From the NCBI GenBank assembly GCA_007134055.1, contig SLLM01000170.1, forward strand, positions 1 to 35,791: DNA of 35,791 nt. Direction: 5' to 3'. The notes under the pieces were generated by a model. The model worked only from the letters and a program-made list of their open reading frames with translations, ran no database searches and was not told the DNA's origin. Shown one piece after another: positions 1 through 35,791 of this stretch (position 1 is the stretch's first letter; every line of letters begins with the position of its first letter). Position numbers and translations under genes: made by a program. Source of the stretch: Ectothiorhodospiraceae bacterium (GTDB lineage Bacteria > Pseudomonadota > Gammaproteobacteria > Nitrococcales > Aquisalimonadaceae).

Positions 1-24
1 GGCAGTGCCCCAGTTCTGAACGCA

Positions 25-57
25 AACAGGGGGATGTCCGCCGGATATCCCCCTGTT
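25..57. terminator. Hairpin, possible terminator (downstream of the minus-strand ORF 104-328)
   Basis: AACAGGGGGATGTCC (25-39) / GCC loop / GGATATCCCCCTGTT (43-57): 15-bp stem with one G-T wobble; no strong T tract on either side. Confidence 0.45.
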
Positions 58-103
58 ACTAACCTTCCAGGAAATATTGTCAGGCCCGGGTAGCTGTATC
101 CGG

Positions 104-289
104 TTACCCTGCGGCGATCGGTAACGGCGTCTCCGCCGCGGCGGGCACCGGGCGCGGGGCCCGCCTACACCGGGCAGATACTTCAGCGTCGTCCTGCAGC
201 CGGGTCTCCAGCGCGGTCAGCGTCGAGCGCAGGTAGGCGATCCTGCGCTCCAGTTCTTCCTGTTCATGCCGTCGAACGGTGGTTTGCAT
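104..289 (-). CDS. Small coiled-coil-like hypothetical protein (internal start MQTTVRRHEQEELERRIAYLRSTLTALETRLQDD preferred over the 328 start)
   Basis: ORF track; heptad-like charged/leucine pattern; no recognised family. Confidence 0.35.
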   Translation of the reverse strand: MQTTVRRHEQEELERRIAYLRSTLTALETRLQDDAEVSARCRRAPRPVPAAAETPLPIAAG

Positions 290-461
290 CACTTCCTCCG
301 TGGCATGGCAGAGCCTGTGGTGACACACGCTCTTAATGGCACCACTGTACGGATTCCGGCGAGCCGGGGAAGGAACGTTTCGGCGCCAGCATAGGCCGGC
401 GCGTTATAAGCGCTGAATGGTCTGGGGTTGCATGACTCCCTCAGTCTCTATTAATATGCAC

Positions 462-477
462 TATTGTTATATCAATA
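462..477. promoter_or_regulatory. AT-rich palindromic element in the soe upstream region
   Basis: TATTG-TTATAT-CAATA inside a roughly 50-bp AT-rich island in otherwise GC-rich DNA. Confidence 0.35.
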
Positions 478-568
478 TTCCATGTTGACCTATTGATGGT
501 GCGTGCGCCGCCAGGCCTGCACGTTTGGCCCCCCCGGAGGGTGGCGCCGTGCCGTTCGGGAGGTTCGT

Positions 569-3523
569 GTGCTCGATACCATTCGTCAGCTCTTCTCATC
601 CACCCGAACCTCCACGCCGCACTCCCACGCCGACCGGCTGCCCCGTTTCGAGGATCACGAGACGCAGGAGAAGCGCTACACCACCTGCTACATGTGCGCC
701 TGTCGCTGTGGAATCGAGGTCACCGTGGAGCACGAGCGGATCCGCTTCATTCAGGGGAACCGCAATCACCCCGTCAATCGCGGGGTGCTGTGCGCCAAGG
801 GCAACGCCGGCATCATGAAGCAGCTCGCCCCGGGCAAGCTGCGCAATCCCCTGATGCGCAAACCGGGGACGGAGCGTGGCGCCGGCGAGTTCGTGGAAAT
901 CGAGTGGGACGAGGCGCTGGAGTTGCTGGCAACGCGACTGCGCGCGATCCGGGCCACGGATCCGAAGAAGCTCGCCTTCTTCACTGGCCGCGACCAGATG
1001 CAGGCATTGACCGGGCTATGGGCACAGCAGTTCGGCACGATCAACTGGGCGGCCCACGGCGGGTTCTGCTCGGTCAACATGGCCGCGGGCGGTCTGTACA
1101 GCGTGGGACAGTCGTTCTGGGAGTTCGGTGACCCGGACTGGGAGCGCACCAGGTATTTTATCCTCTGGGGGGTCGCCGAGGACCACGCGTCGAATCCAAT
1201 CAAGATCGGGATCGACACCCTGAAGCGGCGCGGCGGCAAGTTCGTTGCCATCAACCCGGTGCGTACGGGCTATCAGGCGGTGGCCGACGAGTGGGTAGCC
1301 ATTCGTCCCGGGACCGACGGCATGCTCGCACTCTCCCTCTGCCATGTACTGCTCTCCCGCGACCTGGTGGACTGGGAGTATCTGGGCCGCTACACCAACG
1401 CCCCGTTCCTCGTCCTGGACGATCCCGGCCAGTCCGACGACGGCATGATCGCCCGGGACGACGACGGCAATCCGCTGGTGTGGGACGCGGCCAGCGGTGC
1501 GTTCGCCAACGGCATGACGCCGGGCGTCGAGGCGGCGCTGTTCGGCGCATATACGCTTCCCGACGGGCGCGGCTGTCGCACGGTGATGACCCACATCGCC
1601 GCAAAGTACCTGGACGAGCGGTACGCCCCGGCCCGGGCGGCTGAGGTGTGTGGCGTTCCCGCGGAGACCATCGAGCGGCTGGCGCTGGAGATGGCGCACG
1701 TGGCCTTCCGGGAGACCATCGAGGTCGAATGCGAATGGACGGACTGGGCCGGGCGCAGGCATGAGCGGTTCATCGGGCGACCGGTCTCCATGCACGCGAT
1801 GCGCGGGATCTCGGCACACTCAAACGGTTTCCAGACGTGCCGCGCCCTCCATCTCCTGCAGGTGTTCCTCGGCACCATCGACGTGCCGGGCGGACACCGG
1901 GCCAAGCCCCCGTTCCCCCGGCATACGCCGCCGGCGATCCGCCCGGCGAAGGACACGGCTCCGGACACCCCCCTGTCCGCCCCGCCCCTGGGTTTCCCCA
2001 CGGCGCCGGAGGATCTGGTAGTCGATGATTCGGGACAGCCGCTGCGCATCGACAAGGCATATTCCTGGGAGGCGCCGCTGGCCAACCACGGGCTGATGCA
2101 CATGGTGATCACCAACGCGGTGAATGGTGATCCGTATCCCATCGATACCCTGATCCTGTTCATGGCCAACATGGCCTGGAACTCCACCATGAACACGGGG
2201 AGCGTGCAGGACATGCTGCGGGCCAGGGACGAACAGGGTGAGTACAAGCTGCCGTTCCTGGTGGTCGTGGATGCCTTTCACTCCGAAACCGTGAATTTCG
2301 CCGATCTGGTGCTTCCGGACACCACATACCTGGAACGCCACGATGCCATCTCGGTACTGGATCGGCCGATCTCCGAGCCGGATGCGGTGTGCGACGCGAT
2401 TCGCGCCCCCGTTCTGCAGCCGGATCGTAACGTGCGGCCCTGGCAGGAGGTGCTGGTGGACCTGGCCGGTCGCCTGAGGTTTCCCGCCTTCGTCGACGAG
2501 GACGGCGAGCCCCGGTACAGCGGCTATACCGACTTCATCGCCCGCTGGGAGAAGGCGCCGGGAATCGGCTTCCTCGCCGGCTGGCGGGGCGCGGATGGCG
2601 AGACACCGATCCGCGGCGCGCCCAACCCGGACCAGTGGCAGCGCTACATCGACAATGAGTGCTTCTTCCGCCATGAGCTGCCCGCGCACATGCGCTTCTA
2701 CCGCTTTGCCAACCGCGACTACCTCCGCTGGGCCAGGGATGTCGGTTTCAATCCGGTGGACGACCCCATCGTGATGGAACTCTACAGCGAACCATTGCAG
2801 CGTTTCCGGCAGGCAGGACTCGGGCTCTATGACGGCCCCCTGCCGCCCGAGGGCGTTGACCGGGAGCGTCTGGTTGCCTACTTCGATCCGCTGCCGGATT
2901 ACTACCAGCCGCTGGAGGAAAGGTACGTCGACCCTGATACCTACCCCTTCCATGCGGTAACGCAGCGGCCGATGCACATGTATCACTCGTGGGATTCCCA
3001 GAACAGCTGGCTGCGGCAGATCACCGCACAGAACGTTCTCTTCATGAACCGGGCCCGCGCCGAGACGCTGGGCATCGAGGACCAGGGCTGGGTATGGGTG
3101 GAATCGCGCAACGGGCGGATCCGCGCCCAGGTGAGCCTGATGGAAGGATGCGAGCCGAACACGGTCTGGACCTGGAATGCCATCGGCAAGCAGGCTGGGG
3201 CCTGGGGACTGGACCCGGAGGCACCGGAAGCCAGGCGCGCGTTTCTCGTGAACCACCTGATCAGCGAGCTGCTTCCTCCGGACGGTGAGCGCCGGCAACT
3301 GACCAATTCGGATCCGGTGACGGGCCAGGCCGCGTGGTACGACCTGCGGGTCCGGATCTCGCCCTGCAGCGCGGAAGAGGCCGGCAGCAGCTATCCCGAG
3401 TTCCCGCAGATCAGGCCCCTCCCGGGGCAGGAGCCATCGCCGCCACAGGTGCGTTATGCCAGCCATGAGCCGGTACGGATGCACCGCAAGATCCTGGATA
3501 TCCTGACGAGGAAGGCGCCATGA
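569..3523 (+). CDS. soeA: Molybdopterin oxidoreductase, SoeA-like sulfite dehydrogenase (quinone) catalytic subunit, about 984 aa
   Basis: N-terminal [4Fe-4S] motif YTTCYMCACRCG...GVLCAKG, molybdopterin-binding domains; no Tat RR signal at the N-terminus, consistent with a cytoplasmic enzyme; followed by FeS and NrfD/DmsC-like subunits. GTG start at 569 preceded by GGGAGG; ORF track start is 503. Confidence 0.85.
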   Translation: MLDTIRQLFSSTRTSTPHSHADRLPRFEDHETQEKRYTTCYMCACRCGIEVTVEHERIRFIQGNRNHPVNRGVLCAKGNAGIMKQLAPGKLRNPLMRKPGTERGAGEFVEIEWDEALELLATRLRAIRATDPKKLAFFTGRDQMQALTGLWAQQFGTINWAAHGGFCSVNMAAGGLYSVGQSFWEFGDPDWERTRYFILWGVAEDHASNPIKIGIDTLKRRGGKFVAINPVRTGYQAVADEWVAIRPGTDGMLALSLCHVLLSRDLVDWEYLGRYTNAPFLVLDDPGQSDDGMIARDDDGNPLVWDAASGAFANGMTPGVEAALFGAYTLPDGRGCRTVMTHIAAKYLDERYAPARAAEVCGVPAETIERLALEMAHVAFRETIEVECEWTDWAGRRHERFIGRPVSMHAMRGISAHSNGFQTCRALHLLQVFLGTIDVPGGHRAKPPFPRHTPPAIRPAKDTAPDTPLSAPPLGFPTAPEDLVVDDSGQPLRIDKAYSWEAPLANHGLMHMVITNAVNGDPYPIDTLILFMANMAWNSTMNTGSVQDMLRARDEQGEYKLPFLVVVDAFHSETVNFADLVLPDTTYLERHDAISVLDRPISEPDAVCDAIRAPVLQPDRNVRPWQEVLVDLAGRLRFPAFVDEDGEPRYSGYTDFIARWEKAPGIGFLAGWRGADGETPIRGAPNPDQWQRYIDNECFFRHELPAHMRFYRFANRDYLRWARDVGFNPVDDPIVMELYSEPLQRFRQAGLGLYDGPLPPEGVDRERLVAYFDPLPDYYQPLEERYVDPDTYPFHAVTQRPMHMYHSWDSQNSWLRQITAQNVLFMNRARAETLGIEDQGWVWVESRNGRIRAQVSLMEGCEPNTVWTWNAIGKQAGAWGLDPEAPEARRAFLVNHLISELLPPDGERRQLTNSDPVTGQAAWYDLRVRISPCSAEEAGSSYPEFPQIRPLPGQEPSPPQVRYASHEPVRMHRKILDILTRKAP

Positions 3524-4218
3524 AACTGGGTCTGGTGATCGACATGGATACCTGCGTGGGCTGCCAGGCCTGCGTGGTGGCGTGCAAGCAGTGGAACACC
3601 TCCGGGACGCTGGGGCCACTCACCGACTACACCCCCTACGGGGAATCGCCGGGTGGAGTGGCGTTCAACCGCGTGCGCAGTTACGAGGTGGACGTCTTCC
3701 CCCACAGCAAGACGGTGAACATGCCCATGTCGTGCATGCACTGCGAGACGGCCGAGTGCGTCACGGTCTGCCCGACAGGGGCTTCGTACAAGCGGGAGGA
3801 GGACGGCATCGTGCTGGTGGACCAGGACAAGTGCATGGGGTGCAACCTCTGCGCCTGGGCCTGCCCCTACGGTGCCCGTGAACTCGACGAGGCGGAGGGG
3901 ACGATGAAAAAGTGTACCCTCTGCGTCGACCGGATCTATGACGAGTTGTTGCCGGAAGCGGACCGGCAGCCGGCCTGTGTGCTGACCTGCCCCACGGGCG
4001 CGCGCCACTTCGGTGACTTCGACGACCCGGAATCAGGGGTCAGCCGCCTGGTGCGCGAGCGTGGCGGACAGCAGTCGCTGCCGGAGATGGGTTACAACCC
4101 GGTCAACCGGTATCTGCCGCCGCGGAACCGACCGCATGCCGATCAGCATCGCGGCAGCGCGCCGGAGGGCCTTGCCGAGCGGCTGAAGGGCTGGCTGGGC
4201 TTGAGTGTCAATCGTTGA
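3520..4218 (+). CDS. soeB: 4Fe-4S ferredoxin-type electron transfer subunit, SoeB-like
   Basis: Four Cys clusters (CVGCQACVVAC, CMHCETAECVTVC, CMGCNLCAWAC, CTLCVDRIYDELLPEADRQPACVLTC); ATGA overlap with soeA stop. Confidence 0.88.
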   Translation: MKLGLVIDMDTCVGCQACVVACKQWNTSGTLGPLTDYTPYGESPGGVAFNRVRSYEVDVFPHSKTVNMPMSCMHCETAECVTVCPTGASYKREEDGIVLVDQDKCMGCNLCAWACPYGARELDEAEGTMKKCTLCVDRIYDELLPEADRQPACVLTCPTGARHFGDFDDPESGVSRLVRERGGQQSLPEMGYNPVNRYLPPRNRPHADQHRGSAPEGLAERLKGWLGLSVNR

Positions 4219-4283
4219 CCGCTCGCCGCCGGCGCCACGGCGACGGCAGCGGGATTTCAGACCATTTCAGGGGGAGGGGGCCG

Positions 4284-5225
4284 ATGCATCCGGCGCTGTC
4301 TGTCATAGTCTTTACCGTTGCCTCTGGCGCCGGGTTCGGGCTGGTGGCCTTGACGCTGGCCCTGGAGCTGCTGGGTGGCGTGCCGGGACTCGGGGCCACG
4401 GGCGTTTTGTGGGCCGTGGCGGGGGGCGTGGTGCTGGCGACGGCGGGGCTGCTGGCGTCAACGCTGCACCTCGCCAACCCGAAGAATGCCTGGCGGGCAT
4501 TCATGCGCTTTCGCAGCTCCTGGCTTTCGCGGGAAGCGGTATTCTCGGTGCTCTTCTACCCCGTGATCCTGCTCTATTTCGCCGGCATGTGGACCCATGG
4601 CGCCACGGACGCCACTGCGTGGGTGTACATTGCGGCTGTGGCCGCCCTGCTGCTCGCGGCAGCGACTGTGTTCACGACCGGGATGATCTACGCCAGCCTG
4701 CGTACCATACCCCAGTGGCACAGTGCGCTGGTGCCGGCGAACTACCTGCTTCTCGGCGTTGCGTCCGGCGCCGTGCTACTGACGGGGATTGTCGCAATCA
4801 GCGGTGGCGGCACGGAAGCGGTGGGGCAACTGGCGGTGACGCTGGTCGTGCTCGGCGGCTTCGGCAAGGCGGTCTACTACTACTGGATCGGCCAGCCCCA
4901 GGGGCCGAGCATCAACACAGCGCTCGGAATGACCCGAGGGCGGGTACGGTTGCTGGAATCCGGCCAGAGCGCGCCGACCTTCCTGGACCGGGAATTCGGG
5001 TACCAGGCGCCGGCCTCGCAGCTACGCTGGCTGCGGGCCGTCGTGTACCTTGCGGGTTTCCTGCTGCCGCTGGGCATGCTTCTCGGCCTGCTGGCGACGG
5101 GGCAGGCGGCATATGCGGTGCTGGCGGTGGCGAGCATGCTTGGCGGGCTGCTGGTCGAGCGCTGGCTGTTCTTCGCCGAGGCCCGCCACACCGTGAACCT
5201 GTTCTATGGTCGTCAGCGTTGCTGA
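4284..5225 (+). CDS. soeC: DmsC/NrfD-like membrane anchor, SoeC-like
   Basis: Multi-TM protein; MHPALSVIVFTVASGAGFGLVALTLALEL, LHLANPKNAWRAFMRFRSSWLSREA typical of DmsC-type subunits; start 4284 has GGGGAGGGGG RBS. Confidence 0.85.
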   Translation: MHPALSVIVFTVASGAGFGLVALTLALELLGGVPGLGATGVLWAVAGGVVLATAGLLASTLHLANPKNAWRAFMRFRSSWLSREAVFSVLFYPVILLYFAGMWTHGATDATAWVYIAAVAALLLAAATVFTTGMIYASLRTIPQWHSALVPANYLLLGVASGAVLLTGIVAISGGGTEAVGQLAVTLVVLGGFGKAVYYYWIGQPQGPSINTALGMTRGRVRLLESGQSAPTFLDREFGYQAPASQLRWLRAVVYLAGFLLPLGMLLGLLATGQAAYAVLAVASMLGGLLVERWLFFAEARHTVNLFYGRQRC

Positions 5226-5309
5226 GCCGGCGGGGCGCTCGGCATGCGGCAATATCGGGGACTGCCCGGGCCCGGCGGTAGCCGGTCCTGACAATACCCC
5301 TGGAGAGCC

Positions 5310-7073
5310 ATGATTCGACAACGTCTGCTCCCGTTCCTTGAATGGATGCCGCACGTGGGCAGGCGAGCACTGCGCGCCGATCTCCTGGCGGGGCTGACCG
5401 GCGCGGTGATCGTGCTCCCCCAGGGCGTGGCCTATGCCCTGATCGCCGGGCTGCCTCCCCAGTATGGCCTGTATGCCGCGATCATCATTCCGGTGGTCGC
5501 GGGTCTGTTCGGTTCGTCCCGGCATCTGATCTCCGGCCCCACGGCGGCGTTGTCCATCGTCGTGTTCAGCGTGGTCTCGGGTGTCGTCTCCCCGGACAGC
5601 CCGGAGTTCATTCCCTACGTACTCACCGTCACGTTCCTCGCGGGACTGTTCCAGCTCGGACTGGGGCTGGCCCGGCTCGGGGGGCTGGTCAATTTCATCT
5701 CCCACACCGTGGTGGTCGGGTTCACCACCGGGGCTGCGGTGCTGATCGCCAGTAGCCAGCTGCGGCATTTCTTCGGGCTGGACATGCCCGCCGCCCAGAG
5801 CTTTGTCGCGACCATCGGCCTCTTCGTCCAGACCCTGCCGGGACTCAACCCCTGGGTGGTGCTGGTGGGGATCGTTACCCTGGCTGCGTCCCTGGCGATC
5901 AGCCGCTGGCGCCCGCAGTGGCCGGCGATGCTGCTGGCGATGCTGGTGGGCAGTGTCTTCGCGTGGGCCATCGGCGGAGCAGACCGGGGCATCGCCATGG
6001 TCGGCGCCATGCCCGGGCAGCTGCCGCCGCCAAGTATGCCGATATTTTCCCTGGAGACGTTCCGCCAGCTTGCCCCGGGCGCACTGGCCGTCGCCATCAT
6101 CGGCCTCATCGAGGCCGTCTCCATCGGTCGCGCCATCGCTGCGAAGTCGGGGCAGCGGATTGACGGCAACCAGGAATTCTTCGGCCAGGGGCTGGCCAAT
6201 GCCGTTGGCAGCTTCCTGTCCTGCTACGTAGGATCCGGTTCCTTCACCCGCTCCGCGGCCAATTACATTGCCGGAGCACGGACACCGCTTTCCGGAGTGT
6301 TCGCGGCCTCCCTGGTGCTGGCCATCCTGCTGCTGGTTCCGGGAATCACCGCCTACCTGCCCATGCCGGCCATGGCCGCGATCGTGTTGCTGATCGCCTG
6401 GCGGCTCGTGGATGTGGGGCAGTGGCGCGCCATCATGGGTGTCAGCCGGCAGGAAACGGTGATCCTCCTGGTCACCTTCGCATCCACACTCATCCTGGCC
6501 CTGGAGTTCGCCATCTACCTGGGTGTGCTGCTCTCGCTGATGATCTACCTGCATCGCACCGCCCACCCGCGAATGGTCCCGGTGGCGCCGATTGCGGACC
6601 GGCCCGGGCAGCCCTACAGGAACGCAGCGAAGCGCGGGCTGTCCGAATGTCCGCAGCTCAAGATCCTGCGCATCGACGGGTCGGTGTTCTTCGGCGCCGT
6701 GGACCACGTGCAGTCGGTGCTCCACGGGCTGTCGGTCAGCGGTTACCGCCATGTCCTGCTGCTGGGGCCGGGGGTCAACTTCATCGACGTTGCCGGTGCG
6801 GAACTCCTGGCCCACGAGGCGCGGCGCTTCCGCGCCCTGGGCGGCGGTCTGTATTTCGCGAGTTTCAAGGATCCCGCGACCGAGTTGCTGCGCAGGCCTG
6901 TCTACCTGCGCGAAATCGGGGAGAACAACTTCTTCCATACCCCGGCCGAGGCGGTGGCGAGCATCTTCCAGACCCTGGACCGGCCGACCTGCGAACAGTG
7001 CACGGCGCGGATATTCAACCAGTGCGCGGCAGTGCCGCCGCCGGGCACCTCGGCGGCGACAGGGACGGGGTGA
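5310..7073 (+). CDS. SulP family inorganic anion (sulfate) transporter with C-terminal STAS domain
   Basis: LADLLAGLTGAVIVLPQGVAYALIAGLPPQYGLYAAI signature; C-terminal STAS-like region. Confidence 0.92.
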   Translation: MIRQRLLPFLEWMPHVGRRALRADLLAGLTGAVIVLPQGVAYALIAGLPPQYGLYAAIIIPVVAGLFGSSRHLISGPTAALSIVVFSVVSGVVSPDSPEFIPYVLTVTFLAGLFQLGLGLARLGGLVNFISHTVVVGFTTGAAVLIASSQLRHFFGLDMPAAQSFVATIGLFVQTLPGLNPWVVLVGIVTLAASLAISRWRPQWPAMLLAMLVGSVFAWAIGGADRGIAMVGAMPGQLPPPSMPIFSLETFRQLAPGALAVAIIGLIEAVSIGRAIAAKSGQRIDGNQEFFGQGLANAVGSFLSCYVGSGSFTRSAANYIAGARTPLSGVFAASLVLAILLLVPGITAYLPMPAMAAIVLLIAWRLVDVGQWRAIMGVSRQETVILLVTFASTLILALEFAIYLGVLLSLMIYLHRTAHPRMVPVAPIADRPGQPYRNAAKRGLSECPQLKILRIDGSVFFGAVDHVQSVLHGLSVSGYRHVLLLGPGVNFIDVAGAELLAHEARRFRALGGGLYFASFKDPATELLRRPVYLREIGENNFFHTPAEAVASIFQTLDRPTCEQCTARIFNQCAAVPPPGTSAATGTG

Positions 7074-7075
7074 GG

Positions 7076-7786
7076 TCAGGGGATGCTCCGTTCCTCGCCA
7101 CAGGCCAGGTTGGCGGGAACGGCCACGTCCATCAGCCTGGGATCGGGTAGCTGGAGCCCGTTCATGATCTCGATGTACTGCTCCCGGGTCTTCCCTGCCA
7201 GGCGCGGGTTGTGGAGACGTTCCTCGCCGATGGTGGAGACGGTCCAGCCCTTATAGTCGTGGGCCGGGTACACCAGCGTGTGGTCACCCAGGGGGAACAG
7301 GCGACCGGTGATGGAATCATGGGATCTGCCGGGATCGCCGCCCTGGAAATCCGTTCGCCCCGTGCCGCGGATCAGCAGCACGTCCCCCGTGAAGACGGCC
7401 CTGGGTGCGCCCGGACTGTCGAGCAGGAAGCTGAAGGACTCGTCGGTGTGTCCCGGCGTATAGAGCGCTTCCAGGGTGATCCCGTCGATGTCCATGCGTT
7501 CGCCGTCATGGACGTGGCGGGAGACGCACTCCGCCCGGGTGAACTCCCCCATGACGGTGACGCACTGCGTCCGCTCCCGCAGGCCGCCCAGGGCGGTGAT
7601 GTGGTCTGCATGGGTGTGGGTGTCGATGGCGGTTACCAGGCGCAGGTCCAGTTCGCGGATCACCCGCAGGTACTGCTCCATGCAGGGTTTCACGGGATCG
7701 ATGAGTACCGCCTCGCGACCGGGGGCCGAGGCGATCAGATAGGTGTAGGTGGAGCTCTCGGTGTCGAAGAACTGGCGAAACAGCAT
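7076..7786 (-). CDS. MBL-fold hydrolase, ETHE1-like persulfide dioxygenase
   Basis: THTHADHITALGGL metal motif, TPGHTDESFSF, GDVLLIRGTGRTDFQGGD, YPAHDYKG typical of ETHE1/PDO family. Confidence 0.87.
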   Translation of the reverse strand: MLFRQFFDTESSTYTYLIASAPGREAVLIDPVKPCMEQYLRVIRELDLRLVTAIDTHTHADHITALGGLRERTQCVTVMGEFTRAECVSRHVHDGERMDIDGITLEALYTPGHTDESFSFLLDSPGAPRAVFTGDVLLIRGTGRTDFQGGDPGRSHDSITGRLFPLGDHTLVYPAHDYKGWTVSTIGEERLHNPRLAGKTREQYIEIMNGLQLPDPRLMDVAVPANLACGEERSIP

Positions 7787-7960
7787 GGCGACCTCGCATC
7801 CGGCATTCTTCCTGACTACTATTCCCTATGAGTCTACGTATAGAACAACTTCGAATATATGGAACGGCGTCGATTGTCCCAGCATGTCATGGGCACAGTG
7901 GCGTGGACTGCGCGCCGTTGTGACATAAGAACGGAAATGGACGTGTGAAGGAGGGCTATC

Positions 7961-8296
7961 ATGCCTGATTCATGGAAATTTGTGGGCGCCGTCCTGACGG
8001 CGGGCCTGTTGTTCACGTCGGTTCATTCCCATGCAGGCGACGGGATCAGCTACCAGCAGGCCTCGCTGCTGGCTGCGACGTGTTTCGCCTGCCACGGTAC
8101 TGATGGCCGCATGGCCGAGGGAATCGACCCCCTCGCCGGTCGCAGTTACCAGGCCCTGCGGGCGACGCTCATGGCCTTCCGGGATGACCAGATACCGAAT
8201 GCCACGGTCATGAACCGCATCGCGGCGGGTTACAGCGAAGAAGAGATCGACGCCATCGCGACATATTTTTCCGGCCTGCCGGCCGGCCGTGAGTGA
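7961..8296 (+). CDS. fccA: Monoheme c-type cytochrome, FccA-like sulfide dehydrogenase cytochrome subunit
   Basis: Signal peptide, single CFACH heme motif, Met ligand region; immediately upstream of fccB. Confidence 0.8.
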   Translation: MPDSWKFVGAVLTAGLLFTSVHSHAGDGISYQQASLLAATCFACHGTDGRMAEGIDPLAGRSYQALRATLMAFRDDQIPNATVMNRIAAGYSEEEIDAIATYFSGLPAGRE

Positions 8297-8311
8297 CGGG
8301 GGGTGAGGGCA

Positions 8312-9634
8312 ATGGACGGAATCAGGATGAATCGCAGGAAACTTTTGCAGCTTCTGGGTGCCGGTGGTGCGCTGGCAGCCGCCGGGCCCCTGGCGAGCGG
8401 AGTCGTGGCCGCCCGTACCCGGGGCCGCGTGGTGGTGATCGGCGGCGGCTTCGGCGGCGCTACCACCGCGAAGTATCTCAAGCGCATGGCTCCGGGCCTG
8501 CAGGTGACGCTGGTCGAACCCGCGTCGCAGTTCTACACCTGCCCCTTCAGCAACCTGTACCTGGGCGGCATGCGCGACATGCAATACATTGCGCATGGCT
8601 ACGATGAACTGCGCAACCGCTACGGGGTGGAGGTGATCCACCAGCTGGCGGAGGACGTGGACGCCGGCTCCCATAGCGTGCGCCTGGCCGGCGGTGAGGA
8701 ACTCGGCTACGACAGGCTGGTGCTCTCCCCGGGCATCGACATCGACTGGGACGCGCTGGAAGGATATGACGAGGAGGTGGCGCAGGACATTCCCCACGCC
8801 TGGAAGGCCGGGGAGCAGACGCGAATCCTGCGCCAGCAGCTGGAGGCGATGGAGGATGGTGGGACCTTCATACTCACCGCCCCGGAGAACCCGTTCCGCT
8901 GCCCACCCGGACCCTATGAGCGGGTAGCGCAGATCGCTCACTATTTCTCCCGGCACAAGCCGCGCTCGAAGATCCTGGTACTGGATGCGAAGGACGGCTT
9001 CTCCAAGCAGGGACTTTTCATGGACGGCTGGAATACCATTTATGGCGACATGATCGAGTGGGTCGGCCGTTCCGATGATGGTGGTATCGTTCGGGTGGAT
9101 GGCCGGGAACGTGCGGTTGAGACGGAGTTCGGCGAAATTCATCACGCTGACGTACTGAACGTGGTGCCGCCGCAGAAGGCCGGGTTCATCGCTGATCGGG
9201 CCGGCGTGACGGACGCCTCCGGCTGGGTCCCCGTGAAGCCGGAGACCTTCGAGTCGCGGGAGGTCGACGACATCTACGTGGTCGGAGACGCGACCATCGC
9301 GGCGCCGATGCCGAAGTCCGGTTTCTGCGCCAATGCCCAGGGGCGTGTCGTGGCTGCCGCCATCGTCGCCTCCCTCGAAGACCGCGAGCCGCTTGCGCCG
9401 GCCTGGACCAACACGTGTTACAGCGTGCTGGCCCCGGATTACGCCGTCTCGGTAGCCGGGGTGTACCGGCTCGTCGACGGGGAGATCGCCGAGGTCGAGG
9501 GCTCCGGCGGGCTCAGCCCCGCTGACGCGGATGCGGATTTCCGCCGTCGGGAAGTGGAGTACGCCATCCGCTGGTACAACGCGATCGCCATGGACGCCTG
9601 GGGCACGACGGGGTTGCCACGTGCGTTGAGCTGA
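8312..9634 (+). CDS. fccB: Flavocytochrome c sulfide dehydrogenase flavoprotein subunit (FCSD/FccB)
   Basis: Tat-like signal NRRKLLQLLGAGGALAAAG, GRVVVIGGGFGGATTAKYLKR FAD motif, YTCPFSNLYLGG and ENPFRCPPGPYERVAQIAHY with the redox cysteines. Confidence 0.92.
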   Translation: MDGIRMNRRKLLQLLGAGGALAAAGPLASGVVAARTRGRVVVIGGGFGGATTAKYLKRMAPGLQVTLVEPASQFYTCPFSNLYLGGMRDMQYIAHGYDELRNRYGVEVIHQLAEDVDAGSHSVRLAGGEELGYDRLVLSPGIDIDWDALEGYDEEVAQDIPHAWKAGEQTRILRQQLEAMEDGGTFILTAPENPFRCPPGPYERVAQIAHYFSRHKPRSKILVLDAKDGFSKQGLFMDGWNTIYGDMIEWVGRSDDGGIVRVDGRERAVETEFGEIHHADVLNVVPPQKAGFIADRAGVTDASGWVPVKPETFESREVDDIYVVGDATIAAPMPKSGFCANAQGRVVAAAIVASLEDREPLAPAWTNTCYSVLAPDYAVSVAGVYRLVDGEIAEVEGSGGLSPADADADFRRREVEYAIRWYNAIAMDAWGTTGLPRALS

Positions 9635-9662
9635 ATCCCGCAGTTCCGGCGGTGGCGGGATT
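9634..9662 (+). terminator. Possible hairpin/attenuator between fccB and the YeeE-like gene
   Basis: AATCCCGC (9634-9641) ... GCGGGATT (9655-9662) 8-bp perfect stem, 13-nt loop, followed by TTCG; starts at the fccB stop codon. Confidence 0.4.
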
Positions 9663-9768
9663 TCGCCCGTTCCACGTGTCCGGGGTTGCGGTCCGACGCC
9701 GTACCCCGGCGCGCGTGCGGGATTCGAACGCTGCCGCGATCGCCGCAATCTGCATTGAGTGATCCGCG

Positions 9769-10821
9769 ATGACCAATCTCGCCATGGTCGCCTGGGGTGG
9801 CCTTGCCATCGGTATCCTGTTCGGGGCGGTTGGCCAGCGGACCGGGTTCTGCATGCTGAGCGGCCTGCGGGGAGCCTGGGTCCAGGGCGATGGCCGCATG
9901 CTGCGCTCCTTCGTCCTGGCCCTCGCCGTGGCGATGCTCGCCTCCAATACGCTGCAGGCGCTGGGATACGTGGATCTGCGGGACTCCATCTATGTCCAGC
10001 GCACGTTCTCGCCACTGCTCTACCTGGCCGGTGGTGCACTGTTCGGATTCGGCATGGTGCTTTCCAACGGGTGCGGCGCCCGGTCCCTGGTGCTGCTCGG
10101 CAGCGGCAACCTGCGCTCCCTGCTGGTGTTGCTGTGCCTCGGCCTGGCCGGACACATGACGCTTACCGGGCTGCTGGCGCAGTCGCGCCTGACGCTGGCC
10201 GACACGACTTCAGTCACGCTGCCGCTGCCGCAAGCCTCGCTGGTGGGAGTTGCCGAGGCCCTGGGGCTGGCCGGCGCCGCCGCCCTCTGGCTACCGGTGG
10301 CGGGCATCGTCGCAGGGCTGCTCCTGTTCTGCCTGGCGGACGCCGGCTTTCGGCGCTCTCCGCGACACCTGGCCGGCGGCCTGTTGATCGGCGCGCTGGT
10401 TGCCGCCGGGTGGTACGTTACCGGGCATCTGGGCTACGACGACTTCGACCCGGTGGACCTGGCGTCCCTGACATTCATTGCCCCGATCGGCGACACCATG
10501 CAGTACATCATGCTCGCCACCGGGCTGACGCTGCGCTTCGGCGTCACGGTGGTGGCAGGTGTCGTCGCCGGATCACTGCTCGTTGCACTGATCACCAGGA
10601 GCTTCCAGGTGCAGGGTTTCTCGTCTCCGGCCGGCATGCTCCGGTACATCGCCGGGGGTATCCTGATGGGAATCGGAGGGGCCCTGGCGCTGGGTTGTTC
10701 GATCGGTCAGGGGCTGACCGGCATGTCCACCCTGGCGGTGCCCTCGCTGGTGGCCCTGGCCGGGATACTGCTCGGGGCGTGGTTGGGGCTGAAGGGGCGG
10801 TTGCGACTGCCGCCACCCTAA
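9769..10821 (+). CDS. YeeE/YedE (TsuA-type) sulfur-compound transporter
   Basis: Multi-TM; conserved Cys motifs QRTGFCMLSGL, SNGCGARSLVLLGSGNLR, ALGCSIGQGLTGMSTL. Confidence 0.88.
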   Translation: MTNLAMVAWGGLAIGILFGAVGQRTGFCMLSGLRGAWVQGDGRMLRSFVLALAVAMLASNTLQALGYVDLRDSIYVQRTFSPLLYLAGGALFGFGMVLSNGCGARSLVLLGSGNLRSLLVLLCLGLAGHMTLTGLLAQSRLTLADTTSVTLPLPQASLVGVAEALGLAGAAALWLPVAGIVAGLLLFCLADAGFRRSPRHLAGGLLIGALVAAGWYVTGHLGYDDFDPVDLASLTFIAPIGDTMQYIMLATGLTLRFGVTVVAGVVAGSLLVALITRSFQVQGFSSPAGMLRYIAGGILMGIGGALALGCSIGQGLTGMSTLAVPSLVALAGILLGAWLGLKGRLRLPPP

Positions 10822-10908
10822 TCGGTGACCGTGGTCTGCAACGCCCGGCAGGCAGTGTTGTCTATGATGCGGAACGATGCTGCACATGGCCGACCGAGAG
10901 GAGTGAAC

Positions 10909-11739
10909 ATGTCACAGACCGAGATCAGCAGCGGCAGACTGACCCGTCGGCGGATGCTGCAGATGACGGCTGCCGGAACGCTGGCAGGAGCCGCGTTGCT
11001 CTGGAGTCCGTTCGCCTGGAGCCGCCCTGCGCCCTGGAGCCGCCACCCGGCGATCATGGACCTGCTGGACGGCGCCGAACCGCAGGATGCCGGAATCAAC
11101 CTCGAGCTTCCCAGCGTATCGGAGGACGGCAGCAGCATATCGCTCACCGTGAGCGTGGACAGTGCGATGGAGGATGATGACTACGTGGAGAGCATCCACC
11201 TGTTCGCACCGGACAATCCCAATCCGGAGATCGCGGTTTTCCGTCTCACACCACTGGCTGGCCGGGCCCGGATCAGTACCCGCATTCGCCTGAACGAGTC
11301 GCAGCGGGTGTACGCGCTGGCGAGGATGAACAGCGGCGAGTTCCGGATCACCCACCGGGAGGCCCGGGTGACGGTCAGTGGCTGCCTCGCCGACGACAGC
11401 ACGTACGAGACCAGCGACATCATGCAGACCCGGGTGCGGCTGCCCGGTTCGCTTCTCGCCGGGGAGGCTGCCGAGGTGCTGACAATGATCAATCATCCCA
11501 TGGAAACAGGCTTCCGCGAGGGGCCGGACGGTGACGTGCTGCCCCGCCACATCATCCATTCGTTCCTGGTGAAGCTGGACGGTGAACAGGTGCTGGAAGC
11601 CGATCTCCATCCCTCGATGTCCGCCAATCCGTACCTGCGTTTCCACCTGCGGCCAAGCCAGTCCGGAACCGTCACCATGACCTGGGAGGACGACGAGGGC
11701 CGTACCGCACGCGAGGAAGCCGAGATCAGCGTCGGGTGA
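10909..11739 (+). CDS. Fused SoxY-SoxZ thiosulfate-oxidation carrier-like protein, about 276 aa, Tat signal
   Basis: Tat motif TRRRMLQMTAAGTLAGAALLW; SoxY core IHLFAPDNPNPEIAVFRLTPLAGRARISTRIRLNESQRVYALARM...ARVTVSGC followed by SoxZ core TRVRLPGSLLAGEAAEVLTMINHPMETGFREGPDGDVLPRHIIHSFLVKLDGEQVLEADLHPSMSANPYLRFHL. Confidence 0.9.
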   Translation: MSQTEISSGRLTRRRMLQMTAAGTLAGAALLWSPFAWSRPAPWSRHPAIMDLLDGAEPQDAGINLELPSVSEDGSSISLTVSVDSAMEDDDYVESIHLFAPDNPNPEIAVFRLTPLAGRARISTRIRLNESQRVYALARMNSGEFRITHREARVTVSGCLADDSTYETSDIMQTRVRLPGSLLAGEAAEVLTMINHPMETGFREGPDGDVLPRHIIHSFLVKLDGEQVLEADLHPSMSANPYLRFHLRPSQSGTVTMTWEDDEGRTAREEAEISVG

Positions 11740-12194
11740 TGGGCTGGTTCCTGCTGCTGATCGTGGGCTTCGTGGCCACCATGCTGTTGTTGATACAGCG
11801 CGGCCGCCGGCGCGACGACCCTGACGGTCTGCGGGAGGATCTCCGCCGCCGGCTGCTGCTGGAGCATTCGATCCGCAGGCAGGCGAAGGCCACCAGCATG
11901 AGCCGGGATGACTACGTGGATACCGAAACAGCTCGCCTGGTGGCCGACGTGGAGCAGCGGATCGGGCGCCGTGCGCGCGCCGGCGGAGTGGTGACGGGCC
12001 TGGTGCTGCCCCCCGTACTGGCGCTGCTGGCGTTGCAACTGGGCAGCACCGATTCCATTGCCTGGGGGCTGGCGGTGCTGACGCCATTGGGCCTGGCGGC
12101 GGCATGGTGCGTGTATCGCCTGCTGCTGACGGACCCCGGTGTTCGGGCGGGCACGATGGAACGCCATGTACGGGCACGGCTCGGGCGTCGCTGA
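11739..12194 (+). CDS. Small membrane protein, unknown function, coupled to the SoxYZ fusion gene
   Basis: N-terminal TM (MGWFLLLIVGFVATMLLLIQ), charged central region, C-terminal TM pair; TGATG stop/start overlap with upstream gene (alternative GTG start 11736). Confidence 0.7.
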   Translation: MGWFLLLIVGFVATMLLLIQRGRRRDDPDGLREDLRRRLLLEHSIRRQAKATSMSRDDYVDTETARLVADVEQRIGRRARAGGVVTGLVLPPVLALLALQLGSTDSIAWGLAVLTPLGLAAAWCVYRLLLTDPGVRAGTMERHVRARLGRR

Positions 12195-12214
12195 CGACAG
12201 GCTGGCGGCGGGGT

Positions 12215-13540
12215 TCAACCGGAGGCGTGTGGGCGGATCCGCTGCGCCCATCGCTGGACGCGGGCGGCGATGGCCTCGGGGTCCATGGAGGTCAGGGTGC
12301 GTTCCCGTACCAGTCGTCTACCCTGTATCCACACGTCGGTGACCTGCGCTCCGGCGCTCGCATAGACGAGTTGCGTCAGCACGTTGTTGCAGGGCCGGGC
12401 GGCGATCGCTCCCAGGTCCACCGCGATGCAGTCCGCTGCCTTGTCTGCGACCAGGGAACCGGTCTCCCGCTCCAGTCCGAGGGCCCTGGCGCCGCCAAGA
12501 GTAGCCATGTGCAGCGCAGTCGCCGCCGGCACGGCCGTTGGGTCGCCGGCAACCCCCTTTCCAAGCAGCGCAGCGGTGCGCATTTCGCCGAAGAGGTCGA
12601 GGTTGTCGTTGGACGCCGCGCTGTCGGTGCCGAGGGCCACGTTCACCCCCGCCGCCTGCAAGCGTGCCACCGGGCAGAAGCCGCTGGCAAGCAGCAGGTT
12701 GGAGCGGGGACAGTGGACCACGTGTGCACCCGCCGCAGCCACGGCTTCCAGTTCCGCATCCTCCAGGTGCACCAGGTGCACGGCCAACAGCCGCGGGCCA
12801 AGCAGACCCAGCCGCTGTAGTCGTTGCAACGGGCGGACTCCATGACGGGAGCGAAAGGTCTCGATGCCCGCCACGGTCTCGTGCACATGCATGTGCAGGC
12901 GCAGGTTCCGCTCCCGGCTGACGATGCCCAGGGAGCGCATGGTGTTGCCGTTCAGTGCCAGCGGCATGTGGGCGGCGAGGCTTGTATGGACCAGGGGGTC
13001 GCCCTGCCAGCGATCGTGCAGTGAAAGTCCGCCTTCCAGGCAGTCTTCCGGCTCCAGGGCCCAGACCCGGTGCGGCGGCAGCACGCGGATTCCGACGACG
13101 CAGCGCATGCCGGCGGCACGGGCCACCTCGGCGGTGATCTCCGGATGGTAGTACATGTCATTGAAGCAGGTGATGCCATTGCAGAGCATTTCGGCTGCGG
13201 CCAGGCGGACGCCGTCGGCCACGAAGTCCCGGTCGAGGTGGCGGCGCTCCGCGGGCCAGATATGGTGCTTCAGCCATTGGTCCAGGGGGATGTCGTGGGC
13301 GAGTCCGCGGAGCAGGCTCATCGCCGCGTGGGTATGAGCGTTGATCATGCCGGGGAGCAGTGCATGGCGCGGAAGTTCGATCACCTCCGAGGCACGGTAG
13401 CGCGCCTCGGCGGCGTTCCGGGGCAGCACCTCGAGGATGCGTCCGGAGCGCAGCGCCAGGCTGTAGCCGGCCCGCACGACCCCGTGGGGTTCCCCCGGCA
13501 CCAGCCAGGCCGGGTGCAGGAGCGTGTCCGCCTGTTTCAA
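12215..13540 (-). CDS. TRZ/ATZ family amidohydrolase, MtaD-like (5-methylthioadenosine/S-adenosylhomocysteine deaminase)
   Basis: GMINAHTHAAMSLLRG, HIWPAERRHLDRDFVADG, TCFNDMYYHPE, VHCPRSNLLLASGFCPVARLQAAGVNVALGTDSAASNDNLDLFGEMRTAALL; likely TTG start at 13540, the track ORF extends to 14134 in antisense. Confidence 0.85.
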   Translation of the reverse strand: MKQADTLLHPAWLVPGEPHGVVRAGYSLALRSGRILEVLPRNAAEARYRASEVIELPRHALLPGMINAHTHAAMSLLRGLAHDIPLDQWLKHHIWPAERRHLDRDFVADGVRLAAAEMLCNGITCFNDMYYHPEITAEVARAAGMRCVVGIRVLPPHRVWALEPEDCLEGGLSLHDRWQGDPLVHTSLAAHMPLALNGNTMRSLGIVSRERNLRLHMHVHETVAGIETFRSRHGVRPLQRLQRLGLLGPRLLAVHLVHLEDAELEAVAAAGAHVVHCPRSNLLLASGFCPVARLQAAGVNVALGTDSAASNDNLDLFGEMRTAALLGKGVAGDPTAVPAATALHMATLGGARALGLERETGSLVADKAADCIAVDLGAIAARPCNNVLTQLVYASAGAQVTDVWIQGRRLVRERTLTSMDPEAIAARVQRWAQRIRPHASG

Positions 13541-13627
13541 TTTCCTTCCAGTGTTGCCTCTCCATCGGCGAGCATAGCGCCCATCCCGGGACTTGGGTAC
13601 GGTGGCGGGACGAGAGTACGCACCGCC

Positions 13628-14041
13628 ATGCTGAGAAGGGTGTTGTTCAACCATTCCCTGCCGGGACGCCTGGCGGCTCTGCTGGCGGAGGCAGGGCTGG
13701 TGTTCTGGCTGCTTGACCTCCTGTTGCCGGAGGGAGGGCTGCGCACCGCAATGTGGGTGGCGCTCGTATTCGGTTATGCATCCCTGGCGACCACCGGCAT
13801 CGAGCCCTGGACATGGACACGCCTCAAACCCTGGGTGCGGGTGTGCCTGCTGCGTCGCCGGGACCTGGTGATCGTGGCGGCCACGCAGGATACCGACGCG
13901 TTCAGGGCCTGGGTGGAGTCGCGGGAGGGGCGCCGGGTCGTGCTGCGCCCCGTGTGCGATCCGTTGCGGCAACTGCGGTTGCCGGTGGAACGGGTGACGG
14001 CAATCGGACAACCGGCGGGAGCGGACCATGACGAAGCCTGA
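13628..14041 (+). CDS. Small membrane-associated hypothetical protein
   Basis: Internal ATG of ORF 13070-14041; two predicted hydrophobic segments near N-terminus; overlaps start of the downstream aldolase-like gene. Confidence 0.55.
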   Translation: MLRRVLFNHSLPGRLAALLAEAGLVFWLLDLLLPEGGLRTAMWVALVFGYASLATTGIEPWTWTRLKPWVRVCLLRRRDLVIVAATQDTDAFRAWVESREGRRVVLRPVCDPLRQLRLPVERVTAIGQPAGADHDEA

Positions 14042-14633
14042 GGGGGTCGTACAGTACCGCTGCATCCTGCAGCGCCAGGTCCTGCGAACCGGCCCCGGGC
14101 TGCTCGCGGAGATCAATCGATGGCGGCGGGCCATGCGGGAGCGGGGCTGGCTGGGGCAGGATCCCCGGCGCTACGGCGGACTGGGCTTCGGCAACATCAG
14201 CCGGCGGACGGCCGACGGTTTCCTGGTGTCCGCAACGCAGACCGGACACCTGAAGACGCTCACGGCCGACAACCTGGTGCTGGTCACCGCGGCGCTTCCC
14301 GAGGAGAATCGCCTGTACGCCACGGGACAGGTGCAGCCGTCGTCGGAAGCCATGACCCATGCAGCCATCTACCGGGCGGTCGCTGTTGCCGGCGCCGTGA
14401 TTCACGTGCACGCACCGGAACTGTGGCGCGCTGCCGCCGGGCGCGACTGGCAGCGGACGGATCCGTCGATTCCCTATGGTACGCCGGAGATGGCGGCGGC
14501 GATTGCTGCCCTGGCGGAACGGGACCATCGTCTGATCGTGATGGGTGGTCACCGGGACGGAGTGCTCGCCTGGGGCGATAGCCTGGCAGCAGCCGCCGCC
14601 GTGCTCGACGAGGCGGCGCGGACGGTGTCCTGA
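14028..14633 (+). CDS. Class II aldolase/adducin-like protein (MtnB-related)
   Basis: GFGNISRR, VSATQTGHLKTLTADNLVLV, SSEAMTHAAIYRAVAVAGAVIHVHAPELW (His metal motif). Confidence 0.75.
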   Translation: MTKPEGVVQYRCILQRQVLRTGPGLLAEINRWRRAMRERGWLGQDPRRYGGLGFGNISRRTADGFLVSATQTGHLKTLTADNLVLVTAALPEENRLYATGQVQPSSEAMTHAAIYRAVAVAGAVIHVHAPELWRAAAGRDWQRTDPSIPYGTPEMAAAIAALAERDHRLIVMGGHRDGVLAWGDSLAAAAAVLDEAARTVS

Positions 14634-14634
14634 G

Positions 14635-14662
14635 CGGGCGCGTCGGGGACGCGGAGCGCCCG
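14635..14662. terminator. Stem-loop between convergent genes
   Basis: CGGGCGCGTCGGGGACGCGGAGCGCCCG in the 54-bp gap between stops at 14633 and 14688; alternative nested stem CGCGTC-GGG-GACGCG; no T tract. Confidence 0.3.
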
Positions 14663-14687
14663 GCATGCCGTCGAGCGGGCAGCCCGT

Positions 14688-17600
14688 TCAGCCGGCGCGG
14701 ATCCGGATCGGTATCACATTCCCATCCGCCGTCGCCGTTTCCGGCAGTTCCGTGTACCGCAACCGCCGCCACAGATGCTGGAACCGGCGTTCGGCCCCGC
14801 TCGCCGCCTCTTCCTTGACCGGGCCGAAACCGCGGATGGTCTGGGGCAGGGCGGCGATCTCGGTGGCGATTTCCAGGTTGTCCGCCCGCATCTCCGCGAA
14901 CAGTTCCGGCAACCGGGCCTCCCAGGTGTCACACCACTGCCGTTCCAGTCGGCGATCACGGCCCAGGCGGAAGGGGTCGAGCCGGCTGCCGCGCAGTGTC
15001 TTCCCCCGCGCCAGCAGGCGCAACAGCGGCAGAAGCCAGGGGCCGAAGCGATGCTTGCGCGGTCTGCCGGTTTCCGGGTCCGGCCGGCTGAGCAGTGGTG
15101 GAGCCAGGTGGAATTCCAGCCTTCCGCCCTTGAACCGTTGTCGCAGGGACGCCAGAAATGCCGGACTACTCAGCTGCCTGGCGACCTCATACTCGTCTTT
15201 CGGCGCCAGCAGCCGGCCATAGCTTTCCGCCACCGCCATGGTGAACGTGTCCTGTCCCGGAGCGAGTCGGCGCTCGACGGCACGGGCCCGCCTGACCAGG
15301 CGGATGTAGCGCCGGGCCAGGGTCCGGTCCTGATAGGCGATCAGGTGTTCGGCGTGGCGGCGGATGCGCCCTGCCAGGCTCTCCGGCCTCGCCGTCGGAG
15401 ACGGAACGCCGGACAGTCGTCGCGTCCGGTCGGCGTCATGGGCCGCGTGGCGCCCCCAGTGGAATGCCGCAAGGTTTGCCTCGACGGCGGTACCATTGAT
15501 GCGGATAGCCTCCTCCAGAGCCTGGCGGGTGATCGGCAGCAGTCCGTTCTGCCAAGCGAAACCAAGCAGAAACACGTTGGCCGTCGTGGCGTCACCGAGG
15601 AGTTCGGTGGTGAGGGCGGTTGCGTCGATCCCGTCACAGCGGCGCGTGGCAGCGGCCAGCCGCTGTCGCAGGGAGGCAACGGGCACCCCGGCGTTGCCGT
15701 CACGGGTGAAGTCGCCGGTCACCGTCTCGTGTTCGTTGACCACGGCGAAGGTGCGTTCCGGATCCAGTGCCTGCAGAGCCTCCGTTCCCGTTGCCACGAC
15801 CAGGTCGGCGGCGAGCAGGAGATCCGTGGCGCCGGTACCGATCCGCGGGGCCTGGAGATGGCCAGCGTGGCGGGCGATCTGCACGTGACTGGTCACGGCG
15901 CCGTATTTCTGGGCCAGGCCGGCCTGGTCCAGGGTGCGTACATGCAGGTTGTCCAGGTGCGCCGCCATCCCCAGCAAGGCCGAGACGGTGACCACGCCGG
16001 TGCCGCCAACGCCGGGGATGAGTATCCGCCAGGGACCGTCCGCACTCGGCAGCCCGGGTTCGGGAGGCGGGTCGAGGGCAGCAGGATCATGCTGCACCGG
16101 CGGGCGCATGGTGGCGTTACGCAGGGTCACGAAACTGGGACAGAATCCGTCGAGGCAGGAATAGTCGCTGTTGCAGCTGGTCTGATCCACCTGTCGCTTG
16201 CGTCCGAATGGGGTGTCCCGGGGGACGATGGAAAGGCAGCCGGATTGTCTGCCGCAGTCGCCGCAGCCCTCGCATACCGCCTCGTTGATCACGACCCGCC
16301 GTTCCGCGACAGGTGCCAGACCACGTTTGCGGCGACGGCGTTTCTCGGTCGCGCAGCTCTGGGCATAGATCAGTACCGTGACCCCGGGTGTCTCCCGTAG
16401 CCGGCGCTGGACCGAATCCAGCCGGCTGCGATCCTCCGGTGTCAAGGATCCCGGCAGGTCCACACCGCGGAAGCGTTCCGGCTGATCGCTGACCAGGGCG
16501 ATATCCGCGACTCCCTCTGCCTGCAACTGCGCGACCAGCTGGGGGATTCCGGGGTTTCCTTCCAGCGGCTGGCCGCCAGTCATCGCCACCGCCTCGTTCC
16601 AGAGAAGCTTGAACGTCATGCTGACACCGGCGGCGACCGCGGCGCGGATGGCGAGGGTGCCGGAGTGATAATAGGTGCCGTCGCCCATGTTCTGGAACAC
16701 ATGGGTCTCGTCTGTGAACGGCGCCTGGCCGAGCCAGGTGGCCCCTTCCGCCCCCATGTGGGTGAAGGTGCTGGTGTCGGGGTGGATCCACAGGGCCATG
16801 TAGTGACAGCCGATCCCTGCCATGGCGCGACTGCCCTGCGGCAACCGCGTGGAACGGCTGTGGGGGCAGCCGGAGCAGAAATGTGGCAGGCGTTCGTGGC
16901 CGCCGCCGCCGGCGGCGTCCCGCTCCCGTCCGTCCACGAGCCTCAGCCGCGCGTTGATCGCGTCGTCACTGTAGTAGGGGTGCAGCCAGCGGGCGAGCAC
17001 ACGGGCAATGTCGGTCGGGGACAGCTCCATGGTTGCCGCCAGCTGCTGCCTGCCCTGTTCGTCCTCCTTGCCGGTCACGCGCGGACGCAGGTGGTCCGGG
17101 AGTGGATAGAGAATCTGGCGGAGCTGGTCCTCGATCAGGGGGCGTTTTTCTTCCACCACAAGGACCTGTTCCAGGCCGCGCCCGAACTCCAGAGCCGTCT
17201 CCTCCTCCAGCGGCCAGGCCAGGCCCACCTTGTAGATCCGGATGCCCACCATGCGCAGCTTGCGCTCGTCCAGGCCAAGGTCGGAGAAGGCCTGCATCAG
17301 GTCCAGCCAGGACTTGCCGGAGGCGACGATGCCGAGCCGGGCAGCAGCGCTGTCGTGGGTAATCCGGTCCAGTCCGTTGCAGCGGGCGAAGGCACGGGCC
17401 GCTGCCAGCTTGTGTTCCAGCAGGCGGGCCTCCTGTTCCGGCGGTGAGTCCGGCCAGCGCCGGTTGAGCCCGTCCGCAGGCAGCGGGAAACCGACCGGCA
17501 GCCGTATGTCGGGGCGTTCCATGTCCACTGCCACCGTTTCCGAGGCATCCATCTGTTCCGCCAGGGCCTTGATCCCGATCCAGCAGCCGCTGAAGCGCGA

Positions 17601-18176
17601 CATCGCCCAGCCATAGAGACCGAAATCGAGGAGCTCCCCCACGCCTGCCGGGTTCAATACCGGGATTCCTGCCGCCATGAAGGCGTACTCGCTCTGATGC
17701 GGGAGCGACGAGGACTTGCAGCCGTGGTCGTCGCCGGCCACCGCCAGCACGCCACCATGCCTGCTGGTTCCCGCCATGTTGGCGTGCTTGAGGGCGTCGC
17801 CGCTGCGATCCACGCCCGGTCCTTTGGCGTACCACAGGCCGAAGACGCCGTCCTGGCGTGCACCCGGGAACAGCCCGACCTGCTGGCTGCCCCACACGGC
17901 GGTCGCCGCCAGGTCTTCATTGATGCCGGGCTGAAAGGTGATCCGATGCCTCTGCAGCAGTGGCTCGGCCTGCCACAGCAGGCGGTCATACCCCCCCAGC
18001 GGGGACCCGCGGTAACCGGAGATGAAGCCCGCGGTATCGAGGCCGGCGGCCTGATCCCGGCAATACTGCATCAGCGGCAGCCGCACCAGTGCCTGCAGGC
18101 CGCTGATCAGGACGGTGCCCCGTTCGGCCGTGTACTTGTCGCTCAGCTGGACATGCCTGGCGGTTGCCGGAGCCAT
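14688..18176 (-). CDS. Fused indolepyruvate:ferredoxin oxidoreductase family protein (TPP-dependent 2-oxoacid oxidoreductase), about 1162 aa
   Basis: FISGYRGSPLGGYD, GINEDLAATAVWGSQQ, PHFCSGCPHSRSTRLPQGSRAMAGIGCHYMA, CEGCGDCGRQSGC FeS motif, IPGVGGTGVVTVSALLGMAAH gamma domain; start at MAPATARHVQLSDKYTAERG. Confidence 0.9.
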   Translation of the reverse strand: MAPATARHVQLSDKYTAERGTVLISGLQALVRLPLMQYCRDQAAGLDTAGFISGYRGSPLGGYDRLLWQAEPLLQRHRITFQPGINEDLAATAVWGSQQVGLFPGARQDGVFGLWYAKGPGVDRSGDALKHANMAGTSRHGGVLAVAGDDHGCKSSSLPHQSEYAFMAAGIPVLNPAGVGELLDFGLYGWAMSRFSGCWIGIKALAEQMDASETVAVDMERPDIRLPVGFPLPADGLNRRWPDSPPEQEARLLEHKLAAARAFARCNGLDRITHDSAAARLGIVASGKSWLDLMQAFSDLGLDERKLRMVGIRIYKVGLAWPLEEETALEFGRGLEQVLVVEEKRPLIEDQLRQILYPLPDHLRPRVTGKEDEQGRQQLAATMELSPTDIARVLARWLHPYYSDDAINARLRLVDGRERDAAGGGGHERLPHFCSGCPHSRSTRLPQGSRAMAGIGCHYMALWIHPDTSTFTHMGAEGATWLGQAPFTDETHVFQNMGDGTYYHSGTLAIRAAVAAGVSMTFKLLWNEAVAMTGGQPLEGNPGIPQLVAQLQAEGVADIALVSDQPERFRGVDLPGSLTPEDRSRLDSVQRRLRETPGVTVLIYAQSCATEKRRRRKRGLAPVAERRVVINEAVCEGCGDCGRQSGCLSIVPRDTPFGRKRQVDQTSCNSDYSCLDGFCPSFVTLRNATMRPPVQHDPAALDPPPEPGLPSADGPWRILIPGVGGTGVVTVSALLGMAAHLDNLHVRTLDQAGLAQKYGAVTSHVQIARHAGHLQAPRIGTGATDLLLAADLVVATGTEALQALDPERTFAVVNEHETVTGDFTRDGNAGVPVASLRQRLAAATRRCDGIDATALTTELLGDATTANVFLLGFAWQNGLLPITRQALEEAIRINGTAVEANLAAFHWGRHAAHDADRTRRLSGVPSPTARPESLAGRIRRHAEHLIAYQDRTLARRYIRLVRRARAVERRLAPGQDTFTMAVAESYGRLLAPKDEYEVARQLSSPAFLASLRQRFKGGRLEFHLAPPLLSRPDPETGRPRKHRFGPWLLPLLRLLARGKTLRGSRLDPFRLGRDRRLERQWCDTWEARLPELFAEMRADNLEIATEIAALPQTIRGFGPVKEEAASGAERRFQHLWRRLRYTELPETATADGNVIPIRIRAG

Positions 18177-18615
18177 GGCGGAACTCCTCTGTTCATCGTG
18201 ACGCGAGCGCGCGATTTGCGGCAATGCGGTGATGAAACGGACGGTGGATTCGCGGGTTCCGGTCGGATGCTGGGTCGGGAATGCAGACCATGGGAGCGCT
18301 CCTTCGGCGGGATCACCACCGTGTTGCGGGCGCCGGGTACCGTTCTGGGGCAGCCGACGCATGGCTCGGGACACGCGCTTTTGGCGGCGTCTGGAGGCAG
18401 TATAGCGAGAAAACCCTGCGGGACGGAAACTCCTGTCGCCGGCGTCAATGTTGCTTCCTGGCGCCAGTCTGTATCATGCACTCATCAGGGTGCTGCTGTA
18501 CGGTGACGATGGTCTGCAACGGCCGGTACGCCCATGCGGTGGCGCCCGTCGTCGCGGGACCCTGACAGGGCACCGGTGCGCGGAACAACGCAACCGCGCC
18601 ACGCGCGAGGGGGTG

Positions 18616-19104
18616 ATGGTGGAGGTCTTGGGCATTACCGACGAACTGACCGGGCTGTATAACGCGGCCTACTTTCGCCATCGCCTGGCGGAGGAGGTCG
18701 AGCGGATTCGCCGCTATGGTGGCGCGCTGACCCTGGTTGCAATGGGCATGGACCATTACCGGGACATGGTTTCCACGGATGGGGAGAACAAGGCGCAGAC
18801 GGCCCTGCAGCGAATCGCGCGGGCGCTGGCGCAGCGGACACGCACTTCCGACATCCGGGCGCGATGGGAGGACGGCGGCATCATGATTGCCTGTGTCGGC
18901 ACCAGCCTGGCCCAGGCATCCTGGCTGGCGGAGGCGCTGCGGGAGTCGCTCGCGGAGGTGCAGGCCCCGGTTTCCCCGCCGCTGACCTGCAGTTTCGGCG
19001 TTGCCGAGCTGCTGGAGGGAGATACCGCCAGCACGCTCACGTCGCGGGCCACGAAGCTGCTGGCAGACGCTGCGCAAGGGGGGGGTGATACCGTTCTCTG
19101 CTGA
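18616..19104 (+). CDS. Degenerate GGDEF-domain protein (probably not a cyclase)
   Basis: GITDELTGLYNAAYFRHRLAEEVERIRRYGGALTLVAMGMDHYRDM ... RARWEDGGIMIACVG where GGDEF is expected ... LTCSFGVAEL; ATG at 18616 preferred, track ORF starts 18448. Confidence 0.7.
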   Translation: MVEVLGITDELTGLYNAAYFRHRLAEEVERIRRYGGALTLVAMGMDHYRDMVSTDGENKAQTALQRIARALAQRTRTSDIRARWEDGGIMIACVGTSLAQASWLAEALRESLAEVQAPVSPPLTCSFGVAELLEGDTASTLTSRATKLLADAAQGGGDTVLC

Positions 19105-19243
19105 GGTGCATCCGCGGACCTGGAGTTCCCGGGATTTTCTATAGTGGTAGATGGAGCAGCCCCGGCTTCCGTGGCCGCGCCGATGGATGCCACGATCGGG
19201 GAGACGGTGTTTCGGAACGACTCAACCAGAAAGGAGAACCGCC

Positions 19244-19966
19244 ATGGGAAGAGTAGCTTTGGTGACCGGTGGTACGCGAGGTATAGGAGGCGCCATATCG
19301 AAGGACCTCAAGGCTGCGGGCTACAACGTCGCCGCGACATACCACGGCAATGACGAGGCGGCCGCCTCGTTCCGTGATGCGACCGGAATCGCCGTATTCA
19401 AGTGGGATGTAGGCAGTTTCGATGCCTGCCAGGACGGCGTGGCCCGGGTCAGTGCCGAGCTGGGGCCGGTTGAAGTGCTCGTCAACAATGCCGGTATCAC
19501 CAAGGATGGCATGCTGCACAAGATGACGGCCGATCAGTGGAACGCTGTCATCCAGACCAATCTGACGTCGGCGTTCAACATGAGTCGGGCAGTGATCGGT
19601 GCCATGCGCGAAGCCGGATACGGCCGCATCGTTCAGGTTTCCTCCATCAACGGCCAGAAGGGCCAGATGGGTCAGACGAACTATGCGGCGGCCAAGGCCG
19701 GATTGATCGGATTCAGCAAATCGCTGGCGCTGGAGACGGCGAACAAGGGGATTACCGTCAACGTGGTGGCTCCCGGATACACGGAGACCGACATGGTCGC
19801 GGCGGTGCCGCAGAACGTGCTGGACAAGATTGTCGCCCAGATTCCCGTTGGCCGGCTGGGCCAGGTCGAGGAAATTGCCCACGCGGTGCGGTTCCTTGCC
19901 GGTGATGATGCGGGCTTCATCACCGGTGCGACCCTTACCGTCAACGGCGGGCAGTACATGGCCTGA
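19244..19966 (+). CDS. phaB: Acetoacetyl-CoA reductase (SDR), PhaB
   Basis: MGRVALVTGGTRGIGGAI, NNAGITKDGMLHKM, QTNYAAAKAGLIGFSKSLALE, TVNGGQYMA; AAGGAG RBS. Confidence 0.9.
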   Translation: MGRVALVTGGTRGIGGAISKDLKAAGYNVAATYHGNDEAAASFRDATGIAVFKWDVGSFDACQDGVARVSAELGPVEVLVNNAGITKDGMLHKMTADQWNAVIQTNLTSAFNMSRAVIGAMREAGYGRIVQVSSINGQKGQMGQTNYAAAKAGLIGFSKSLALETANKGITVNVVAPGYTETDMVAAVPQNVLDKIVAQIPVGRLGQVEEIAHAVRFLAGDDAGFITGATLTVNGGQYMA

Positions 19967-20041
19967 GCGGCCTCCGGCGATGGCTGCGGCGCGTGGTCCG
20001 CCTTCACCGCTGTATGCCGGTTGCGCCCGGCAACGGGCGGC

Positions 20042-20533
20042 TCAGCGGCGGCGGCCGGCCTCATAGCGGCGCAGCAGTCGCTGCCGGCGTACGGCCGAAA
20101 GGTGGTCGATGTACAGCCGTCCCCTGATGTGGTCGCATTCGTGCTGCACGCAGGCGGCTTCGAGTCCTTCGGCCTCGAATTCCAGGGGATTACCGTCCAG
20201 ATCCATGGCCCGCACCCGCACCCAATCGACCCGCGTCTTGCTCCGCTCCCGGACGCCGGGGAGCGACAGGCAGCCTTCCTCCAGGGTCATGGGCTCGCCG
20301 AGGGCATCGTATTGCGGGTTGACCAGGACACGCAGCGGGCGATCGCCCACCTCCATGACGGCCACTTGCAGGTGCACGCCGATCTGCACGGCGGCGAGCC
20401 CTATGCCGTCAGCGTCGTGCATCGTGTCGACCATGTCCGCGACCAGGTCACGCAGGGACTGGTCGAACCGTGCCACCGGTCGCGACGGTAACCGCAGGCG
20501 GGAATCGGGATGGGTGACCAGGGGACGTATCAT
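20042..20533 (-). CDS. def: Peptide deformylase
   Basis: GIGLAAVQIGV, EEGCLSLPG, QHECDHIRGRLYIDHLS motifs; start MIRPLVTHPDSRLR. Confidence 0.93.
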   Translation of the reverse strand: MIRPLVTHPDSRLRLPSRPVARFDQSLRDLVADMVDTMHDADGIGLAAVQIGVHLQVAVMEVGDRPLRVLVNPQYDALGEPMTLEEGCLSLPGVRERSKTRVDWVRVRAMDLDGNPLEFEAEGLEAACVQHECDHIRGRLYIDHLSAVRRQRLLRRYEAGRRR

Positions 20534-20796
20534 GAACGCGTTCCATCCGTGACCGGGCTTTCGGAAGTCATGGCACTTCGCGGCGATGCCTTTCCGCGAG
20601 ACCAGCCATCCTGGCAAGCTCGCGGAAACTGCGGGAGCTGTCAACGCTACGGATTGTGCTCCGGCGAGGGGGCGCAGCCGGTCGGGACGGCATTCCTCCC
20701 AGTGACTTCGAATGGATCGATTGGCAGGAGCGAAAATTCCCGTTTTCGTATCGCCCGGGTAGATGCTTTACTGGCATCAATCATTCACTGGCCCGC

Positions 20797-21690
20797 ATGG
20801 AGGCCGTCATGACCCGCACAACCCGCGAACTGCAAGGCGTGATCCCCTCGGTCCCGGCATCGGATGGGGCGGGCGTCAAGCTGCGCCGGAGTCTTGGATC
20901 ATCCCAGGGGGCGAGGCTCGACCCGTTTCTCATGCTTGACGAGTTTTTCTCGGACAACCCCGACGACTACCTGGCGGGTTTTCCCGCGCACCCCCATCGG
21001 GGGTTCGAGACCGTGACCTACATGCTGGATGGACACATGGAGCACCAGGATCACATGGGAAACCGGGGCAACCTGGAGCCGGGGGCCGTGCAATGGATGA
21101 CCGCCGGACGCGGCATCATACATTCCGAGATGCCACGGCAGACGGAAGGGCGCATGCGGGGGTTCCAGCTGTGGCTGAACCTTCCCGCCCGGGAGAAGAT
21201 GAAAGCCGCGGATTACCGGGACATTGCCGCCACCGATATCCCCGAAACCACGACCCCGGGCGGTGGCCTGCTGCGGTTGATCGCCGGCCGGCTCACGGTC
21301 GATGGCAGGCAACTGGGCGGAGCGGTGAACGCCAGCGGGGAGTGGGCCACGGATCCGCTCTATGTCGATGTCCGGCTGCCCGCGGGGGAGGTGTTCGAGA
21401 CAGCCGTACCGGCAGGCCACAATGCCCTCGTCTACCTCTACGAGGGTGACGCCCGGCTCGGAGCACAGGAACAGGAGGTTCCCCGGAGGGCGGTCGGCCT
21501 GCTTGGCGACGGCGACCTGATCCGGATTGCCGCCGGAGCGCAGGGGGCTCGCCTGCTGCTGCTTGCGGCCCGGCCGCTGAACGAACCGGTGGTGCAGTAC
21601 GGTCCGTTTGTCATGAATACGCGGGAGGAGATCGAGCAGGCGATGGCCGATTACCGGGACGGCCGCCTGACCGAGCCCGCGCCGGTGTGA
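20797..21690 (+). CDS. Pirin family protein
   Basis: DPFLMLDEFFSDNPDDYLAGFPAHPHRGFETVTYMLDGHMEHQDHMGNRGNLEPGAVQWMTAGRGIIHSEMP; alternative ATG at 20809. Confidence 0.93.
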   Translation: MEAVMTRTTRELQGVIPSVPASDGAGVKLRRSLGSSQGARLDPFLMLDEFFSDNPDDYLAGFPAHPHRGFETVTYMLDGHMEHQDHMGNRGNLEPGAVQWMTAGRGIIHSEMPRQTEGRMRGFQLWLNLPAREKMKAADYRDIAATDIPETTTPGGGLLRLIAGRLTVDGRQLGGAVNASGEWATDPLYVDVRLPAGEVFETAVPAGHNALVYLYEGDARLGAQEQEVPRRAVGLLGDGDLIRIAAGAQGARLLLLAARPLNEPVVQYGPFVMNTREEIEQAMADYRDGRLTEPAPV

Positions 21691-21734
21691 ATTGCGGCGC
21701 AACCGCTGTCGCTGCGCCGGAGTTGCAGCCGGGG

Positions 21735-22349
21735 TCAGACGGGCATGAGCGCTCCGAGCAGCAGCCACACCATGACCGTGACTCCCGAGACCAGCCACAA
21801 CAGCGTCATGTAGGCGGGTTTCTGTACGTAGCGCAGCAGGAGGAGCTTCCCGGCGTCATGGATCCGGACGCCGGGAGCGCCATGCTCGATACGCGCGCGC
21901 AGTTGCTCCTCCGGGTCCGATTCCATGGAGCGCACCGTGGTTTCCAGACGCTCCATGGCCTCCCGGCTGAACGCCGGTGACGACAATCGCATCGGCGGGT
22001 ATCCCGCCACCTGCAGTTCCATGCCCCTGGCCGTGAGCGTCAGGTGCTCCAGGGTTGCGGGTCGGCCAGAGGGGATTTCGCCGTTGTCGAAGCGGCCGAC
22101 GACCCGCAGGCCTCCGCCTTCGGCCGGCTTTTCCACGCGCATCATCCGCGGGCTGCCATAACGGCCGTTCACGTAGGCAACAGCCACCAGCAGCAATGCA
22201 ATCGCCCCCAGGGTTGCCCAGCCGGGCAGACCGCTGCGCAGGATTGCGACTCCCGCGAGCAGGGTCACCGAAATACCGGCCGCGATGGCCAGCGTGTGGA
22301 CGACGGGTCGGTGCGGCGTGCCTTCCGCCACCAGCAGGATTCTTCGCAA
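21735..22349 (-). CDS. Membrane protein of unknown function
   Basis: Two N-terminal TM segments and one C-terminal TM hairpin; likely TTG start with GGAG upstream; track start 22478. Confidence 0.55.
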   Translation of the reverse strand: MRRILLVAEGTPHRPVVHTLAIAAGISVTLLAGVAILRSGLPGWATLGAIALLLVAVAYVNGRYGSPRMMRVEKPAEGGGLRVVGRFDNGEIPSGRPATLEHLTLTARGMELQVAGYPPMRLSSPAFSREAMERLETTVRSMESDPEEQLRARIEHGAPGVRIHDAGKLLLLRYVQKPAYMTLLWLVSGVTVMVWLLLGALMPV

Positions 22350-22532
22350 TGCGACAACTCCGTACGGCGGGAACCGGGGACCCCATCGTCGACGGCGGGC
22401 GATACTGGCCGGCATCGAGCCCCCCCTGCCGTGGCCAACCCCAAGCCACCGGGACGACGCCATGCCGGCCCGCCGCAACGTATCAGTACCTTGCCACCCC
22501 GTACCGGCAGGTTCAACCTCGCCGCGCCGACG

Positions 22533-23324
22533 TCAGTGCGTTCCCGGCGGGTGGGGGCCGGAATCCGGTGCATTGCCGGGCCCGTACTCCGGCGCCGGCG
22601 GCGCCACCGCCAGCAGGTCGGCCACCGTCGCGTCACCGGCAAGCAGCCGCGGCGCCAGGTAGCGGAAGATACTGCCGCAGATGACGGCGTCGCCGCGGGC
22701 GGAATGCCGGTCGTGCAGTGGCACATTGCAGGCGCTGGCGACTTCACCCAGCGCATGGTGGCCCAGCTGGCCGGTCCATGCCTGGTAGAGGGTCATGGTA
22801 TTGATCGCGGGATGCGGCAGTTGCCGGTGCACGATGCGCCGGATCGCCCGGTTCAGGAAGCGAAGGTCGAAAGCAATATGATGGCCCACCAGTACGGCAT
22901 CGTCGATGAAAGGCAGGATGCGTTCCATCACGGTGTCCAGGTGCGGGGCGCCGGCCACATCGGCGTCCCCTATGCCGTGTATGGCGGTACTCTCCGGTGG
23001 TACCGGGATTCCGGGGTCGACCCGGGACCAGAACTCCCGCCCGGTTGGTTCGAGCCCGTGGTATTCGAGAAGCGCGATCTCGACGATCTCGTCGCCCCCG
23101 TAGGCTTCCAGGCCCGTGGTCTCCGTGTCCAGCATCACGAACCGGGCGTCCATCAACGGGGTACGGAGCAGTGCGGACGGGTCGTACCCGGCGAGTCGTC
23201 TCCGCCAGTCGTATCGTCGGCCAGCGCCGGGGGGTGGGTGGTACAGGCGTCGGCGTACCCCCGCCCGCAGCAGCTCCCTGAGTTCCCGCAGTTCGATCAG
23301 CAGGCGCTGGAAGGACACGCTCAC
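22533..23324 (-). CDS. DnaQ-like 3'-5' exonuclease (DNA polymerase III epsilon-type)
   Basis: FVMLDTETTGLEAYGGDEIVEIALLEYHG (ExoI), VGHHIAFDLRFLNRAI (ExoII), HDRHSARGDAVICGSIF (ExoIII); start between 23318 and 23408 uncertain. Confidence 0.85.
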   Translation of the reverse strand: MSVSFQRLLIELRELRELLRAGVRRRLYHPPPGAGRRYDWRRRLAGYDPSALLRTPLMDARFVMLDTETTGLEAYGGDEIVEIALLEYHGLEPTGREFWSRVDPGIPVPPESTAIHGIGDADVAGAPHLDTVMERILPFIDDAVLVGHHIAFDLRFLNRAIRRIVHRQLPHPAINTMTLYQAWTGQLGHHALGEVASACNVPLHDRHSARGDAVICGSIFRYLAPRLLAGDATVADLLAVAPPAPEYGPGNAPDSGPHPPGTH

Positions 23325-23337
23325 CGCCTCCCGGGAG

Positions 23338-25221
23338 TCAATGCAGCACCAGTCCGAAGGTGAGCTGCAGGTGTTCACGCATTCTGCGACTAGCCCGCAG
23401 GGCGACACGCAGGCGCTCCCGCTGGTGGCTGGACAGGCGTTCCATGCGCAGCAGCGGATCGGGGGTCTCGCCTCGGCGGATCTGGTCCAGCTGGTGGCTC
23501 AGCAGCAGATCCTGCAATTCCTCGAAGGCGATTCGCATGGTCTCGCTGAAGTCCGGTTCGAAAACTCCGAGACGGCGCAGGGCGGCGATGCGTTCCAGGG
23601 TCATGCAACGGCTGACTCCCTCCCGCAGCGCGAATACCCGCATGGCATCGATGAGGATCCGCAGCCCGGTTCGCTTGAGGTCGATGACCCGGCTGCCGCG
23701 GTGCTCCGCCGTGACCAGACGATTGAACCAGCCCAGCGGCTGTGCCACCTTGCGATTGTCGCTGACCATCATACGGAACAGAAGTTTGCCCCGGTCCTCC
23801 CGGAGTTCCGCGTTGAGGTGGCTGCGCAGACGGGTGGTAAGCCGGTCGTCGCCATAGAGGGTGGCGAAGTCCAGGACGATGTTGGCGAGCCTCGCCTCCT
23901 GCCTCCCCGGGGACGCCACCAGGCGCGACAGCTTGCCCTGCCATCCCTGGAGGGTTCGCCGGTAATCCGGATTGCGGGCCATGACGTTACCGGGGCACAG
24001 GTGGTAGCCGATCTCCGCCAGGGCGGGATTGAGACGTTCCGCGAAGGCCTGGAACCACTCCAGACCTTCTTCATCCACCTGGTCGTCGATGATCAGGCCG
24101 TTGTCCTGGTCCGGGCGCAACAGCATCTCTCCACGGCCGCCGGAGCCCATGATGATGACCGCGAACCGGTTTGGTGCGGCGCCGAGTCCGGACGTCCGCA
24201 TGTCCCGGAGCACCAGCTCGACCAGGCGGTGCTGCAGAGCCAGATGCATGTCAGTCAGGGCGCGCACCGCCGCGCCCGCGCTGCGGTGGGCTTCATGGAT
24301 GCCTTGAGCGGCAACGGGAACCCGCTCCCGCAGCGCCTTGAGGGTCTCCACGTCCGGTGCGCCACGAATCTCGCTTTCCAGGGTGTAAGGGGGGTTTGAC
24401 AGCGCCTGCACGAGATCGCCCGGCGCAATGAACCCCAGCGGCAGACCTCTCTGCTGGTCGACCACGACCACGTCCCCGGGTGGGTGGCGGCGCTGCAGCT
24501 CCTCCACACGCCACAGTGGCGTGTCGGGGGTGACCGTCTGTGCCTGTTCGAGTTGCGCCTGGCGGAGGGAGCTGTCGGCATCGATGTCACCGTTGGCCAG
24601 CTGCAGCAGCAGCCCGGTCGGGGTTACCAGGCCAAGCAAGCGGCCGTCGTCATCGGTTACCCCCAGGCTTGCGAGCTGGCGCTGGCCCAGGAGCCGGGCT
24701 GCCTGGGCCGCCGTGGTGTCAACCGTGCAGGTAGGCAGGCCGCTGTGCATGAAGTTGCGTACCGGCCGGGCCAGGGTGCCGCGGACTGTCTCCCGCACCT
24801 GCAGCGCCCGGCGCATCCGCGACGCCAGGGCCCGGTTGATGGCCTCGAAGAACTCGGCCGATTCGTGCTCCAGCCGCTGAATGGCTGTCGCCGGTACCGA
24901 CAGCACCCGACATTCGGAAAGGGCCACCGCCCCGGACCGGTAGGAGTCGCCGTCCAGGTAGTTGGCCAGGCCGACCAGGTCGCCGGGTGCCGCCGTGCGG
25001 GTCTCGCCGCTGGTGGAAGTCTGCTGCAGTTCGCCCTCCAGATGGATGAACACGCGTTGTCCGTAGCGCTCGCCGGGCTGGAACAGCTGATCCCCCGGCG
25101 ACAGCCGGATGATGTCGCTGTCCTCCACAAGCTGGTGGATGACATGCGGCTCGACACGCTGCCACATGGGCGAGCCGGCAATCAGTGCGGCGTCGTCGCT
25201 GCTTTCCCTGCTGGTGGTCAT
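23338..25221 (-). CDS. Cyclic-nucleotide-binding/CBS-domain protein with DUF294 putative nucleotidyltransferase domain
   Basis: CNB-like N-terminus (GDQLFQPGERYGQRVFIHLEGEL), CBS-like pair, NRFAVIIMGSGGRGEMLLRPDQDNGLIIDD nucleotidyltransferase motif. Confidence 0.88.
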   Translation of the reverse strand: MTTSRESSDDAALIAGSPMWQRVEPHVIHQLVEDSDIIRLSPGDQLFQPGERYGQRVFIHLEGELQQTSTSGETRTAAPGDLVGLANYLDGDSYRSGAVALSECRVLSVPATAIQRLEHESAEFFEAINRALASRMRRALQVRETVRGTLARPVRNFMHSGLPTCTVDTTAAQAARLLGQRQLASLGVTDDDGRLLGLVTPTGLLLQLANGDIDADSSLRQAQLEQAQTVTPDTPLWRVEELQRRHPPGDVVVVDQQRGLPLGFIAPGDLVQALSNPPYTLESEIRGAPDVETLKALRERVPVAAQGIHEAHRSAGAAVRALTDMHLALQHRLVELVLRDMRTSGLGAAPNRFAVIIMGSGGRGEMLLRPDQDNGLIIDDQVDEEGLEWFQAFAERLNPALAEIGYHLCPGNVMARNPDYRRTLQGWQGKLSRLVASPGRQEARLANIVLDFATLYGDDRLTTRLRSHLNAELREDRGKLLFRMMVSDNRKVAQPLGWFNRLVTAEHRGSRVIDLKRTGLRILIDAMRVFALREGVSRCMTLERIAALRRLGVFEPDFSETMRIAFEELQDLLLSHQLDQIRRGETPDPLLRMERLSSHQRERLRVALRASRRMREHLQLTFGLVLH

Positions 25222-25321
25222 GTGTACTCCCCGGAACCTTATCGCCCGCCTTGCGGCCGCCGGGCACCCCGGCGATGCGATCCTGGCAACAGGGTAGCCG
25301 CCCCCGGGCTGCGCGCAAAGA

Positions 25322-25348
25322 AAAGGCCCCGCACGTGGCGGGGCCTTT
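25322..25348 (-). terminator. Rho-independent terminator of the BCCT gene
   Basis: AAAGGCCCCGC (25322-25332) / GCGGGGCCTTT (25338-25348), 11-bp perfect stem, 5-nt loop; on minus strand followed by TCTTTG so the 3' side reads GCGGGGCCTTTTCTTTG; 22 bp after the BCCT stop. Confidence 0.85.
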
Positions 25349-25369
25349 GGCGCACGGCGTCCGGGCGGG

Positions 25370-26962
25370 TCAGGCCGACCGGTAGTTGGGCGCTTCCTTG
25401 GCCATGGCATACAGGGTACAGCCGGCCATCATCAGCAGCACAAGCGCAAAGGGGAAACCCAGTGCGATTGCCCCGGCCTGCAGGGCGGCAATGCCGCCGC
25501 TGAGCAACAGGGCGATGGCCACCAGGCCCTCGAAGATGGCCCAGAAGGAACGCTGCACCACCGGCGCGTCCGTCTTGCCGCCCGCACTGATGGTGTCGAT
25601 CACCAGCGAGCCGGAGTCCGACGAGGTGACAAAGAAGATCATCACCAGGAAGATCGCGATCGACGATGTCAGGAACGTGAACGGCAGCCCCTCCAGGAAA
25701 CCGAACAGCACCATGGTGTCATCGTAGGCCGCCACCACGTACTGGTGAACGCCCTCGAACCCGTCCGCGACATACTGCTCGATCGCGTAGCCACCCATGA
25801 TGTTCATCCACAGGATGGTGGCTATGACAGGAACGATCAGCACGCAGAAGATGAACTCGCGCACGGTCCGGCCGTAGGAAACCCGGGCGATGAACATGCC
25901 GACAAACGGTGCCCAGGAAATCCACCACGCCCAGTAGAACACGGTCCAGCCGTGCATGAATCCCTCGTCTTCGCGGCCGACCCAGTTGCTCAGTGGAACA
26001 ACCTGGGCCAGGTACTGCCCGATGCTGGCGATGCTGTTGACGAGGATGCTCACCGTGGAGCCGGCCACCAGGACGAACGCTCCGAGCAGGGCGAACAGGA
26101 CCATGTTCAGGGCGCTGAGTCGCTTCACCCCGCCGTGGATGCCGAGCAGGATGGAAACCAGGGCGATGGCGGTGATGACGAGGATGAGGATGACGGTAGT
26201 GGCCATGCCGCTGGGGACGCCCCAGACGTGCGACATGCCGGCGGCAGCCTGTTCCGCGCCGAGACCGAGGGAAGTGGCCAGGCCGAACATGGTCGCGAAC
26301 ACGGCCAGTATGTCGATCACGTGTCCGAACCAGCCCCAGACGCGATCTCCCAGCAACGGGAAGAACGCGGAGCGGATCGTCAGGGGAAGGCCGTAGTTGT
26401 AGCTGAAGAACGCCAGGGAGACCGCCACCACGCCGTAGATCGCCCACGGATGCAACCCCCAGTGGAAGATGGTCGCCGCCATGGCCATGCCGCGCATGCC
26501 TTCTTCTCCGCCACCCTCCAGGCCGAAGGGCGGGTTGAAGAAGTGGAAAAACGGCTCCAGTACGCCGAAGAACATCAGTCCGATGCCCATGCCCGCGGCG
26601 AAGAGCATGCCGAACCAGGCGCCGTACGAGAACTCCGGTTTCGCGTCGATCCCACCGAGCCGGATCCGCCCCAGGGGCGTGACCAGCAGAATGACGCAGA
26701 ACAGTACGAACAGGTTGGCCGCCCCCATGTAGACCCAGTCGAACGTGCTCTCCAGCCATGTTCGCAGGCCCAGCAGACCCGACTCTGCCCGGTCCGGGAA
26801 AATCATCGCGAAGGCGACGGCGATGATGATGCCGACCGCGGTAATGAAGAAGACGGGATTGTGCAGCTCCAGGCCGAGCGGTCGGACATTGTCCTGGCCG
26901 ATTTCGTAATCGGTCTCTACAACCGTTTCTCCCTGATCATCGGTGTTCTTTTCATCAGCCAC
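25370..26962 (-). CDS. BCCT family (betaine/carnitine/choline) transporter
   Basis: GAWFGMLFAAGMGIGLMFFGVLEPFFHFFNPP, FHWGLHPWAIYGVVA, TVFYWAWWISWAPFVGMFIARVSYGRTVREF. Confidence 0.95.
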   Translation of the reverse strand: MADEKNTDDQGETVVETDYEIGQDNVRPLGLELHNPVFFITAVGIIIAVAFAMIFPDRAESGLLGLRTWLESTFDWVYMGAANLFVLFCVILLVTPLGRIRLGGIDAKPEFSYGAWFGMLFAAGMGIGLMFFGVLEPFFHFFNPPFGLEGGGEEGMRGMAMAATIFHWGLHPWAIYGVVAVSLAFFSYNYGLPLTIRSAFFPLLGDRVWGWFGHVIDILAVFATMFGLATSLGLGAEQAAAGMSHVWGVPSGMATTVILILVITAIALVSILLGIHGGVKRLSALNMVLFALLGAFVLVAGSTVSILVNSIASIGQYLAQVVPLSNWVGREDEGFMHGWTVFYWAWWISWAPFVGMFIARVSYGRTVREFIFCVLIVPVIATILWMNIMGGYAIEQYVADGFEGVHQYVVAAYDDTMVLFGFLEGLPFTFLTSSIAIFLVMIFFVTSSDSGSLVIDTISAGGKTDAPVVQRSFWAIFEGLVAIALLLSGGIAALQAGAIALGFPFALVLLMMAGCTLYAMAKEAPNYRSA

Positions 26963-27006
26963 GTTGTATGCGTCCCTATTGATTGAGCGGATTGGGATAC
27001 ACCCGG

Positions 27007-27031
27007 GTGCCGTGAAGGCCGCTCACGGCAC
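27007..27031. promoter_or_regulatory. Perfect inverted repeat upstream of the BCCT gene
   Basis: GTGCCGTGA-N7-TCACGGCAC, 45 bp upstream of the BCCT start codon. Confidence 0.45.
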
Positions 27032-27184
27032 GCGTCGGATGTGTAGCAGTCACCCCGCAGTTCATACGCGAGCCGCTCTAACTGTCGCGCAATCCGCTGT
27101 TGTCGTCAAACGACGGTAACGAGAAAACCGTGTGGCGACGAGGCGTTGCGGTGCTCAACGCGGGAGTCCGAGAGCCGGTGCGGA

Positions 27185-28132
27185 TCAGCGCGCACGGCTC
27201 GCCAGGCGGTGTGTCCGGGGGCTGCAGCCATGCGCCTGACGAAAGCAGCGGGCCAGGTGGGCCGAGGAGGCGAAACCGGTGGCGGCGGCGATCTCGGCGA
27301 TGGGCAGGCCGGTCTGGATCAGCAGATGGCGTGCGCGCTCGAGCCGCAGCCCCCGGTAGTAGCGGCCCGGTGCGGTCTCCAGGTGACGCCGGAATAGCCG
27401 GTCCAGGTGACGGCCGGAGATATCGAGGCGCCGGGCGATCTCCGCGATCGGGAGCGGGTTCTCCAGGTGCGCGGTCATCAGCCGGGCTGCGTCCGCCAAC
27501 CGCCCGGAGCGGCGACGCAACTGAAGAACCGCGCTGACCTGCGTGCTGCCGGCCTCACGGATGTGGTCATGGATGTAGTTGTCGGCGACGGCGGCGGCCA
27601 GGTCCTCGCCGTGGTGCTGCTGCACCAGGGTCAGCATCAGGTCGAGGGCGGAGGTGCCGCCGGCACAGGAGAATCGCCGGCGATCGAGTTCGAACACACT
27701 GGCGCGAATATCCAGCCGGGGAAAGCGCTCCCGGTAGCTGTCCAGGCAGTGCCAGTGGATGGTGGAGCGTACCCCGTCGAACAGGCCGGAATCGGCCACC
27801 ACGTAGGATCCATCCGAAAGGGCACCGACGAGGGCACCGCTGGCGGCGATCCGCCGGAGCCAGGAGCGCAGGTCCGGGTCGGCGTAAGTGTGTGACCTCT
27901 CTCCCCCGCACACGGCAACGACAGTGGCAGCGCCGGCGGTCTCCAGTGATTCCGCTTCCAGGGCCAGGCCGCTGGAGGAGGTGACCGGACCCGGAGCGGC
28001 AGCCACCAGGCTCCAGCGGTAGAGTGGGTGTCCGCTTACGGCGTTGGCCGCCCGCAGGGCCTCCACGCTGGCGCTCAGTGCCAGCAGCGAGAAGCGGGGG
28101 ATCAGTACGAATACGACGTGGTCCGTCTGCAT
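27185..28132 (-). CDS. GlxA/GbdR-type AraC family transcriptional regulator (DJ-1/PfpI-like N-terminal domain)
   Basis: VVFVLIPRFSLLALSASVEALRAAN, FSCAGGTSALDLMLTLVQQHHG, AraC HTH IAEIARRLDISGRHLDRLFRRHLETAPGRYYRGLRLERARHLL. Confidence 0.9.
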   Translation of the reverse strand: MQTDHVVFVLIPRFSLLALSASVEALRAANAVSGHPLYRWSLVAAAPGPVTSSSGLALEAESLETAGAATVVAVCGGERSHTYADPDLRSWLRRIAASGALVGALSDGSYVVADSGLFDGVRSTIHWHCLDSYRERFPRLDIRASVFELDRRRFSCAGGTSALDLMLTLVQQHHGEDLAAAVADNYIHDHIREAGSTQVSAVLQLRRRSGRLADAARLMTAHLENPLPIAEIARRLDISGRHLDRLFRRHLETAPGRYYRGLRLERARHLLIQTGLPIAEIAAATGFASSAHLARCFRQAHGCSPRTHRLASRAR

Positions 28133-28256
28133 CGCGATGCTTGTCCTGTCTGCGGGTCCTGCACGGTGATAATTGTTGCCGCTCCGTCCGGAACAGACAA
28201 GTTCCGGTCCCTTTCGTGATCGTAAGCAGGTCGGTTATCTGTTGAGCTTGGTGACC

Positions 28257-29507
28257 ATGCGCTACTCGGTATGGCAACTCGTCAAGCAGGGTCTCAGGGG
28301 GCACACGGGCTGGCCGCGCATGTGGCGTGACCCGCAGCCGAAATCCTCCTATGACGTGGTGATCGTCGGCGGTGGCGGGCACGGTCTGGCCACCGCCTAC
28401 TACCTGGCGCGCGAGCACGGGATCCGCAACGTCGCCGTGCTGGAGAAGGGCTGGATCGGCGGCGGCAACGTCGGTCGCAATACCACCATCATCCGCTCCA
28501 ACTACCTGCTGGGGGCCAACCTGCACTTCTACGAGTACGCCATGAAGCTGTGGGAGGGGTTGGAGCGGGAACTCAATTTCAACACCATGGTGAGCCAGCG
28601 CGGCGTGCTCAACCTGTTCCACTCGGATGCCCAGCGGGATGCCTATGCCCGGCGGGGCAACGCCATGCGTCTTGCCGGAGTGGACGCGGAACTTCTCGAC
28701 GTCGATGGAGTGCGCGCCCTGGTACCGATGCTGGACCTGGACAATGCCCGCTTTCCGGTGCTGGGCGGGCTGCTGCAGCCGCGGGGCGGGACCGTGCGGC
28801 ACGATGCCGTCGCCTGGGGCTACGCCCGGGCGGCGGACGCGCTCGGCGTGGATATCATCCAGAACTGCGAGGTGACGGGGATTCGCCGCGACCAGGGCCG
28901 GGTGACGGGGGTTGATACCACCCGTGGCTTCATGGCTACCCCCAGGGTCGCTGCGGCCGTGGCCGGCCATACGAGCCGGGTCGCCGACATGGCGGGCCTG
29001 CGGCTGCCTGTGGAGAGCCACGTCCTGCAAGCGTTCGTCACCGAGGGTGTCAAGCCGTTGCTGGATACGGTGATGACCTTCGGCGCCGGGCATTTCTACG
29101 TCAGCCAGTCGGACAAGGGCGGGCTGGTATTCGGCGGCGACCTGGACGGCTACAACTCCTATGCCCAGCGTGGCAATCTGCCGGCCATGGAGGATGTCAT
29201 GGCCGGGGGCATGGCGGTACTGCCGGTGATGGGCCGCCTGCGGGTCCTGCGGCAATGGGGGGGCGTGGTGGATATGACCATGGATGGCAGCCCCATCATT
29301 ACCTGCACCGATGTGCCCGGTTTCTATCTCAACGGCGGCTGGTGCTATGGCGGATTCAAGGCTACCCCCGCTTCGGGCTGGTGCTTCGCCCACACCATCG
29401 CCCGGGACGAGCCCCACCCGCTGTCCGCCGCCTTTACCATCGACCGGTTCCACGAAGGTCGCCTGCTGGATGAAAAGGGAGTGGGGCCGAATCCATGGAT
29501 ACAGTGA
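28257..29507 (+). CDS. soxB: Sarcosine oxidase beta subunit
   Basis: YDVVIVGGGGHGLATAYYLAREHGIRNVAVLEKGWIGGGNVGRNTTIIRSNYL; C-terminal GGWCYGGFKATPASGWCFAH. Confidence 0.93.
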   Translation: MRYSVWQLVKQGLRGHTGWPRMWRDPQPKSSYDVVIVGGGGHGLATAYYLAREHGIRNVAVLEKGWIGGGNVGRNTTIIRSNYLLGANLHFYEYAMKLWEGLERELNFNTMVSQRGVLNLFHSDAQRDAYARRGNAMRLAGVDAELLDVDGVRALVPMLDLDNARFPVLGGLLQPRGGTVRHDAVAWGYARAADALGVDIIQNCEVTGIRRDQGRVTGVDTTRGFMATPRVAAAVAGHTSRVADMAGLRLPVESHVLQAFVTEGVKPLLDTVMTFGAGHFYVSQSDKGGLVFGGDLDGYNSYAQRGNLPAMEDVMAGGMAVLPVMGRLRVLRQWGGVVDMTMDGSPIITCTDVPGFYLNGGWCYGGFKATPASGWCFAHTIARDEPHPLSAAFTIDRFHEGRLLDEKGVGPNPWIQ

Positions 29508-29546
29508 CCGTGCGCCGGCATTCCGATGCCGGCGGGGAGTACCTGC

Positions 29547-29819
29547 ATGCATCGCATTGACTGTCCCTGGTGCGGTTTGCGCGACGAGGCGGAGTTCCAG
29601 TACCAGGGTGATGCCTCGGTGGCACCGCCGCCCCTGGAGGGCGACATCGACGAGGCGATGGCCGCAGTGTATCTGAGGGAGAACCCGCGCGGCTGGCATC
29701 AGGAATGGTGGCATCACGTCGCCGGATGTCGACAGTACGTCCGCGTGCTGCGGCACACCGGGAGCCATGAGGTCGCCGCCACCGGCTGGCCGGACTCGCG
29801 ACTGGAGCCACCGGCATGA
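29547..29819 (+). CDS. soxD: Sarcosine oxidase delta subunit
   Basis: IDCPWCGLRDEAEFQYQGDA ... EWWHHVAGCRQYVRVLRHT zinc-binding delta family. Confidence 0.92.
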   Translation: MHRIDCPWCGLRDEAEFQYQGDASVAPPPLEGDIDEAMAAVYLRENPRGWHQEWWHHVAGCRQYVRVLRHTGSHEVAATGWPDSRLEPPA

Positions 29820-32803
29820 GCATGGTGCAACCGGATCGCCTGGAGAGCGGGGGCACGATCGATCGTGGTCGCCCGTTGACCGTGAACTTTGACGGTCGCC
29901 CCTATCCCGGTTACGCCGGCGATACCCTCGCCTCCCTGCTGCTGGCCAACGGCGTGCGGCTGGTCGGGCGCAGTTTCAAGTACCATCGCCCCCGGGGCGT
30001 GCTCGGGGCGGGTGCCGAGGAGCCCAATGCCCTGGTGGAGCTTGGCGTCGGCGCGCGGCGGGAACCCAATACCCGCGCGACCCTGGTGGAGGCGGTTGAC
30101 GGTCTGGTGGCCCGTAGCCAGAATCGCTTCCCGTCCCTGCGCCACGATCTGCTCGCGGTCAACGGCCTTGCCCACCGTTTCCTGGTGGCCGGGTTCTATT
30201 ACAAGACCTTCATGTGGCCGGCGTCGTTCTGGGAATCGGTCTACGAGCGGCAGATCCGGCGGGCGGCAGGCCTGGGCCGTGCCGCTGCGGCTCCCGATCC
30301 GGATCGCTATGAACACGTCCATGCCCATGCCGATGTCGTGATTGCCGGTGCCGGGGCCGCCGGTCTGCAGGCGGCGCTTGCCGCAGCCGCAGGCGGCGCC
30401 CGGGTACTGCTGCTGGAAGCGGACCGTTGCCCAGGCGGACGGCTTGCCTGGGAGCGGGCGTCCGTGAACGGGCGCCCGGCCGCGCACTGGGTGGCGGATA
30501 CCGTCTCCCGCCTGGAGGGCATGGACAACGTCCGGATTCTGCGGCGCACGACGCTTACCAGCGTCTATGACCACGGGGTGACCAGTGCTCTGGAGCAGGT
30601 CGCCGGCGACCCTGCCGGCAGCGACCCCGCTCTGCCGCGGCAGCGGCTGTGGATCATTCGCGGCCGGCGGCTCATCGTGGCCAGCGGGGCACTCGAGAGA
30701 CCGCTGGTGTTCGATGACAACGATCGGCCCGGGGTCATGCTGGCCGCCGCAGTGCGCAGCTATGTCAATCGCTACGCGGTAGCCCCGGGCCGGAGTTTCC
30801 TGGTAGCGACCACCGGCGACGATGCCTACCGTACCGCGTTCGATCTGCAGGATGCCGGGCGCACGGTGGTGGCGGTGGCGGATGCCCGGCCCCACGCCGG
30901 AGCCATGGCGGAAGCGGCCCGGGAGCGCGGTATCCGGGTGGTCAACGATGCCCTGCCGGCGCGTGCCCTGGGTCGGTTGCAGCTTCGTGGTGTTCGCCTG
31001 CAGAACGGCAATGGTGCGCCGCTGGAGGAGTTGGCCTGCGACTGCCTCGCGGTCTCCGGTGGCTTCAGTCCGGATCTGACACTCAGCACCCAGATGGGAG
31101 AGCGCCCGGTCTGGAGTGAAACCCTGGGTTGCTTCCTGCCGCCGCCGACGACGGATCAGCCCGTGGAGGTGGTCGGTGCCGCCGCCGGTGTGCTCGAACT
31201 GCAGGCGGCGTTCTCCGGGGCTGTGGATGCCGGTGCCCGCGCCGCTGCGGCCGTGGGCTACCCGGTGCCCGCGGACATGCCTCCCGCGACCGCCGGCAGC
31301 AGCGCGCCATCGGATGCGCCAGCGTTGCCGGTTCGCTGTCCGGGACGGGGCAAGGCCTTCGTGGACTTCCAGAACGATGTCACCGCCGACGACGTGCGCC
31401 TGGCCAACCAGGAAGGGTTCGCCAGCGTGGAGCACCTGAAACGCTACACCACCCTGGGCATGGGGACGGACCAGGGCAAGACCTCCGGCGTCAATGGCCT
31501 GCTGCTGCTTGCCCGGGAGCAGGGGCGGCCCCCGGAGCAAGTGGGCACCACACGGTTCCGGCCGCCGGCGGTACCGGTTGCGGTCGGCGCCTATGCCGGT
31601 CACCGCACCGGACGTGCGTTCGCGCCCATACGCCGGACGGCAATGGACGGCTGGCACCGGAGAAGCGGTGCGAGCTTCATCGAGGCCGGTCACTGGCTGC
31701 GGCCGAGCTGCTACCCACGAGGAGATGAGGACATCGCCGGGGCTACCTGGCGCGAGGCGCTGGCGGTGCGCACGGGTGTCGGCATCTGCGATGTGTCCAC
31801 CCTCGGCAAGATCGACGTGATGGGACCTGACGCCGCCGAGTTCCTGACCCGGCTCTATATCAATGGTTTCCGCAAGCTTGCGGTGGGCCGGGTCCGCTAC
31901 GGGGCCATGCTGCGGCCGGACGGGCACCTGCTGGATGACGGCACCACATCACGGTTTGCCGAAGACCATTTCGTGACTACCACGACGACGGCCAATGCCG
32001 CCCGGGTTCTGGCACACATGGAGTATCACGCCCAGGTCGCGTGGCCGGACCTCGATGTTGCGGTGTGCTCGGCGACCGAGCAGTGGGCGACCATGGCGGT
32101 TGCCGGCCCGCGCAGCCGGGAGACCCTGCAGCTGGCGTTCCCGGATGCCGACCTCTCCGACGAGGCGTTACCCTTCATGGGTTTTCTGGAACTGGACGGC
32201 GGCGGCTTTCCGCTGCGGGTGTTCCGGATCAGTTTTTCCGGGGAACTGGCCTACGAAGTCAGTGTACCCTGGGGCCATGGCGAGCCTATCTGGTGCCGAA
32301 TCATGGCGGCCGGTGCGCCCTTCGATATAACACCCTACGGTACCGAGGCACTCAGCGTGCTGCGGATCGAAAAGGGACATCCCGCCGGCCCCGAACTGGA
32401 CGGCCGTACCACGGCCGCCGACATCGGCCTGGGGGAGATGTTCGCAAAGCAGAAGACGGGCTTCGTGGGCCGGCTTCTGGCTACCCGGCCCGGTCTCGCG
32501 GATCCGCACAGACCGCGCCTGGTGGGGCTCAGGCCGGTAGATCCGGCGGGCCGCCTTCGCGGGGGTGCCCACCTGGTTGCGGATGCGAAGGGATGCGGCA
32601 TCGAGGACAGCCAGGGCTGGCTCTCCTCCGTCTGCCACAGCCCGCAAGTGGAATCATGGATTGCATTGGGCTTTCTCGCCGACGGTGCCCGTCGCACCGG
32701 CGAGGTGCTGCATGCGGTGTTTCCGCTCCGGGGGGAGACGGTCGCCGTGGAAGTGTGTTCACCGTGTTTCGTGGATCCGGAGGGGAGTCGGCTCCGTGGC
32801 TGA
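29816..32803 (+). CDS. soxA: Sarcosine oxidase alpha subunit
   Basis: N-terminal 2Fe-2S-like fold, ADVVIAGAGAAGLQAALAAAAGGARVLLLEAD, C-terminal GcvT/aminomethyltransferase domain; ATGA overlap with soxD. Confidence 0.94.
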   Translation: MSMVQPDRLESGGTIDRGRPLTVNFDGRPYPGYAGDTLASLLLANGVRLVGRSFKYHRPRGVLGAGAEEPNALVELGVGARREPNTRATLVEAVDGLVARSQNRFPSLRHDLLAVNGLAHRFLVAGFYYKTFMWPASFWESVYERQIRRAAGLGRAAAAPDPDRYEHVHAHADVVIAGAGAAGLQAALAAAAGGARVLLLEADRCPGGRLAWERASVNGRPAAHWVADTVSRLEGMDNVRILRRTTLTSVYDHGVTSALEQVAGDPAGSDPALPRQRLWIIRGRRLIVASGALERPLVFDDNDRPGVMLAAAVRSYVNRYAVAPGRSFLVATTGDDAYRTAFDLQDAGRTVVAVADARPHAGAMAEAARERGIRVVNDALPARALGRLQLRGVRLQNGNGAPLEELACDCLAVSGGFSPDLTLSTQMGERPVWSETLGCFLPPPTTDQPVEVVGAAAGVLELQAAFSGAVDAGARAAAAVGYPVPADMPPATAGSSAPSDAPALPVRCPGRGKAFVDFQNDVTADDVRLANQEGFASVEHLKRYTTLGMGTDQGKTSGVNGLLLLAREQGRPPEQVGTTRFRPPAVPVAVGAYAGHRTGRAFAPIRRTAMDGWHRRSGASFIEAGHWLRPSCYPRGDEDIAGATWREALAVRTGVGICDVSTLGKIDVMGPDAAEFLTRLYINGFRKLAVGRVRYGAMLRPDGHLLDDGTTSRFAEDHFVTTTTTANAARVLAHMEYHAQVAWPDLDVAVCSATEQWATMAVAGPRSRETLQLAFPDADLSDEALPFMGFLELDGGGFPLRVFRISFSGELAYEVSVPWGHGEPIWCRIMAAGAPFDITPYGTEALSVLRIEKGHPAGPELDGRTTAADIGLGEMFAKQKTGFVGRLLATRPGLADPHRPRLVGLRPVDPAGRLRGGAHLVADAKGCGIEDSQGWLSSVCHSPQVESWIALGFLADGARRTGEVLHAVFPLRGETVAVEVCSPCFVDPEGSRLRG

Positions 32804-33383
32804 TCGACAAGTGCGTTACCCACTGGATGAGTTGGAGCTGAAGCCCCGGGGTGATGGCGGAGCGCCGCTGGAGGTCGCCCATCTGCGTGGTGTCGCCTGC
32901 TGCCAGGTTGTGGCCAGGCGTGGCTGCGAGCAGGCCGTGCAGCGGAGTCTGGGCGTTGTCACCGAACCGGGCCGGGCTGTGCGTGCCGGGGATGTGACAC
33001 TGCTGCCACTGGCGCCCCGGCAATGGCTGCTCATGGCACCCCACGGTCGCGATGGCGCACTTGCCCGTGAGACCGCCCGCCGGCTGTCCGGGGTTGGCCA
33101 TGTCAGCGATCAGGGGCATGGCCGGGTGCTGTTCCGCGTTGCGGGAAATGCGGCGACGGAGCTGCTGACCAGGGGCTGCCGCCTGGACCTGGACCCGGTG
33201 GCCGCGCCCCCGGGGTTTGTTGCCCAGACCACGATGGCCGATGTTGGTGTACTCATGCACCGGGTCGAGCGGAATGTCTTCCACCTGCTGCTCTATCCCG
33301 GATATGCCCGCTCATTCTGGGACTGGTTGCGCGAGACCGCCGCACCAATGCAGCCCGAACTACGCGAGGGAATCCTGAGCTGA
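32796..33383 (+). CDS. soxG: Sarcosine oxidase gamma subunit
   Basis: Position after soxA with 8-bp overlap, gamma-family pattern (VAHLRGVACCQVVARRG, AAPPGFVAQTTMADVGVLMHRVERNVFHLLLYPGYARSFWDWL); GTG start. Confidence 0.85.
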   Translation: MADRQVRYPLDELELKPRGDGGAPLEVAHLRGVACCQVVARRGCEQAVQRSLGVVTEPGRAVRAGDVTLLPLAPRQWLLMAPHGRDGALARETARRLSGVGHVSDQGHGRVLFRVAGNAATELLTRGCRLDLDPVAAPPGFVAQTTMADVGVLMHRVERNVFHLLLYPGYARSFWDWLRETAAPMQPELREGILS

Positions 33384-34234
33384 TGGAATGCCAGTCGCCC
33401 GTCCTGATACTCAAGCTGACCTGTGCCGATCGGCCGGGGATCGTCGCCGCCGTCTCCGGGCTGATCGCCGAGCACGGCGGCAACATTCTCGAGAGTTCGC
33501 AGTTCGATGACCTGCGTACGGGACAGTTTTTCATGCGGGTCCGGTTCACCCTGGAGGAGGCCGACCGGTTCGCCTTCTTCTTCCGGCCCGTGGCAACACG
33601 CTTCGCCATGCGCTGGGATGTTCAGCGGGAGGACGTCCGTGGCCGGGTCCTCATCCTGGTTTCCCGGTTCGACCATTGCCTGGTGGACCTGCTCTACCGC
33701 TGGCGCACCGGATCGATGCCCATGAATGTGGCGGGGATCGTGTCGAACCACGAGGTGACACGGCCGATCGCCGAACTGCACGAGCTGCCGTTCCACCACC
33801 TGCCGGTCACCCCGGAGAACAAGGCCGAGCAGGAGGCGCGGCTACTCGCCCTGGTGGAATCGACCGGTACGGACCTGGTGGTCCTGGCCCGCTACATGCA
33901 GATCCTGTCGGACTCCCTGTCCAACCGGCTGTTCGGCAAGGTGATCAATATCCATCACTCCTTCCTGCCCGGATTCAAGGGCGCTCGTCCCTATCACCAG
34001 GCGCACGAACGCGGCGTCAAGCTGATCGGCGCAACGGCGCATTACGTGACACCGGATCTGGACGAGGGGCCGATCATCGCGCAGGAAGTTGACCGGGTGG
34101 ATCACGCGCATGAGCCGGAAGATCTGGTGGAGATCGGACAGAATCTGGAATGCCAGGCCCTTGCCCGGGCCGTGCGCTGGCACCTGGAGCACCGGGTGTT
34201 GCTCAACGGTTCGAAGACCGTCGTATTCAGCTGA
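33383..34234 (+). CDS. purU: Formyltetrahydrofolate deformylase
   Basis: ACT domain LTCADRPGIVAAVSGLIAEHGGNI; INIHHSFLPGFKGARPYHQAHERGVKLIGATAHYVTPDLDEGPIIAQEV; TGATG overlap with soxG. Confidence 0.95.
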   Translation: MECQSPVLILKLTCADRPGIVAAVSGLIAEHGGNILESSQFDDLRTGQFFMRVRFTLEEADRFAFFFRPVATRFAMRWDVQREDVRGRVLILVSRFDHCLVDLLYRWRTGSMPMNVAGIVSNHEVTRPIAELHELPFHHLPVTPENKAEQEARLLALVESTGTDLVVLARYMQILSDSLSNRLFGKVINIHHSFLPGFKGARPYHQAHERGVKLIGATAHYVTPDLDEGPIIAQEVDRVDHAHEPEDLVEIGQNLECQALARAVRWHLEHRVLLNGSKTVVFS

Positions 34235-34265
34235 ACAGTGCCCGCGCCAGCCGCTGTCCGCCTCC

Positions 34266-35138
34266 TTACCCAGGCGTGGCCCGCAACCTGCCGAGCAACC
34301 GTTGCAGTGCCGCGTCCGTGAGGCGGTTTTCCTCGTAGACCGGCTGCACTTCCGGGAGCATGCGACGGAGCTCCCGGATCCGGCGCTCCTCCGCCGGATG
34401 CGTGGACAGGAACTCCGGTGGCCGGCCGCCTTCACTGCGCTCGCCCATCGCCTGCCAGAAGCGCACCGACTCCGCCGGGTCATACCCGGCCCTGGCCATG
34501 TAGCGGACTGCGAGCTCGTCGGCTTCCAGTTCGTGGGCGCGGGAGTAGGGCATGATGACGCCGTAGACGACCCCGGCTCCCAGCACCCCGGCGATTTCCC
34601 CGGCCCGTGCCACGTCGCCGATCTGCAGCGCGGTTTCGAGCGCGTGCAGGCCGATGGCGGTGGCCCGCTGGGCACTCACGCGCCTGGCCCCGTGGCGGGC
34701 GTTGACGTGTCCCACCTCGTGGCCCATCACCGCGGCGAGCTGGGCGTCGTTCTCCATGACCTCCAGGATGCCGGTATAGAAACCGACCTTGCCGCCGGGC
34801 AGGGCAAAGGCGTTGATGGCGGGGTCCTCGAACAGGGCGAATTCCCAGTCCTCGTCCGGGTTGCCGCCGGCATCGACGATCCGCTGTCCCACCGTCTGCA
34901 GTCGTTCGTTGGCGGCGGTATCGTCGGAGAGGGTGAGTTCGTCCTTGATGTCCTGCCAGGCGGCCTCGCCCATGGCGCGCTCCTCGGCGGGGGAAATCAT
35001 GGCGATGGAGCCCAGGCGGTCGGCCACGTCGGTGGACGTGCAGCCGGCGAGCGCGAAGCCCCCCGTGGCGCCGACCAGGTAGACCAGGAACTGGCGCCGG
35101 TGCGGATCCTCGGCGTGGTGACAGCAATGCTCGGTCAT
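34266..35138 (-). CDS. M48 family metalloprotease, predicted Tat-exported lipoprotein
   Basis: RRQFLVYLVGATGGFALAGC (twin-arginine + lipobox), HEVGHVNARHGARR zinc motif, ELEADELAVRYMARAGYDP. Confidence 0.88.
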   Translation of the reverse strand: MTEHCCHHAEDPHRRQFLVYLVGATGGFALAGCTSTDVADRLGSIAMISPAEERAMGEAAWQDIKDELTLSDDTAANERLQTVGQRIVDAGGNPDEDWEFALFEDPAINAFALPGGKVGFYTGILEVMENDAQLAAVMGHEVGHVNARHGARRVSAQRATAIGLHALETALQIGDVARAGEIAGVLGAGVVYGVIMPYSRAHELEADELAVRYMARAGYDPAESVRFWQAMGERSEGGRPPEFLSTHPAEERRIRELRRMLPEVQPVYEENRLTDAALQRLLGRLRATPG

Positions 35139-35415
35139 GGCGTCGTCTCTCATGGCGGCAGCCGGTGCTGGCCGGCAACACGTTTCCCGACCATCCCCTG
35201 ATTCTGCCATATTCTGCGGTGGTTGCAGGATGCATTCCGGGGTCCGGGTGTGGGTCGGGGCCCGATGCGGCGGTTGATCCCGCAGGATGGCTCCGCAGTC
35301 CGTGTGGCCGGATCAGCCGCCGGCGCGGTACTGCACCGGTTCCCGGCGCCTTGCCGGCGGGCCGGGTTGTGCAGGAACTGGTATCGTGGGGGAATCTCAT
35401 TCTAGGAGAAGTCAG

Positions 35416-35791
35416 GTGAGCGACGACGATCACACATGGTTGCGAGTCGGGTGCCGGCTGGAAATGGAGTTCGCCGTGTCGAGCCCGATGGTGCTGGTGC
35501 TGCGGCCGCGCAGCGGGCTGCGGCAGTGGGTGGCCCGGGAGCAGTACTCCATATACCCGCCGACGGCGGTAACCGAGTACACGGATCTCTACGGCAACCT
35601 GTGCCAGCGGCTGCTGGCGGCGCCCGGTCCGTTGCAGGTGGATGTCCGCACCGAGGTGCGTGTCCCCGCCCGGGCCGGGAAGGCCCCCGGGGCGCCGTTT
35701 GTCCCGGTGGACCAGCTGCCGGAGGAGGTTCTCGTGTACCTCGCGCCCAGCCGCTACTGTGAATCCGATCGTCTTGGTGCGGACGCCGCCA
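35416..35791 (+). CDS. Transglutaminase-like family protein, N-terminal fragment (runs off window end)
   Basis: Hand translation from GTG 35416: VSDDDHTWLRVGCRLEMEFAVSSPMVLVLRPRSGLRQWVAREQYSIYPPTAVTEYTDLYGNLCQRLLAAPGPLQVDVRTEVRVP...FVPVDQLPEEVLVYLAPSRYCESDRLG; open to end; AGGAG upstream. Confidence 0.75.
   Translation, partial: MSDDDHTWLRVGCRLEMEFAVSSPMVLVLRPRSGLRQWVAREQYSIYPPTAVTEYTDLYGNLCQRLLAAPGPLQVDVRTEVRVPARAGKAPGAPFVPVDQLPEEVLVYLAPSRYCESDRLGADAA

Follow-up and report, generated by a model that had tools for sequence, protein, structure and literature searches.

The window analysed here, a stretch of 35,791 nucleotides from an Ectothiorhodospiraceae bacterium, encodes a sulfur carrier in which SoxY and SoxZ are joined in a single chain, its gene standing last in a one-strand cluster of the order fccA-fccB-yeeE-soxYZ (Table 1). 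Judging from sequence and gene neighbourhood, we consider it probable (roughly 60%) that this SoxYZ is a carrier dedicated to the flavocytochrome c sulfide dehydrogenase FccAB and works without Sox enzymes. The preliminary description of this DNA had proposed a stand-alone periplasmic sulfane carrier; as a predicted role, this is still the best genomic reading, sharpened here to a carrier dedicated to FccAB.

Table 1. Features of the sulfur gene cluster and of the fused carrier in the window.
Feature	Positions	Strand	Support
soeABC-like molybdenum oxidoreductase	503..5225 (A 503-3523, B 3520-4218, C 4215-5225)	+	PF00384/PF04879/PF01568, Fer4 domains, DmsC anchor PF04976
SulP-family permease with STAS domain	5310..7073	+	TIGR00815 393.6 bits, above cut-off
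Persulfide dioxygenase, ETHE1 type	7076..7786	-	Matches PDB 4ysb, 5ve3, 4chl
fccA, one-heme c-type cytochrome subunit, 111 aa	7961..8296	+	PF13442
fccB, flavoprotein of flavocytochrome c sulfide dehydrogenase (first ATG 8312)	8303..9634	+	PF21706 and PF09242; PDB 5n1t, 1fcd
yeeE/tsuA/soxT-family sulfur transporter, 350 aa	9769..10821	+	PF04143 208 bits; closest solved relative TsuA 6leo
soxYZ fusion gene, 276 aa, Tat-type leader	10909..11739	+	Pfam SoxY and SoxZ, AlphaFold2, Foldseek
Codon of the sole cysteine C159 (SGCL arm)	11383..11385	+	Cys in 62/62 aligned fused homologs
Linker L160-Q173, SoxY to SoxZ	11386..11427	+	Model confidence; Cys-to-conserved-R spacing 14-18 aa
SoxZ domain, residues 181-271	11449..11721	+	PF08770 96.6 bits; HPMETG motif conserved

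The soxYZ reading frame opens with the ATG at 10909 and its stop ends at 11739, giving 276 residues; an alternative in-frame GTG start is possible at 10825, the Tat-type leader TRRRMLQM lying after the ATG. Pfam profile searches recognize SoxY at residues 58-159 (PF13501, 105 bits) and SoxZ at residues 181-271 (PF08770, 96.6 bits), in agreement with the fusion first proposed from the bare sequence, and the linker LADDSTYETSDIMQ reads as given there. The translation from the ATG contains a single cysteine, C159 in SGCL, as had also been claimed. That this residue had moved to an internal position is correct only as to its being internal: it was not relocated within SoxY, since it falls in the very alignment column of the last Cys of Paracoccus SoxY (PDB 2ox5_Y, which ends GGC), after which the chain runs on through LADDSTYETSDIMQ into SoxZ, whereas canonical SoxY ends in GG. 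By alignment, the predicted substrate cysteine keeps its place within SoxY and is made internal by the fusion.

The arm cysteine, whose conservation the preliminary description had singled out as a check, is present in 62 of 62 fused proteins of an alignment that includes three quinoprotein-type sequences, and it is normally the sole cysteine of the mature protein. Across the aligned homologs, the next conserved basic residue (R) follows it after 14-18 residues, and the HPMETG motif of the SoxZ half is conserved. A frameshift or merger of two genes, raised earlier as a possible source of error, is ruled out because the relatives at the fcc-type loci retrieved are all single-chain, in independent assemblies and with nearly equal linker length; the fusion is genuine and is due neither to chance nor to assembly. 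In Methylonatrum and its sister genomes (L008-L010), the leader of the fused carrier seems by eye to be of the Sec rather than the Tat type, which the fusion might permit, SoxZ no longer needing to hitchhike. A search of a phage collection returned no match. The soxYZ stop is overlapped by a 152-aa membrane-protein-like reading frame of no clear family (11736-12194, plus strand), which we rejected as an operon member because it is absent from all homologous loci.

An AlphaFold2 model of the mature protein has a mean pLDDT of 93.4 and a pTM of 0.90, and its sole weak block, mature residues 121-130 (mean pLDDT 54), starts at C159. In Foldseek comparisons with the Paracoccus pantotrophus SoxYZ structures (2ox5/2oxg/2oxh), the SoxZ half matches the SoxZ chains at TMt 0.91-0.94 and the SoxY half the SoxY chains at 0.85-0.87. 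Both domains are present, together with an invariant cysteine on what is predicted to be a flexible arm, and sequence and model thus place the protein in the SoxYZ carrier superfamily.

The neighbouring genes fit sulfide oxidation and sulfur uptake in their conserved residues. FccB has the FCSD domains and the expected catalytic and flavin cysteines, which place it in that group; Cys 80, 200 and 372, invariant among operon homologs, presumably correspond, given the alignment offset, to Cys42, Cys161 and Cys337 of 1fcd. FccA has exactly one CXXCH in the window copy and in 61 of 61 operon homologs, and Cys 28, 102 and 310 of YeeE are likewise invariant. The soeABC-like genes, sulP and the ETHE1-type persulfide dioxygenase gene adjoin the cluster in the window and in one genome of the same genus. 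The molybdenum oxidoreductase is a candidate Soe and the SulP permease a probable sulfate exporter, and the adjacency of soeABC is confined to the window's genus among the family loci examined. Persulfide dioxygenase was rejected as a conserved operon partner: orthologs occur in 3 of 61 carrier-genome handles, namely in the window's own genus and one alphaproteobacterial MAG.

Relatives of the fused carrier occur in 9 of the 14 family genomes, and a genome-wide scan recovered 80 loci, 65 with fcc-type fusions and 10 with a divergent alphaproteobacterial fused group that has a GACE arm. Among the 65 fcc-type loci, 56 have exactly the order fccA-fccB-yeeE-soxYZ and 5 have fccA-fccB-soxYZ without yeeE (Methylonatrum, two sister genomes and two Bauldia loci); fccB-yeeE-soxYZ at a contig end accounts for 2, yeeE alone beside soxYZ, also at a contig end, for 1, and neither fcc nor yeeE is found at 1. 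By these counts FccB is the most constant partner, and YeeE is not universal as a hand-over target. The cluster spans three phyla, with hosts in Halomonadaceae, Oceanospirillaceae, Ectothiorhodospiraceae, Marinobacteraceae, several alphaproteobacterial groups, Pusillimonas, Opitutales/Puniceicoccaceae and Kiritimatiellia. One clade member (L018/L033, genome G012) has no fcc beside the carrier, which adjoins a protein with two rhodanese domains. We propose a group of Fcc-associated single-chain SoxYZ proteins, recognized by the fusion, a GC-type arm with a single Cys and a place beside fccAB, to which the window's protein belongs.

In the mechanism that we suggest, sulfide would be oxidized in the periplasm by FccAB, and the sulfane sulfur would move to C159, so that a flexible loop fixed at either end would bear a persulfide or short polysulfide. 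From SoxYZ the sulfur would then pass, in the likeliest case, to cysteines of the YeeE-family importer where one is present, and in the window's organism the adjacent persulfide dioxygenase, SoeABC and SulP could complete the oxidation to sulfate. That SoxYZ accepts sulfur from FccAB, that YeeE receives it and that oxidation is completed in the cytoplasm are steps that we infer. For canonical SoxYZ, persulfurated species with a persulfide or polysulfide on the arm are known (PMC5336275), and SoxT/YeeE proteins have been proposed to relay SoxY-bound sulfur through their cysteines (PMC11582611). The wider proposal, that these genes form a SoxB-independent sulfide-oxidation module over three phyla in which FccAB loads SoxYZ for the YeeE importer and does not simply release polysulfide, is more tentative and falls somewhat short of even odds; as a counterpoint, FCSD has been reported to release polysulfide as its final product (reviewed in PMC9774590). 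The scarcity of persulfide dioxygenase (3 of 61 handles) and the locus L018 of G012, with no adjacent fcc, also count against the FccAB-carrier reading.

The alternative that survives best, though an unlikely one, is a periplasmic thiosulfate- or sulfite-binding protein that brings thiosulfate to YeeE, or forms a sulfite conjugate to assist SoeABC, and receives no sulfur from FccAB. YeeE is a relative of TsuA, soeABC adjoins the cluster in the window, and a published title connects SoeABC-dependent sulfite oxidation in Allochromatium with SoxYZ (Dahl et al. 2013), all of which would suit such a role; against it, the carrier persists beside fccAB at the yeeE-less loci of Methylonatrum, its two sister genomes and Bauldia, among the family loci examined soeABC adjoins the cluster in no genus but the window's, there is no SoxAX for thiosulfate conjugation, and FccB, not the transporter, is the most constant neighbour. 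We give somewhat less credence still to an accessory or protective partner of FccAB, acting in folding, re-reduction or regulation and using its Cys for redox chemistry and not for sulfur transport. This would account for the tight linkage of soxYZ to fccAB independently of yeeE, and FccB of Thioalkalivibrio paradoxus has been solved with the small periplasmic copper protein CopC (5n1t); the retention of both the SoxY and SoxZ cores, the invariant arm Cys and the constrained linker length are, on the other hand, as for a substrate carrier.

That the protein instead serves as the ordinary carrier for a thiosulfate-oxidizing Sox system whose genes lie elsewhere in the genome is highly improbable: its SoxZ half does pass the true-SoxZ model (88.7 bits, cut-off 76), but its SoxY half stays under the true-SoxY cut-off (97.3 versus 125 bits), and the Sox enzymes are missing from the genomes searched. 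Profile searches of the 14 family genomes, the window's own included, returned no SoxB match at all and no SoxA over cut-off, so that the complete sox genes envisaged in the preliminary description as a refutation did not appear. The family set includes a same-genus genome rated 100% complete; the window's own genome is an 88%-complete draft, and the absences rest mainly on its relatives. SoxB was likewise over cut-off in 0 of 49 further carrier genomes, the best score being 223.5 bits against a cut-off of 550, and such weak matches are probably related nucleotidases, as the same kind of match also occurs in most control genomes. As a positive control, the search detected SoxB at 725-733 bits in 5 of 54 genomes of the host order, all of them non-carriers, and in 0 of the order's 14 fused-carrier genomes. 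Within the order alone, mutual exclusion of SoxB and the fusion is not significant (hypergeometric ~0.21), and the case rests on the wider set. Some handles share genomes (G014/G063, G009/G050, G017/G077), hence about 60 distinct carrier genomes were tested. A canonical thiosulfate-oxidizing Sox system, that is, soxB and soxA in one genome, was not found. Just two distinct carrier genomes, G017/G077 and G078, gave DsrA scores above the cut-off, and at least one of them is a Halorhodospira MAG (L036); hosts must therefore differ in their downstream route. Elsewhere in the window (28173-32803, plus strand) lies a sarcosine oxidase operon whose beta, delta and alpha subunit genes carry the NCBIfam names soxB, soxD and soxA; they share only their names with the sulfur sox genes, and an annotation mix-up is possible.

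Equally improbable is membership in the known quinoprotein-associated SoxYZ fusion (TIGR04557), which is the best NCBIfam match by E-value: the 123 bits are under the cut-off of 140, as are the scores of every clade member tested (102-134 bits), whereas true paralogs in the same taxonomic family reach 229-259, the arm is SGCL in place of GGCSAP, and the neighbours are fcc and yeeE with no quinoprotein. The highest score from a SoxY-only NCBIfam model, TIGR04487 (AACIE arm), is also under its cut-off (118 versus 172 bits), and in the true-SoxY comparison (TIGR04488) the SGCL-linker arm replaces the C-terminal GGCGG. The profile checks suggested at the outset thus match the SoxY and SoxZ Pfam models and leave the quinoprotein fusion model under its cut-off.

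A tree of the SoxY and SoxZ cores resolves the fcc-type fusion as one group (100/100) and the quinoprotein fusion as another (100/100), with unfused alphaproteobacterial proteins on the fcc side. Forcing a single clade gave AU p 0.046 for fcc-type plus quinoprotein fusions and 0.020 for all fused proteins; a first small tree, to which the alphaproteobacterial unfused relatives were added later, had given p 0.607 for a single origin of all fusions. These sequence comparisons provide moderate evidence that the fcc-type and quinoprotein fusions arose separately, and a single event for the fcc-type and alphaproteobacterial GAC-type fusions gave p 0.218. The latter, divergent group (L094-L096, L098-L104; Devosia, Silicimonas, Boseongicola, Sinisalibacter) has several extra cysteines besides its GACE arm and, in most loci, fccA/fccB beside the carrier on the opposite strand. 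A third, independent-looking SoxYZ fusion adjoins a true soxA in another gammaproteobacterium (L183 6248-7979, genome G218) and has a near-canonical SoxY score of 124.2 bits against the cut-off of 125.

Among unfused relatives, Rhizobium and Sinorhizobium plasmids (L188, L189; ~5824-8312) carry soxY-soxZ-fccA-fccB, and the neighbours tested include no recognizable soxA/B. This set shares the enzyme partners of the fused carrier and differs in its two chains, gene order and lack of an adjacent yeeE; the partnership with FccAB is accordingly not tied to fusion. Its SoxY ends NGCR or NGCL, one residue past the Cys, and the fused arm resembles what would result if a SoxY with so short an end were read through into SoxZ. 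The TIGR04487 AACIE protein with its SoxZ, from rhizobia and Methylobacterium, resembles the present carrier in its non-canonical arm and an adjacent FAD-dependent oxidoreductase matching FccB; it is unfused and flanked by soxX and soxA, and the rhizobial genes sit between the FccB relative and soxA. This is another hint of an association between FccB-like enzymes and non-canonical SoxY arms.

With the canonical SoxY/SoxZ heterodimer (TIGR04488/TIGR04490; 2ox5, 4uwq), the fused carrier shares both folds, the arm-Cys column and a Tat-type leader; it differs in being one chain, with SGCL and a linker instead of a GGCGG end, and in standing beside fccAB-yeeE without SoxAX, SoxB or SoxCD partners. 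SoxY-SoxZ fusions have been published before (PMC11237559, PMC11582611), so the preliminary description was right that fusion itself is not new, and the present one is separate from the quinoprotein fusion. The quinoprotein- and methanol-associated SoxYZ-S2/S4 (PMC11237559) are likewise single chains with an internal Cys, and are set apart by the GGCSAP arm, a PQQ-dehydrogenase/SoxH context and a separate fusion on the tree. The main SoxY survey in that study dropped sequences without a GGC motif, by which SGC-arm members would be lost. SoxT/TsuA transport (PMC11582611) offers a YeeE-family importer with three conserved Cys and a proposed SoxYZ-to-SoxT transfer, in organisms with soxXAB, which the present cluster lacks. 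The open-access literature searched held no description of an FccAB-YeeE-linked fused SoxYZ without SoxB.

Closest in physiology, and in keeping with the proposed role, is heterotrophic sulfide oxidation by FccAB and persulfide dioxygenase in Halomonas. PMC8014003 reports sulfide oxidation by strains of the Halomonas 'desiderata group', fccAB without sqr in 6 of the 14 strains studied, and weaker oxidation by FccAB-only strains than by those with sqr. The enzymes and several species are shared, some of these species carrying the operon described here (L043, L054, L059). That study covers fccAB, sqr, pdo and tsdA and reports no SoxYZ, which in the methods passages located figures solely as a query; relative to it, the carrier gene adds a component not reported there for Halomonas FccAB sulfide oxidation.

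Glutathione polysulfide, PmpAB, rhodanese and TusA are among the routes put forward, as yet without agreement, for bringing sulfane sulfur from periplasmic flavocytochrome c into the cytoplasm (PMC12345210), and a carrier encoded beside both enzyme and importer makes the hand-over directly testable. Annotators may easily label the gene a quinoprotein-associated carrier or take it, wrongly, as evidence of thiosulfate-oxidizing Sox. If the wider proposal is true, fixing both ends of the arm would adapt the carrier specifically to a two-partner relay and exclude Sox enzymes. The hosts include culturable heterotrophs without Sox enzymes, and the cluster suggests an overlooked bacterial way of handling sulfur from sulfide.
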